A stretch of DNA of 50,468 nt from contig CAMBAL010000010.1 in assembly GCA_945864225.1 (NCBI GenBank), positions 1 to 50,468 of the forward strand, given 5' to 3'. Shown here piece after piece: positions 1 to 50,468 of this stretch. Source of the DNA: an uncultured Blautia sp. GTDB lineage: Bacteria; Bacillota; Clostridia; Lachnospirales; Lachnospiraceae. The notes below the pieces were generated by a model. It did not search any database and was not told where the DNA came from. It saw nothing but the letters and a program-made list of their open reading frames with translations. The first letter of the stretch is position 1. Every line of letters begins with the position of its first letter. The translations under genes were made by a program, and so were the position numbers.

Positions 1-80
1 CTCTTTCGCGTACGGTTTTTCACACCTACCCCCTCACAGAGTTTCGCCCTGAACGAAAGTTTCGGTGAAATCTGCAGCAT
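1..80 (-). other. Possible partial small ORF running off the left edge
   Basis: On the minus strand an ATG at 80-78 opens a frame that stays open to the window edge; it includes the residues CEGVGVKNRTRK. There is no clear ribosome binding site and the stretch has short inverted repeats (CGAAAGTTTCG at 55-65), so it may be non-coding repeat sequence rather than a gene. I do not recognise a function. The remainder up to 188 holds nothing I can identify. Confidence 0.15.
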
Positions 81-188
81 AACGAAACTTAGAGAATCCC
101 CAAAGACTGCTTCTGAGCTAAAGCAAGCTTTCGTTTATTGAATGAAAAACTTATTGGAGCATAACGATATAAAAAAAGAAGCCTCATA

Positions 189-956
189 TTATCCTGAGAC
201 TCCCATTTCTTTTTGGATATTTTCTTTGGCAGCCAGGATGAGACTGCGGATTTCCTCAATCCGCTCATCGCTCATCCGGTCTTTGGGTGCAGAAACACTG
301 AGCGCATATGTGGGTTTCCCTTTGTAGTTTTTAATGGAAACCGCGATGCAGCGGACGCCGAGTTCATTTTCCTCATTATCAAGCGCATAACCATTGTTTC
401 GGATTTGCTGGATCAGTTTCATAAACTGTGAATAATCAGTAATCGTATAATCAGTCAGCCTGCGGATATTGCTGGATTCCCAGATGGCTTTAATTCTGTC
501 ATCACTCATATCAGCCAGCATGGCTTTGCCAACTCCGGAACAATACAGAGGGATGGATTTACCCACCATGGAAACAAGGCGGACAGAACCGCGGGAGGCT
601 TCCACTTTATCAATATAGACTGCCTGACCACCGTCAATTTCCACCAGATGAACTGTTTCACCGGTCTGTTCGGCAAGTTCTTTGAGGTATGGACGTGCAA
701 GGTCGATCATATTGTTCTGGGCAAGAATCTGGTTGGAAATGCCGCAGAATTTAAAGGTAAGACTGTATTTCAGAGATTCCGGATCCTGTCTTGCATAGTC
801 CATGCAGATCAGAGAATTGAGAATCCTGTGGACGGTAGTTTTATTCAGATTCAATTCTTTGCTCAGTTCCAGAAGACCCATGGGACCATTCTGAGCAAGG
901 CATTCGATTGCGCTGAAGATACGTTCTGATACCTGTATCGGGTTTTTTTCTTCCAT
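189..956 (-). CDS. IclR family transcriptional regulator (KdgR-like)
   Basis: 255-residue regulator of the usual IclR length. An N-terminal winged helix lies at about residues 8-70 (ERIFSAIECLAQNG, then LNLNKTTVHRILNSL as the recognition helix region), followed by the IclR effector-binding domain with the typical VYIDKVEASRGSVRLVSMVG and PLYCSGVGKAMLA segments. The ATG at 956 has AGGAGTG seven bases upstream. It is transcribed away from eda-kdgK, across a 435-bp region holding a promoter for each side and two palindromes, so it probably senses 2-keto-3-deoxygluconate or a related sugar acid and controls eda-kdgK. The family is clear from sequence; the effector and target are inferred from position. 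Confidence 0.9.
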   Translation of the reverse strand: MEEKNPIQVSERIFSAIECLAQNGPMGLLELSKELNLNKTTVHRILNSLICMDYARQDPESLKYSLTFKFCGISNQILAQNNMIDLARPYLKELAEQTGETVHLVEIDGGQAVYIDKVEASRGSVRLVSMVGKSIPLYCSGVGKAMLADMSDDRIKAIWESSNIRRLTDYTITDYSQFMKLIQQIRNNGYALDNEENELGVRCIAVSIKNYKGKPTYALSVSAPKDRMSDERIEEIRSLILAAKENIQKEMGVSG

Positions 957-1052
957 GAAGTGACACTCCTGTTTGTGAAAATAAGCAACTGTTCAGAAAA
1001 TAAGCTTCTGTGTGCTGAACAGATACGAAAATAGTAGATTGTTTCAGTGGCT

Positions 1053-1081
1053 ATTGTAGCACGATTATCAGAGAAGGGCAA
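1053..1081 (-). promoter_or_regulatory. Promoter of the IclR gene
   Basis: On the minus strand, TTGCCC (1081-1076) and TACAAT (1058-1053) are 17 bp apart, about 100 bp upstream of the IclR start. A TGTTTCAG half-site just downstream (1040-1047) resembles the arms of the palindromes before eda and may allow autoregulation. Confidence 0.55.
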
Positions 1082-1185
1082 ATGGGAAAATACATCAGCA
1101 TGAAAAAGAGGAAAAGAGGTTAAAATAGTTTAAGGAATGTATTTTTAAAAGAACAAAAAAATGAATAAAAAAGTATTGGAACGTC

Positions 1186-1213
1186 TTGACAATAGTGGGA
1201 AAGTGAGTATAAT
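1186..1213 (+). promoter_or_regulatory. Promoter of eda-kdgK
   Basis: Consensus TTGACA (1186-1191) and TATAAT (1208-1213) with a 16-bp spacer. The predicted transcript starts near 1220, leaving a leader of about 170 nt before eda. Confidence 0.75.
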
Positions 1214-1228
1214 CAGAAACATAAGAAG

Positions 1229-1263
1229 TTCATAATATGAAATATAGTTTCATAATATGAAAC
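1229..1263 (+). promoter_or_regulatory. Paired operator palindromes, probably for the IclR regulator
   Basis: Two palindromes share CATAATATGA: TTCATAATATGAA (1229-1241) and the longer GTTTCATAATATGAAAC (1247-1263, 8+1+8 perfect arms). They are exactly 20 bp apart, two helical turns, which suits cooperative binding by two dimers on one DNA face. They sit just downstream of the predicted start of transcription. TGAAAC/GTTTCA arms resemble known KdgR-type sites; assignment to this regulator is inference. Confidence 0.6.
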
Positions 1264-1391
1264 AATAAAAAGACTTCAGAGAAGATTGACTATTAGCTGA
1301 AATGTAACACAAACCAAAACCGCTAAAAAATCATTGGGGACCGACAGTTGAGAATGGCAGCAGAATAAGAAGGAAAGCAGGGGACAAAAGC

Positions 1392-2033
1392 ATGAATGAA
1401 GTATTAAAGAAAATTCAGGAAACCGGAATTATCCCGGTTGTAGTTTTAAACGATGCCAAGGACGCAGCTCCGCTGGCAAAGGCTCTTTGTGAAGGCGGAC
1501 TTCCATGTGCGGAAGTTACTTTCCGTACAGAAGCAGCAGAAGAATCCATCCGTATCATGAGCAGAGAATTTCCGGAGATGTTCGTAGGCGCAGGTACTGT
1601 TCTTACTACTGAACAGGTTGACCGTGCAGTAGATGCAGGTGCGAAATTCATCGTAAGCCCGGGTTTGAATCCGAAAGTTGTAAAATATTGTATTGAAAAA
1701 GGAGTACCGGTAACACCTGGTGTATGTACTCCGAGTGAAGTAGAGCAGGCCATTGAGCTTGGTCTGGATGTTGTGAAATTTTTTCCGGCAGAACCGGCAG
1801 GCGGACTGAATATGATCAAAGCAATGGCGGCTCCGTATGTAGGAATGAAATTCATGCCGACCGGCGGAATCAATGCGAAAAATGTCAGAGAATATCTTGC
1901 ATATGACAGAATCCTTGCATGCGGTGGAAGCTGGATGGTAAAAGGAAGCCTTGTAGAGGCAGGAGAATTTGATAAAATCAGAGAATTAGCGCAGGAAGCA
2001 GTAGAAATTGTTAAAGAAAGCAGAGGAAAATAA
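1392..2033 (+). CDS. eda: 2-keto-3-deoxy-6-phosphogluconate aldolase
   Basis: 213-residue class I aldolase of the KDPG/KHG family; it cleaves KDPG to pyruvate and glyceraldehyde-3-phosphate in the cytoplasm, the last step of Entner-Doudoroff-type routes. The expected active-site residues are present: Glu41 and Arg45 in AEVTFRTEAAEES, the Schiff-base Lys129 in VVKFFPAEPAGG, and the glycine-rich phosphate-binding FMPTGGI near residue 155. Length is typical. It is followed two bases later by kdgK, so the two form an operon turning 2-keto-3-deoxygluconate into central intermediates, under the palindrome-bearing promoter upstream. Confidence 0.95.
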   Translation: MNEVLKKIQETGIIPVVVLNDAKDAAPLAKALCEGGLPCAEVTFRTEAAEESIRIMSREFPEMFVGAGTVLTTEQVDRAVDAGAKFIVSPGLNPKVVKYCIEKGVPVTPGVCTPSEVEQAIELGLDVVKFFPAEPAGGLNMIKAMAAPYVGMKFMPTGGINAKNVREYLAYDRILACGGSWMVKGSLVEAGEFDKIRELAQEAVEIVKESRGK

Positions 2034-2035
2034 TC

Positions 2036-3061
2036 ATGAGTAAAAAAGTAGTTACCTTCGGAGAACTGATGTTAAGACTTGCACCGGAAGGATATTATCG
2101 TTTCGTGCAGGTGGATAAATTAGGAGCAACCTTCGGCGGCGGCGAAGCTAACGTTGCGGTTTCACTTGCCAACTATGGCTTTGATGCATCTTTTGTAACC
2201 AAGCTTCCGACCCACGAAATCGGTCAGGCAGCTGTAAACTCGCTGAGAAGATATGGAGTAGATACATCCAGAATCGCCCGCGGCGGTGACCGTGTAGGTA
2301 TTTATTTCCTCGAAAAAGGTGCATCCCAGAGACCTTCCAAAGTAATCTATGACCGTGCAGGTTCCTCCATCTATACTGCATCTTCAGAAGATTTCAACTG
2401 GAAAGAAATTCTGGACGGCGCTGAATGGTTCCATTTTACCGGAATTACTCCGGCTCTCAATGACAATGTGGCAGCAATTTGTCTGGAAGCCTGCAAGGCA
2501 GCCAAAGAACTTGGCGTAAAAGTTTCCTGCGACCTGAACTACAGAAACAAACTGTGGAGCAAGGAAAAAGCCGGACAGGTGATGGGTGAGCTTTGCAAAT
2601 ATGTAGATGTCTGCATTGCCAATGAGGAAGATGCTGCTGATGTATTCGGCATCAAAGCTGCCAATACCGATGTTACTGCCGGTACTGTAAACCATGAAGG
2701 ATATAAGGATGTTGCAAAACAGCTTGCTGACCGTTTCGGATTCGAAAAAGTTGCCATTACTCTTCGTGAGTCTCTCTCTGCAAATGACAACAACTGGTCT
2801 GCAATGCTTTATGACGGCAATGACTTCTATTTCAGCAAGAAATACAAAATGCACATTGTTGACCGTGTAGGCGGCGGTGACAGCTTTGGCGGCGGTCTGA
2901 TCGCAGCTACATTAAGCGGCTATGATGCTCAGTCTACCATCGAATTCGCAGTTGCAGCATCCTGCCTGAAACATTCTATCGAAGGTGACTACAACATGGT
3001 ATCTATGGACGAAGTTGCAAAACTTGCCGGCGGCGATGCTTCCGGACGTGTTCAGAGATAA
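2036..3061 (+). CDS. kdgK: 2-keto-3-deoxygluconate kinase (PfkB family)
   Basis: 341-residue PfkB-family sugar kinase that would phosphorylate 2-keto-3-deoxygluconate to KDPG, the substrate of the aldolase encoded two bases upstream. Visible motifs are the N-terminal GELMLRL and GGGEANVAVSLANYG segment and the C-terminal PfkB signature DRVGGGDSFGGGL, in which Asp282 is the expected catalytic base. The start ATG lies just after the eda stop codon (TAATCATG). Other sugar kinases of this family look similar; the eda neighbour makes KDG the likely substrate. A long hairpin ends the unit. Confidence 0.88.
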   Translation: MSKKVVTFGELMLRLAPEGYYRFVQVDKLGATFGGGEANVAVSLANYGFDASFVTKLPTHEIGQAAVNSLRRYGVDTSRIARGGDRVGIYFLEKGASQRPSKVIYDRAGSSIYTASSEDFNWKEILDGAEWFHFTGITPALNDNVAAICLEACKAAKELGVKVSCDLNYRNKLWSKEKAGQVMGELCKYVDVCIANEEDAADVFGIKAANTDVTAGTVNHEGYKDVAKQLADRFGFEKVAITLRESLSANDNNWSAMLYDGNDFYFSKKYKMHIVDRVGGGDSFGGGLIAATLSGYDAQSTIEFAVAASCLKHSIEGDYNMVSMDEVAKLAGGDASGRVQR

Positions 3062-3257
3062 TCAGAGTCATTTAATCAGAGACATTTAAAAAGAAAAGAT
3101 TAATCAAAGGGATGTTTACTTCTGAGAACAGAATAAACAATTGGAAAATGCCTGATTCTTTTCCGGTGATACGGTTCCTCCGGCTGTATCTCCGGAATTT
3201 CTGATAACCCATTCGTAGCTGAATGCACATCAGTTACAGACACCTACATTTTACATG

Positions 3258-3303
3258 ACGCAAAAGAGGACGATTCCCATGGGGAAGGCGTCCTCTTTTG
3301 CGT
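3258..3303 (+). terminator. Hairpin after kdgK
   Basis: A perfect 15-bp stem (ACGCAAAAGAGGACG at 3258-3272 with its complement at 3289-3303) encloses a smaller TTCCC/GGGAA stem. The T-rich right arm and position 197 bp after kdgK suggest a terminator that can serve both strands. The 3062-3257 stretch before it shows nothing recognisable. Confidence 0.65.
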
Positions 3304-3323
3304 TGAATGTGTTTATCACATAT

Positions 3324-3638
3324 TTAACTGTTTTTACTCTCAAGATATTTCTCATAGGAACTATCTAATTTTTCACAGGCTTCCTGTATGGAAATGCGAA
3401 AATTTTTTGATATTTTTTCGATGTCCTCAACAAAGCGTTTATTGTCAGCTATTTTTGTTGCTTTTTCTGCTGCTTCCTGTCGTTGTACAGCAATATCTGT
3501 TTCGTAATCATATTCAGCCATTAACATATTTATCACCTCACTGCTCTTTCTTAACAGATAATCTGCAAGAATACCATGTTGTATACATTCGTTGACAGCC
3601 AGTTCAAGATTCGGAGCATTTATAGTAAGGTCAGTATA
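3324..3638 (-). pseudogene. C-terminal remnant of an Rpn/PD-(D/E)XK transposase-like nuclease
   Basis: The minus-strand frame reads ELAVNECIQHGILADYLLRK, then SSEVINMLMAEYDYETDIAV and a charged tail. This matches my recollection of the C-terminal region of Rpn-family recombination-promoting nucleases, common in Lachnospiraceae; the catalytic N-terminal domain is absent. The frame is closed upstream by a TAG at 3641-3639, and the preceding in-frame codons (YSFLRE) still look like the same family, so this is probably a decayed gene. A 70-codon reading from a GTG at 3536 is possible but has no clear role. Similarity was judged by eye. Confidence 0.55.
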
Positions 3639-3703
3639 CTACTCCCGGAGAAAAGAGTAAAGCCCGAGGTCTGCCGATAATTAAAAAATAATGAAATTTA
3701 TAC

Positions 3704-3732
3704 TTGTTCAGATATTTATAAAACGCTATACT
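3704..3732 (+). promoter_or_regulatory. Promoter of the GntR/FadR regulator gene
   Basis: TTGTTC (3704-3709) and TATACT (3727-3732) with a 17-bp spacer, about 100 bp before the regulator start. Confidence 0.6.
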
Positions 3733-3829
3733 TAGTGTATCTTACGAAGAATAAAAATACAAAAGAAAAATATGTAAAAGACAGATTCTGTACAGAAGGC
3801 AGATTCAGCGTGGAAAAACGGAGAGAATG

Positions 3830-4555
3830 ATGTATCAGTTTGAAAAAGTTAATAAAAAGTTATTAGGCTCTCAGGTAGAAGATGAGCTGATGAATTTTAT
3901 CCTGGAGGAGCCGTTGGAAATCGGTCAGAAGATTCCGAATGAATTTGAACTGGCGGAGAAATTCGGAGTAGGAAGAAGTACCATAAGGGAAGCTGTGAAG
4001 GCTCTGGTTTCCAAAGGAATTCTGGAGGTGCGCAGAGGTTCCGGGACTTATGTGATCAGTACCAGCACACTGGAGGATGATCCCCTGGGTTTGTCCAGAT
4101 TTCAGGATAAATATAAGCTGGCACTGGAATTGTTTGAGGTACGTCTGATGCTGGAGCCGGAAATAGCCTCTATGGCAGCGGAATATGCCGATTCCAGGGA
4201 GCGTGAGCAGCTGAAAGCGCTCTGCGATGAGGTGGAGAATCTTTACCGGTCCGGAAAGAATCATATTCCCAAAGATATCGAATTTCATACATTTATTGCA
4301 AAATGCAGCAAAAACCGGGTAGTGGAAACACTGATTCCGGTCATCAATACAGCAGTGATGACATTTGCGAATCTGACACATCGAACATTATTTCAGGAAA
4401 CGATAGATACCCACCGGGCGATTACAGAAGCGGTCACGAAGGGAGATTCTCTGGGAGCAAAATGTGCAATGATCATGCATCTGACGTATAACCGCCAGAT
4501 TCTTATGAAACGGTTGGAGGAGCATGCAGAGAAGCAACAGAAATCGGACAGATAA
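3830..4555 (+). CDS. GntR family (FadR subfamily) transcriptional regulator
   Basis: 241-residue regulator. A GntR winged helix occupies about residues 10-78 (IGQKIPNEFELAEKFGVGRS, then TIREAVKALVSKGILEVRRG) and an all-helical FCD/FadR-type effector domain follows, with a DIEFHTFIAKCSKN segment typical of its metal/ligand site. I prefer the ATG at 3830 over that at 3827 because GGAGAG at 3820-3825 leaves almost no spacing to the first. It is followed by its own terminator and then by the GntP permease, whose promoter is flanked by palindromes, so it most likely represses the permease-dehydratase genes in the absence of a sugar acid. The target is inferred. Confidence 0.88.
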   Translation: MYQFEKVNKKLLGSQVEDELMNFILEEPLEIGQKIPNEFELAEKFGVGRSTIREAVKALVSKGILEVRRGSGTYVISTSTLEDDPLGLSRFQDKYKLALELFEVRLMLEPEIASMAAEYADSREREQLKALCDEVENLYRSGKNHIPKDIEFHTFIAKCSKNRVVETLIPVINTAVMTFANLTHRTLFQETIDTHRAITEAVTKGDSLGAKCAMIMHLTYNRQILMKRLEEHAEKQQKSDR

Positions 4556-4583
4556 GATGCCTTTGGCAATAATAAACAAAAAC

Positions 4584-4618
4584 AGCGGGTTATTTATACA
4601 TAATCCGCTTCTTTTTTT
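4584..4618 (+). terminator. Terminator of the GntR/FadR gene
   Basis: AGCGGGTTA (4584-4592) pairs with TAATCCGCT (4601-4609) with one G-U pair, followed by TCTTTTTTT. Confidence 0.8.
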
Positions 4619-4645
4619 GGTGAAAAAGTAGAAAAGGAATAAAAG

Positions 4646-4656
4646 ACATCAGATGT
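4646..4656 (+). promoter_or_regulatory. Upstream operator-like palindrome
   Basis: ACATCAGATGT is a perfect 5+1+5 palindrome two bases upstream of the -35 box of the permease promoter. CATCAGATG recurs at 4750-4758. It is likely bound by the GntR/FadR regulator encoded next door. Confidence 0.5.
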
Positions 4657-4657
4657 A

Positions 4658-4686
4658 TTGACTTTATAAGGAAGAAAAAATATAAT
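4658..4686 (+). promoter_or_regulatory. Promoter of the GntP permease-dehydratase unit
   Basis: TTGACT (4658-4663) and a consensus TATAAT (4681-4686) with a 17-bp spacer. Confidence 0.75.
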
Positions 4687-4697
4687 TAAACCAAGAT

Positions 4698-4717
4698 AAC
4701 ATAAGACGTCATATGTT
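4698..4717 (+). promoter_or_regulatory. Downstream operator-like palindrome
   Basis: AACATAAGACGTCATATGTT is a 20-bp palindrome with one symmetric mismatch pair, centred just after the predicted transcription start. Its position would let a bound regulator block the polymerase. Related half-sites occur at 4646-4656 and 4750-4765. Confidence 0.55.
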
Positions 4718-4824
4718 AAAAAGGAAAATAACAAAAATTAATTCGGTTTCATCAGATGTCATAAGAGGATGCTGGAGTGTGGAAGATGAAATTGAGGGGA
4801 TAAGTTGAAGGAGGTATATTATTT

Positions 4825-6186
4825 ATGGCTGCAGATACAGCTGTTGTTTTGAATCCGACCAGATTGGTCATTGCTGCATTGATAGGTCTTGTGATTTTGC
4901 TTGTATTGATTATTAAATGTAAAGTCCAGGCGATGGTCGCCATTCTGATCGGAGCTCTTGTAATTGGACTGGGTGCCGGAATGTCGTTTGAAGATATTAT
5001 CAGCGCGGTAAATGACGGTATCGGAAATACACTGAAGGGAATTGCTCTGCTGGTAGGTCTTGGTTCTATGTTCGGTGCTATTCTGGAGGCGTCAGGAGGC
5101 GCCCAGACCCTGGCAGTTACCATGGTGAGATGGTTTGGTGATAAAAAAGCTGCATGGGCTCTGGGAATCACCGGTCTCGTAATTGCAATGCCGGTATTCT
5201 TTGATGCAGGATTGATCATTCTGATTCCACTGGCTTTTTCTCTGGCAAAGAAAACAAACCGTTCTTCTCTGTTTTATGCCATTCCGCTGCTTGCCGGACT
5301 GGCTGTAGGACATGCGTTCATTCCGCCGACTCCTGGTCCGGTTCTTGTAAGTACGATGCTGAATGTGGAACTTGGATGGGTAATCATGGTAGGAATTGCC
5401 TGCGGTGTGGTTGCCATGATCGTGGCAGGACCTGTATGGGGCTCTATCTGCGGAAAAAAATATATGATACCGGTACCTCAGCATGTGGCCAATCAGCAGG
5501 ATTTTGATGAATCAAAGCTTCCGAATTTCTGGACGATTGTGGGGATTATCCTGATTCCGCTGGTACTGATCATTCTGGATTCTATTGCCGGTGTGGTGGA
5601 TGCGCTGGAACCGGTTCGCCCGATTCTTGGATTCCTTGGAGAGCCGTTTGTGGCACTTTTGATTGCAACGATTGCAGCAATGCTGATTCTTGGTATCAAA
5701 CACGGATATAAAATGGATGAACTGGAAAAAATTATGACAAAATCGCTGGAGCCTACCGGTCTGATTCTTCTGGTAACTGCCTGTGGCGGTGTTCTTCGGT
5801 ATATGCTGCAGTATTCCGGTCTGGGTGATGTCATTGGAAATGCTGTTTCTTCTGCAAACCTTCCCATTGTGGTAGTTGCGTTTATTGTAGCTGCCCTTGT
5901 AAGAATCTGTGTGGGATCTTCCACAGTAGCGATGACTATGGCAGCCGGAATTATTGCAGCAATGCCGGAAATCGCGAGTCTTTCTCCGCTGTATCTTGCA
6001 TGTACGACAGCAGCAATTGCCGGCGGCGCAACGGTTTGTTCTCATTTCAATGACTCCGGTTTCTGGCTGGTAAAATCGCTCGTAGGAATGGATGAGAAAA
6101 CAACACTGAAAACATGGACGATTATGGAGACGCTTGTAGGCGGAACCGGATTTGTGGTGGCTTTGATCATTTCTTTTTTCGCATAA
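4825..6186 (+). CDS. GntP family gluconate/sugar-acid permease
   Basis: 453-residue integral membrane transporter with about 12 hydrophobic segments, starting with LVIAALIGLVILLVLIIKC. Family-typical segments include HAFIPPTPGPVLVSTML near residue 165 and the C-terminal GGATVCSHFNDSGFWLVKSL near residue 400. GntP proteins import gluconate and related acids by proton symport. The ATG follows a strong AAGGAGG. The next gene downstream is an IlvD/Edd dehydratase, 80 bp away with no terminator between, so both are probably one transcript. The precise acid (gluconate, galactonate or similar) cannot be read from the sequence. Confidence 0.9.
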   Translation: MAADTAVVLNPTRLVIAALIGLVILLVLIIKCKVQAMVAILIGALVIGLGAGMSFEDIISAVNDGIGNTLKGIALLVGLGSMFGAILEASGGAQTLAVTMVRWFGDKKAAWALGITGLVIAMPVFFDAGLIILIPLAFSLAKKTNRSSLFYAIPLLAGLAVGHAFIPPTPGPVLVSTMLNVELGWVIMVGIACGVVAMIVAGPVWGSICGKKYMIPVPQHVANQQDFDESKLPNFWTIVGIILIPLVLIILDSIAGVVDALEPVRPILGFLGEPFVALLIATIAAMLILGIKHGYKMDELEKIMTKSLEPTGLILLVTACGGVLRYMLQYSGLGDVIGNAVSSANLPIVVVAFIVAALVRICVGSSTVAMTMAAGIIAAMPEIASLSPLYLACTTAAIAGGATVCSHFNDSGFWLVKSLVGMDEKTTLKTWTIMETLVGGTGFVVALIISFFA

Positions 6187-6266
6187 AAAGATAGACAGAA
6201 ACTGTGTTTTGCAAGTAATAAAAAACTAATATGTGCACAGACATAAAAAATGGAGGACGAAATGTT

Positions 6267-8018
6267 ATGGAATTAGTAAGTCAGAAAATGCGGGAACTGG
6301 CACCGGAACTGGATCCGCTTCGGATCGGAACAGGATGGAAACCGGAAGACCTGGCAAAACCGCAGATTTTTATTGAAAGTACTTTTGGAGACAGTCATCC
6401 GGGAAGCGGTCATCTGGATATTCTGGTAGAGGAAGTACGAAAAGGAGCAGAGGAAGCCGGCGGCCATGGGGCAAGATATCACTGTACCGATATCTGTGAC
6501 GGAGAAAGTCAGGGAACAGACGGAATCAACTATAGTCTTGCAAGCCGCGAAATGATTGCAAATATGATTGAAATTCACGCAAATGCAACGCCTTTTGACG
6601 CAGGGGTTTATCTGGCAAGCTGCGACAAAGGACTTCCGGGAAATCTTATGGGCCTTGCAAGAGTGGATATTCCCTCGATCGTTGTTCCTGGCGGTACGAT
6701 GAATGCCGGTCCGGAGATGCTGACTCTGGAACAGCTTGGAATGTACAGCGCCAAATATCAGAGAGGCGAGATAGACGAAGAGAAGCTGAACTGGGCAAAA
6801 TGCAATGCATGTCCAAGCTGCGGTGCATGTTCTTTTATCGGAACTGCTTCTACCATGCAGATTATGGCAGAAGCGCTTGGACTGGCTTTGCCGGGAAGTG
6901 CACTCATGCCTGCAACCAGTCCGGATCTTCTGGCCTTTGCCAGACAGGCAGGAAAACGTGCGGTAGAAATGGCAAAAGAACCGGGAATGAAGCCCAGTGA
7001 GATTGTGACTCTGGAAAGCTTTGAAAATGCCATTCTGGTTCATGCTGCTGTTTCCGGAAGTACCAACTGTCTACTGCATTTGCCTGCGATTGCGCATGAG
7101 TTCGGCATTGAGATTACAGGTGATACCTTTGACAGACTGCACAGAAATGCACGCTATCTTCTGGATGTCCGTCCGGCAGGAAGATGGCCGGCAGAAGTGT
7201 TCTATTATGCCGGTGGTGTACCTGCAATCATGGAAGAAATCAAAGAGCATCTTCATTTGAATGTAAAAACAGTAACAGGAAAAACGCTTGGAGAAAATCT
7301 GGAAGAACTGAAGAACAATGGTTTTTATGAAAGATGCAACAAATGGCTGCAGGATTTTAATGCCCGTTATGGAGTGTCTGTGACCAGAGAAGATATTATC
7401 CGTCCGTATGACCAGGCAATCGGCACAGACGGAAGTATTGCAATCCTGAGAGGAAATCTGGCACCGGAAGGCGCGGTGATCAAACACACCGCCTGCCCGA
7501 AGGAAATGTTCCGGGCAGTTTTGCATGCAAGACCATTTGACAGTGAAGAAGAATGTCTGGATGCGGTTCTGAAGCACAAGGTACAGAAAGGCGATGCGGT
7601 ATTTATCCGTTATGAGGGCCCAAAAGGCAGCGGTATGCCGGAAATGTTCTATACTTCGGAAGCAATCAGCAGTGACAAAGAACTGGGAAGAAGTATCGCA
7701 CTGATCACAGATGGACGTTTTTCCGGGGCATCCACAGGTCCTGTAATCGGTCACTGCAGCCCGGAGGCTTCTGATGGCGGTCCGATTGCTCTGGTAGAAG
7801 AAGGCGACCTGATCGAGATCGATGTAATGGAACGCAGACTGAATATCATCGGAATCCAGGGAGCGAAGAAAACTCCGGAGGAAGTGGATGCAGTTCTGGC
7901 TGAACGCAGGAAAAACTGGAAGCCGAGAGAGCGTAAATATAAGAAAGGTGTGCTGCGTCTGTTCAGTGAACATGCGGTAAGTCCGATGAAAGGGGCTTAT
8001 CTGGATTTTGAAGACTGA
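6267..8018 (+). CDS. IlvD/Edd family dehydratase, probable sugar-acid dehydratase
   Basis: 583-residue iron-sulfur dehydratase. The cluster-binding cysteines are visible in DICDGESQGTDGINYSLASR (about residue 75), SCDKGLPGNLMGLARVDIPS (about 115) and CPSCGACSFIGTASTMQIMA (about 180). A C-terminal GRSIALITDGRFSGASTGPV segment is also typical. The family includes dihydroxy-acid dehydratase (IlvD), 6-phosphogluconate dehydratase (Edd) and sugar-acid dehydratases. Because it follows a GntP permease, lies near kdgK-eda, and no gluconokinase or ilv gene is present, dehydration of an unphosphorylated aldonic acid to a 2-keto-3-deoxy acid fits best; this is inference. The ATG at 6267 is chosen because GGAGG at 6252-6256 is ideally spaced. 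Confidence 0.82.
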   Translation: MELVSQKMRELAPELDPLRIGTGWKPEDLAKPQIFIESTFGDSHPGSGHLDILVEEVRKGAEEAGGHGARYHCTDICDGESQGTDGINYSLASREMIANMIEIHANATPFDAGVYLASCDKGLPGNLMGLARVDIPSIVVPGGTMNAGPEMLTLEQLGMYSAKYQRGEIDEEKLNWAKCNACPSCGACSFIGTASTMQIMAEALGLALPGSALMPATSPDLLAFARQAGKRAVEMAKEPGMKPSEIVTLESFENAILVHAAVSGSTNCLLHLPAIAHEFGIEITGDTFDRLHRNARYLLDVRPAGRWPAEVFYYAGGVPAIMEEIKEHLHLNVKTVTGKTLGENLEELKNNGFYERCNKWLQDFNARYGVSVTREDIIRPYDQAIGTDGSIAILRGNLAPEGAVIKHTACPKEMFRAVLHARPFDSEEECLDAVLKHKVQKGDAVFIRYEGPKGSGMPEMFYTSEAISSDKELGRSIALITDGRFSGASTGPVIGHCSPEASDGGPIALVEEGDLIEIDVMERRLNIIGIQGAKKTPEEVDAVLAERRKNWKPRERKYKKGVLRLFSEHAVSPMKGAYLDFED

Positions 8019-8039
8019 CCGGTACTGAGATTAGAACGT

Positions 8040-8084
8040 GTTTGCAAATTGTGACGCACATCTGTCGGAAAGCAATTTGCAAAC
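8040..8084 (+). repeat. Palindromic intergenic repeat, copy 1
   Basis: GTTTGCAAATT (8040-8050) pairs perfectly with AATTTGCAAAC (8074-8084). Positions 8044-8078 match 33128-33162 at 34 of 35 bases. Shorter pieces recur near 23607, 30772 and 50085. It resembles a small MITE-like or REP-like element and may also act as a terminator for the dehydratase gene. Confidence 0.65.
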
Positions 8085-8122
8085 AAATTTTAGTAAAGAA
8101 CACAGTTCTTATGTCAGAGAAG

Positions 8123-8166
8123 ATGAGCTGCGAAATCATCTATGTTGATTTCGCAGCTCATTTTTA
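8123..8166 (+). terminator. Terminator after the dehydratase gene
   Basis: ATGAGCTGCGAAATCA (8123-8138) pairs perfectly with 8146-8161 around a 7-base loop, followed by a T run. Confidence 0.85.
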
Positions 8167-8244
8167 TATATCTCTGATTTCAGCTGTTGGGTTTATCCGT
8201 TATCGTCATTTGAAGTGTTTTTTTAACAAATTTGTAATTTCCTC

Positions 8245-8273
8245 TTGACAAATACTAAAGAATCATTTATTTT
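8245..8273 (+). promoter_or_regulatory. Promoter of the fatty acid operon
   Basis: TTGACA (8245-8250), a 17-bp spacer, and TATTTT (8268-8273) as the -10 box. The -10 box lies inside the palindromic operator that follows. Confidence 0.7.
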
Positions 8274-8286
8274 GATAATCAAAATA
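8268..8286 (+). promoter_or_regulatory. FabT-like operator
   Basis: TATTTTGATAATCAAAATA is a perfect 19-bp palindrome over the -10 box. TTTGAnnnTCAAA-type sites are bound by MarR-family FabT repressors of fatty acid operons in streptococci and relatives. No MarR gene is present in the window, so the regulator would be encoded elsewhere. Confidence 0.65.
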
Positions 8287-8317
8287 CTTTAAAACCAAAA
8301 CAAATAGGAAAAGGACT

Positions 8318-9289
8318 ATGATAGGAAAAATTTGCGGAACTGGTTCCTGCGTGCCGGTGGAGGTATGGGATAATCAGAAGCTCGCCGGAATGGTGGAGAC
8401 CAGCGATGAATGGATCAGAGAGAGGACAGGAGTGGCCAGACGCCATATTGCCGGTGGGGAAGAAACTACGGCATATCTTGCGTCACAGGCGGCCATAAAT
8501 GCTCTCGAAAATGCCGGTATGAAGCCGGAGGAAGTGGAACTGATCATTGCGGCAACGATTTCGCCGGATCAGATCATGCCAAGCACCTCCTGTGAAATCC
8601 AGAAACATATCGGTGCAGTAAATGCAACTTGTTTTGACTTGAATGCTGCCTGTACAGGCTTTCTGTTTGCCCTGAATACAGCACAGGCATATCTGGGACA
8701 GGGAGTGTACAAAACGGCGCTGATCGTCGGAGCAGAGACCCTTTCCAACCTGACAAACTGGCAGGACCGTTCCACCTGTATCCTGTTTGGAGACGGGGCC
8801 GGAGCTGCTGTTCTGAGAGCAGAGGATGAAGGGATTTTTGCACAGGTAACACATTCCGATGGAGAAAAAGGAGGCGTTCTGACCTGCACCAGCAGAAACA
8901 GAATTGCCTATGAAAAATGTGCAGCAGCCCCTGAGACATACATGCAGATGGATGGGAAAGAAGTATTTAAATTTGCTGTATCCAAGGTTCCGGAAGCCAT
9001 TGATGAGCTGCTGGAAAAAACACAGTTGGATGTACAGCAGATTGATTATTTCCTGCTTCATCAGGCCAATGAACGGATTGTGCGTTCTGTGGCAAAACGT
9101 CTGAAGCAGAGTATGGAGAAGTTTCCGATCAATATGGAGGAATATGGAAATACCTCTTCCGCCAGCATACCGATTCTTCTGGACAATCTGAACAGATCCG
9201 GTGCATTGAAAAGCGGAGAAAAAATAATTCTTTCCGGATTTGGTGCAGGGCTTTCCTATGGCGCAAGTCTGATTGAGTGGAAGAAATAG
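8318..9289 (+). CDS. fabH: 3-oxoacyl-ACP synthase III (FabH)
   Basis: 323-residue initiating condensing enzyme that joins acetyl-CoA (or another primer) to malonyl-ACP. The catalytic triad is visible: Cys112 in LNAACTGFLFALN, His in FLLHQANERIV (about residue 248) and Asn in EEYGNTSSASIPI (about 278). Length is typical. It is the first gene of a ten-gene fatty acid operon and follows the FabT-like operator directly; AGGAAAAGG precedes the ATG. Confidence 0.96.
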   Translation: MIGKICGTGSCVPVEVWDNQKLAGMVETSDEWIRERTGVARRHIAGGEETTAYLASQAAINALENAGMKPEEVELIIAATISPDQIMPSTSCEIQKHIGAVNATCFDLNAACTGFLFALNTAQAYLGQGVYKTALIVGAETLSNLTNWQDRSTCILFGDGAGAAVLRAEDEGIFAQVTHSDGEKGGVLTCTSRNRIAYEKCAAAPETYMQMDGKEVFKFAVSKVPEAIDELLEKTQLDVQQIDYFLLHQANERIVRSVAKRLKQSMEKFPINMEEYGNTSSASIPILLDNLNRSGALKSGEKIILSGFGAGLSYGASLIEWKK

Positions 9290-9305
9290 AGTAAGTAATC
9301 CCCAA

Positions 9306-9324
9306 TTGTTTGATAATAAAAATA
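9306..9324 (+). promoter_or_regulatory. Second, degenerate FabT-like site before acpP
   Basis: TTGTTTGATAATAAAAATA matches the operator before fabH at 16 of 19 positions, with the right arm damaged. It lies in the 63-bp fabH-acpP gap and may be a weak secondary site. Confidence 0.4.
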
Positions 9325-9352
9325 GGAAAAGAAGAAAAAGGAGAACAAAATC

Positions 9353-9577
9353 ATGTTAGAAAAAATCAAAGAAATCACAGCAGAAGCATTAGGAACTGAG
9401 GTAAGCAGCCTGACAGCAGAAACTTCTTTTAAAGAAGATCTGGGAGCAGATTCTCTGGATCTTTTTGAACTGGTAATGGCACTGGAAGAAGAATTCAGCG
9501 TGGAAATTCCGACAGAAGATCTGGAAGAAATCAAGACTATCGGCGATGTAGAAGCATATATCCAGAAAAATCAGTAA
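9353..9577 (+). CDS. acpP: Acyl carrier protein
   Basis: 74-residue acidic four-helix carrier. Ser34 in the LGADSLDLFELVMALEEEF motif is the site of the 4'-phosphopantetheine arm that holds growing acyl chains. It has a strong GGAGAAC ribosome binding site and a separate FabT-like site upstream, consistent with the high expression ACP needs. It lies between fabH and fabK, as in other Clostridia operons. Confidence 0.96.
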   Translation: MLEKIKEITAEALGTEVSSLTAETSFKEDLGADSLDLFELVMALEEEFSVEIPTEDLEEIKTIGDVEAYIQKNQ

Positions 9578-9677
9578 GGGTTCCGTACCTTCGCAGTTAC
9601 GGGAAAAAATCCAATAGAAAATGAAATAAAAATCCGTAAATCAGATACATAAAAGTTTTCAAAACAGGAGGCATTTT

Positions 9678-10616
9678 ATGGAAACGAGAATCACCCGGTT
9701 ACTTGGAATTGAATATCCGATCATTCAGGGCGGTATGGCATGGGTCGCAGAATATCATCTGGCTGCTGCTGTATCAGAAGCCGGCGGTCTTGGTATTATC
9801 GGAGCTGCCAACGCACCTGCAGACTGGGTCCGTGAACAGATCAGAGAAACAAAAAAACTTACAGATAAGCCATTTGGCGTCAACATTATGCTGATGAGTC
9901 CTTATGCAGATGAGATTGCAGAGGTTGTTGCAGAGGAAGGTGTCAATGTAGTTACCACAGGTGCCGGAAGCCCGGAAAAATACATGAAAATGTGGAAAGA
10001 AGCGGGTATCAAAGTCATCCCTGTAGTCGCATCAGTGGCTCTTGCAAAAAGAATGGAGCGCTGCGGTGCAGATGCTGTGGTGGCAGAGGGAACAGAGTCC
10101 GGCGGACACATTGGTGAGACAACGACTCTGGTACTGGTTCCGCAGGTGGTGGATGCAGTGCAGATTCCGGTGATCGCAGCCGGAGGAATTGCAGATGGAC
10201 GCGGGATTGCAGCAGCATTTATGCTGGGTGCCGAGGCAGTTCAGATGGGAACCCATTTCATTGTAACAAAAGAATGCTGGGTACATGAAAATTACAAAGA
10301 TCTTGTTATTAAGGCAAGAGATATTGATACAAGAGTAACTGGCCGTTCCACTGGTCATCCGGTACGTGCGCTCCGCAACCAGATGACAGGAGAATATCTG
10401 AAAAAAGAAGCAGAAGGAGCATCTTTTGAAGAACTGGAACAGCTGACTCTCGGCGGTTTAAGAAAAGCAGTCATTGACGGTGATGTAAAAACCGGAAGCG
10501 TTATGGCAGGACAGAGCGCAGGTCTTGTAAAAGAAAAAATGACCTGTGAAGAACTGATTCAGAAGCTTGTAAAAGAGACGGAACATTTGCTGAAAGGAAC
10601 ATCCCTTTATGAGTAA
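9678..10616 (+). CDS. fabK: Enoyl-ACP reductase II (FabK, FMN-dependent)
   Basis: 312-residue TIM-barrel flavoprotein of the nitronate monooxygenase/FabK family, reducing the enoyl-ACP double bond in the last step of each elongation cycle. Visible motifs are PIIQGGMAWVAEYHLAAAVS at the N-terminus, the AEGTESGGHIGE segment near residue 137, and IPVIAAGGIADGRGIAAAFM followed by LGAEAVQMGTHF for FMN phosphate binding. Position in the fab operon separates it from generic nitronate monooxygenases. No FabI is present, so this is probably the operon's only enoyl reductase. Its stop overlaps the start of fabD. Confidence 0.93.
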   Translation: METRITRLLGIEYPIIQGGMAWVAEYHLAAAVSEAGGLGIIGAANAPADWVREQIRETKKLTDKPFGVNIMLMSPYADEIAEVVAEEGVNVVTTGAGSPEKYMKMWKEAGIKVIPVVASVALAKRMERCGADAVVAEGTESGGHIGETTTLVLVPQVVDAVQIPVIAAGGIADGRGIAAAFMLGAEAVQMGTHFIVTKECWVHENYKDLVIKARDIDTRVTGRSTGHPVRALRNQMTGEYLKKEAEGASFEELEQLTLGGLRKAVIDGDVKTGSVMAGQSAGLVKEKMTCEELIQKLVKETEHLLKGTSLYE

Positions 10617-11547
10617 GATTGCATTTATATATCCCGGACAGGGAGCCCAGAAGGCGGGAATGGGAAAAGATCTTTACGAGAAATTCGAGACAGCAAAAGA
10701 GGTATTTGACCAGGCATCTCAGTGGCTGGACCTGGATATGAAGGAGCTTTGTTTTGAGGAAAATGACAGACTGGATCTGACAGAATATACACAGGCTGCA
10801 ATGGTGACCACCTGTCTTGCCATGACAAAGGTTGTGGAGGAACAGGGGCTTCATCCGGATGTGACAGCAGGTCTCAGTCTTGGCGAATATTGTGCGCTGG
10901 AAACCGCAGGAGGCATGACTCTGAAAGATGCCATTACCACAGTCCGCAAACGAGGGATTCTGATGGAACAGGCGGTACCTGCCGGAAAGGGCAGTATGGC
11001 TGCTGTTCTGGGAATGAAAGCAGAAGAAATCGAAAAGATCACAGATACCATTGAAGGGGTAACAATTGCCAATTATAACTGTCCCGGTCAGATTGTAATC
11101 TCCGGTGTGAAAGAAGCCGTTGAGCAGGCTTCCGAGCAGTTAAAAAATGCCGGTGCAAAGCGTGTGCTTCCTCTGAATGTCAGCGGTCCGTTCCATTCAC
11201 AGATGCTTACAGAAGCCGGAAAGGAACTTGGAAAAGTTCTGGAAAACGTAGAGCTTTCACCATTGAAAATCCCTTATGTGGCCAATGTAACTGCACAGTA
11301 TGTGGAAGATATCAGAGAAACAAAAGCTCTCCTGGAAAGGCAGATTTCCTCTTCTGTCAGATGGCAGCAGAGTATGGAAAATATGATCGCGCAGGGTGTG
11401 GATACCTTCGTGGAAATCGGTCCGGGAAAGACCCTTGCAGGTTTTCTTCGCAAGATTGACAGAAGCGTAACAGTATATAACATTCAGACTGCAGAGGATA
11501 TGTACGCAGTAGTGGAAGCGTGCAGGAAAGCAGAGGCAAATTCATGA
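10609..11547 (+). CDS. fabD: Malonyl-CoA:ACP transacylase (FabD)
   Basis: 312-residue transacylase that loads malonyl groups onto ACP. The nucleophile Ser90 is in GLSLGEY and the partner His196 is in VSGPFHSQML; FIYPGQGAQKAGMG marks the N-terminus. Its ATG lies inside the end of fabK (8-base overlap) and its own stop overlaps the fabG start, indicating translational coupling. Confidence 0.96.
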   Translation: MSKIAFIYPGQGAQKAGMGKDLYEKFETAKEVFDQASQWLDLDMKELCFEENDRLDLTEYTQAAMVTTCLAMTKVVEEQGLHPDVTAGLSLGEYCALETAGGMTLKDAITTVRKRGILMEQAVPAGKGSMAAVLGMKAEEIEKITDTIEGVTIANYNCPGQIVISGVKEAVEQASEQLKNAGAKRVLPLNVSGPFHSQMLTEAGKELGKVLENVELSPLKIPYVANVTAQYVEDIRETKALLERQISSSVRWQQSMENMIAQGVDTFVEIGPGKTLAGFLRKIDRSVTVYNIQTAEDMYAVVEACRKAEANS

Positions 11548-12284
11548 CAGAGAAAAAAGTAGCAGTTGTGACAGGCGCAGCCAAAGGGATCGGAAGAGCC
11601 ATTGCTCTGGAGCTTGCAAGAGAAGGCGCATTTGTCATTATCAATTATAACGGTTCTGCAGAAAAAGCAGAAGAGACCAGAAAACAGATCGAGGCAGAAG
11701 GCGGAGAAGCCGATGTTTATCAGTGTAATGTGGCTGATTTTACCGCCTGCGGCGAGTTTTTCAAGGCAGTGATCAAAGAATATGGAAGAGTCGATATTCT
11801 GGTAAATAATGCCGGAATTACTAAAGACGGACTGCTTATGGGTATGAGTGAAGAAGATTTTTCCAGAGTTGTGGATGTGAATCTGAAAGGTACCTTTAAC
11901 TGCATGCGTCATGTTTCCCGGCAGATGCTGAAACAGAGAAGCGGACGCATTATCAGTCTTGCTTCTGTGGTAGGTGTCAGCGGAAATGCGGGACAGGCCA
12001 ACTATGCAGCATCAAAAGCAGGCATTATCGGTCTGACGAAATCAGCAGCCAAGGAACTGGCATCCAGAGGAATTACGGTAAATGCCATTGCACCGGGATT
12101 TATCCAGACAGATATGACTAGTGTTCTTTCTGATAAAGTCAAAGAATCTGCGGAGGGAATGATCCCTATGGGAACATTCGGTACTCCGGAAGATATTGCT
12201 AAGGCAGCAGCTTTTCTGGCGTCTGACGGTGCCCGTTACATTACCGGACAGGTGCTTTGTGTAGATGGCGGAATGGCAATGTAA
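11544..12284 (+). CDS. fabG: 3-oxoacyl-ACP reductase (FabG)
   Basis: 246-residue short-chain dehydrogenase that reduces 3-oxoacyl-ACP with NADPH. It shows the cofactor motif TGAAKGIGRAIA (residues 10-21), NNAG (88-91) and the catalytic residues Ser141, Tyr154 and Lys158 (SVVGVSGNAGQANYAASKAG). The start at 11544 uses ATGA overlapping the fabD stop and gives the standard N-terminus MTEKKVAVVTG; an ATG-like start at 11520 would add eight unneeded residues. Confidence 0.95.
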   Translation: MTEKKVAVVTGAAKGIGRAIALELAREGAFVIINYNGSAEKAEETRKQIEAEGGEADVYQCNVADFTACGEFFKAVIKEYGRVDILVNNAGITKDGLLMGMSEEDFSRVVDVNLKGTFNCMRHVSRQMLKQRSGRIISLASVVGVSGNAGQANYAASKAGIIGLTKSAAKELASRGITVNAIAPGFIQTDMTSVLSDKVKESAEGMIPMGTFGTPEDIAKAAAFLASDGARYITGQVLCVDGGMAM

Positions 12285-12348
12285 ATGGAAATCAGACTGT
12301 TCAGCAGAGGAAATTTTGCAGAAAAATGAACAGATTTGGGAGGTAAAT

Positions 12349-13587
12349 ATGAAGCGTAGAGTGGTAGTAACAGGACTCGGTGCGGTAACACCTATCGGAA
12401 ATGATGTGGAATCTTTCTGGGAAGGTGTGAAAGCCGGAAAGGTCGGAATCGGTCCGATCACAAAATTTGATACCACAGATTATAAAGTAAAACTGGCAGC
12501 CGAAGTAAAGGATTTTGTGGCAAAAGAGCGTATGGATTTCAAGGCATCCAGAAGAATGGAACTGTTTTCCCAGTATGCAGTTGCTGCCGCTCTGGAAGCG
12601 ATGAAAAACTCCGGACTTGCTATGGAAAAGGAAGATCCGTTCCGTGTGGGTGTGATCGTAGGCTCCGGAATCGGAAGCCTCCAGGTTGCGGAATCCGTAG
12701 TAAAACGTATTGAAGAAAAAGGTCCGTCCAAGGTGGATCCCCTGATCGTGCCGAAGATGATCTCCAATATGGCAGCAGGCAATATTTCCATTGCGACAGG
12801 TGCCAGAGGAAAATGTACCAACGTGGTAACTGCATGTGCCACAGGAACGAATTGTATTGGTGATGCGTTCCGCGCCATTCAGTACGGAGACGCAGATGTA
12901 ATGTTTGCCGGTGGAACAGAAGGTTCCATTTGCCCGATTGCAGTAGCTGGATTTACGAGTCTGACGGCTCTCAGCACCAGTGATAATCCTGCGAGAGCGT
13001 CCATTCCTTTTGATAAAGACAGAAACGGTTTTGTCATTGGAGAGGGTGCCGGGATCGTTGTTCTGGAAGAACTGGAGCATGCAAAAGCCAGAGGTGCCGA
13101 AATTCTTGCGGAAGTTGTGGGATATGGGGCAACAGCAGATGCATTCCATATCACTTCCCCGATCGAAGATGGAAGCGGGGCTGCAAGAGCCATGACAGAT
13201 GCTATGAAAGAAGCCGGCATTACACCGGCAGATGTGGACTATATCAATGCTCATGGTACCGCTACGCATCACAATGACCTTTTTGAGACAAGAGCTATCA
13301 AAGCAGCGTTTGGAGATGCTGCAAAAGACGTGAAGATCAATTCTACAAAATCCATGGTGGGACACTTGCTTGGCGCTGCCGGTGGTGTGGAATTTATCGT
13401 GTGCGTAAAAAGTATTCAGGATGGTTTTATCCATCAGACAGTAGGTACAGAGCAGTGTGATGAGGAACTGGATCTGGATTATACCATCGGTGCACCGGCA
13501 CATCAGGAAGTACGTTATGCCATGAGCAATTCTCTGGGATTCGGCGGACATAACGGAACCATTCTGGTGAAAAAATTTGAAGACTGA
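12349..13587 (+). CDS. fabF: 3-oxoacyl-ACP synthase II (FabF)
   Basis: 412-residue elongating condensing enzyme. The Cys-His-His catalytic set is visible: Cys163 in VTACATGTNCIGDAFR, His in INAHGTATHHND (about residue 303) and His in SMVGHLLGAAGG (about 340). GGGAGG precedes the ATG at 12349 and yields the usual MKRRVVVTGLG N-terminus; the frame is open further upstream but that part lacks similarity to the family. Confidence 0.96.
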   Translation: MKRRVVVTGLGAVTPIGNDVESFWEGVKAGKVGIGPITKFDTTDYKVKLAAEVKDFVAKERMDFKASRRMELFSQYAVAAALEAMKNSGLAMEKEDPFRVGVIVGSGIGSLQVAESVVKRIEEKGPSKVDPLIVPKMISNMAAGNISIATGARGKCTNVVTACATGTNCIGDAFRAIQYGDADVMFAGGTEGSICPIAVAGFTSLTALSTSDNPARASIPFDKDRNGFVIGEGAGIVVLEELEHAKARGAEILAEVVGYGATADAFHITSPIEDGSGAARAMTDAMKEAGITPADVDYINAHGTATHHNDLFETRAIKAAFGDAAKDVKINSTKSMVGHLLGAAGGVEFIVCVKSIQDGFIHQTVGTEQCDEELDLDYTIGAPAHQEVRYAMSNSLGFGGHNGTILVKKFED

Positions 13588-13646
13588 TCGTCTGGTATCA
13601 GGCGAAAAAAAGAATGTGCATCGAAGGTTAAAGGAGGCAGCAGAAC

Positions 13647-14117
13647 ATGGAATTTGAACAGATACTGGAACTGATCGACCATGTGTCGGATTCAAAGCTG
13701 ACATCTTTTCATTACGAAAGTGACAGTGTAAAACTTTCCATGAAATGTGGAAAGGAAACAAAAATGATTGCCGGCGGTGTGGATATGTCTGCACTCAGCG
13801 CAGCTTCTGTAATACCGGCAGCCGGTATTGCGGCACCCTCAGAAATACAGCAGGCATCCGCGGAAACACCGCAGGAAGCAGAAGGAAAACTGGTAAAGTC
13901 TCCATTGGTGGGAACTTTCTATGCAGCTCCGGCTGAGGATGCGGAACCTTTTGTAAAAGTGGGAGATCATGTAAAAAAAGGACAGATTCTTGCCATTGTG
14001 GAAGCTATGAAGCTGATGAATGAAATCGAGAGCGATTTTGACGGCGAAGTAGCAGAAATTTATGTGGAGAATGCACAGGCTGTGGAGTATGGACAGCCGC
14101 TGTTCCGGATTAAATAA
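13647..14117 (+). CDS. accB: Biotin carboxyl carrier protein of acetyl-CoA carboxylase
   Basis: 156-residue BCCP. An N-terminal helical region is followed by an Ala/Pro/Glu-rich linker (about 45-80) and a biotinyl domain with the attachment site Lys122 in [10 protein letters not shown]. It carries carboxybiotin between AccC and the AccDA transferase. An AAAGGAGG precedes the ATG, and its stop overlaps an ATG belonging to the fabZ leader. Confidence 0.95.
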
Positions 14118-14137
14118 TGAGACAGGAGGACGGCAGA

Positions 14138-14566
14138 ATGAACAGTTTGAATGTGAAACAGATTGAGGAGATTCTTCCTCATCGCCATCCGTTTTTGCTG
14201 GTGGATTATATTGAAGATTATGTACCGGGTGAATTCGCCGTTGGATATAAATGTGTGACCTTTCGTGAAGACTTTTTCCGCGGACATTTTCCGCAGGAAC
14301 CGGTGATGCCGGGGGTTCTGATCGTGGAAGCTCTTGCGCAGACGGGTGCGGTTGCTATCCTGTCCAAAGAGGAGAACAAAGGAAAAATCGCTTATTTCGG
14401 CGGTATTGATAAGTGCCGTTTTAAACATAAGGTAGTGCCGGGGGATAAGCTTCGTCTGGAGACGAAAATCATGAAACAGAAAGGTCCGGTGGGCATCGGG
14501 GAAGCCATTGCCACGGTTGACGGAAAAGTTGCTGTAAAAGCAGAACTGACATTTATGATCGGATAA
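14138..14566 (+). CDS. fabZ: 3-hydroxyacyl-ACP dehydratase (FabZ)
   Basis: 142-residue hot-dog-fold dehydratase that makes trans-2-enoyl-ACP. The catalytic His50 and Glu64 are in [31 protein letters not shown] near residue 13 is also typical. The start at 14138 has GGAGG eight bases upstream, better than the in-frame ATG at 14117 that overlaps the accB stop. No FabA or FabM isomerase is seen in the operon. Confidence 0.95.
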
Positions 14567-14576
14567 AGGTGTGGAT

Positions 14577-15923
14577 ATGATTCGAAAGTTATTGATTGCC
14601 AATCGGGGAGAAATTGCCGTGCGGATTATCCGTGCGTGCAGGGAAATGGGAATAGAAACGGTGGCTGTCTATTCAGAAGCAGACAAAGACAGCCTTCATG
14701 CGCAGCTTGCGGATGAAGCAATCTGCATCGGACCTGCTCCCTCTTCAGAGAGCTATCTGAATATGGAACGTATCATGAGTGCGACTCTGGTTTCCGGGGC
14801 GGATGCCATTCATCCCGGGTTCGGATTTCTTTCGGAAAATGCCAGATTTGCCGAATTCTGTGAGCAGTGCGGGGTGACTTTTGTGGGTCCGGATTCCCGT
14901 GTGATCCAGAATCTCGGAAATAAACAGGTTGCAAGAAATACCATGGTGGCAGCAGGAGTTCCGGTCATTCCAGGTACGGATAAACCGGTGATGGATGTGG
15001 AAACAGGACTGCAGGAAGCACAGCGGATCGGCTATCCGGTCATTGTCAAAGCGGCTCTTGGAGGCGGGGGAAAAGGCATGCGTACCGCTTATCAGCCGGA
15101 GGAGTTTGCTCTTGCATTTCAGACGGCTCAGAAGGAAGCCCAGATGGCTTTCGGAGATGGCACCATGTATATTGAACACTATGTGGAACATCCAAGACAT
15201 ATTGAATTTCAGATACTGGCAGACTCTCAGGGAAATGTGATTCATCTGGGAGAAAGAGACTGTTCAATTCAGAGAAACCATCAGAAAATGGTGGAAGAAT
15301 CTCCGTCAATAGCCGTATCGGAAGAGCTTCGCAGGAAGATGGGAGAAGCAGCAGTAAAGGCTGCAAAAGCCGCTCACTATGTGAATGCGGGAACCATTGA
15401 ATTCCTTCTTGAAAAAAACGAAAAATTCTACTTTATGGAGATGAATACCCGGATTCAGGTGGAACATCCGGTAACAGAATGGGTAACCGGCATTGATCTT
15501 GTCAAAGAGCAGATTAAGATTGCGTCAGGGATGCCTCTCAGCCTTACCCAGGAAGATGTAGTGATTCGGGGACATGCGATTGAATGCCGTATCAATGCAG
15601 AAAATCCGGCGAAAAATTTCCGTCCGTGTCCTGGAACCATCCGTGAACTGCATTTCCCGGGCGGACAGGGAATTCGTGTAGATACTGATATTTATGCCGG
15701 ATATACCATTCCGCCATATTATGATTCCATGGTGGCAAAACTGATTGTTCATGGAGATACCAGAGAAGATGCCATTGCAAAAATGCAGAGTGCTCTGGGA
15801 GAAGTGATTATTGAAGGAATCGATACCAATGTGGATTTTCAGTTTGAAATCATCAGTGATCCTGTCTATCAGTCAGGGGATTTTGACATCGAATTTCTCA
15901 GCGGGTTCTCTTCTGCAGAGTAG
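14577..15923 (+). CDS. accC: Acetyl-CoA carboxylase, biotin carboxylase subunit
   Basis: 448-residue ATP-grasp enzyme that carboxylates biotin on AccB. Visible are the N-terminal KLLIANRGEIAVRIIRACRE, the glycine-rich ATP loop AALGGGGKGMR (about residue 158), and the C-terminal catalytic FYFMEMNTRIQVEHPVTE. The ATG at 14577 gives the canonical start; a GTG two codons earlier is possible. It lies ten bases after fabZ. Confidence 0.96.
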   Translation: MIRKLLIANRGEIAVRIIRACREMGIETVAVYSEADKDSLHAQLADEAICIGPAPSSESYLNMERIMSATLVSGADAIHPGFGFLSENARFAEFCEQCGVTFVGPDSRVIQNLGNKQVARNTMVAAGVPVIPGTDKPVMDVETGLQEAQRIGYPVIVKAALGGGGKGMRTAYQPEEFALAFQTAQKEAQMAFGDGTMYIEHYVEHPRHIEFQILADSQGNVIHLGERDCSIQRNHQKMVEESPSIAVSEELRRKMGEAAVKAAKAAHYVNAGTIEFLLEKNEKFYFMEMNTRIQVEHPVTEWVTGIDLVKEQIKIASGMPLSLTQEDVVIRGHAIECRINAENPAKNFRPCPGTIRELHFPGGQGIRVDTDIYAGYTIPPYYDSMVAKLIVHGDTREDAIAKMQSALGEVIIEGIDTNVDFQFEIISDPVYQSGDFDIEFLSGFSSAE

Positions 15924-15994
15924 GATGATGACGGTAATGCGGTCTGCTGCAGATGCAGAATCCGGCTGCACAGTTCATGAGAAGAATGGGGTAT

Positions 15995-17707
15995 ATGGAA
16001 ATGAAATTTCAGCATATGTTTAAAAAAACAGTGACAAAGCCGGTGAAATCCGGAGATTCCGATCGCCCGGAAGTACCGGATGGTCTTCTGAAAAAATGTA
16101 ATGCCTGCAAAGCAGCAGTTTTTGTGGAAGAGGTCAGAAATAATTATTATATTTGTCCTCACTGCTGCAATTATTTCCGTGTGCATGCCCGCCGCAGAGT
16201 GGAAATGATCGCAGATCAGAACAGCTTTCAGGAATGGGACAGTGATGTGGTGTCTGACAATCCGCTTCAGTTTCGCGGATATGAAGAAAAAGTGAAAGTA
16301 CTCCAGGAAAAAACGAAACTCAATGAGGCAGTCCTTACGGGAAAAGCTGCGATCAACGGGATCCCGGTTGTTCTTGGAATCTGTGACGGACGTTTTCTGA
16401 TGGCCAGCATGGGAGAGGCTGTGGGAGAAAAAATCACCCGGGCTGTGGAACGAGCCACAGAGGAAAGACTTCCGGTGATTCTTTATGCCTGTTCAGGTGG
16501 AGCCAGAATGCAGGAAGGGATTGTTTCCCTGATGCAGATGGCAAAGACATCGGCAGCACTGAAGCGTCACAGTGATGCAGGACTTTTGTACATCAGTGTT
16601 CTTACAGATCCGACTACAGGCGGGGTGACGGCAAGCTTTGCCATGCTTGGTGACATTATTCTGGCAGAGCCGAATGCTCTGATCGGATTTGCAGGTCCAA
16701 GAGTCATTGAGCAGACGATTGGGCAGAAATTGCCGAAAGGCTTCCAGAGATCAGAATTTCTTCTGGAGCATGGCTTTATTGACGGAATTGTGGAGCGGGA
16801 ACAGCAGAGAGAAGTCCTTGGTAAGATCCTGAAAATGCATCAAAAGAAGACGGTAAATACACTGCCGCACGAGAAATGCAGAGAACTTCTGGATCAGGCA
16901 TTTCAGCCGGAAAAACCGCTGCAGGAAATGTCTGCCTGGGAGCATGTACAGCTTGCCAGGGATAAGGAACGGCCTACAGGAAGCGATTATATTCAGTATC
17001 TTTTTACAGATTTTGTGGAGATGCATGGAGACCGTTATTACGGGGATGACAGGGCAGTGATTGGCGGAATTGCGTTCTTTCAGGGGCAGCCTGTGACGGT
17101 GATCGTACAGGAAAAAGGACACGGAACTAAGGAAAACATTGCTCATAATTTCGGTATGGTTTCTCCGGAAGGATACCGTAAATCTCTCCGTCTGATGAAG
17201 CAGGCTGAAAAATTTGGCCGTCCTGTGATTTGTTTTGTGGATACTCCGGGAGCATTCTGCGGGCTTGAAGCAGAAGAGAGAGGACAGGGAGAAGCGATTG
17301 CCAGAAATCTTTATGAGCTTTCGGCTCTGAAGGTTCCGATTCTTTCTGTAGTCATTGGTGAGGGCGGAAGCGGAGGTGCCCTTGCGCTGGCTGTGGCAGA
17401 TGAAGTCTGGATGATGGAGCATTCGATTTATTCGATTCTTTCTCCGGAAGGATTTGCGTCTATTCTTTGGAAAGACAGCAAAAAAGCCAAAGAAGCGGCA
17501 AAAGTTATGAAGCTTACAGCCGCAGATCTGAAGTCGCTTGGAATCGTAGAACAGGTAATCCGGGAAGAGGAGTTTCTAACAAAGGAGAATCTGGTCGAAA
17601 CTGCGGAAAAACTGGAACTGGGAATTCAGGCATTCTTAAGTGAATATCAGTCTATGAGCGGCGAAGCTCTGGCACAGCACAAATATGAACGTTTTCGTAA
17701 AATGTAA
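15995..17707 (+). CDS. accDA: Acetyl-CoA carboxylase carboxyltransferase, fused beta-alpha subunits (AccD-AccA)
   Basis: About 570 residues joining both carboxyltransferase subunits, which are separate proteins in E. coli and Bacillus. The N-terminal half is AccD-like, with a four-cysteine zinc ribbon ([11 protein letters not shown] ... ICPHCCNYF) and the [16 protein letters not shown] acyl-CoA loop. The AccA-like half begins around residue 300 ([20 protein letters not shown]) and contains [20 protein letters not shown] and [13 protein letters not shown]. No stop or restart lies between them. The start is uncertain: several ATGs lie between 15953 and 16001, and 15995 is chosen for GGGG just upstream. 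It is the last gene of the operon. Confidence 0.92.
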
Positions 17708-17717
17708 ATGATTTTTT

Positions 17718-17749
17718 GGGAGTCTCTTTTGAACAGGAGGCTCCTTTTT
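17718..17749 (+). terminator. Terminator of the fatty acid operon
   Basis: GGAGTCTC pairs with GAGGCTCC (one G-U pair) and is followed by TTTTT, ten bases after the accDA stop. Confidence 0.75.
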
Positions 17750-17895
17750 GATGGAATAGTGTGATATCATTTAACGATTTTTTTGATTTGTGATATCTGT
17801 ATAAGAAGACGTAGTCATCGAAAAAAATATGGATAAAACTTACAGCGTTTTTAACATTTACTTGACAAAATACTGCTGTAATTTAAGCAGAAGTG

Positions 17896-17904
17896 TGTTA
17901 GAAT
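17896..17904 (+). promoter_or_regulatory. Possible extended -10 promoter of pyk
   Basis: TGTTAGAAT fits an extended -10 box about 30 bp before the pyk start. A TTGACA at 17862-17867 is too far upstream to pair with it (31 bp), so the actual start site is uncertain. Confidence 0.35.
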
Positions 17905-17933
17905 AAAAACAGAACAATACAAGGAGGGAACAT

Positions 17934-19346
17934 ATGCGCAAGACAAAAATTATCTGTACCATTGGACCTGCCAGTGATAATGAAGAGACATTGACACAAA
18001 TGTGCAAAGCCGGTATGAATATTGCCAGACTGAATTTTTCCCACGGTACGCATGAGGAGCATCAGATTAAGATCGACCTGATCAAAAAAGTCCGCAAAAA
18101 ACTCAATCTTCCGATTGCGATCATGCTGGATACCAAAGGCCCGGAATACAGGATTAAAACTTTTGAAAATAAAAAAATTGAACTTGCAGACGGAGACACT
18201 TTTACGTTTACGACAGATGATATCGTAGGTGATCAGACAAGGGTTTCCGTTACTTATAAACATCTGATCGAAGATCTGAAGGTTGGCGATACCATCCTGG
18301 TCAATAATGGACTGGTGATTTTTGAGGTACAGAGCCTGGAAGGAACCAATGCCGTATGCAAGGTAATCGCAGGCGGTGTGCTGTCTGACAGAAAGAGTAT
18401 GAACTTCCCCAATCGTCTGATGACCAACGATTTCCTCAGTGAACAGGATAAAGAAGACCTGCTGTTCGGTATCGAAAATGATGTGGATTTTGTTGCCGCT
18501 TCTTTTGTATCCACGAAGCAGGATATGAAAGATATCCGTGATTTCCTTGATGAAAACGGAGGCAAAGATATTGATATTATCGCCAAGATCGAGAACCGTT
18601 CCGGCGTGGAAAATATTGATGATATCTGTTCTCTGGCAGATGGTATTATGGTAGCCCGCGGTGACCTTGGCGTGGAGATTCCGTTTGTGGAAGTGCCTTC
18701 CGTACAGAAATATCTGATCCGCAAATGCCGTATGATGGGCAAGCGGGTCATTACTGCAACAGAGATGCTGGAGTCTATGATCCATAATCCGCGTCCTACC
18801 CGTGCAGAGATTTCTGACGTTGCCAACGCGGTTTATGATGGAACCTCCGCAGTCATGCTTTCCGGAGAATCTGCTGCAGGTGATTACCCGGTAGCAGCAG
18901 TGAAGAACATGGCTGAAATTGCAGAATTTACCGAGCAGCGAATTGATTACACCGAGTGGTTCAGAACCAATGAGTATAAAATTCACAGCAATCTGGATGC
19001 CATTTCCCATGGAACCTGTGCCATGGCAATTGACGTAAATGCCAAATGCATCGTGGTAAGTTCCTTAAGCGGTATGACCGCCCGTATGGTCAGCCGTTTC
19101 CGCTGTCCGGTAGACATTATGGGCATGACGACCTCCGAAAAAGTATGGCGCAAACTGAATCTGAGCTGGGCTGTGACACCGGTCCTCAGCGAAGAGTTCA
19201 ATTCCCAGGATGTGATGTTCTATCACGGTGTTTACTGCGCAAAGAAGATTTTTGGACTGAAAAAAGGTGACAGTCTCGTTCTCACTGGCGGTCAGATTAA
19301 TGGAAAAACAGGAAATACCAACACGATCAAGATTGAAACTATATAA
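17934..19346 (+). CDS. pyk: Pyruvate kinase
   Basis: 470-residue enzyme making pyruvate and ATP from phosphoenolpyruvate and ADP. Visible are TKIICTIGPAS (start), GMNIARLNFSHG, MLDTKGPEYR, the active-site stretch DIIAKIENRSGVENIDDI, GIMVARGDLGVEIPF and AEISDVANAVYDGTSAVMLS. The length matches the short form without the extra C-terminal PEP-utiliser domain found in Bacillus. AAGGAGGG precedes the ATG. Its stop lies five bases from the stop of the convergent LysR gene, with no hairpin between them. Confidence 0.96.
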   Translation: MRKTKIICTIGPASDNEETLTQMCKAGMNIARLNFSHGTHEEHQIKIDLIKKVRKKLNLPIAIMLDTKGPEYRIKTFENKKIELADGDTFTFTTDDIVGDQTRVSVTYKHLIEDLKVGDTILVNNGLVIFEVQSLEGTNAVCKVIAGGVLSDRKSMNFPNRLMTNDFLSEQDKEDLLFGIENDVDFVAASFVSTKQDMKDIRDFLDENGGKDIDIIAKIENRSGVENIDDICSLADGIMVARGDLGVEIPFVEVPSVQKYLIRKCRMMGKRVITATEMLESMIHNPRPTRAEISDVANAVYDGTSAVMLSGESAAGDYPVAAVKNMAEIAEFTEQRIDYTEWFRTNEYKIHSNLDAISHGTCAMAIDVNAKCIVVSSLSGMTARMVSRFRCPVDIMGMTTSEKVWRKLNLSWAVTPVLSEEFNSQDVMFYHGVYCAKKIFGLKKGDSLVLTGGQINGKTGNTNTIKIETI

Positions 19347-19351
19347 GGAAA

Positions 19352-20266
19352 TCAGTGGATTTTGTAAAATTCCTGTACGAATTTGATAAACTGCTTTACA
19401 TGCGGTTTCAGAATTCTGTTTTTGCTGTAAACAATAGAAAAGGTACGCTTTCGGGCAGATTCTCCTAATGGAAAAACGAGAATCTGCCTTGTTTTTTGCA
19501 GATCTGTAACGGAACGGGCAGAAAGGATGGAAATCCCCAGACCGTTGACAATGGACTTTTTGATAGACTCCAGATCGTTCATACGGGCAACCACGTTCAG
19601 CTGAGAAGAAGAAATGCCGTGATCTTCCAGAAATACATCAATTTCCTTGCGGGTACCGGAACCGTTTTCCCGGAGAATAAAAGGCTCCTTCAGAAATTCC
19701 TCGAGGAAGGTTTGGTTGTCGAGAGAGATTTCGTTGTTTTTCCGGGCAAGAAAATGATCATTGACTGGCGTAGCAATGACAAGAGAATCCTGGCAGAAGG
19801 GAATGAAACAGCAGGATTCTTCGTCAATTTCCTGGCCGACCAGACTCAGGTCCACACTTCCGTCCAGAACTTTTTGAATCGCTCCCATGCTGTCCGACTG
19901 CCAGGAGTGAAAAAACACGTCCTCTGCCTCCTTCCCGAAGGCACACAAAAGCTCTGGAAGCAGGTAGGAGGATGGGATTGTGGAGACACCGATATCAATG
20001 ATTTTTTTGCGGGTTCCGGTAAATTCTTCTACCAGATGATTGCGCATGTTCAGCATCTGAATCGCACAGTCATAAAGCTGATATCCTCTTGTGGTAACTG
20101 TAATTTTCTTAGTAGTGCGGATGATCAGGCGGGAATTGAGTTCTGTCTCCAGAGAACGGATATGGGCGCTGATCGTGGGCTGTGTCAGATAAAGATGGCG
20201 TGCCGCTTCAGAAAAACTGTTGTATTCCACGACTGCAACAAATGCTTCCAATTGTTTAAATTCCAT
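19352..20266 (-). CDS. LysR family regulator of the selenium-associated cluster
   Basis: 304-residue LysR protein. The helix-turn-helix is at about residues 4-62 (FKQLEAFVAVVEYNSFSEAA, then RHLYLTQPTISAHIRSLETE), followed by the two-lobed substrate-binding domain. The start at 20266 gives the canonical MEFKQLEAF and overlaps the end of the upstream aminotransferase gene by 11 bases, so the two are co-translated. LysR regulators of this kind are known to accompany YedE-type selenium genes; here the aminotransferase is on the same strand and yedE is divergent. The inducer is unknown. It ends five bases from the pyk stop, convergently. Confidence 0.88.
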   Translation of the reverse strand: MEFKQLEAFVAVVEYNSFSEAARHLYLTQPTISAHIRSLETELNSRLIIRTTKKITVTTRGYQLYDCAIQMLNMRNHLVEEFTGTRKKIIDIGVSTIPSSYLLPELLCAFGKEAEDVFFHSWQSDSMGAIQKVLDGSVDLSLVGQEIDEESCCFIPFCQDSLVIATPVNDHFLARKNNEISLDNQTFLEEFLKEPFILRENGSGTRKEIDVFLEDHGISSSQLNVVARMNDLESIKKSIVNGLGISILSARSVTDLQKTRQILVFPLGESARKRTFSIVYSKNRILKPHVKQFIKFVQEFYKIH

Positions 20267-21551
20267 GATGGTTTTCTCCCTTATACGGACATCCCGTAAT
20301 TTCTGCCAGGGCATGAAGGGCGGTGTCCAATTCTTCTTCCGTATTGTCCTGTCCGAAGGAAAAACGGATGGTTCCGGCAGGATAAGTCCCCAGTGTCTTG
20401 TGTGCGTTTGGTGCGCAGTGAAGTCCGACTCTGGTCATGATTCCATAATTGCTGTCCAGCTCAAAAGCAGCCTGCGCCATATCAAGATTCAGAGTCTGCA
20501 GAGATACCACAGCACAGCGCCCGTTTGTATCTTTTTTTCCGATGATTCTTATCTCTTTTTCCTCAGGATCCATGCGTGTGATTCCGTCCAGGAAATACTG
20601 TGTCAGATGCATTTCTTTCCGGAAAATTTGTTCCATAGAACTCTGGAAAAGATCATCTGTGGAACTGTTTTTTATAGAACTCTGGAAGAGATTTTTTCCA
20701 GAATTGTTCTCCATGGAAATCTCGAAAAAATCATTCTTGGAACTGTTCTCCAGATCGTTTAGTGCGGCATGAAGTCCAAGGATTCCCGGGATGTTCGGTG
20801 TGCCCGGCTCGAAACGGTCAGGCAGAAAAGCGGGAATTTCTTCGGTATGTGAGATACTTCCGGTTCCTCCGCTGAGCAGAGGTTCGACCAGCTGTGCCAG
20901 CTCCGGACGGATCAGAAAACCGCCGATTCCCTGAGGACCGCGAAGTCCTTTATGTCCGGTGAAAGCCAGAGCGTCAATGTTCATTTTCTCCATATCAACA
21001 GGAAGGATTCCTGCAGTCTGAGCCGTGTCAAGAATAAAAAAGATACCATGTTTACGGCAGAGGTGTCCGATTTCACGGACAGGAAGGATGGTGCCGCACA
21101 CATTGGAAGCATGAAGACAGACAAGAACTTTGGTGTTGGGACGAATCAGACTTTCGACAGATTCCGGATCCATGCTTCCATCAGTCCCGCAGGGAATACG
21201 GTCAAACGTGACTCCGTGGGAGAGAAGCTGTGTCAGAGGACGCATGACAGCATTGTGCTCCATGGCAGATACCAGTACATGGTCTCCGTTTTTAAGCAGC
21301 CCTTTGAGAAGAATATTCAGACTGGCGGTAATATTACCGGTAAAAATGACATTTCTGCAGTCCTTAAAATGGAACAGCCGGCAAAGCTGCTCTCTGGTAT
21401 CGTAAATCTGTTCCTCCACGGAATAGGCGGTTTCATACCCTCCCCGGTTTACATTTACAGCAAATCCGCTTAGATACTGATAAACCATATCCGCTGCAGA
21501 GGGTGCCTTGGGAAAAGAAGTACTTGCCTGATCAAGATAAATTTTTTTCAT
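20256..21551 (-). CDS. Cysteine desulfurase-like class V aminotransferase, selenium-associated
   Basis: 431-residue PLP enzyme of the cysteine desulfurase/selenocysteine lyase family. The PLP lysine is Lys201 in FTGHKGLRGPQG and the sulfur- or selenium-handling cysteine is Cys379 in VGLHCAPNAHKTLGT. It probably liberates sulfur or selenium for the carrier proteins encoded across the divergent promoter. Oddly, residues 268-306 are three 13-residue tandem repeats (ENSSKNDFFEISM, ENNSGKNLFQSSI, KNSSTDDLFQSSM) inserted before EQIFRKEM, absent from normal members as I know them. The frame is preserved, so the protein is likely made. Confidence 0.88.
   Translation of the reverse strand: MKKIYLDQASTSFPKAPSAADMVYQYLSGFAVNVNRGGYETAYSVEEQIYDTREQLCRLFHFKDCRNVIFTGNITASLNILLKGLLKNGDHVLVSAMEHNAVMRPLTQLLSHGVTFDRIPCGTDGSMDPESVESLIRPNTKVLVCLHASNVCGTILPVREIGHLCRKHGIFFILDTAQTAGILPVDMEKMNIDALAFTGHKGLRGPQGIGGFLIRPELAQLVEPLLSGGTGSISHTEEIPAFLPDRFEPGTPNIPGILGLHAALNDLENSSKNDFFEISMENNSGKNLFQSSIKNSSTDDLFQSSMEQIFRKEMHLTQYFLDGITRMDPEEKEIRIIGKKDTNGRCAVVSLQTLNLDMAQAAFELDSNYGIMTRVGLHCAPNAHKTLGTYPAGTIRFSFGQDNTEEELDTALHALAEITGCPYKGENHHGI
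20634..20750 (-). repeat. Three 39-bp tandem repeats within the aminotransferase gene
   Basis: Three consecutive 39-bp units with moderate divergence encode 13 residues each. The period is a multiple of three, so copy-number change keeps the frame. The insertion probably falls in a surface region ahead of the C-terminal small domain. Confidence 0.8.
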
Positions 21552-21617
21552 GATGTTGCTCCGTTCTTAAGTGATATTTATAACCGAAACAGTAATGTAT
21601 TTATCGTGGCTTATAGA

Positions 21618-21719
21618 GGTTTCAAAACAACATATCGGTTTCAAAAACGAGGTATGAAAACCATTATATCATTATTTATTGATATAATCTATAAATATTA
21701 TCGAAAATAATCTATAAAT
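21618..21719. promoter_or_regulatory. Divergent regulatory region with direct repeats
   Basis: Between the aminotransferase (minus) and yedE (plus) there are two copies of GGTTTCAAAA (21618 and 21637, 19 bp apart), a partial inverted GAAAACC (21656), and two copies of ATAATCTATAAAT (21684 and 21707, 23 bp apart). Such repeats in a LysR-controlled divergent region are candidates for the regulator's sites. Confidence 0.4.
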
Positions 21720-21721
21720 TA

Positions 21722-21751
21722 TTGGAAGAATCCGGTCCAGAATGATATGAT
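21722..21751 (+). promoter_or_regulatory. Probable promoter of yedE
   Basis: TTGGAA (21722-21727), an 18-bp spacer and TATGAT (21746-21751). A CCCGGGA...TTCCGGG hairpin lies in the leader at about 21763-21783. Confidence 0.5.
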
Positions 21752-21811
21752 TACTATAAAGTCCCGGGACAATGTTTCCGGGTATTTTCTAAGAGAAAGG
21801 AAGGGTTACGA

Positions 21812-22891
21812 ATGAAAAACGAAAAAACAGTCATTGCAGGTGCCGGTGTGGTCATCGGACTGATTGCAGCAGCTCTTGTATTTTTTGGAAATCCGGCAAA
21901 TATGGGCTTCTGCATCGCATGTTTCCTGCGTGATACTTCCGGTGCACTTGGACTGCATTCTGCAGCAGCAGTTCAGTACATCCGTCCGGAGATTATCGGT
22001 CTGGTACTGGGATCCTGCATTCTTGCACTGGTAAACAAAGAATTTAAACCAAGAGGAGGAAGTGCTCCTGTCACACGTTTTGTGCTTGGAATGTTTGTGA
22101 TGATCGGCTGTCTCATGTTTTTGGGCTGTCCGTTCCGTATGATTCTTCGCCTTGCCGGCGGTGATCTGAATGCAGTTTTCGGACTTGTGGGATTCGTTGC
22201 CGGAATTCTTGCCGGCGTATTTTTCCTGAAAAGAGGTTATACGCTGAAACGTTCCTACAAAATGCAGAAAACAGAAGGTGCTCTTTTCCCGGTTGTGGAA
22301 ATTGTGCTGTTGGTACTTCTCCTTGCAGCACCTGCATTTATCCACTTTACAGAACCGGACGGAGGTCCCGGTGCGAAACATGCGGCAATTGTGATCTCAC
22401 TGGCAGCAGGCCTGATCGTAGGAGCTTTGGCTCAGAAAACACGTCTCTGTATGGTTGGCGGTATCCGTGATGCCGTATTATTCAGAGAATACAAGCTTCT
22501 GATCGGTTTTGCAGCAATTCTGATCAGCGCATTTGTCGGAAATCTGATTCTGAGTGCAGTGACCGGAAATACCTATTTCCATCTGGGATTTACCGGACAG
22601 GCAGTTGCACATACAGACGGATTATGGAATGCTCTTGGAATGATGCTGGCAGGTTTTGGATGCGTGCTTCTTGGCGGATGTCCTCTTCGTCAGCTGGTAC
22701 TTGCAGGAGAGGGAAATACGGATTCCGCTGTAGCTGTATTTGGCCTGATGACAGGTGCAGCTATTGCGCATAACTTTGGTCTTGCTTCTTCCGCAGATGG
22801 ACCGACTGCGAATGGAAAAATTGCAGTTGTGATCGGTTTTGTTGTGGTATGTGTGATCGCGGCATTGAATTCCGGGAAAAAGGAAGCATGA
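21812..22891 (+). CDS. yedE: YedE family selenium-associated membrane transporter
   Basis: 359-residue membrane protein built from two related halves of the YeeE/YedE fold, with about ten hydrophobic segments. Conserved cysteine-containing segments recur: FCIACFLRDTSGALG (about residue 32), LGCPFRMILRLAGGDLNA (about 108), LCMVGGIRDAVLF (about 212) and LGGCPLRQLVLAGEG (about 288). Members of this branch occur with selenium metabolism genes and are thought to move a selenium or sulfur species. It starts the plus-strand arm of the cluster; a TusA-like gene follows after 94 bp. Confidence 0.88.
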   Translation: MKNEKTVIAGAGVVIGLIAAALVFFGNPANMGFCIACFLRDTSGALGLHSAAAVQYIRPEIIGLVLGSCILALVNKEFKPRGGSAPVTRFVLGMFVMIGCLMFLGCPFRMILRLAGGDLNAVFGLVGFVAGILAGVFFLKRGYTLKRSYKMQKTEGALFPVVEIVLLVLLLAAPAFIHFTEPDGGPGAKHAAIVISLAAGLIVGALAQKTRLCMVGGIRDAVLFREYKLLIGFAAILISAFVGNLILSAVTGNTYFHLGFTGQAVAHTDGLWNALGMMLAGFGCVLLGGCPLRQLVLAGEGNTDSAVAVFGLMTGAAIAHNFGLASSADGPTANGKIAVVIGFVVVCVIAALNSGKKEA

Positions 22892-22985
22892 GAAAACGTA
22901 AAATAGCATGAGAAGATCATAAGAAAAGAATAAAAGACGCTGCTGTTGAAGTTATTTGACAAGTTGTTACATAAGGAGAATGTTT

Positions 22986-23192
22986 ATGAAAACAATTGAT
23001 GCAAGAGGTCTTTCCTGTCCGGAACCGGTAATTATGACAAAAAATGCACTCGCATCCGGTGAGAAAGAATATGAAGTACTGGTGGATAATGTGACGGCTA
23101 AAGAAAATGTCACACGCTTTGCAGCCCACCAGGGTTACCAGGTAAATGCGACAGAACAGGGAGAAGATTATCTCCTGAAACTGAAGAAATGA
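22986..23192 (+). CDS. TusA/YedF-like sulfur or selenium carrier protein
   Basis: 68-residue protein of the TusA/SirA family with the CPxP signature in DARGLSCPEPVIMTKNAL; Cys12 would carry a persulfide or perselenide. Full YedF has this domain plus a DsrE-like half; here only the TusA half is present. AAGGAG sits eight bases before the ATG at 22986. The next gene overlaps by ATGA, so the two are translationally coupled. Confidence 0.85.
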   Translation: MKTIDARGLSCPEPVIMTKNALASGEKEYEVLVDNVTAKENVTRFAAHQGYQVNATEQGEDYLLKLKK

Positions 23193-23434
23193 ACGAATAT
23201 ATTGCTACATTTTATTCGCATTTTGGCGCGGTCTGTTTCAAAAAAGCATGTGTTTCCTGTGGTTTGCCGGCAGTGATCATGCCGGTTCCCAGAAGTCTCA
23301 GTTCTTCCTGCGGAACCTGTGTGAAATTTCAGGCACCAGGAGAACAGGATTTTCCGGAGAAAAACGAGGAAATAGAGCAGATCGTCCGCACAGAAGGCGG
23401 CCGTTTTGTACAGATCTATGAAGCAGAAGAGTGA
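23189..23434 (+). CDS. DUF3343 family protein
   Basis: 81-residue small protein with MNEYIATFYSHFGAVCFKKA followed by CVSCGLPAVIMPVPRSLSSS and CGTCVKF, the layout of DUF3343, a family that travels with YedE/YedF-type genes. The four cysteines (16, 21, 24 and around 41-44) suggest metal, sulfur or selenium handling. Its start overlaps the stop of the TusA-like gene. No precise biochemical function is known to me. Confidence 0.8.
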   Translation: MNEYIATFYSHFGAVCFKKACVSCGLPAVIMPVPRSLSSSCGTCVKFQAPGEQDFPEKNEEIEQIVRTEGGRFVQIYEAEE

Positions 23435-23445
23435 AAGAATTTGAA

Positions 23446-23481
23446 TGAAAAAGAAGCGAGAGTAATCCCGCTTCTTTTTCA
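23446..23481 (+). terminator. Terminator of the yedE unit
   Basis: TGAAAAAGAAGCG (23446-23458) pairs perfectly with CGCTTCTTTTTCA (23469-23481). Confidence 0.75.
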
Positions 23482-23514
23482 TATTACAGGAAAGTGCTCC
23501 GCATTTTCCTGTTA
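23481..23514. repeat. ATTACAGGAAA hairpin repeat, copy 1 (degenerate)
   Basis: ATATTACAGGAAAGTGC ... GCATTTTCCTGT matches the perfect hairpins at 24187-24237 and 28244-28292, with the right end changed. Confidence 0.6.
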
Positions 23515-23573
23515 GAACATTTGGGATTCCATGTATAGCTGTAGTTGTCTATGTAGAACCAAATGTATAATAA

Positions 23574-23602
23574 TTGACATTTCTTCGAATAAAATATAGA
23601 CT
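23574..23602 (+). promoter_or_regulatory. Promoter of greA
   Basis: TTGACA (23574-23579), 17-bp spacer, TAGACT (23597-23602); TATAGA two bases earlier is an alternative -10. Confidence 0.55.
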
Positions 23603-23674
23603 AGAATGTGTTTGGAAATTGCTTTCCCACAAACTGAAAAATAACGAAGAAAAGACAGAAGGAGCAATCACTAT

Positions 23675-24175
23675 ATGGGAGAAAAACTGACACAAAAAGA
23701 TGTGGAAAAAATAGAACAGGAAATCGAACATCGCAAACTGGTCGTCCGCAAGGAAGCAATCGAGGCCGTAAAAGAAGCCCGCGCACAGGGGGACCTCAGT
23801 GAAAACTTTGAATACTATGCTGCTAAAAAACATAAAAACCAGAACGAAAGCCGTATCCGTTATCTGGAGAGAATGCTGAAAACAGCAGATATCGTGGCCG
23901 ATACATCCAAAGCAGGAGAGGTGGGTATGGACGATATTGTGGAAGTGGAATTTGAAGAGGATGGAGAAGTAGAAAAGTACAAACTGGTAACATCCATACG
24001 CGGAAATTCCCTGGAAAACCGTGTGAGTATTGAATCTCCAATCGGCAAAGCGCTGAAAGGACATAAAGTGGGTGACCGGGTGGAAGTAAAGGTAAACGAT
24101 CATTACAGCTACTACCTGAAAATCCGTGCAATTGATAAGACTGGTTCTGAAGATGAAGACATCCGGGGCTTCTGA
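23675..24175 (+). CDS. greA: Transcription elongation factor GreA
   Basis: 166-residue factor that rescues backtracked RNA polymerase by stimulating transcript cleavage. The N-terminal coiled coil (about residues 5-80) contains the acidic tip region EARAQGDLSENFEYYAAKKH, and the C-terminal FKBP-like domain ends with GNSLENRVSIESPIGKALKG. AGGAG is close upstream of the ATG. It is monocistronic, between its own promoter and a long hairpin repeat that follows 11 bases after the stop. Confidence 0.94.
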   Translation: MGEKLTQKDVEKIEQEIEHRKLVVRKEAIEAVKEARAQGDLSENFEYYAAKKHKNQNESRIRYLERMLKTADIVADTSKAGEVGMDDIVEVEFEEDGEVEKYKLVTSIRGNSLENRVSIESPIGKALKGHKVGDRVEVKVNDHYSYYLKIRAIDKTGSEDEDIRGF

Positions 24176-24186
24176 TCCGGGAGAGA

Positions 24187-24237
24187 CTTTTTTATATTAC
24201 AGGAAAGTGCTTTGCATTTTCCTGTAATATAAAAAAG
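24187..24237. repeat. ATTACAGGAAA hairpin repeat, copy 2
   Basis: CTTTTTTATATTACAGGAAA (24187-24206) pairs perfectly over 20 bp with 24218-24237, around GTGCTTTGCAT. It lies directly after greA and probably ends its transcript, although the T run is in the left arm. Confidence 0.75.
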
Positions 24238-24414
24238 ATAGTTTGCGGAAAAAATCATGGGGCAGATGTTTTTGCTCCTATATGAATGAAGAAAATCAGA
24301 CATTTTCGCCTGATTTTACATAGATTTAACATAGGGCAGGGGAAAACTTTACATACTTTTTCTAGAATAAAATGAATTATATGAATAAGAAAAAATATGT
24401 AAAGGAGCGAAATC

Positions 24415-26184
24415 ATGGATTTTTTCAGTTTTTTGACCCTGTTCGGCGGTCTTGCCATGTTCCTGTATGGAATGCAGATTATGGGAGACGGACTCGCCAA
24501 AGTATCCGGCGGCAAGCTGGAACGGATTCTGGAGAACCTCACCTCTAACCGCATCAAAGCTGTTTTGCTGGGAGCCGCTGTGACCGCTGTTATTCAGTCG
24601 TCATCTGCAACAACCGTTATGGTTGTCGGATTTGTAAACTCCGGAATCATGAAACTATCCCAGGCGATTGGTATCATTATGGGAGCAAATATCGGTACGA
24701 CTGCGACTTCCTGGATCTTGAGTCTTGCGGGAATCGAGAGCAGTAATTTCTTTCTGCGTCTTTTGAAACCGAGTTCCTTTTCTCCGATTCTGGCAATGAT
24801 CGGTATCATTTTCCTGATGTTTACAAAGAGTCCGAGAAAGAAAGATATCGGAACGATTCTGGTTGGCTTTGCGGTTCTGATGTTTGGTATGGAGTCCATG
24901 AGCGGTGCCGTAAAACCACTGGCAAATGTTCCGGAATTTACCAATATCCTGCTGAAATTTTCCAATCCGCTTCTGGGTATGCTGGCAGGTACGATTCTGA
25001 CAGCGGTAATCCAGTCATCTTCCGCTTCCGTAGGTATTCTGCAGGCACTTTGTGTGACAGGAGCAGTGCGGTACAGCGTGGCTCTTCCGATCATTATGGG
25101 TCAGAATATCGGTACTTGTGTGACTGCACTTCTGTCCTCCATCGGAGCAAAGAAGAATGCAAAACGTGCCGCAATGGTGCATCTGTATTTTAACCTGATT
25201 GGCACAGTTGTATTTATGGCTGTATTCTATACGCTGAATGGAATCATTCATTTTGACTTCCTGAATGAAGCGGTAAATCCTGCACAGGTGGCAGTGATTC
25301 ACAGTGTATTTAATGTAACAGCAACCCTGATCTGGCTTCCGTTTGCCGGTCTTCTGGAAAAACTTGCCTGCCTTACCATACGTGATTCAAAAGAAGATAT
25401 GGCAGCGTCTCTGGAAGATCAGGAGTTCATGATTCTGGAATCCCGTTTTCTGGAAAAACCGGCTTTTGCTGTGGAACAGGGACGAAATGCAGCAAGACGC
25501 ATGGCAAAAGAATCTCATCAGTCTCTGCGCCTGGCCTTGAGTCTGGTGGGAAATTATGAGGAAGAAATGGCGGAACGGGTGGATAAAATGGAGTCTAAGG
25601 TAGACCGTTATGAGGATGAACTGGGTACCTATCTGGTGAAATTAAGCCATAAGGATCTGTCCGAAAATGACAGTCACAGTGTGGCGATTATGCTCCATTG
25701 TATCGGAGATTTTGAACGTATATCAGATCATGCGGTCAATATTATGGAATCCGCAAGAGAATTGTATGAGAAGGGTGCGGGTTTTTCTCAGAAAGCCATG
25801 GAAGAACTTGCTGTATTGTCTCAGGCGGTGGAAGATATTGTGCAGCTGACCTATAATGTATTTGACAGACAGGACGTAAAACTGGCAGAGAAAATCGAGC
25901 CTCTGGAAGAACGGATCGATGAACTGTGCAAGGAATTGAAATATCGTCATGTACAGCGTCTGCAGGATGGAGTCTGTACCATTGAGATGGGGTTTGTTCT
26001 TTCAGATATCACTACAAATCTGGAACGAGTGGCAGATCACTGTTCCAATATCGGGGTATGTATTACTCAGGTCAGGGAAGACCTGTATGACACACACAGT
26101 CATCTGGATGTGGTAAAAAGTGCGGAGGATGAGTACTTTTATCGTGAACTGGAAGAGGTTCGCAAGCAGTATGTCCTGCCGTAA
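24415..26184 (+). CDS. Na+/phosphate cotransporter with PhoU-like C-terminal domain
   Basis: 589-residue protein of the NptA family. The membrane half contains the paired signatures VIQSSSATTVMVVGFVNSG (about residue 60) and VIQSSSASVGILQALCV (about 198), characteristic of inverted-repeat Na/Pi transporters. From about residue 350 a cytoplasmic PhoU-like helical domain follows (HCIGDFERISDHAVNIMESA, and NLERVADHCSNIGVCI near the end). It probably imports phosphate with sodium and senses or limits flux through the PhoU part. A PhoB/PhoR-like pair is encoded 61 bp downstream, so phosphate control is a reasonable inference. Confidence 0.9.
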   Translation: MDFFSFLTLFGGLAMFLYGMQIMGDGLAKVSGGKLERILENLTSNRIKAVLLGAAVTAVIQSSSATTVMVVGFVNSGIMKLSQAIGIIMGANIGTTATSWILSLAGIESSNFFLRLLKPSSFSPILAMIGIIFLMFTKSPRKKDIGTILVGFAVLMFGMESMSGAVKPLANVPEFTNILLKFSNPLLGMLAGTILTAVIQSSSASVGILQALCVTGAVRYSVALPIIMGQNIGTCVTALLSSIGAKKNAKRAAMVHLYFNLIGTVVFMAVFYTLNGIIHFDFLNEAVNPAQVAVIHSVFNVTATLIWLPFAGLLEKLACLTIRDSKEDMAASLEDQEFMILESRFLEKPAFAVEQGRNAARRMAKESHQSLRLALSLVGNYEEEMAERVDKMESKVDRYEDELGTYLVKLSHKDLSENDSHSVAIMLHCIGDFERISDHAVNIMESARELYEKGAGFSQKAMEELAVLSQAVEDIVQLTYNVFDRQDVKLAEKIEPLEERIDELCKELKYRHVQRLQDGVCTIEMGFVLSDITTNLERVADHCSNIGVCITQVREDLYDTHSHLDVVKSAEDEYFYRELEEVRKQYVLP

Positions 26185-26245
26185 AAGCAGCATGACTGCA
26201 GGAGGCTGAGTGGTTAATGGATACGCTCCGGGAAGGAGAACAATC

Positions 26246-26917
26246 ATGATTTATTGCGTGGAAGACGAGAGAAATATCCGGGAATTGCTGGTATATACAT
26301 TGGAGACAACAGGGTTCACTGCAAAAGGAATCGTTGATGGCAAAGAACTGTGGGATTCTCTCAAAAAAGAATCCCCGGAGCTGATTCTTCTGGACATTAT
26401 GCTTCCCGGGGAGGATGGTTATTCCATTCTGGAAAAACTGAAAAATGATGTTTCCACCAGAGAAATTCCGGTTATTATGGTGACTGCAAAAGAAGCGGAA
26501 TTTGATAAAGTCCGTGGACTGGAAGCCGGGGCGGATGATTATATAACTAAGCCTTTTGGTATGATGGAATTTGTAGCGAGAGTCAAGGCAGTTCTGCGCA
26601 GATGCGGGCAGAAAAAAAACGAGGACAGGATGCTGCAGTATCAGGATCTGTACCTGATGATCGGAAGGCACGAGGTACGTTATAAAGATGTAAAAATCGA
26701 ACTTACCCGCAAGGAATTTGAACTTTTGCAGTATCTTCTGGAGAACAAGGGAATGGTCATGACAAGAAACCAGATTCTCTGCCGCATCTGGGGATATGAT
26801 TTTGACGGGGAAACGAGAACGGTGGATGTTCATGTACGGACTCTGCGGCAAAAGCTGGGAGATGCCGGTAATTATATCGAAACGGTGCGTGGTGTGGGTT
26901 ATCGGATAGGAGGATGA
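26246..26917 (+). CDS. OmpR/PhoB family response regulator
   Basis: 223-residue regulator with an N-terminal receiver domain (phospho-acceptor Asp50 in ELILLDIMLPGEDGYS, Lys in DDYITKPFG near residue 106) and a C-terminal OmpR-type winged helix (ELTRKEFELLQYLLENKG, TVDVHVRTLRQKLGD). The start at 26246 has GGAGAAC upstream and gives MIYCVEDERN. It is followed one base later by its sensor kinase. Similarity to PhoB/PhoP and the upstream phosphate transporter suggest phosphate regulation, but this is not proven by sequence. Confidence 0.9.
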   Translation: MIYCVEDERNIRELLVYTLETTGFTAKGIVDGKELWDSLKKESPELILLDIMLPGEDGYSILEKLKNDVSTREIPVIMVTAKEAEFDKVRGLEAGADDYITKPFGMMEFVARVKAVLRRCGQKKNEDRMLQYQDLYLMIGRHEVRYKDVKIELTRKEFELLQYLLENKGMVMTRNQILCRIWGYDFDGETRTVDVHVRTLRQKLGDAGNYIETVRGVGYRIGG

Positions 26918-26918
26918 C

Positions 26919-28250
26919 ATGAAACAGAAAATCATGAATTATGGAAGTTTTCTTGTGATCCTGTCTGTACTGCTGACTTTTTTTGCAGCCAGTTTTGTTA
27001 TGTATGATAAATTCAACAGCAGTATGAAACAGGATGTGAGGTCGGAAGCAGACTATATCAGTGCCGGTATCAGAACATGCGGAGAAGCCTATCTTACACA
27101 GGAGGTTGGGGATTTTACGGATACCAGAATTACACTGGCAGATTCCGGGGGAAATGTCCTTTTTGATTCCGTGAAATCTCCGTCCTCACTGGAAAATCAC
27201 AGCAACCGTCCTGAATTTATACAGGCAAAAAAAGAGGGTAGCGGGGAACTGGTGAGATTTTCCGATACCTTTTCGGAACAGACATTTTATTATGCAGTAC
27301 AGCTGGATGACGGCAGCATTCTGAGAGTGGCAAGAACGACAGACAGCGTTTTTCATACAATGCTGTCTAGTTTTACACTGCTGGGACTTCTGATTGTTGT
27401 GATACTTGTTCTGGCCTTTTTTCTGGTGCAGAAACAGACCAGAGAGCTGATCAAACCGATCAATGAACTGGATCTGGAGCAGCCGCTGAAGAATGTATGC
27501 TATGAGGAATTGCGTCCTCTTCTGGTGCGTGTAGATCAGCAGAACAAACAGATTATCCAGCAGGTAAAAGAGCTGAAAGAGGCGGAAGCAATGCGCAGAG
27601 AGTTTTCTGCGAATGTATCTCATGAATTGAAGACACCTCTGATGTCGATTTCCGGTTATGCAGAGCTGATGATGAACGGAATGGTTCCCCAGGAGAAGGT
27701 ATCTGATTTTGCCGGGCGTATTTTTCATGAAGCCAGCCGTCTCAGCTCAATGGTAGCTGATATTATTCAGCTTTCCCGGCTGGATGAGAAGAATACGGAG
27801 ATGGATTTTGAAACGGTGAATCTTTATGAGCTGGCGGAGGATGTGATCTCTCATCTGAAAGCTTCCGCAGATAAAAAGAAGATTTCCATCAGTCTGGATG
27901 GTGACGCACAGGTGGTAAATGGGGTGCGTCAGGTGCTGTACGAGATGATTTATAATGTGGCGGATAATGCAGTGAGATATACCAATGAGGGTGGTAAGGT
28001 AAACATCTTTGTAGGGAAAAAGAGAGGGCATGTATGCTGCCGGGTGGAAGATAATGGAATTGGGATTCCTTCGAATGAACAGAAACGTGTTTTTGAGAGA
28101 TTTTACCGTGTGGATAAAAGCCATTCCCGCCAGACCGGAGGTACAGGGCTTGGACTATCGATTGTGAAGCACGGAGCTGCACTGCATCATGCAGAGATAA
28201 AGCTTACCAGTGAACCCGGACAAGGGACGATTATGGAATTGATTTTTTAA
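26919..28250 (+). CDS. Sensor histidine kinase (PhoR-like)
   Basis: 443-residue membrane kinase. Two transmembrane helices (about residues 9-29 and 149-170) flank an extracytoplasmic sensor domain with FDSVKSPSSLENHSNRPEF, like that of PhoR proteins. A linker and dimerisation domain follow with phospho-acceptor His235 in FSANVSHELKTPL, then the ATPase domain with N, G1, F and G2 motifs (NVADNAVRYTNEGG, VEDNGIGIPSNEQKRVFERF, GGTGLGLSIVKH). No PAS domain is evident. Its stop codon falls inside the left arm of a long hairpin repeat. Confidence 0.92.
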   Translation: MKQKIMNYGSFLVILSVLLTFFAASFVMYDKFNSSMKQDVRSEADYISAGIRTCGEAYLTQEVGDFTDTRITLADSGGNVLFDSVKSPSSLENHSNRPEFIQAKKEGSGELVRFSDTFSEQTFYYAVQLDDGSILRVARTTDSVFHTMLSSFTLLGLLIVVILVLAFFLVQKQTRELIKPINELDLEQPLKNVCYEELRPLLVRVDQQNKQIIQQVKELKEAEAMRREFSANVSHELKTPLMSISGYAELMMNGMVPQEKVSDFAGRIFHEASRLSSMVADIIQLSRLDEKNTEMDFETVNLYELAEDVISHLKASADKKKISISLDGDAQVVNGVRQVLYEMIYNVADNAVRYTNEGGKVNIFVGKKRGHVCCRVEDNGIGIPSNEQKRVFERFYRVDKSHSRQTGGTGLGLSIVKHGAALHHAEIKLTSEPGQGTIMELIF

Positions 28251-28292
28251 TATTACAGGAAAATACTTCGCATTTTCCTGTAATATTAAAAA
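28244..28292. repeat. ATTACAGGAAA hairpin repeat, copy 3
   Basis: TTTTTAATATTACAGGAAAA (28244-28263) pairs perfectly with 28273-28292 around TACTTCGCA. It supplies the TAA stop of the kinase gene. Confidence 0.75.
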
Positions 28293-28312
28293 GCCCTCCG
28301 GGTGGAATTGCA

Positions 28313-28355
28313 CTGCGGCGGAGAGGAAATATATTGCTAAAGCAATCCGCCGCAG
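28313..28355. repeat. Nested hairpin
   Basis: CTGCGGCGGA (28313-28322) pairs with TCCGCCGCAG (28346-28355); inside it ATTGCT pairs with AGCAAT (28333-28346 region). It is one of four hairpins crowded between 28244 and 28428. Confidence 0.55.
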
Positions 28356-28360
28356 GCGGA

Positions 28361-28386
28361 GAATCCTGCAAAGCAGGATTCTTTTT
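28361..28386 (+). terminator. Terminator of the two-component operon
   Basis: GAATCCTGC, loop AAA, GCAGGATTC, then TTTTT. Confidence 0.85.
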
Positions 28387-28398
28387 ATATCAGTATAT

Positions 28399-28427
28399 AA
28401 ATTCCCGGGCAATTTGCCCGGGAATTT
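28399..28427 (-). terminator. Terminator of the DUF6062-type gene
   Basis: AAATTCCCGGGCA and its complement form a perfect 13-bp stem with a 3-base loop, ending at the last base of the minus-strand gene. Confidence 0.7.
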
Positions 28428-29200
28428 CAGCGGTCGGAAGTGTATGGAGGATCGGCAGGAAAACCACCTGCAGCCTTCTGCATCCCGCGGGGCAGAGCGT
28501 CTTTGGAGTTTTTCCAGTCTGCATCCTTATATCGATAGTCAAACTTATCACAGAACCAGTCGAGATCCTCGTAAAGCCGCTGCATGTTTTCCTTCATCAG
28601 AGGGAACAGGACCTCGTAGAACTGCTTTTTCTCTTTGTCAGAAAGCACACGGTCGGCCTCGTCGGCAAGTTCTCCGAAATGAGGAATACAGAATCCTTTG
28701 CAGCTTCGGAACAGCTCCTGGAATTCCGGATTTTTGCGGTACATGTCAAAAAAGGTATCCAGGTAGCGCTGATAAGTTTTTTTGTAAAAATCACAGATAT
28801 AACATTTTTCTTTTGTGGAGGCTGCCCAGGCACCGATGGAAGTGCGGGCGGCATTTTCTGTATTTTTGGATTTTTTCAGCTTGTCCATGATGGAGACACG
28901 TGATGGAGCAAACATTTTAATCTGTTCGTCGAGCTCCTGATTCAGTTTTTTGAAATGTGTTTTCAGAATCAGGCCAGTGCCGAGCCGGTTGCCATAATCG
29001 TACAGCTTTTTGAAATGGGTGCGGCAAAAGCCCATAGCGTCTGTTTCCGCACGGACATCATCTTCCATATAGGATGCACCGGGACCAAGAACAAAGTCCA
29101 GCGTATGTTCCTCCAGCTTGCGTTCTACGTAGCAGAAAGGACATTCTCCGTCTGCTTTAAACGCATCCATCAGAGGAATGGTGTACAGTTTTTCTTTCAT
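28427..29200 (-). CDS. DUF6062-type protein with duplicated CxxC...CxxH module
   Basis: 257-residue soluble protein that I recognise only as a Firmicutes family resembling DUF6062. Its notable feature is a repeated metal-site pattern: Cys20-x2-Cys23 ... Cys59-x2-His62 (CPFC and FCRTH) and Cys133-x2-Cys136 ... Cys171-x2-His174 (CYIC and FCIPH), with almost equal internal spacing (35 and 34 residues). This implies an internal duplication and two zinc or similar sites. AGGGTTTCAA precedes the ATG, a weak ribosome site. It is monocistronic, divergent from the broken YbaK-like gene. The function is unknown to me. Confidence 0.75.
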   Translation of the reverse strand: MKEKLYTIPLMDAFKADGECPFCYVERKLEEHTLDFVLGPGASYMEDDVRAETDAMGFCRTHFKKLYDYGNRLGTGLILKTHFKKLNQELDEQIKMFAPSRVSIMDKLKKSKNTENAARTSIGAWAASTKEKCYICDFYKKTYQRYLDTFFDMYRKNPEFQELFRSCKGFCIPHFGELADEADRVLSDKEKKQFYEVLFPLMKENMQRLYEDLDWFCDKFDYRYKDADWKNSKDALPRGMQKAAGGFPADPPYTSDR

Positions 29201-29333
29201 TTGAAACCCTCCAGATTTTCATTTCTGTGCAGCAGGAATTGCTGCTTCCTGAGTTGCTGTGAATAGTAATATGATACCATTAGGATAACACAAATCGCTT
29301 TAAAAAGATAGTGCATGAAAGAGAAGCAAATGA

Positions 29334-29339
29334 TATAAT
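29334..29339 (+). promoter_or_regulatory. -10 box before the duplicated leader, copy A
   Basis: A consensus TATAAT lies about 40 bp before the 66-bp leader; the region 17 bp upstream (GTGCAT) is a poor -35. Confidence 0.4.
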
Positions 29340-29380
29340 GTTACTATTTGTTACTGTTTATGGAGAAAGAGACGAGGAGT

Positions 29381-29446
29381 AAGTTTGGAAGTGAACTTCC
29401 AAATCTACCATTATTGACGCAGCAAGTGCGTCAGGAAAGAGGAAAA
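29381..29446 (+). repeat. Duplicated 66-bp leader element, copy A
   Basis: Identical over 66 bases to 46154-46219. It contains the palindrome TTTGGAAGTGAACTTCCAAA (29384-29403), the hairpin TGACGC-AGCAAGT-GCGTCA (29415-29433), and a ribosome binding site (AAAGAGG). It ends one base before the ATG of the YbaK-like pseudogene. Confidence 0.9.
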
Positions 29447-29447
29447 G

Positions 29448-29776
29448 ATGGGAATTGTACAGGTAAGAGAATATTTCAGAAAATACAATATGGAAGAGAG
29501 AATTGTGGAGTTTCAGGAGTCTTCCGCGACCGTGGAACTTGCGGCACATGCGGTGGGATGTGAGCCTGCACGAATCGCCAAGACACTTTCCTTTAAAGTG
29601 GAAGATCAGCCGGTGTTTCTGTATATCTGGATATTTCCCTGAAGCGCTTTGACACGGTATTTCCGGCCGCAGGCAGCAGCAACAGCGCGATCGAGCTGAA
29701 TATGGAAGAACTGGAGAAATATTCCGGCAGTCTTGGCTGGGTGGATGTGTGTAAAAACTGGTGCATTGAGGAATAA
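29448..29776 (+). pseudogene. Broken YbaK/ProX-like aminoacyl-tRNA deacylase
   Basis: The first 56 codons (MGIVQVREYFRKYNMEERIV ... VGCEPARIAKTLSFKVEDQPV) match the N-terminal part of YbaK/prolyl-tRNA editing proteins, which hydrolyse mischarged tRNA. The frame then shifts and stops at 29642. In the next frame VSVYLDISLKRFDTVFP, AAGSSNSAIELNMEELEKYS and GWVDVCKNW are the family's C-terminal part, ending at 29776. About 50 central residues of the usual 155-160 are missing, so an internal deletion with a frame change has destroyed the gene. It sits behind copy A of the 66-bp leader. Confidence 0.85.
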
Positions 29777-29812
29777 ACACCCTCTAGTATAAACCACAAC
29801 CACCCGGAAAAA

Positions 29813-30709
29813 TCACTCTTTGCGTTCGGATAATGCCTTGATGGAAGAGGCGTATTCTGAGGGAGTCATCCCGGATATTTTTTTAAACTGACGGGAGAAA
29901 TAGTGGATGGAAGAGTAACCCAGAAAGTCAGAAATCTGGGTGAAATTCATCTGGTTTTCCCGTATGAGCTGTTTGGCGTATTCGATTTTCATTTTGGAAA
30001 AAAATTCAATCACGCCGCACTGCTGATATTCCCGGAACAGTTTTTGGAGCTGGGAACGCCCGATCAGATTATCGTGACAGATATCCTCAATGGAAACGTA
30101 TTCCCGGATATGATCTTCCAGATAACAAATAATTTTGTTGTAGAGATCGGAATGGCTCTTGGGACTGCCAAGGCTGTTTGCGGGGGCAGTAAGCTGCGGA
30201 ACAGTAAGTCTGCGGATCATGCTGATCAGGAGCTGTTCCAGATATCCCATTACCAGCTGCTGAGATCCGAAGAGACAGTCGGAACGCTTCTTCATTTTTG
30301 CGAGATAGGGATCATCGAGAGGGGAGGCAATACAGCGCCTGGCCTCGGCGATGAGCATTCCCATCAGAGTCCGCTCCGTATCAGAAAGCGTCAAAATCCT
30401 GTTTTCAAGGAAATTCATGGCCGGTGAATGGCAGTCAAAAGAAACCACCACGATGTTTGGGGCGGTTTTGCCGGTTGCATGAAGCGTATGAAATTCATTT
30501 GGTTTGTGAAAAATAATCTGTCCGCGGTTCAGAAGGTGAGTTCCCTCATCGGTCTGTACCAGGGCTTCTCCCTTATCTACACACTGGAATTCCCAGAAAT
30601 CATGCTGTTCTCCCGCAAAGTGAAAATCATTTCGGTATTCAAAATAGTGAATGGAATATAGTTTATGAATGTCAATGGATTTCTCCAGACATATGCTTTC
30701 GTATGGCAT
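29813..30709 (-). CDS. AraC family transcriptional regulator
   Basis: 298-residue regulator with an N-terminal cupin-like ligand-binding domain (EQHDFWEFQCVDKGEALVQT, IIFHKPNEFHTLHA) and a C-terminal double helix-turn-helix of AraC type, ending with FTQISDFLGYSSIHYFSRQF and KKISGMTPSEYASSIKA. The start at 30709 is chosen because GAGGA lies seven bases upstream; the frame remains open further but without signal. It is divergent from the nucleotidyltransferase-NahK-like pair and probably controls it in response to a sugar; the effector is unknown. Confidence 0.88.
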   Translation of the reverse strand: MPYESICLEKSIDIHKLYSIHYFEYRNDFHFAGEQHDFWEFQCVDKGEALVQTDEGTHLLNRGQIIFHKPNEFHTLHATGKTAPNIVVVSFDCHSPAMNFLENRILTLSDTERTLMGMLIAEARRCIASPLDDPYLAKMKKRSDCLFGSQQLVMGYLEQLLISMIRRLTVPQLTAPANSLGSPKSHSDLYNKIICYLEDHIREYVSIEDICHDNLIGRSQLQKLFREYQQCGVIEFFSKMKIEYAKQLIRENQMNFTQISDFLGYSSIHYFSRQFKKISGMTPSEYASSIKALSERKE

Positions 30710-30766
30710 GGGTGTTTCCTCGCAAAAAACTGAATCATAATAAAAGGTTAGAGCGTGCATATGACG

Positions 30767-30790
30767 GGAATGAATTTTCAAACACGCTCT
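30767..30790. repeat. Fragment of the GTTTGCAAATT palindromic repeat
   Basis: AATTTTCAAACACGCTCT corresponds to the right end of the copy at 33128-33175 (AATTTTCAGACACGCTCT). Confidence 0.45.
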
Positions 30791-30837
30791 GGTACATCGA
30801 AAAATAAGGGTTAATACATTATTATATATCAAAGATT

Positions 30838-30866
30838 AAAAAAAAACCAGAGCAAACATGCTCAGG
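30838..30866 (-). terminator. Terminator-like hairpin upstream of the araC-type gene
   Basis: Read on the minus strand, GAGCA-TGTT-TGCTC is followed by TGG and a run of nine T. It lies before, not after, the AraC-type gene, so it could act as an attenuator or insulate the gene from readthrough. Confidence 0.35.
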
Positions 30867-31041
30867 TAAATCGATTCAAAAATCATTTGGGAATGTTTCT
30901 GATGATCCGTGCAGCAGGCTCCCTTATGTAAAATGGAATAAGATCGAACTTGTACATTTGTATAAAAGGAGTGTACGATTGTGCAAATACTAAACCCCGA
31001 AAAGTGTTAGAATGGAAATAGAAAAGGAGGTACTTGGTACT

Positions 31042-31971
31042 ATGAAAAAACCAGTATTAGTTGTAATGGCAGCAGGTATGGGAAGCCGTTACGGAGGACT
31101 CAAGCAGATTGATCCGGTGGACAAAGAAGGTCATATTATCATGGATTTTTCTGTATATGATGCAGTGAAGGCAGGATTTGAAAAAGTCATTTTCATTATC
31201 AAAAAAGAAAACGAGGCTGATTTTAAGGAAGCAATCGGCGACCGTTTGAGCAGACAGCTGGAAGTTTCCTATGTATTCCAGGATCTTTATAATCTTCCGG
31301 AGGGATATGAGGTTCCGGAAGGCCGCGTGAAACCATGGGGAACCGGACATGCGGTACTGAGCTGTATTGACGAGATCGACGGAGCTTTCGCCGTGATCAA
31401 TGCAGATGATTATTATGGAAGACACGCTTTTCAGATGGCTTATGATTTCCTTTCACAGAACGATGATGAAGAAAACTGCTATAAATATATGATGGTTGGC
31501 TATAAACTGGAAAACACACTGACGGAGAATGGTCATGTGGCCCGTGGCGTGTGTGTAACAGATGAGGAAGGCCATCTTGTAAAAATCAACGAGCGTACAC
31601 ATATCGAAAAAAGGGATGGCAAGGCACAGTATACGGAAGACGATGGTGCGACATGGGTGGAAATCCCGGAAGGAAGTACCGTGTCCATGAATATGTGGGG
31701 ATTTTCCGCAAGCATTCTGAAAGAGCTGAAAGATCGTTTTTCGGCATTTCTGGATCAGAATCTGAGACAGAATCCTCTGAAATGCGAATATTTCCTGCCA
31801 TTTGTAGTAGATGAACTTCTGGGCGAAAAGAAAGCAACAGTAAAAGTTCTGAAATCCATGGACAAATGGTATGGAGTCACTTACAAAGAAGATAAGCCTG
31901 TGGTTGTCAGTGCCATTCAGAAACTGAAAGATGAAGGACTGTATCCACAGAATTTATGGGAGGAAAAATAA
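31042..31971 (+). CDS. Sugar-phosphate nucleotidyltransferase family protein
   Basis: 309-residue protein with the nucleotidyltransferase signature VVMAAGMGSRYGGLKQIDPV (residues 7-26) and the metal-binding FAVINADDYYG segment (about 113). It probably transfers a nucleotide to a sugar-1-phosphate. The next gene, three bases downstream, encodes a NahK-like anomeric kinase, so the natural substrate is likely the hexosamine-1-phosphate or hexose-1-phosphate made by that kinase; this is inferred from pairing. The ATG at 31042 is preferred because GGAGG lies 11 bases upstream. Transcription probably starts from the divergent region, where TGTTAGAAT at 31005 is a possible extended -10, although it lies very close to the gene. 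Confidence 0.82.
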   Translation: MKKPVLVVMAAGMGSRYGGLKQIDPVDKEGHIIMDFSVYDAVKAGFEKVIFIIKKENEADFKEAIGDRLSRQLEVSYVFQDLYNLPEGYEVPEGRVKPWGTGHAVLSCIDEIDGAFAVINADDYYGRHAFQMAYDFLSQNDDEENCYKYMMVGYKLENTLTENGHVARGVCVTDEEGHLVKINERTHIEKRDGKAQYTEDDGATWVEIPEGSTVSMNMWGFSASILKELKDRFSAFLDQNLRQNPLKCEYFLPFVVDELLGEKKATVKVLKSMDKWYGVTYKEDKPVVVSAIQKLKDEGLYPQNLWEEK

Positions 31972-31974
31972 AAG

Positions 31975-33078
31975 ATGACAGGTGGAATCTTACAGGAAGT
32001 CATTGGCAGTTTTCAGTTCCCGGGAACTATGATGGATTGTATCCCATACGGACACGGTCACATCAATGATACATACCTTCTGACCTTTCATACAGAAGGA
32101 GGAGACTACCGGTTTATTCTCCAGAGAATGAATAAAAGTATTTTCACGAAGCCTGTGGAACTGATGGAAAATATCAGTGGTGTGACTGGCTGGCTGAGAA
32201 AGAAAATTCTGGAAAACGGCGGTGACGTGACAAGAGAGACGCTGAATCTTATAAAAACAAAAGACGGAAAGCCCTATTATGTGGATTCCGAAGACGAATA
32301 CTGGAGAGCTTATTATTTTATTGAAAATGCCACCTGTTTTGATATGGTGGAGGATGAGAATGATTTTTATCAGAGTGCAGTGGCTTTTGGACATTTCCAG
32401 AGACTTCTGGCGGATTATCCGGCGGAAACTCTTCATGAAACGATTGTGAATTTCCACAATACACCGGATCGGTTTAAAAATTTTCAGGCGGCTGTAAAGG
32501 CGGATGTCTGCGGCAGGGCTGCAGAGGTACAGGAAGAAATCCGTTTTGTGCAGGAACGGGAATCTCTGACCCATGTTCTCTGTGATCTTCAGAACAGTAG
32601 GAAGCTTCCTCTTCGAGTTACCCACAATGATACAAAACTAAATAATATCATGATTGATGATGCAACTGGAAAGGCCATTTGTGTAATCGATCTGGATACC
32701 GTAATGCCAGGACTTTCTGTCAATGATTTCGGTGATTCCATCCGATTTGGTGCAAGTACCGCGCAGGAGGATGAACGTGATCTTTCCAAAGTCTCCTGTG
32801 ATCTGCATCTTTATGAAATTTATACGAAAGGTTTTATTGAGGGATGCGGCGGAGTACTGACAGATCTGGAACTTGAGATGCTGCCAATGGGTGCTGTGAT
32901 GATGACTTTTGAGTGCGGTATGCGTTTTCTTGCTGATTATCTGGAAGGTGACCATTATTTCAAAATCCACAGGGATGGGCAGAATCTGGACCGCGCCAGA
33001 ACACAGTTCAAACTGGTAAAGGACATGGAAGAAAAAATGCCGCAGATGAAGGTAATTGTGGAGAAGTATAAAAACTGA
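31975..33078 (+). CDS. N-acetylhexosamine 1-kinase-like phosphotransferase
   Basis: 367-residue aminoglycoside phosphotransferase-fold kinase resembling bifidobacterial NahK, which phosphorylates GlcNAc/GalNAc at C1. Key residues are in VTHNDTKLNNIMID (catalytic loop, Asp and Asn) and CVIDLDTVMPGLSVNDFGDS (metal-binding Asp). The N-terminal GHGHINDTYLL and FILQRMNKSIF are also typical. In bifidobacteria NahK serves lacto-N-biose and mucin sugar use; here the partner is a nucleotidyltransferase rather than GalT/GalE, so the pair could feed UDP-sugars from salvaged hexosamine. The exact sugar is not determinable by eye. Confidence 0.8.
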   Translation: MTGGILQEVIGSFQFPGTMMDCIPYGHGHINDTYLLTFHTEGGDYRFILQRMNKSIFTKPVELMENISGVTGWLRKKILENGGDVTRETLNLIKTKDGKPYYVDSEDEYWRAYYFIENATCFDMVEDENDFYQSAVAFGHFQRLLADYPAETLHETIVNFHNTPDRFKNFQAAVKADVCGRAAEVQEEIRFVQERESLTHVLCDLQNSRKLPLRVTHNDTKLNNIMIDDATGKAICVIDLDTVMPGLSVNDFGDSIRFGASTAQEDERDLSKVSCDLHLYEIYTKGFIEGCGGVLTDLELEMLPMGAVMMTFECGMRFLADYLEGDHYFKIHRDGQNLDRARTQFKLVKDMEEKMPQMKVIVEKYKN

Positions 33079-33127
33079 CCGCAGGATGTCAGTTAGTGGA
33101 GGCAGTGCATCGAATCACAAATTTCCT

Positions 33128-33175
33128 GCAAATTGTGACGCACATCTGTCAGAAAGCAATTTTCAGACACGCTCT
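33128..33175. repeat. Palindromic intergenic repeat, copy 2
   Basis: The first 35 bases match 8044-8078 with one difference; the right end continues as TCAGACACGCTCT. Confidence 0.65.
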
Positions 33176-33183
33176 ACGGCATC

Positions 33184-33250
33184 AAAAAGCTGCTGTAAAT
33201 GGAAAACGTTTCAAAAAGAGACGGTACCATTTTACAGCAGCTTTTGTTTT
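33184..33250. terminator. Bidirectional terminator between convergent genes
   Basis: AAAAAGCTGCTGTAAATGG (33184-33202) pairs with CCATTTTACAGCAGCTTTT (33227-33245) with one bulge. T or A runs on both sides suit termination of the NahK-like gene and of the DUF1846 gene. Confidence 0.75.
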
Positions 33251-33296
33251 CAGTGCGCCTGGCAGCGCATGTTTTTAACGGGTGGTTATGAACTCC

Positions 33297-34775
33297 TTAC
33301 TGGTATTTCTTTTCTTTCTCAAATCTGGGTTCGCAGGTCAGTTCAATGCCAAGTTTACGGAATTCCAGAATATCCACGGAAGACAGCATGACAGAAGTAT
33401 GTGCCTGGCAGCCCTTCAGGCGGGGAAGCTGTTCCAGAGCAAGACGCGCTTCCGGATTGCTTGCGGCACTTACAGAAAGAGCAATCAGGGTCTCGTCAGA
33501 ATGCAGGCGTGGATTTTTGCTTCCGAGGTATTGCGTTTTCAGCTCCTGAATCGGGCGGATGGCATCCGGGGAGATGACATGATGCTCGTGAGGGATACCG
33601 GCAAGCTCTTTCAGTGCGTTCAGAAGCAGGGCGGAAGATGCTCCGAGGAGCTCGGAAGTTTTGCCGTAGACAATGCTGTTGTCAGGCATTTCCAGAGCAG
33701 CAGCCGGAGCTCCGGTTTCTTCTGCTTTGGCAAGACATGCCGGAACAACACGACGGTCTTCCACAGATGCGTGAGCCTGTTTCAGAAGAAGTTCGATTTT
33801 GTAAGCTTCTTCTTCCGTACCGGTGCCGGAAACGAGAGCATTCATGCTCTTATAGTATCTGCGGATGATTTCCTGGCGGGAAGCTTCTCTGCAGGCTTCG
33901 TCATCGATTATACAGTTGCCGGCCATGTTGACTCCCATATCAGTCGGGGATTTGTACGGGCATTCGCCGATGATCTTTTCGAACATTGCCTGCAGAACCG
34001 GGAAAATCTCTACATCACGGTTGTAATTGACGGTTGTTTCTCCGTAAGCCTCCAGATGGAACGGGTCAATCATATTGACGTCATTCAGATCTGCGGTTGC
34101 AGCTTCGTATGCCAGGTTGACCGGGTGTTTCAGCGGAATATTCCAGATGGGGAATGTTTCAAATTTTGCATAGCCGGCACTGATTCCGCGTTTGTATTCA
34201 TGATAAAGCTGGGACAGACAGGTGGCCATCTTTCCGCTTCCCGGTCCCGGAGCTGTGATCACGACCAGAGGACGCGAAGTTTCGATATATTCATTTCTTC
34301 CGTAACCTTCATCACTGACGATCAGGGAAGTGTTGCTGGGATAGCCGGGAATGGAATAATGAAGATATACACGGATTCCCATTTTTTCCAGACGGTTTTT
34401 GAAAAGGTCGGCACTTTCCTGTCCCGCATAACGGGTAATACATACGCTTCCCACATAAAGTCCGCGTTCTGTAAATTCATCGATCAGGCGAAGGACATCC
34501 ATATCATAAGTAATGCCAAGGTCACTGCGCATTTTATTTTTGTCAATATCTGAGGCACTGATCACGATTACGATTTCTGCCTGGTCACTGAGCTGCATCA
34601 GCATGCGCAGCTTACTGTCCGGTTCAAATCCGGGAAGTACGCGGGATGCATGGTAATCATCGAATAATTTGCCGCCAAATTCCAGATAAAGTTTATTGCC
34701 GAACTGGCTGATGCGTTCACGAATGTGCTGAGACTGCATTTTAAGATACTTTTCATTATCAAATCCAATTTTCAT
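33297..34775 (-). CDS. DUF1846 family protein
   Basis: 492-residue conserved protein beginning MKIGFDNEKYLKMQSQHIRE and containing VVITAPGPGSGKMATCLSQL, a P-loop-like glycine-rich segment near residue 170, the hallmark arrangement of DUF1846 proteins of Firmicutes. The long length and sequence are typical. It is monocistronic, between a bidirectional terminator and the ftsH promoter region on the other strand. The biological role is not established to my knowledge. Confidence 0.88.
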   Translation of the reverse strand: MKIGFDNEKYLKMQSQHIRERISQFGNKLYLEFGGKLFDDYHASRVLPGFEPDSKLRMLMQLSDQAEIVIVISASDIDKNKMRSDLGITYDMDVLRLIDEFTERGLYVGSVCITRYAGQESADLFKNRLEKMGIRVYLHYSIPGYPSNTSLIVSDEGYGRNEYIETSRPLVVITAPGPGSGKMATCLSQLYHEYKRGISAGYAKFETFPIWNIPLKHPVNLAYEAATADLNDVNMIDPFHLEAYGETTVNYNRDVEIFPVLQAMFEKIIGECPYKSPTDMGVNMAGNCIIDDEACREASRQEIIRRYYKSMNALVSGTGTEEEAYKIELLLKQAHASVEDRRVVPACLAKAEETGAPAAALEMPDNSIVYGKTSELLGASSALLLNALKELAGIPHEHHVISPDAIRPIQELKTQYLGSKNPRLHSDETLIALSVSAASNPEARLALEQLPRLKGCQAHTSVMLSSVDILEFRKLGIELTCEPRFEKEKKYQ

Positions 34776-34892
34776 TTGTCATTGTTCCTTTCCCTCATCA
34801 TTAATCATAAGCTGTTTTAGAACATTGTACATACTATTTTTCTAGTATACTACAAAATCTGAAGTTGTGGTATTGTTTTTTTTATATGGCGG

Positions 34893-34921
34893 TTGATTTA
34901 TATGAAAAATCTCATTATAAT
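34893..34921 (+). promoter_or_regulatory. Promoter of ftsH
   Basis: TTGATT (34893-34898), 17-bp spacer, consensus TATAAT (34916-34921). Confidence 0.75.
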
Positions 34922-34996
34922 AAGAAATAGTTATGCGCGAAATTCGTGCAGTATTTCCGGTATGATCCGGAAATGGATAACAAGAGGAGGAAAATA

Positions 34997-37129
34997 ATGG
35001 ATAATCATATGGACAACCAACCGAATGGCAAACGTCCTGACAATCAGAATCCCAATAACAGACAGGGTTCCAATAAAAACCATCAGTCCATTCTGGCATT
35101 TCTGATCTGCCTTCTGGTTACGCTGGTATGTCTGAGCCTGTTCACCAATATGCTGCAGGACAACTCCAGCGAGATTACCTACGATAAATTTATTGAGATG
35201 GTGGATAAGGATCAGATTAAGGAAGTCACACTGCAGTCCGGTACACTGACTATCGTGCCGAGAGCGCAGTATTCCGCTTATCCGGATATGACTTACTATA
35301 CCAACCAGATGGAAGACGAGTCGGATCTGACCAAAAGACTGGAAGGAAAAGATATTGTCTTTAAATACGAGCAGCCGGATGCAATGGGAGAATTCCTGGC
35401 AATGATCATAAGTGTGCTTCTTCCGACGGTGGTACTTTTTGTCATGCTGATGTTCCTGATGCGCCGAATGAATAAAGGCGGCGGAATGATGGGCGTAGGC
35501 AAGAGCCGTGCCAAGGCTTACGTGCAGAAAGAAACCGGAATTACTTTCAAGGATGTTGCAGGACAGGATGAAGCCAAGGAATCTCTTCAGGAAGTGGTGG
35601 ATTTTCTCCACAATCCCGGGAAATATACCACAATTGGTGCGAAACTTCCAAAGGGTGCGCTTCTTGTGGGACCTCCCGGAACAGGAAAAACTCTTCTGGC
35701 CAAGGCAGTTGCGGGAGAAGCGCATGTACCGTTCTTTTCCCTGTCCGGTTCGGAATTTGTGGAGATGTTTGTCGGTGTGGGAGCTTCCCGTGTAAGAGAT
35801 CTGTTTGAGGAAGCCAAGAAAAACGCGCCATGTATCGTATTTATTGATGAAATCGATGCAATCGGCAAGAGCCGTGATTCCCGCTACGGAGGCGGCAACG
35901 ATGAACGGGAACAGACCCTGAATCAGCTTCTTGCGGAAATGGATGGTTTTGATACCTCCAAGGGACTTCTGATTCTTGCGGCGACCAACCGTCCGGAGGT
36001 TCTTGATCCTGCACTTCTGCGTCCGGGACGTTTTGACCGCCGCGTGATCGTAGACCGACCGGATCTGAAAGGCCGAGTGGACATTCTGAAAGTCCATGCC
36101 AAGAATGTACTGCTGGATGATACCGTGGATTTTGATGCCATCGCTCTGGCAACGTCGGGAGCAGTTGGATCTGACCTTGCCAATATGATTAATGAAGCCG
36201 CTATTCTGGCGGTAAAGAATGGAAGAAAAGCGGTATCACAGAAAGACCTTCTGGAATCTGTGGAAGTGGTGCTTGTGGGCAAAGAGAAAAAAGACCGTAT
36301 TTTAAGCACACAGGAGCGCAGAATCGTTTCCTATCATGAAGTGGGACATGCCCTTGTCAGTGCTCTTCAGAAGGATGCGGAGCCTGTCCAGAAAATTACG
36401 ATTGTTCCCCGTACCATGGGTGCGCTTGGTTATGTCATGCATGTTCCGGAAGAAGAGAAATTTTTGAATACCAAGAAAGAACTGGAAGCAATGCTGGTAG
36501 GATATCTGGGCGGAAGAGCGGCTGAGGAGATTGTGTTTGACACAGTAACTACCGGTGCGGCCAATGATATTGAGCAGGCAACGAAGGTTGCCCGTGCCAT
36601 GATCACGCAGTATGGTATGTCGGAGAAATTCGGACTGATGGGACTTGCCACACAGGAAGACCAGTATCTCAGCGGACATGCGGTTCTCAATTGCGGAGAC
36701 GATACCGCCACAGAGGTGGATCACGAAGTGATGAAACTGCTGCATGCCTCTTATGAAGAGGCAAAGAATCTTCTTTCCGCTCATCGCAATTCCCTTGATA
36801 AGATTGCGGAATACCTGATCAGAAAAGAAACCATCACCGGCAAGGAATTTATGAAAATATTCCGTGCAGTAGAAAGCGGACGTGAGGTTCCTGAGAATCT
36901 TGAGGATCTGCCGGAAGAAAACGCTATGGAAGAAAAGAATCCGGCAGAAGAGCAGAAAAAGGCTCTTCCTGATAAGATTCAGGATTTCCAGGACGCGGAA
37001 CAGAATCAGGAAACTTCAGTGGAAGAAAAGACAGCAGAAATGGAGAATTATTTACCGGGAGAGGAATCTGTGGAAATACAGAAAACCATGCCGGAACAGG
37101 AAACAGCAGAAACACAGGATCATGATTAA
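34997..37129 (+). CDS. ftsH: ATP-dependent zinc metalloprotease FtsH
   Basis: 710-residue membrane-anchored AAA protease for quality control of membrane and regulatory proteins. Two transmembrane helices ([20 protein letters not shown] near residue 30 and [20 protein letters not shown] near 136) enclose the small external domain. The AAA module has Walker A GPPGTGKT (residue 225) and Walker [12 protein letters not shown], and the protease domain has HEVGH at residue 447. An acidic, glutamate-rich tail of about 70 residues follows the protease domain. GAGGAGG precedes the ATG at 34997. Confidence 0.96.
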
Positions 37130-37136
37130 TAAATCA

Positions 37137-37160
37137 GCCCCGGAGACCATACTCCGGGGC
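37137..37160 (+). terminator. Hairpin after ftsH
   Basis: GCCCCGGAG, loop ACCATA, CTCCGGGGC: a perfect 9-bp GC-rich stem eight bases after the stop. The T run is poor, so readthrough into uvrC is possible. Confidence 0.55.
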
Positions 37161-37264
37161 ACATTTGTAGCAGCTGAAAAAGATGATTTTCCTGCTGCAG
37201 GATATCTGCATATACGGATTTTCCTGCGTGAGAAATTGTTTCAGCTGTGGAAAGGAGCCAAGCA

Positions 37265-39124
37265 ATGTTCAACATTGAAGAAGAACTGAAAAAGCTTCCT
37301 GCCAAGCCTGGTGTGTATATCATGCATGATGAAGCGGATGAGATTATTTATGTTGGAAAAGCCATCAGTCTCAAAAACCGGGTACGTCAGTATTTTCAGT
37401 CGAGCCGCAACAAGGGACCGAAAATTGAACAGATGGTCACCCATATTTCCCGTTTTGAATATATTATCACGGATTCTGAACTGGAAGCTCTGGTTCTGGA
37501 ATCCAATCTTATCAAAGAACATCGGCCAAAATACAATACGATGCTGAAAGATGACAAGAGTTATCCGTTTATCAAAGTCACGGTTCAGGAGGCATTTCCC
37601 CGTGTTTTGTTTGCGCGAAGAATGAAGAAGGATAAGAACCGCTATTTTGGTCCCTATACCAGTGTGGGAGCGGTAAAAGATGTTATAGAGCTTGTGCGTA
37701 AGCTGTATCAGGTACGTTCCTGCAACCGTGTGCTTCCCAGAGACACCGGGAAAGACCGGCCATGCCTTTATTATCATATGAAACAGTGTACAGCACCCTG
37801 TCAGGGTCGGATTTCCAGTGAAGAGTACAAAAAGAATATTCAAAACGTCATCCGATTTCTCAATGGTGATGTAAAGGAAACCGTGGATGAGCTGACGGAA
37901 AAAATGCAGCAGGCTTCGGATGATATGCGGTTTGAGGAAGCAATCGAATACCGGAATCTGATCCAGAGCATCCGAAAGATAGGAGAAAAGCAGAAAATTA
38001 CCGGTTATGGGGAAGAGGACCGCGATATCATTGCTGCAGCCATGGATGAAAGTCTGGATCTGCGTGAACAGGACGCGGTGGTACAGGTTTTCTTTGTGCG
38101 GGATGGCAAACTGATCGGCAGAGATCATTTTTATCTCCGGGTAGCCCGGGGAGATACGAAAGAACAGGTGCTTTCCAGCTTTCTGAAGCAGTTTTATGCG
38201 GGAACACCGTTTATTCCCAGAGAAATTATCCTGCAGAAAGAAATTGAGGATGCTCCGATTATCGAAGAGTGGCTGAGTACCCGGAGAAAACAGAGAGTTC
38301 ATATTCGTGTACCCAAAAAAGGAACGAAAGAAAAGCTTGTGGAGCTTGCGGAAGAAAATGCAAAAATGGTTCTGAGCAAAGACCGCGAGCGGATCCGCAG
38401 GGAAGAAGGCAGAACCATCGGGGCAGTGAAGGAAGTGGAACAGTGGCTGGGCCTGAAGGGGCTTGAACGAATGGAGGCTTATGATATTTCCAATATCAGC
38501 GGATTTGAATCCGTCGGTTCTATGGTGGTTTACGAAAAAGGCCGTCCTAAACGCAGTGATTACCGGAAATTTAAGATTAAATGGGTGCAGGGCCCTAATG
38601 ACTATGCGAGCATGGAAGAAGTTCTGACCAGACGTTTTACCCATGAGAGCAATGGAGAATTTGACAGCTTTGCAAAACTTCCGGATCTCATTCTGATGGA
38701 TGGCGGAAAGGGGCAGGTTCATGTTGCTCTGCGTGTTCTGGAGAAACTGGGACTTCAGATTCCTGTCTGCGGTATGGTAAAAGATGATCATCACCGTACC
38801 AGAGGACTGTATTTTCAGGATGAGGAAATTTCTATTGATACTTCAGGAGAAGGATTCCGTCTGATTACAAGGATACAGGATGAAGCGCACCGTTTTGCTA
38901 TTGAATATCACCGTTCTCTGCGCAGCAAAGAACAGGTGCATTCTCTTCTGGATGATATTCCCGGAATCGGAGATACGAGACGGAAGGCACTGATGCGGCG
39001 GTTTAAATCTCTGGAAAATATCCGTGATGCATCTCTGGAGGAACTTGCAGAGACTGAATCCATGAATGCGGCAAGTGCCCGACAGGTTTATGAATTCTTT
39101 CATTCCAGAAAAGAAGAGGAATAA
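37265..39124 (+). CDS. uvrC: Excinuclease ABC subunit C
   Basis: 619-residue nuclease making both incisions in nucleotide excision repair. The GIY-YIG domain is at residues 10-90 ([20 protein letters not shown]), a cysteine cluster follows ([15 protein letters not shown]), then a UVR motif (about 200-235), the RNase H-like domain ([34 protein letters not shown]) and C-terminal helix-hairpin-helix motifs ([20 protein letters not shown]). AAGGAG precedes the ATG at 37265. Length is typical. Confidence 0.96.
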
Positions 39125-39217
39125 CTTTTCTTTCAGAGAGAGAGCGGGAATAGGCTCGGAAGAGAAATGGGGTAATATCCATGTGTCAGAGGAAACAGGT
39201 AAAATCTTTCTCATTCA

Positions 39218-39246
39218 TTGCAGTTTGGAGGGGGATTTGGTATAAT
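39218..39246 (+). promoter_or_regulatory. Promoter of hprK-glcK
   Basis: TTGCAG (39218-39223), 17-bp spacer, TATAAT (39241-39246). Confidence 0.7.
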
Positions 39247-39357
39247 AAAAATAATTGCCGGTATATTGGTTTGCAAATGATGTGATGCAGTTATTTCGAA
39301 ACTGATGTGTCCGGCATGATAAAACATGCTGCGTATATTGATAAAGGAGATATGCAT

Positions 39358-40290
39358 ATGAAGGGTGTAGAATTGACTAAAATGATGCAGGAGCTGAACC
39401 TTACGAATCTGACTCCTGAAATTGACCTGAGCGGAATGCGCGTCATGACTGCAGAAATCAACCGTCCTGCGTTGCAGCTTACCGGCTACCTGGAACACTT
39501 TGCAAATGAACGTGTACAGATTATCGGTTATGTAGAGTTTACGTATTTGATGCAGCTCAGTGAAGAAGAGCGAACATTCAAGTATGAGCGTTTTATATCC
39601 GGCAAAATTCCCTGTGTAATATTCAGTACAATGACAAGACCTTCTCAGGGGATGATTGATCTGGCACTGAAATATAATGTACCGACATTTGCGACAGACA
39701 GAACGACTTCCAGTCTGATGGCTGAGATTATTCGCTGGCTTGGTGTTCAGCTGGCGCCGTGTATTTCTATTCATGGCGTTCTTGTGGATGTTTACGGTGA
39801 GGGTGTTCTGATCACTGGTGAGAGCGGTATCGGTAAGAGTGAGGCCGCACTGGAGCTGATCAAGCGTGGACATCGTCTTGTAAGTGATGATGTTGTAGAA
39901 CTCCGTAAGGTAAGTGACGTAACACTGGTTGGTTCTGCTCCTGATATTACCCGTCATTTTATTGAACTGCGAGGTATTGGTATCATAGATGTAAAGACGT
40001 TGTTCGGTGTAGAAAGTGTCAAGGATACCCAGTCTGTTGATCTGGTGATCAAGCTAGAAGAGTGGGATCGGGATAAGGAATATGACCGTCTCGGCCTTCA
40101 TGAGGAATATACAGAATACCTTGGAAATAAGATCGTGTGCCATTCACTTCCGATTCGTCCGGGCAGAAACCTGGCTATTATCGTTGAGTCTGCAGCTGTC
40201 AATCACAGACAGAAGAAGATGGGATACAATGCGGCAGAAGAGCTTTATAAACGTGTACAGGCGAATATAGCCAGAAAACGTACAGAGTAA
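39358..40290 (+). CDS. hprK: HPr kinase/phosphorylase
   Basis: 310-residue bifunctional enzyme that phosphorylates HPr on Ser46 and removes the phosphate, the central switch of carbon catabolite control in Firmicutes. The Walker A motif GESGIGKSE is at residue 155, followed by HRLVSDDVVEL and the family signature HFIELRGIGIIDV. The ATG at 39358 has AAGGAG at ideal spacing, unlike the ATG six bases earlier. A glucokinase gene follows 26 bases later, pairing sugar control with glucose phosphorylation. Confidence 0.95.
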   Translation: MKGVELTKMMQELNLTNLTPEIDLSGMRVMTAEINRPALQLTGYLEHFANERVQIIGYVEFTYLMQLSEEERTFKYERFISGKIPCVIFSTMTRPSQGMIDLALKYNVPTFATDRTTSSLMAEIIRWLGVQLAPCISIHGVLVDVYGEGVLITGESGIGKSEAALELIKRGHRLVSDDVVELRKVSDVTLVGSAPDITRHFIELRGIGIIDVKTLFGVESVKDTQSVDLVIKLEEWDRDKEYDRLGLHEEYTEYLGNKIVCHSLPIRPGRNLAIIVESAAVNHRQKKMGYNAAEELYKRVQANIARKRTE

Positions 40291-40316
40291 ATACAAACAG
40301 AAAGGAAATAAAAAAG

Positions 40317-41261
40317 ATGAAAACCTATTGCTTTGGAATTGATGTAGGAGGTACCACTGTTAAGTGCGGTCTGTTCCGTACAGAAGGAACATTAGTAGAA
40401 AAATGGGAGATTCCAACCAGAACGGAGGACAACGGTAAGGAAATCCTTCCGGATGTGGCAAAAACGATTCTGGATAAACTGCAGGAACGCAATATTGCAA
40501 AAGACGATGTAGAGGGTGTCGGAATTGGTATTCCCGGACCGATCAATGAAAATGGAGAGGCTATCTGCGCAGTCAATCTTTACTGGGGATTCACGCCTGT
40601 TGCAAAACAGCTCAGTGAACTTACCGGTTTAAAGGCAAAAGCAGGCAATGACGCCAATGTAGCTGCTCTTGGCGAAGCGTGGAAGGGTGCCGCAGAAGGT
40701 GCAAAGAATGTTGTGATGGTAACTCTGGGAACAGGAGTTGGCGGCGGCATCATCGTTCATGGAAAAATCGTATCCGGACATCATGGTGCCGGCGGTGAAG
40801 TAGGACATGCATGTATGGATCATGAAGAAACAGAAGCATGCAACTGCGGCAATAAGGGTTGTCTGGAACAGGTGGCATCTGCTACAGGTATTGTGCGTGT
40901 GGCTCAGAAAGAACTGGCTGCATCCAGTGATGCCAGCGTGCTTCGCGGCAGAGAACATGTTTCTGCAAAGACTGTCCTGGATGCATTCAAAGCCGGGGAT
41001 GCACTGGCAGTCCGTGTAATGGAAAAGGTTGGAGATGAGCTGGGCGGTGCGCTTGCTATTTTCTCCTGCGTAGTTGACCCGGAAACAATTGTTGTGGGCG
41101 GCGGTGTATCGAGAGCCGGACAGCCTCTGATCGACTGCATCCAGAAATACTACAGAAAATATGCATTTACCGCCTGCAAGGATACTCCGATCGTGATTGC
41201 CCAGCTTGGAAATGATGCCGGTATTTACGGATCTGCACGCTTAGTGCTTGAGGATGAATAA
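40317..41261 (+). CDS. glcK: ROK family glucokinase
   Basis: 314-residue ROK kinase that phosphorylates glucose to glucose-6-phosphate. The N-terminal phosphate loop is FGIDVGGTTVKCGLF, the sugar-binding and catalytic part includes GNDANVAALGEAW, and the zinc site is the GHACMDHEETEACNCGNKGC stretch with the ROK CxCGxxGC pattern. It forms an operon with hprK. ROK kinases for other hexoses look similar, but this architecture is the usual Firmicutes glucokinase. Confidence 0.92.
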   Translation: MKTYCFGIDVGGTTVKCGLFRTEGTLVEKWEIPTRTEDNGKEILPDVAKTILDKLQERNIAKDDVEGVGIGIPGPINENGEAICAVNLYWGFTPVAKQLSELTGLKAKAGNDANVAALGEAWKGAAEGAKNVVMVTLGTGVGGGIIVHGKIVSGHHGAGGEVGHACMDHEETEACNCGNKGCLEQVASATGIVRVAQKELAASSDASVLRGREHVSAKTVLDAFKAGDALAVRVMEKVGDELGGALAIFSCVVDPETIVVGGGVSRAGQPLIDCIQKYYRKYAFTACKDTPIVIAQLGNDAGIYGSARLVLEDE

Positions 41262-41280
41262 ATACGGGAAAGACTGCAAT

Positions 41281-41352
41281 AACAGGAATAAATGTAATAA
41301 CATAAATAACTGTAACAACAGAAATAAATGCAGCAACAGGAATAACTGTAAC
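41281..41352. repeat. Four 18-bp tandem repeats
   Basis: Four 18-base units resembling AACAGGAATAACTGTAAC run without gaps just after glcK, and a degenerate fifth may follow. They lie in the 3' untranslated region between convergent genes. Confidence 0.7.
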
Positions 41353-41379
41353 AGATAGAATACATAGCAGTGTGAGATT

Positions 41380-41409
41380 ACTGTCAGAAACCAATTCATT
41401 TCTGACAGT
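41380..41409. terminator. Hairpin after glcK
   Basis: ACTGTCAGAAA (41380-41390) pairs perfectly with TTTCTGACAGT (41399-41409). There is no T run, so its terminator role is uncertain. Confidence 0.5.
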
Positions 41410-41423
41410 CAAGAAATGAAATA

Positions 41424-41508
41424 AAAAAGATGCTTCTCATATGACACACATTTTTTACTGGATGACCAGCAGATAAAGATTCATGTCATTTTTGAGAAGC
41501 ATCTTTTT
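41424..41508. terminator. Bidirectional terminator between glcK and the PBP gene
   Basis: AAAAAGATGCTTCTCA (41424-41439) pairs with TGAGAAGCATCTTTTT (41493-41508), with ATGACA/TGTCAT pairing inside. Confidence 0.75.
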
Positions 41509-41543
41509 GTTTATAAATATTTGTTTATAAATACGTCTTTCTT

Positions 41544-44117
41544 TTAATAGTAGTAATAATACTGACCGGTTTCTTCGTCCCATTCACCGGTTTCTTCGCT
41601 CCAGTCATCGTATCCGTCGCCGCCTTCATAATCATCGCCGCCGGTGTCTTCGCCGTTATCATCATCACCGTTTTCGATTACTTCCTCTGGATATTCGCCT
41701 TCCGGTGTCGGGGTCGGTTCCAGCGTTTCTTCGTCATAATTGTATTCCTCCTCTACTTCGTAGAAGTGCTGGTCACAATATTCAGAAGGTTCTGTTCCGA
41801 TATCGAAATATTCCGTGATAACAGGACAGCCATCTCTCGGAAGAAGACCTGTTTCTTCGCAGACACTGATGCTCTCCACACTTGCAGGCTGCGGGAATTC
41901 CATATATTCCAGACCCTCATGAATGCGGGTCATGACTTTTCTCCAGAGGCTCTTATGGAAGTCACGGGCGTAATCTGGAAGTTTTTCATTATCGTCGTAT
42001 CCGGACCATACGGCACAGGTATAATACGGGGTATATCCCACGAACCAGAGGTCGTTATATTCTTCCGTTGTACCTGTTTTACCTGCAACCGGCATATTGG
42101 CAAGCTGGCAGGCAGTACCGGTACCATATCTTACAACATCTTCCATAGCGTTTGTAAGAAGCCATGCAGTAGAATCTTTCAGTACGGAACGTTCTGCTGA
42201 CGTGTTTTCAATCAATACATTGCCGTTATGATCAAGAATCTTGGTATAGTAAATCGGTTTGATATAATTTCCGCCGTTGGCAATGGATGCATAGGCAGCA
42301 CAGAGTTCTACGTTGGTTACACCATGTGTGATACCGCCGAGAGCTGTGGGAAGATTTGCATCACTCCATACATTTCCCTGAGAATCCCGGTCTGCTTCCG
42401 TTCCATGTGCAAGAGTGGTAAATCCGAAGTTGTCCAGATAATCAAGACCAAGTTCCGGAGTCACCTGTTCGAGACATTTGACTGCAACAACGTTGATGGA
42501 ATTCTGGATTGCCCTGCGGATGGTAGTAGTTCCTCCATAAGTTCTGGAAGCATTGTTCACAGGAGCTCCGCTTGGGTAGAAGTATTCTTCATCCTCAAAT
42601 GTGGTAGCCAGCGTCATACCCTTTTCGTTCAGAGCCGGTGCATAGGTGGACAGAATCTTGAATGTGGAACCTGGCTGACGTGTACTGTCTGTAGCACGGT
42701 TCAGCGTAAGACTGGCGGTTTTCTCACCGCGTCCGCCGATGATTGCTTTTACATAACCGGTGTACTGATCAATGACACTCATGGAAGACTGTGGCTGCGG
42801 TGCGAAACTGATATTCTCCGCAACAACAGAACCGCCGTTGGCGAGAATATTTTCTTTGTACCGGTCAACATAAGCCTGTCCTTCTTCCGGAGAATCGAAA
42901 AGAAGATCAAATGACGGATCTTCGTTCTGGAAGTAAAGCCTCATCATTTCTTTGCTGTAGTTGACTTCGTTGCCGTCCGCATCATGAACAGTCAGAGCAT
43001 AATCCAAAAGATACTGTACAGTAGCTGGATAATTATCAGGATTTGCATATTCTTCGTCCAGAATACTCTGGATGTACGGATCCTGTGTAGTGTAAATCTT
43101 GAGACCGCCGCTGTAGAGCATGTTGCGTGCCTGAGTTTTGGTATATCCTTTGATATTCATCAGGTCATTGATTACCTGATCGATCAGTTCGTCTTCGAAA
43201 TAGGAATATACCTGTTTCCGTTCGTTGGAGGTTGCCTCCTGGGCAGCACTGATTCTGGTATAAACATCATCATTCAGTGCTTCGTCATACTGTGCCTGCG
43301 TGATATAGCCCTGCTCCAGCATGTGATCCAGAACTTCTTTTCTTCGCTTGGCATTATCCTTGGGATTATCGATCGGATTGTAGCGGCTTGGATTCTGAGT
43401 GATACCTGCCAGCGTAGCACATTCCGAGAGGGTGAGATCCCATACATCCTTATTGAAGTACTGGCGTGCAGCCGCCTGGACACCATAGGACCCGGCACCA
43501 AGGTTAATCGTATTCAGATAGTTCTCAAGGATGACGTCCTTGTTATTGATTTTTTCTTCAATCTGGACGGCAAGATACTGTTCCTGAATTTTACGGGTAA
43601 AACGTTCCAGCCAGGTGGATTCTTCTGTCCAGTTGGTAAATACATTGTTTTTCAGAAGCTGCTGCGTAATGGTACTTGCACCTTCGGAGAGTCCGCCCGA
43701 AGAGATGTTTCGCACGAGTGCACGAAGCATACCCTTGACATCAATACCATTATGTTCATAAAACCTTTCGTCCTCAATAGCAACAACCGCATGCTGCAGA
43801 TCGACCGGAATCTGTTCAATGGATACCGGCAGACGATTGGAATCAGGCGCTGCCAGCTTGCGGATCTGATTGCCCTGATCATCATACAGGAAGCTTGCGT
43901 AACCAAGGGGCATAATGTCCACATCGTCCACGTCTGGTGCATTATCTATGACACCCCGGAGTGCGCCAAATCCAAGACATGCGACAACCACACATAAGGT
44001 GATCAGGGATATGAATAAAACTCTGATAAACGAAACATGTGCCCGCTTTCCCATCATGGATGAACTGGAAATGAGGGCGTTCCGCTTCTTTGAGACCGCT
44101 TTTTTTCCGTAATTCAT
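41544..44117 (-). CDS. Class A penicillin-binding protein (PBP1A type)
   Basis: 857-residue bifunctional peptidoglycan synthase. One transmembrane helix (VLFISLITLCVVVACLGFGA, about residues 33-52) anchors it. The glycosyltransferase domain has AIEDERFYEHNGID with its catalytic Glu and ASTITQQLLKN; the transpeptidase domain has the serine in RQPGSTFKIL and the KTGT box in VAGKTGTTEEYND. The last 75 residues are highly acidic, rich in Gly, Asp and Tyr, ending in five tyrosines. AAGGAGG precedes the ATG. It is divergent from yigZ. Confidence 0.94.
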   Translation of the reverse strand: MNYGKKAVSKKRNALISSSSMMGKRAHVSFIRVLFISLITLCVVVACLGFGALRGVIDNAPDVDDVDIMPLGYASFLYDDQGNQIRKLAAPDSNRLPVSIEQIPVDLQHAVVAIEDERFYEHNGIDVKGMLRALVRNISSGGLSEGASTITQQLLKNNVFTNWTEESTWLERFTRKIQEQYLAVQIEEKINNKDVILENYLNTINLGAGSYGVQAAARQYFNKDVWDLTLSECATLAGITQNPSRYNPIDNPKDNAKRRKEVLDHMLEQGYITQAQYDEALNDDVYTRISAAQEATSNERKQVYSYFEDELIDQVINDLMNIKGYTKTQARNMLYSGGLKIYTTQDPYIQSILDEEYANPDNYPATVQYLLDYALTVHDADGNEVNYSKEMMRLYFQNEDPSFDLLFDSPEEGQAYVDRYKENILANGGSVVAENISFAPQPQSSMSVIDQYTGYVKAIIGGRGEKTASLTLNRATDSTRQPGSTFKILSTYAPALNEKGMTLATTFEDEEYFYPSGAPVNNASRTYGGTTTIRRAIQNSINVVAVKCLEQVTPELGLDYLDNFGFTTLAHGTEADRDSQGNVWSDANLPTALGGITHGVTNVELCAAYASIANGGNYIKPIYYTKILDHNGNVLIENTSAERSVLKDSTAWLLTNAMEDVVRYGTGTACQLANMPVAGKTGTTEEYNDLWFVGYTPYYTCAVWSGYDDNEKLPDYARDFHKSLWRKVMTRIHEGLEYMEFPQPASVESISVCEETGLLPRDGCPVITEYFDIGTEPSEYCDQHFYEVEEEYNYDEETLEPTPTPEGEYPEEVIENGDDDNGEDTGGDDYEGGDGYDDWSEETGEWDEETGQYYYYY

Positions 44118-44143
44118 GATATTCCTCCTTTATAGTCCGTTCT

Positions 44144-44152
44144 ATTATAACA
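44144..44152 (-). promoter_or_regulatory. Extended -10 promoter of the PBP gene
   Basis: On the minus strand TGTTATAAT is an extended -10 box about 30 bp from the gene start; no strong -35 is visible. Confidence 0.5.
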
Positions 44153-44308
44153 AATCTCCATTAGTAAATAAAGCAAAAAATAAAAACTTCACATATTCTT
44201 CGGAAATAATCCGGGGTGATTCATATGATCCAGGAAATAATCCGGGATTGACAGAAGCGATGCGCAAAATGTACAATAGAAAAATAAAGATACCGGAGGC
44301 AGAGGTTT

Positions 44309-44965
44309 ATGTTGGAAAGTTATAAGACATTACTGGAAGGCGGTACCGCAGAAATTGTAGAAAAAAAATCCAGATTTATCGCAACAGTCAGGCTTGTGGA
44401 GTCGGAAGAAGAAGCGCTGACTTTTATAGAGGAAATGAAAAAAAAATACTGGGATGCACGTCACAACTGTTATGTGTACTCTGTGGGAATGAACAGGGAA
44501 TATACCAGATGCAGTGACGACGGAGAACCTTCCGGTACTGCCGGAAGACCTATGCTCGATGTGATTCTTGGAGAAGATATTTATAATGTGGCTGTTGTGG
44601 TGACACGTTATTTTGGTGGAATTCTTCTTGGTACCGGCGGACTGGTGCGTGCTTATTCCAAAGCTGTACAGGAAGGGTTGAAAAACAGCAGGATCATTCA
44701 GAAAAAATACGGAATATCACTGGAAGTTACGACAGATTATACGGGAATCGGTAAGATTCAGTACATTGCAGGAGAACGAAAACTGCCTGTTCTGGATTCC
44801 GAATATACGGATAAAGTGGTGATGAAGCTTCTTGTACCGGCAGATGAGACAGAAGCTGTCCGGAAAGCGATCACAGAAGGTACGAACGGCCGGGCGCGTA
44901 TGCAGAAAGAAAAGGATCTGTATTTTGCAGTTCTTGACGGGGAAGTACATATATTTGAAAAATAA
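44309..44965 (+). CDS. yigZ: YigZ/IMPACT family protein
   Basis: 218-residue protein of the UPF0029/IMPACT family, with EIVEKKSRFIATVRLVESEE at the start and the family signature DDGEPSGTAGRPMLDVI near residue 71, followed by VVVTRYFGGILLGTGGLVRA. The C-terminal third is the smaller DUF1949-like domain. The family is widespread and linked in eukaryotes to translation control, but the bacterial role is unclear. GGAGG lies upstream. A GC-rich bidirectional hairpin follows. Confidence 0.9.
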   Translation: MLESYKTLLEGGTAEIVEKKSRFIATVRLVESEEEALTFIEEMKKKYWDARHNCYVYSVGMNREYTRCSDDGEPSGTAGRPMLDVILGEDIYNVAVVVTRYFGGILLGTGGLVRAYSKAVQEGLKNSRIIQKKYGISLEVTTDYTGIGKIQYIAGERKLPVLDSEYTDKVVMKLLVPADETEAVRKAITEGTNGRARMQKEKDLYFAVLDGEVHIFEK

Positions 44966-44968
44966 AAG

Positions 44969-44994
44969 GGGTGCCCTCCGGAAAGAGGGCACCC
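44969..44994. terminator. Bidirectional terminator between yigZ and the cyclophilin gene
   Basis: GGGTGCCCTC, loop CGGAAA, GAGGGCACCC: a perfect 10-bp stem. On the minus strand it is followed by CTTTTATTTTT. Confidence 0.8.
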
Positions 44995-45031
44995 TGAATG
45001 TTTCTGTGCATGTCAGAAAACCAGAAGAAAC

Positions 45032-45550
45032 TCAGCACTTCTCCGGTTCCGGGTATTCGGTACCAAAGGTTTCTACAGTTACAGATTTCATTTTCTGTTC
45101 GTCAAGCGGTTTGTCTCTGTAATCAGTATCTTCTTCTGCAATGCGGTCTACTACATCCATACCTTCGATGACTTTGCCGAATGCAGCGTAGCTTCCGTCA
45201 AGATGCGGAGCGGCTTTGTGCATGATAAAGAACTGGCTTCCGGCAGAATTCGGATTCATGGCTCTTGCCATGGAAAGTACGCCCGGGGTATGTTTCAGAT
45301 CATTTTTGAATCTGTTCTTGGAGAATTCACCCTTGATGGAATATCCCGGACCGCCCATACCTGTTCCGTCCGGGCATCCGCCCTGGATCATGAAGCCATT
45401 GATGACACGATGGAAGATCAGACCATTATAAAAGCCTTTGTTCACAAGGCTGATGAAGTTATTTACTGTATTTGGGGCAATTTCCGGATGCAGTTCTGCC
45501 TTGATGACATCGCCGTTTTCCATAGTGATTGTAACGATTGGGTTTGCCAT
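45032..45550 (-). CDS. ppiB: Peptidyl-prolyl cis-trans isomerase, cyclophilin type
   Basis: 172-residue cytoplasmic cyclophilin (no signal peptide) that accelerates proline isomerisation. Signature segments are [20 protein letters not shown] and [20 protein letters not shown], then [20 protein letters not shown] with the catalytic-site Gln-Phe-Phe. A good AGGAGA ribosome site and a strong promoter precede it. Confidence 0.94.
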
Positions 45551-45597
45551 ATTTTCAGTCTCCTTTTCAAAAAGTATTGTTTTTCTCTGTTCGCTCT

Positions 45598-45626
45598 ATT
45601 ATAATATGCGAAGAACAATTCTGCAA
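45598..45626 (-). promoter_or_regulatory. Promoter of the cyclophilin gene
   Basis: On the minus strand TTGCAG (45626-45621), 17-bp spacer and TATAAT (45603-45598). Confidence 0.7.
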
Positions 45627-45667
45627 GAAAAAGGTAACAGGATGTTGTTTTGGGGTTGCTGTCTGCT

Positions 45668-45695
45668 TTGTGATGAACAGTAACGCTTTTATATA
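45668..45695 (+). promoter_or_regulatory. Possible promoter of the tsaE operon
   Basis: TTGTGA (45668-45673), 16-bp spacer, TATATA (45690-45695), close to the tsaE start. Confidence 0.4.
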
Positions 45696-45711
45696 TAAGG
45701 AAAGGGAAAAC

Positions 45712-46167
45712 ATGATCATAGAAACGAGAACTACAGAAGAAACATTTGCATTGGGCGAGAAGGTCGGAAGATGTGCCAGACCCGGACAGATTTATACATT
45801 GACAGGTGACCTTGGCGTGGGAAAGACTGTTTTTACCCAGGGAGTTGCGGCCGGTCTCGATATTACGGAACCCATCAGCAGTCCTACATTTACTATTATT
45901 CAGGTATATGAAGGGGGAAGACTGCCATTTTATCATTTTGATGTATATCGTATCGGTGATATTGAAGAGATGGAAGAAATCGGTTATGACGATTATTTTT
46001 TTGGAGAGGGAATCTGTCTGATCGAGTGGGCAAATCTGATTGAGGAGATTCTTCCGGAGAAGCTGATACGGGTTACTATAGAAAAAGATCTGGAACAGGG
46101 GTTTGACTACCGTAGGATTATAATTGAAGGTCTGGATGATGATTTTGGAGGTCAAGTTTGGAAGTGA
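45712..46167 (+). CDS. tsaE: tRNA threonylcarbamoyladenosine biosynthesis ATPase TsaE
   Basis: 151-residue ATPase required, with TsaB and TsaD, to make t6A at position 37 of ANN-decoding tRNAs. The P-loop is GDLGVGKT (residues 32-39), followed by the family stretch ISSPTFTIIQVYEGGRLPFY and HFDVYR. The ATG at 45712 gives the standard short N-terminus. The last codons (VWK and the TGA stop) lie within copy B of the 66-bp duplicated element, so its original C-terminus may have been altered when that element arrived. Confidence 0.93.
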   Translation: MIIETRTTEETFALGEKVGRCARPGQIYTLTGDLGVGKTVFTQGVAAGLDITEPISSPTFTIIQVYEGGRLPFYHFDVYRIGDIEEMEEIGYDDYFFGEGICLIEWANLIEEILPEKLIRVTIEKDLEQGFDYRRIIIEGLDDDFGGQVWK

Positions 46168-46219
46168 ACTTCCAAATCTACCATTATTGACGCAGCAAGT
46201 GCGTCAGGAAAGAGGAAAA
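46154..46219 (+). repeat. Duplicated 66-bp leader element, copy B
   Basis: Identical to 29381-29446. It holds the tsaE stop codon in its first palindrome (46157-46176), a TGACGC/GCGTCA hairpin (46188-46206) and the ribosome binding site for tsaB, ending one base before the tsaB ATG. Confidence 0.9.
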
Positions 46220-46220
46220 A

Positions 46221-46964
46221 ATGAAAATATTAGCACTGGACAGTTCCGGAATTGTGGCATCGGTTGCTGTTGTGGAGGATGACACACTTCTGGCGGAATA
46301 TACCGTAAATTACAAAAAAACACATTCTCAGACGCTGCTTCCCATGCTGGATGAGATTGTAAAAATGACAGAACTTGATATGGATACAGTAGACGCCATT
46401 GCTGTTGCAGCCGGTCCGGGATCATTTACAGGCCTGCGTATCGGTTCTGCTACAGCCAAGGGACTGGGGCTTGCTCTTAAGAAACCGTTGATTCCGGTAC
46501 CGACAGTGGATGCGCTGGCTTATAATCTGTATGATGCCGGAGGGCTGATCTGTCCCATTATGGATGCCCGGAGAAATCAGGTATATACAGGAATCTACCG
46601 ATTTGAGAATCACAGACTGTCTGTTCTGAAAAGCCAGTGGGCAGGGGCTGTCACGGAACTTCTGGAGATGCTGAATGAAATGGGAGAACCAGTGACATTT
46701 CTGGGGGATGGCGTGCCTGTATTCCGCCAGGTGATCTCAGAAACACTGCAGGTGCCGTTTTCATTTGCACCGGCCCATGTGAATAAACAGAGAGCAGCAG
46801 CAGTTGCCGCTCTTGGTCTGGAATATTATAAAGAAGGAAAAACAGAGACTGCGATGGAACATTGTCCGGATTATCTCAGGGTATCTCAGGCGGAACGGGA
46901 ACGTGCACAGAGGGAAAAGGCTGCAGAGGCAGCAGGAAACCGTGACGGGGAGGCTGCTTTATGA
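46221..46964 (+). CDS. tsaB: tRNA threonylcarbamoyladenosine biosynthesis protein TsaB
   Basis: 247-residue ASKHA-fold partner of TsaD, beginning MKILALDSSGIVASVAVVED and containing AVAAGPGSFTGLRIGSATAK near residue 56, the family hallmark. Its ribosome binding site is supplied by the duplicated 66-bp element, so its translation may be controlled separately from tsaE. The end overlaps rimI by an ATGA. Confidence 0.94.
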   Translation: MKILALDSSGIVASVAVVEDDTLLAEYTVNYKKTHSQTLLPMLDEIVKMTELDMDTVDAIAVAAGPGSFTGLRIGSATAKGLGLALKKPLIPVPTVDALAYNLYDAGGLICPIMDARRNQVYTGIYRFENHRLSVLKSQWAGAVTELLEMLNEMGEPVTFLGDGVPVFRQVISETLQVPFSFAPAHVNKQRAAAVAALGLEYYKEGKTETAMEHCPDYLRVSQAERERAQREKAAEAAGNRDGEAAL

Positions 46965-47398
46965 TACTTCGGGAAATGGTGGTAGACGATCTGGATCAGG
47001 TGATGGAAATTGAACAGGATCTGTTTGCTGTACCATGGACCAGAGAAGGATATTTCACATTTCTTACAAGAGATGATGCGATGTTTCTTGTGGTGGAAGA
47101 AAAAGGCCGTATTCTCGCCTATTGCGGGCTGCTGATGGTTCTGGATGAAGGTGATGTGACCAATGTGGCTGTTCGCCGGGACAGGCAGAAAGAAGGAATC
47201 GGGAATTTTCTCATGGAAAGCCTGATCAGACTGGCAGACGGTATGGGAGTGACGACGATTCATCTGGAAGTCCGTTCCGGTAATGAAACGGCCATCCGTC
47301 TGTATGAACGAAATGGATTTGCCAGAGATGGGATTCGCAGGAATTATTATACGGATCCTGTGGAAGATGCGCTTCTTATGACCAGACATCCGCAGTAA
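46961..47398 (+). CDS. rimI: Ribosomal protein alanine N-acetyltransferase RimI-like
   Basis: 145-residue GNAT acetyltransferase with the acetyl-CoA motif VTNVAVRRDRQKEGIGNFLM and the C-terminal ETAIRLYERNGFARDGIRRN. RimI acetylates the N-terminus of ribosomal protein S18 in E. coli; genes of this type lie between tsaB and tsaD in many Firmicutes. The start overlaps the tsaB stop (ATGA), showing translational coupling. Confidence 0.88.
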   Translation: MILREMVVDDLDQVMEIEQDLFAVPWTREGYFTFLTRDDAMFLVVEEKGRILAYCGLLMVLDEGDVTNVAVRRDRQKEGIGNFLMESLIRLADGMGVTTIHLEVRSGNETAIRLYERNGFARDGIRRNYYTDPVEDALLMTRHPQ

Positions 47399-47426
47399 AA
47401 AGGCTATCAGGAGGAATCAGAATCGT

Positions 47427-48338
47427 ATGTTAGATGTTTGTTTGTTGGGAACAGGGGGCATGATGCCTTTGCCAAGAAGATGGCTGACGGCATTGATGAC
47501 CCGATACAATGGAAGCAGTCTTCTGATTGACTGCGGAGAAGGAACACAGGTTGCAATCCGGGAAAAAGGCTGGACATTTAAGCCAATTGATGTGATCTGC
47601 TTTACACATTATCATGGAGATCATATCAGCGGACTGCCAGGGCTTCTGCTTTCTATGGGAAACGCGGACCGGACAGAACCTCTGACACTTGTGGGACCAA
47701 AAGGTCTGGAACGTGTGGTGAATGCCCTGCGTATTATTGCACCGGAACTGCCTTTTGAACTGAAGTTTATCGAAATTACAAAGCCGGAAGAAGTTCTGGA
47801 ACTGAATGGCTACCGTATTACAGCGTTTAAAGTGAATCACAATGTACTTTGCTATGGATATACGCTGGAAATTCTGCGCAAAGGGAAATTTTCACCGGAA
47901 AGAGCAAGAGAACAGGAAATTCCGCTGAAATTCTGGAACCCGCTGCAGAAAGGAGAGACAGTGGAAGAAGACGGACGGGTCTACACTCCGGATATGGTGC
48001 TGGGGCCTCAGCGAAAAGGAATCAAACTCACTTATTCGACAGACACCAGACCGACAGAATCCATTCTTCGCAACGCAGCAGGGTCTGACCTTTTTATCTG
48101 TGAAGGAATGTATGGAGAAGAGGATAAGGCTGACAAGGCCAAAGGCTATAAGCATATGACATTCAAAGAGGCGGCAGTACTTGCGAGGGATGCCGGTGTG
48201 CGTGAAATGTGGCTTACGCATTACAGCCCCTCCCTGATCAGACCGGATGACTATATGGAAAGTGTGAGAAGTATTTTTCCTGATGCATATGCCGGAAAAG
48301 ACGGAAAGAGTGTGGAATTGAATTTTGAAGAGGAGTGA
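47427..48338 (+). CDS. rnz: Ribonuclease Z
   Basis: 303-residue metallo-beta-lactamase fold endonuclease that matures tRNA 3' ends. The zinc motif is [12 protein letters not shown] (His61, His63, Asp65, His66), and a C-terminal WLTHYSPS segment supplies further ligands. Because the tRNA-Ser(UGA) gene just downstream of this operon has no encoded CCA, tRNase Z processing is expected to be needed. AGGAGG lies upstream. It is inserted between rimI and tsaD. Confidence 0.93.
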
Positions 48339-48345
48339 TACGGAC

Positions 48346-49365
48346 ATGAAGGATACTTTGATTCTGGCAATTGAGAGTTCCTGTGATGAAACAGCTGCTT
48401 CTGTTGTCAAAAATGGAAGGACGATTTTGTCAAATGTGATTTCATCTCAGATAGAGCTCCATAAGTTATATGGAGGAGTTGTGCCGGAAATTGCGTCGCG
48501 CAAACATATTGAAAAGATTAATCAGGTAATCGAGGAAGCACTGGATACGGCCGGAGTAACTCTGGATGATCTGGATGCGATCGGAGTTACCTATGGCCCG
48601 GGACTGGTAGGGGCGCTTCTTGTAGGCGTTGCTGAGGCAAAGGCAATTGCATACGCGAAGAAACTGCCTCTGGTTGGTGTGCATCATATTGAAGGGCATG
48701 TATCTGCCAATTATATAGAGAATCCGGATCTGGAACCTCCGTTTTTGTGTCTGATCGTTTCCGGAGGACATACACATCTTGTAATTGTAAAAGATTACGG
48801 AGAATTTGAAATCCTCGGGCGTACACGGGACGATGCTGCGGGGGAGGCTTTTGATAAAGTAGCCAGAGCCATTGGTCTTGGCTATCCCGGTGGACCGAAA
48901 ATTGATAAATTATCAAAAGAAGGAAATCCGGATGCCATTGAGTTTCCACGGGCAAAGATTGGAGACTGTCCTTATGATTTCAGTTTCAGCGGCGTGAAGT
49001 CTGCGGTGCTGAATTACCTGAATAACGCGAAGATGAAAGGGGAAGAAGTGAATCGTGCTGATCTGGCTGCCTCTTTCCAGAAAGCGGTTGTGGATGTGCT
49101 GGTAGAGCATACGATGATGGCTGCGAAGGATTACGGAATGAATAAAATTGCAATTGCGGGCGGAGTGGCATCGAACGGAACACTTCGGGAAGCTATGAAA
49201 AACGCATGTGAGAAACGGAAATATCATTTTTATCATCCGTCACCGATTTTCTGTACAGATAATGCGGCAATGATCGGCGTGGCGGCCTATTATGAATTTA
49301 TCAAGGGTACCCGGCATGGATGGGATCTGAATGCGGTTCCAAATCTGAAATTGGGTGAACGATAA
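48346..49365 (+). CDS. tsaD: tRNA threonylcarbamoyltransferase TsaD
   Basis: 339-residue catalytic subunit of t6A synthesis. It starts [20 protein letters not shown] and has the metal-binding [11 protein letters not shown] motif (His114, His118), [11 protein letters not shown], and a C-terminal [18 protein letters not shown] plus [15 protein letters not shown] precedes the ATG at 48346, placed just after the rnz stop, so the genes are co-transcribed. Confidence 0.96.
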
Positions 49366-49379
49366 ACGGAGATAAAACT

Positions 49380-50072
49380 ATGGCAGATAAAAAATGTACG
49401 GCGATCGTCCTGGCTGCCGGACAGGGAAAACGGATGAACAGCAGTATACAAAAACAGTTTCTGGAGATAAAAGGGTATCCGGTTCTTTATTATTCTCTGA
49501 AATGCTTTCAGGACAGCCCGCTGATTGGGGAAATTGTTCTTGTGACATCAGAAAATGCAGTTTCCTATTGCAGAAGTGAAATTGTTAAAAAATATGGATT
49601 TTCCAAAGTGACAGGTATCATTGCCGGCGGAAAAGAACGATATGATTCAGTGTATGCGGGACTTCTCGCGTGTGGAGAATGTGAATATGTTTTTATCCAT
49701 GACGGAGCAAGACCGTTTATATCAGAAGAAATTCTGGAGCGGGGACTGACAGGAGTGCAGGAAACTGGTGCCTGCGTAATTGGAATGCCATCCAAAGATA
49801 CCGTTAAAATTGCGGATGAGGATGGATTTGTAAAAGAAACACCGGACAGGAAAAATGTGTGGACGATACAGACGCCGCAGATTTTTTCTTACAGACTGAT
49901 TCGTGATGCGCATGAAAGTATCCGGAAAAAAGATATGTCTGCCATTACAGACGATGCCATGGTTGTTGAACAGGAAACGGGGGTCCGTGTCAGACTGGCA
50001 GAAGGCTCTTATCAGAATATAAAGATTACAACACCCGAGGATCTTGCCGTCGCAGAATCCTTTTTGGAATAG
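49380..50072 (+). CDS. ispD: 2-C-methyl-D-erythritol 4-phosphate cytidylyltransferase
   Basis: 230-residue enzyme of the MEP isoprenoid pathway, transferring CMP to methylerythritol phosphate. The nucleotide-binding start is AIVLAAGQGKRMNSSIQKQF, and other hallmarks are VFIHDGARPFIS near residue 103 and ITDDAMVVEQETGVRVRLAE near the end. It follows tsaD by 14 bases and closes the operon. A TarI-type cytidylyltransferase is the main alternative, less likely from these motifs. Confidence 0.88.
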   Translation: MADKKCTAIVLAAGQGKRMNSSIQKQFLEIKGYPVLYYSLKCFQDSPLIGEIVLVTSENAVSYCRSEIVKKYGFSKVTGIIAGGKERYDSVYAGLLACGECEYVFIHDGARPFISEEILERGLTGVQETGACVIGMPSKDTVKIADEDGFVKETPDRKNVWTIQTPQIFSYRLIRDAHESIRKKDMSAITDDAMVVEQETGVRVRLAEGSYQNIKITTPEDLAVAESFLE

Positions 50073-50081
50073 TTTTTAGAA

Positions 50082-50100
50082 TAGAGTGTGTTTGAAAAGA
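50082..50100. repeat. Fragment of the GTTTGCAAATT palindromic repeat
   Basis: AGAGTGTGTTTGAAAAG is the inverse of the TTTTCAAACACGCTCT end of this family. Confidence 0.35.
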
Positions 50101-50128
50101 AAAATATATAAAAAAAGAAAAAATCTTG

Positions 50129-50157
50129 TTGACATGACAAAAAAATGATGGTAGAAT
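50129..50157 (+). promoter_or_regulatory. Promoter of tRNA-Ser(UGA)
   Basis: TTGACA (50129-50134), 17-bp spacer, TAGAAT (50152-50157). Confidence 0.75.
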
Positions 50158-50209
50158 ATTTCTTGCGCTGACAGTGATGCGCTTTTTTGGCGACATTTAA
50201 GACGCATCT

Positions 50210-50295
50210 GGAGAGATATCGAAGTGGTCATAACGAGGCGGTCTTGAAAACCGTTTGTCCGCAAGGGCGCGTGGGTTCGAATCCCACTCTCTCCG
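50210..50295 (+). tRNA. tRNA-Ser (anticodon UGA)
   Basis: Class II tRNA of 86 nt: acceptor GGAGAGA with TCTCTCC plus G discriminator, anticodon loop CTTGAAA giving UGA, a long variable arm (TTTGTCCGCAAGGGCGC) and T loop GTTCGAATC. CCA is not encoded; TTT follows the discriminator base. Confidence 0.93.
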
Positions 50296-50339
50296 TTTGT
50301 CTGGTACGAAAAAAGATTGAAAAAAATCAAAAAAAGTGC

Positions 50340-50368
50340 TTGACAAAAGAAAATGTATGATTTACAAT
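50340..50368 (+). promoter_or_regulatory. Promoter of tRNA-Ser(GGA)
   Basis: TTGACA (50340-50345), 17-bp spacer, TACAAT (50363-50368). Confidence 0.75.
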
Positions 50369-50425
50369 AAGTGCTGTTGAGTTCGCGAAAACGAATGAAA
50401 CAAAACTGCGTAAGTAGGGCAATTT

Positions 50426-50468
50426 GGAGAAGTACCCAAGCTGGCCGAAGGGGCTCCCCTGGAAAGGG
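50426..50468 (+). tRNA. tRNA-Ser (anticodon GGA), cut by the window end
   Basis: The 5' half is present: GGAGAAG acceptor, TACCCAAGCTGGCCGAAGG D arm, and loop CTGGAAA with anticodon GGA. Confidence 0.85.

Follow-up and report, generated by a model that had tools for sequence, protein, structure and literature searches.

A hairpin repeat of about 63 bp at translation start sites of Blautia and other Lachnospiraceae, very probably a non-autonomous mobile element

Two identical copies in the window

The window, i.e., the whole stretch of 50,468 nucleotides analysed here, comes from an uncultured Blautia sp. and contains the same 66-bp sequence twice, once before the remains of a YbaK-type gene and once between tsaE and tsaB. 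A direct comparison of positions 29381–29446 with 46154–46219 found identity over all 66 bp (66/66), and the copies lie 16,773 bp apart, as the original prediction of an identical pair about 16.8 kb apart had it. Both show the layout Shine–Dalgarno (SD) motif, a few bases, element, one base, ATG. In the list below, the SD motifs were read from the sequence, which also supports the call of tsaE.

29374–29379, + strand: SD-like GAGGAG upstream of copy 1
29381–29446, + strand: element copy 1, before the broken YbaK-type gene; identical to copy 2, 91.2 bits to model R1
29384–29403, + strand: hairpin 1 of copy 1, TTTGGAAGT-GA-ACTTCCAAA (folds; pair changes across 44 copies)
29385–29387, + strand: TTG of copy 1, in the place of a start codon relative to the upstream SD (translation LEVNFQIYHY*)
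29415–29433, + strand: hairpin 2 of copy 1, TGACGCA-GCAAG-TGCGTCA (folds; variable pair A-U/G-C/C-G)
29438–29442, + strand: element-borne SD of copy 1, AGAGG, 5 nt before the ATG at 29448
29448–29642, + strand: remaining 64-aa ORF of the broken YbaK-type gene (no Pfam match; relative with PF04073 in genome G013)
45712–46167, + strand: tsaE (PF02367)
46147–46151, + strand: native SD of tsaB, GGAGG, common to the empty site in G013
46154–46219, + strand: element copy 2, between tsaE and tsaB (net +63 bp vs. the empty site in G013)
46157–46176, + strand: hairpin 1 of copy 2 (fold)
46188–46206, + strand: hairpin 2 of copy 2 (fold)
46211–46215, + strand: element-borne SD of copy 2
46221–46964, + strand: tsaB (PF00814)

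Both copies stop exactly one base short of an ATG (29448 and 46221), as had been claimed, and the ribosome binding site predicted for each is found as the SD-like AGAGG 5 nt upstream of that ATG. A second SD-like motif lies directly 5′ of each copy (29374–29379 and 46147–46151). The predicted 9+2+9 palindrome is present as hairpin 1. Hairpin 2 was anticipated as well, as a 6-bp hairpin; the hairpin itself stands, but its stem is one pair longer, i.e., 7 bp with a 5-nt loop. Relative to dinucleotide shuffles, the 100-nt contexts of the two copies fold with z-scores of −3.02 and −2.45. The TTG at 29385–29387 opens a frame of 10 codons followed by a stop.

The identities first given to the two downstream genes were right. 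PF00814 identifies tsaB, and tsaE (PF02367) adjoins it directly upstream; the tsaE stop codon falls within hairpin 1 of copy 2, and the last TsaE residues are thus derived from the element. The YbaK-like gene had been called a pseudogene, and its relative in G013 is 156 aa long with PF04073, vs. 64 aa and no Pfam match for the ORF in the window.

Other repeats were also seen in the window. A 43-nt repeat occurs at 8043–8085 and 33127–33169 with 93% identity, with a weak third copy (60%) at 30742, and a 39-nt hairpin-like repeat occurs three times (23474–23512, 24187–24225 and 28243–28281; 87–92% identical to the first).

Copies in the same genome and empty sites

The genome of the window (G000; 2.67 Mb in 115 contigs, 84% complete) holds nine copies according to a whole-genome search, i.e., seven besides the pair. 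Four are identical over 66 bases and two over 65, two have one mismatch, and one is older (95% over 62 bases). Compared over 54 bases, the eight full copies are on average 99.5% alike, which is not chance and looks like a recent burst; over the same length they are 82–90% identical to copies in the genomes G009, G030 and G047 and 57% to G292.

The nearest relative found at tsaB is G013, whose TsaB is 90% identical and whose genome has no match to the element model. At tsaB, G013 reads ggaggacaaaaATG, vs. ggaggtc-(63 bp)-aaaaATG in the genome of the window, a net difference of 63 bp. A second empty site was found for the copy on contig 90, where GAGGTGTAAAGATG in G013 corresponds to GAGTTGT-(63 bp)-AAAGATG, again +63 bp in the same place. 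At both sites the insertion lies within the native SD-to-ATG spacer, and the native SD stays upstream. The tsaE stop of G013 overlaps the tsaB start; on our reading of the two sequences, the insertion would have parted the genes and altered the last residues of TsaE. Of 60 genomes, 56 have a TsaB match, and 30 of the loci were retrieved: that of the window, 12 in opposite orientation and 17 with a tsaB start readable in the orientation compared. In none of these 17 relatives, G013 included, does the tsaB start have the element. It counts against mobility that these two empty sites are the only fully alignable ones. The comparison with G013 at contig 52 is not clean, and upstream of the YbaK-type gene the DNA of G013 does not align, giving no empty-site comparison.

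Elsewhere, the same gene (99% identical) has a single unit in G012, and in G020 it has two in tandem that differ in sequence. Since the extra unit differs from its neighbour, it is not a simple slippage product.

Some copies in the genome of the window are placed differently. That on contig 107 (locus L015), before a DUF896 gene, is old and has a diverged left end; the SD upstream of it is not recognisable, and the SD of the element may now be the only one that the gene has. The copy on contig 51 has no start codon in register, and that on contig 72 precedes an ATG that begins no gene, suggesting that targeting follows sequence and not gene function, with a lost gene as the other possibility.

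Register to start codons and unit length

With a profile built from 44 of them, 251 distinct copies were gathered at E below 1e-6; a larger set comprises 297. An ATG follows after 0–1 nt in 204 of the 251, and within 4 nt in 243 of the 297. Within the DNA examined, 214 of these 243 open a frame of at least 40 codons and 29 a shorter one. The other 54 divide into 19 with GTG or TTG within 4 nt, three followed by another unit, and 32 with neither. Judged by eye, about 15 of the 19 are the start of the next tandem unit, several of the 32 are copies in which the profile ended early and an ATG stands a few bases further on, and some 12–16 of the 297 have no start codon in register. Copies in related genomes are thus many, and they sit mostly at start codons rather than at random.

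The left flank was analysed in 184 of the 251 copies, namely those with an in-register ATG, an almost complete left end and a flank of 30 nt or more. It is SD-like, i.e., matches AGGAGG in at least 5 of 6 positions within 16 nt, in 110/184 copies, vs. 45/184 shuffled flanks and 10/183 at −40 to −25. On the other side, the element-borne SD appears in the 184 copies as a purine-rich G-R-R-G motif at −9 to −6.

The units also stack in tandem, at a spacing of 61–63 bp in 22 of 29 neighbouring pairs (63 bp 15 times, 62 bp five times and 61 bp twice); spacings of 51, 53, 64, 70, 72, 80 and 104 bp occur once each, the last spanning two short units. The 63-bp spacing is found in Fusicatenibacter, Scybalocola and G337, and G047 shows 62 bp four times, 63 bp twice and 80 bp once. 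Among the 248 copies with a nearly full left end, 229 carry an NTG near that end (TTG 188, GTG 27, CTG 11, ATG 3); the short type of G020 and G028 has none. The distance from this NTG to the ATG of the gene peaks at 63 (95 copies), 62 (67), 61 (22) and 80 (16), and the unit sizes are 61–63 bp for the main types, 51–53 bp for the short type and about 80 bp for an extended type.

The ends of the element (GTNTG... and ...GGNAA) are not inverted repeats, and at the two empty sites the target duplication amounts to at most AA, which is inseparable from the element ends. Where two units meet, the junction SD-AA-GT-NTG looks like a start site. We infer that the crossover falls at the AA, which can be assigned to neither side.

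An in-frame 21-codon insert was considered as a coding function and is rejected in general, because three does not divide the unit lengths of 61, 62, 80 and 53 bp. At two loci of G337 (L380 and L381) the element begins with ATG and the frame is open into the gene, so that every tandem unit could lengthen the protein by 21 codons; at L382 the frame stops within the element.

Hairpin pairing and predicted accessibility

In the alignment of 44 copies, 93.8% of 632 cells pair, and compensatory changes occur in the hairpins. Cells changed on both sides number 39, vs. 10.7 in shuffles, a value that none of 500 shuffles reached, and every slid control of the pairing is far lower. Counted by pair, the excess is weak: six pairs changed on both sides vs. 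4.0 in shuffles (reached in 43/500), and 17 further pair types vs. 14.8 (reached in 51/500). Five of the eight modelled pairs of hairpin 1 show changes on both sides and three vary on one side only, with 12% of its cells unpaired. Hairpin 2 has one variable pair, changed on both sides in 22 of the 44 copies; among 187 copies it is A-U in 108, G-C in 62, C-G in 8, G-U in 6 and mismatched in 3. The letters of hairpin 2 outside this pair, and parts of its loop, were fixed by the search pattern, so that their invariance proves nothing. Positions 44 and 47 of the small loop covary as well (C-G in 138 and T-A in 34 of 187). In an extended form, the hairpin 2 loop itself contains a small third hairpin; a text pattern found 23 such copies, all in G047. 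At another locus (L205, 4533–4652), a palindromic repeat (GTAACTGTTCAGCTGGCTGAACTGTTAC...) is apparently inserted in the hairpin 2 loop of an element copy.

The original prediction also held that the structure might be switchable. This finds no support in the analysis, which covered single-sequence folds of the two window copies and the predicted accessibility of the start region. In 182 copies, the predicted cost of opening the SD–ATG region is 3.25 kcal/mol with the element, 3.55 for the empty site and 3.50 with the upstream part shuffled, i.e., the region is equally open in all three, and the differences are not significant (p 0.20 and 0.15). A better SD accessibility conferred by the element was rejected for the same reason. 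Because the predicted accessibility is unchanged, near-neutrality of the insertion would rest on position, not on folding.

The element had not been recognised as a described one, and the searches agree with this: Rfam gave nothing over it, neither in the window at the gathering threshold nor at six loci at relaxed thresholds, and no description of it was found in the open-licence literature.

Distribution across genomes

The host range is patchy. The element model matches 16 of 60 Blautia genomes, with at least 87 copies in G047 (every one of 87 scored candidates; 91 distinct copies in the DNA examined), 20 in G030, 17 in G009, 12 in G028, nine in the genome of the window and 1–6 in the others. 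Across the family, 11 of 299 Lachnospiraceae genomes match; three of these are at or near 17 scored candidates, so that their counts are to be read as at least that many. Across the class, two of 391 genomes match, both of them Lachnospiraceae. Strict filters in such large sets lose weak matches, and these absences are thus approximate. A pattern scan of GTDB gave, among the matches listed, 26 of 80 from one Fusicatenibacter genome, three clear chance matches (Brevibacillus, Allochromatium and Alcaligenaceae) and one from a MAG named Emergencia, where the layout is the usual one.

That phages, plasmids or viral contigs carry the element was rejected for the collections searched: the exact pattern has no match among 2.9 million viral contigs, and one 66-base query has none in 50,697 phage and 72,556 plasmid records. 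No longer, autonomous version appeared among the matches in the genome of the window or among 40 of 136 scored candidates in G047, where the partial matches examined are copies whose hairpin 2 loop holds an additional hairpin.

Another dispersed repeat, of the GTGCATCATAAAGCGTGTTACTG...CAGTAAC type and about 55 bp long, lies within 120 nt upstream of the element at one locus of the genome of the window (L006, contig 13). It is found in many places in the Blautia genomes G038, G023, G059, G058 and G001, each of which has 16–42 query matches, nearly all of those listed being this other repeat.

Downstream genes

Scanning of seven downstream proteins from the genome of the window found TsaB (PF00814), an ABC-transporter-like protein (PF06541), a DUF896 protein and four without a Pfam match, the broken YbaK-type ORF among them. 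A comparison of the 214 downstream proteins with 40 or more residues found just 32 related pairs (E 1e-5, first 150 residues), some of which are tandem self-matches or generic ATPase-like pairs. Recurrent targets include a gene common to G026 and G047, which we take to be ssb, and one common to G047, G030 and Fusicatenibacter, presumably yrdC-like. By a rough estimate, this recurrence is near chance level for genomes with tens of copies; the few targets that recur across hosts would reflect some site preference or some inherited copies. With downstream genes mostly unrelated and recurrence near chance, there is no sign of a regulon.

A probable mobile element directed to start sites

Very probably, these sequences are very short, non-autonomous mobile elements that insert, in one orientation, into translation-initiation regions. 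The original prediction of a mobile translation-initiation module gains support from the further copies, from their placement at start codons and from the two clean empty sites. To these we add the insert length, the single orientation, an SD on both sides, tandem stacking and conserved pairing. The insertion point is after the SD, directly before the last two or so bases preceding the start codon, and the element supplies two hairpins together with its own SD and A-rich spacer at the 3′ end. With this 3′ end, the gene retains an in-register ribosome-binding site, and the insertion is probably near-neutral. The simplest route would be an excised or circular unit joined at the AA in the initiation region by an enzyme that acts in trans and makes no long target duplication. 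However, neither an enzyme nor an excision product was found, and some copies lie away from gene starts (those on contigs 51 and 72, the 12–16 judged by eye to have no start codon in register, and the 29 with ATG frames below 40 codons).

As to the enzyme, the element might be the relic of an IS110/IS900-type system, in which a DEDD recombinase with a guide RNA would read the SD-to-start region and act via a circle with a short core; we consider this unlikely, though conceivable. IS900 inserts between an SD and a start codon, and its target choice is the best precedent for the element, although this choice of site is that of IS900 and not of the whole family. The target motif is given as CATGNNNNNNTCTCCTT in the portion of the IS900 source available (PMC8141618), and on the other strand we would read it as an SD, six bases and CATG. 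According to the same portion (PMC8141618), IS900 has neither terminal inverted repeats nor a flanking target duplication; the element likewise lacks terminal inverted repeats and a long target duplication. The accessible text of a further source describes circle formation by IS110-type elements (PMC11187229). However, IS900 is 1,451 bp long with a transposase (PMC8141618, same portion), whereas the element is about 63 bp and gene-less, brings a replacement SD, has no recognisable guide RNA in its 63-bp unit and is tracked by no IS110 gene. PF01548 has no match in the copy-rich genomes G047, G030, G028, G223 and G337 (among 12 searched, some incomplete), whereas the copy-free G013 has three PF01548 matches. 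Among 64 loci that include Y1 and IS110 surroundings, one good match to the element profile was found, a partial one at L433, a locus included because a frame of 1,439 codons matched PF01548 below the cut-off. The link to IS110 is thus not supported in the five rich genomes, and such an enzyme, if responsible, has either disappeared in the meantime or escaped detection where genomes are incomplete.

It is rather doubtful that the element is REP-like or derived from IS200/IS605, with a Y1 transposase moving it in single-stranded form. REP/REPIN and IS200/IS605-derived palindromic elements are small, non-autonomous, strand-specific hairpin units, and the element is also a small hairpin unit in one orientation, with two hairpins near its two ends, a small loop with covarying positions 44 and 47, and no long target duplication. 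In addition, the genome of the window, G030, G047 and G026 contain matches over most of the Y1 family profile. However, such matches are also found in genomes with no copy (G001, G024 and G052) or one (G023), whereas G009 (17 copies) and G028 (12) have only short or stop-broken ones. No element copy lies near 29 Y1 loci (24 of the 29 in a first scan, best E 0.36), and none of these transposases is flanked by element hairpins. The guide sequence that IS608 has beside its hairpin needs room at the left end; with hairpin 1 about 2 nt from that end, there is none. A Y1 link was looked for, not found and rejected. The element differs from these families also in its register to start codons.

A cis-regulatory RNA, i.e., a translational leader of a regulon whose hairpins bind a protein or ligand and control the SD, with selection on the genes keeping the copies, is very unlikely. 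The position before start codons and the paired hairpins with compensatory changes are what such a leader would show. However, the downstream genes are mostly unrelated, the ground on which a regulon was rejected, and have little in common between hosts; the tsaB orthologues lack the element (17/17 readable), within a single genus the counts run from none to at least 87, the element also sits before a broken gene and at several gene-less places, no Rfam family covers it, and its predicted openness is unchanged. Just as improbable is an origin without mobility, by gene conversion, template switching or tandem slippage between start sites with SD-like microhomology in common: SD and A-rich bases on both sides of most copies and the tandem arrays fit it, but the common homology is under about 10 bp, the tsaB flanks are native up to the junction on both sides, about 90 dispersed copies occur in one genome, and the extra unit of G020 differs from its neighbour.

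Among other small repeats, MITEs (e.g., Correia and ERIC) are likewise non-autonomous, short and multi-copy, but the ends of the element have no terminal inverted repeats and there is no clear target duplication beyond the ambiguous AA. BOX, RUP and SPRITE of Streptococcus pneumoniae resemble it in being short, structured, dispersed, seemingly parasitic and modular in size. Judging from the portion of the pneumococcal source available (PMC3049150), BOX averages 122 per chromosome, and BOX and RUP show terminal inverted repeats as well as target duplications and lie between convergent genes more often than expected, whereas the element is placed at start codons with an SD.

Implications for translation initiation

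A tentative extension of the start-site-directed mobile element, to which we give low confidence, is that the excised unit itself mimics a start site. Its joined ends, SD-AA-GT-NTG, would recombine with real starts and give a tandem start, in which the native SD would serve the NTG of the element and the element SD the gene. The product from the NTG would be a 10-codon leader peptide at copy 1, and at two places in G337 its frame would run on into the gene. If this were true, the element would act as a module that spreads by itself and rewires how translation starts genome-wide.

As a short non-autonomous mobile repeat, the element is unusual in its target and in bringing a replacement ribosome-binding site. 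It points to a recombination activity with start-site specificity. With about 90 places in one genome, it amounts to a naturally occurring exchange of translation-initiation regions across the genome in common gut bacteria, and it offers a direct test of how far the SD region is replaceable without harm.
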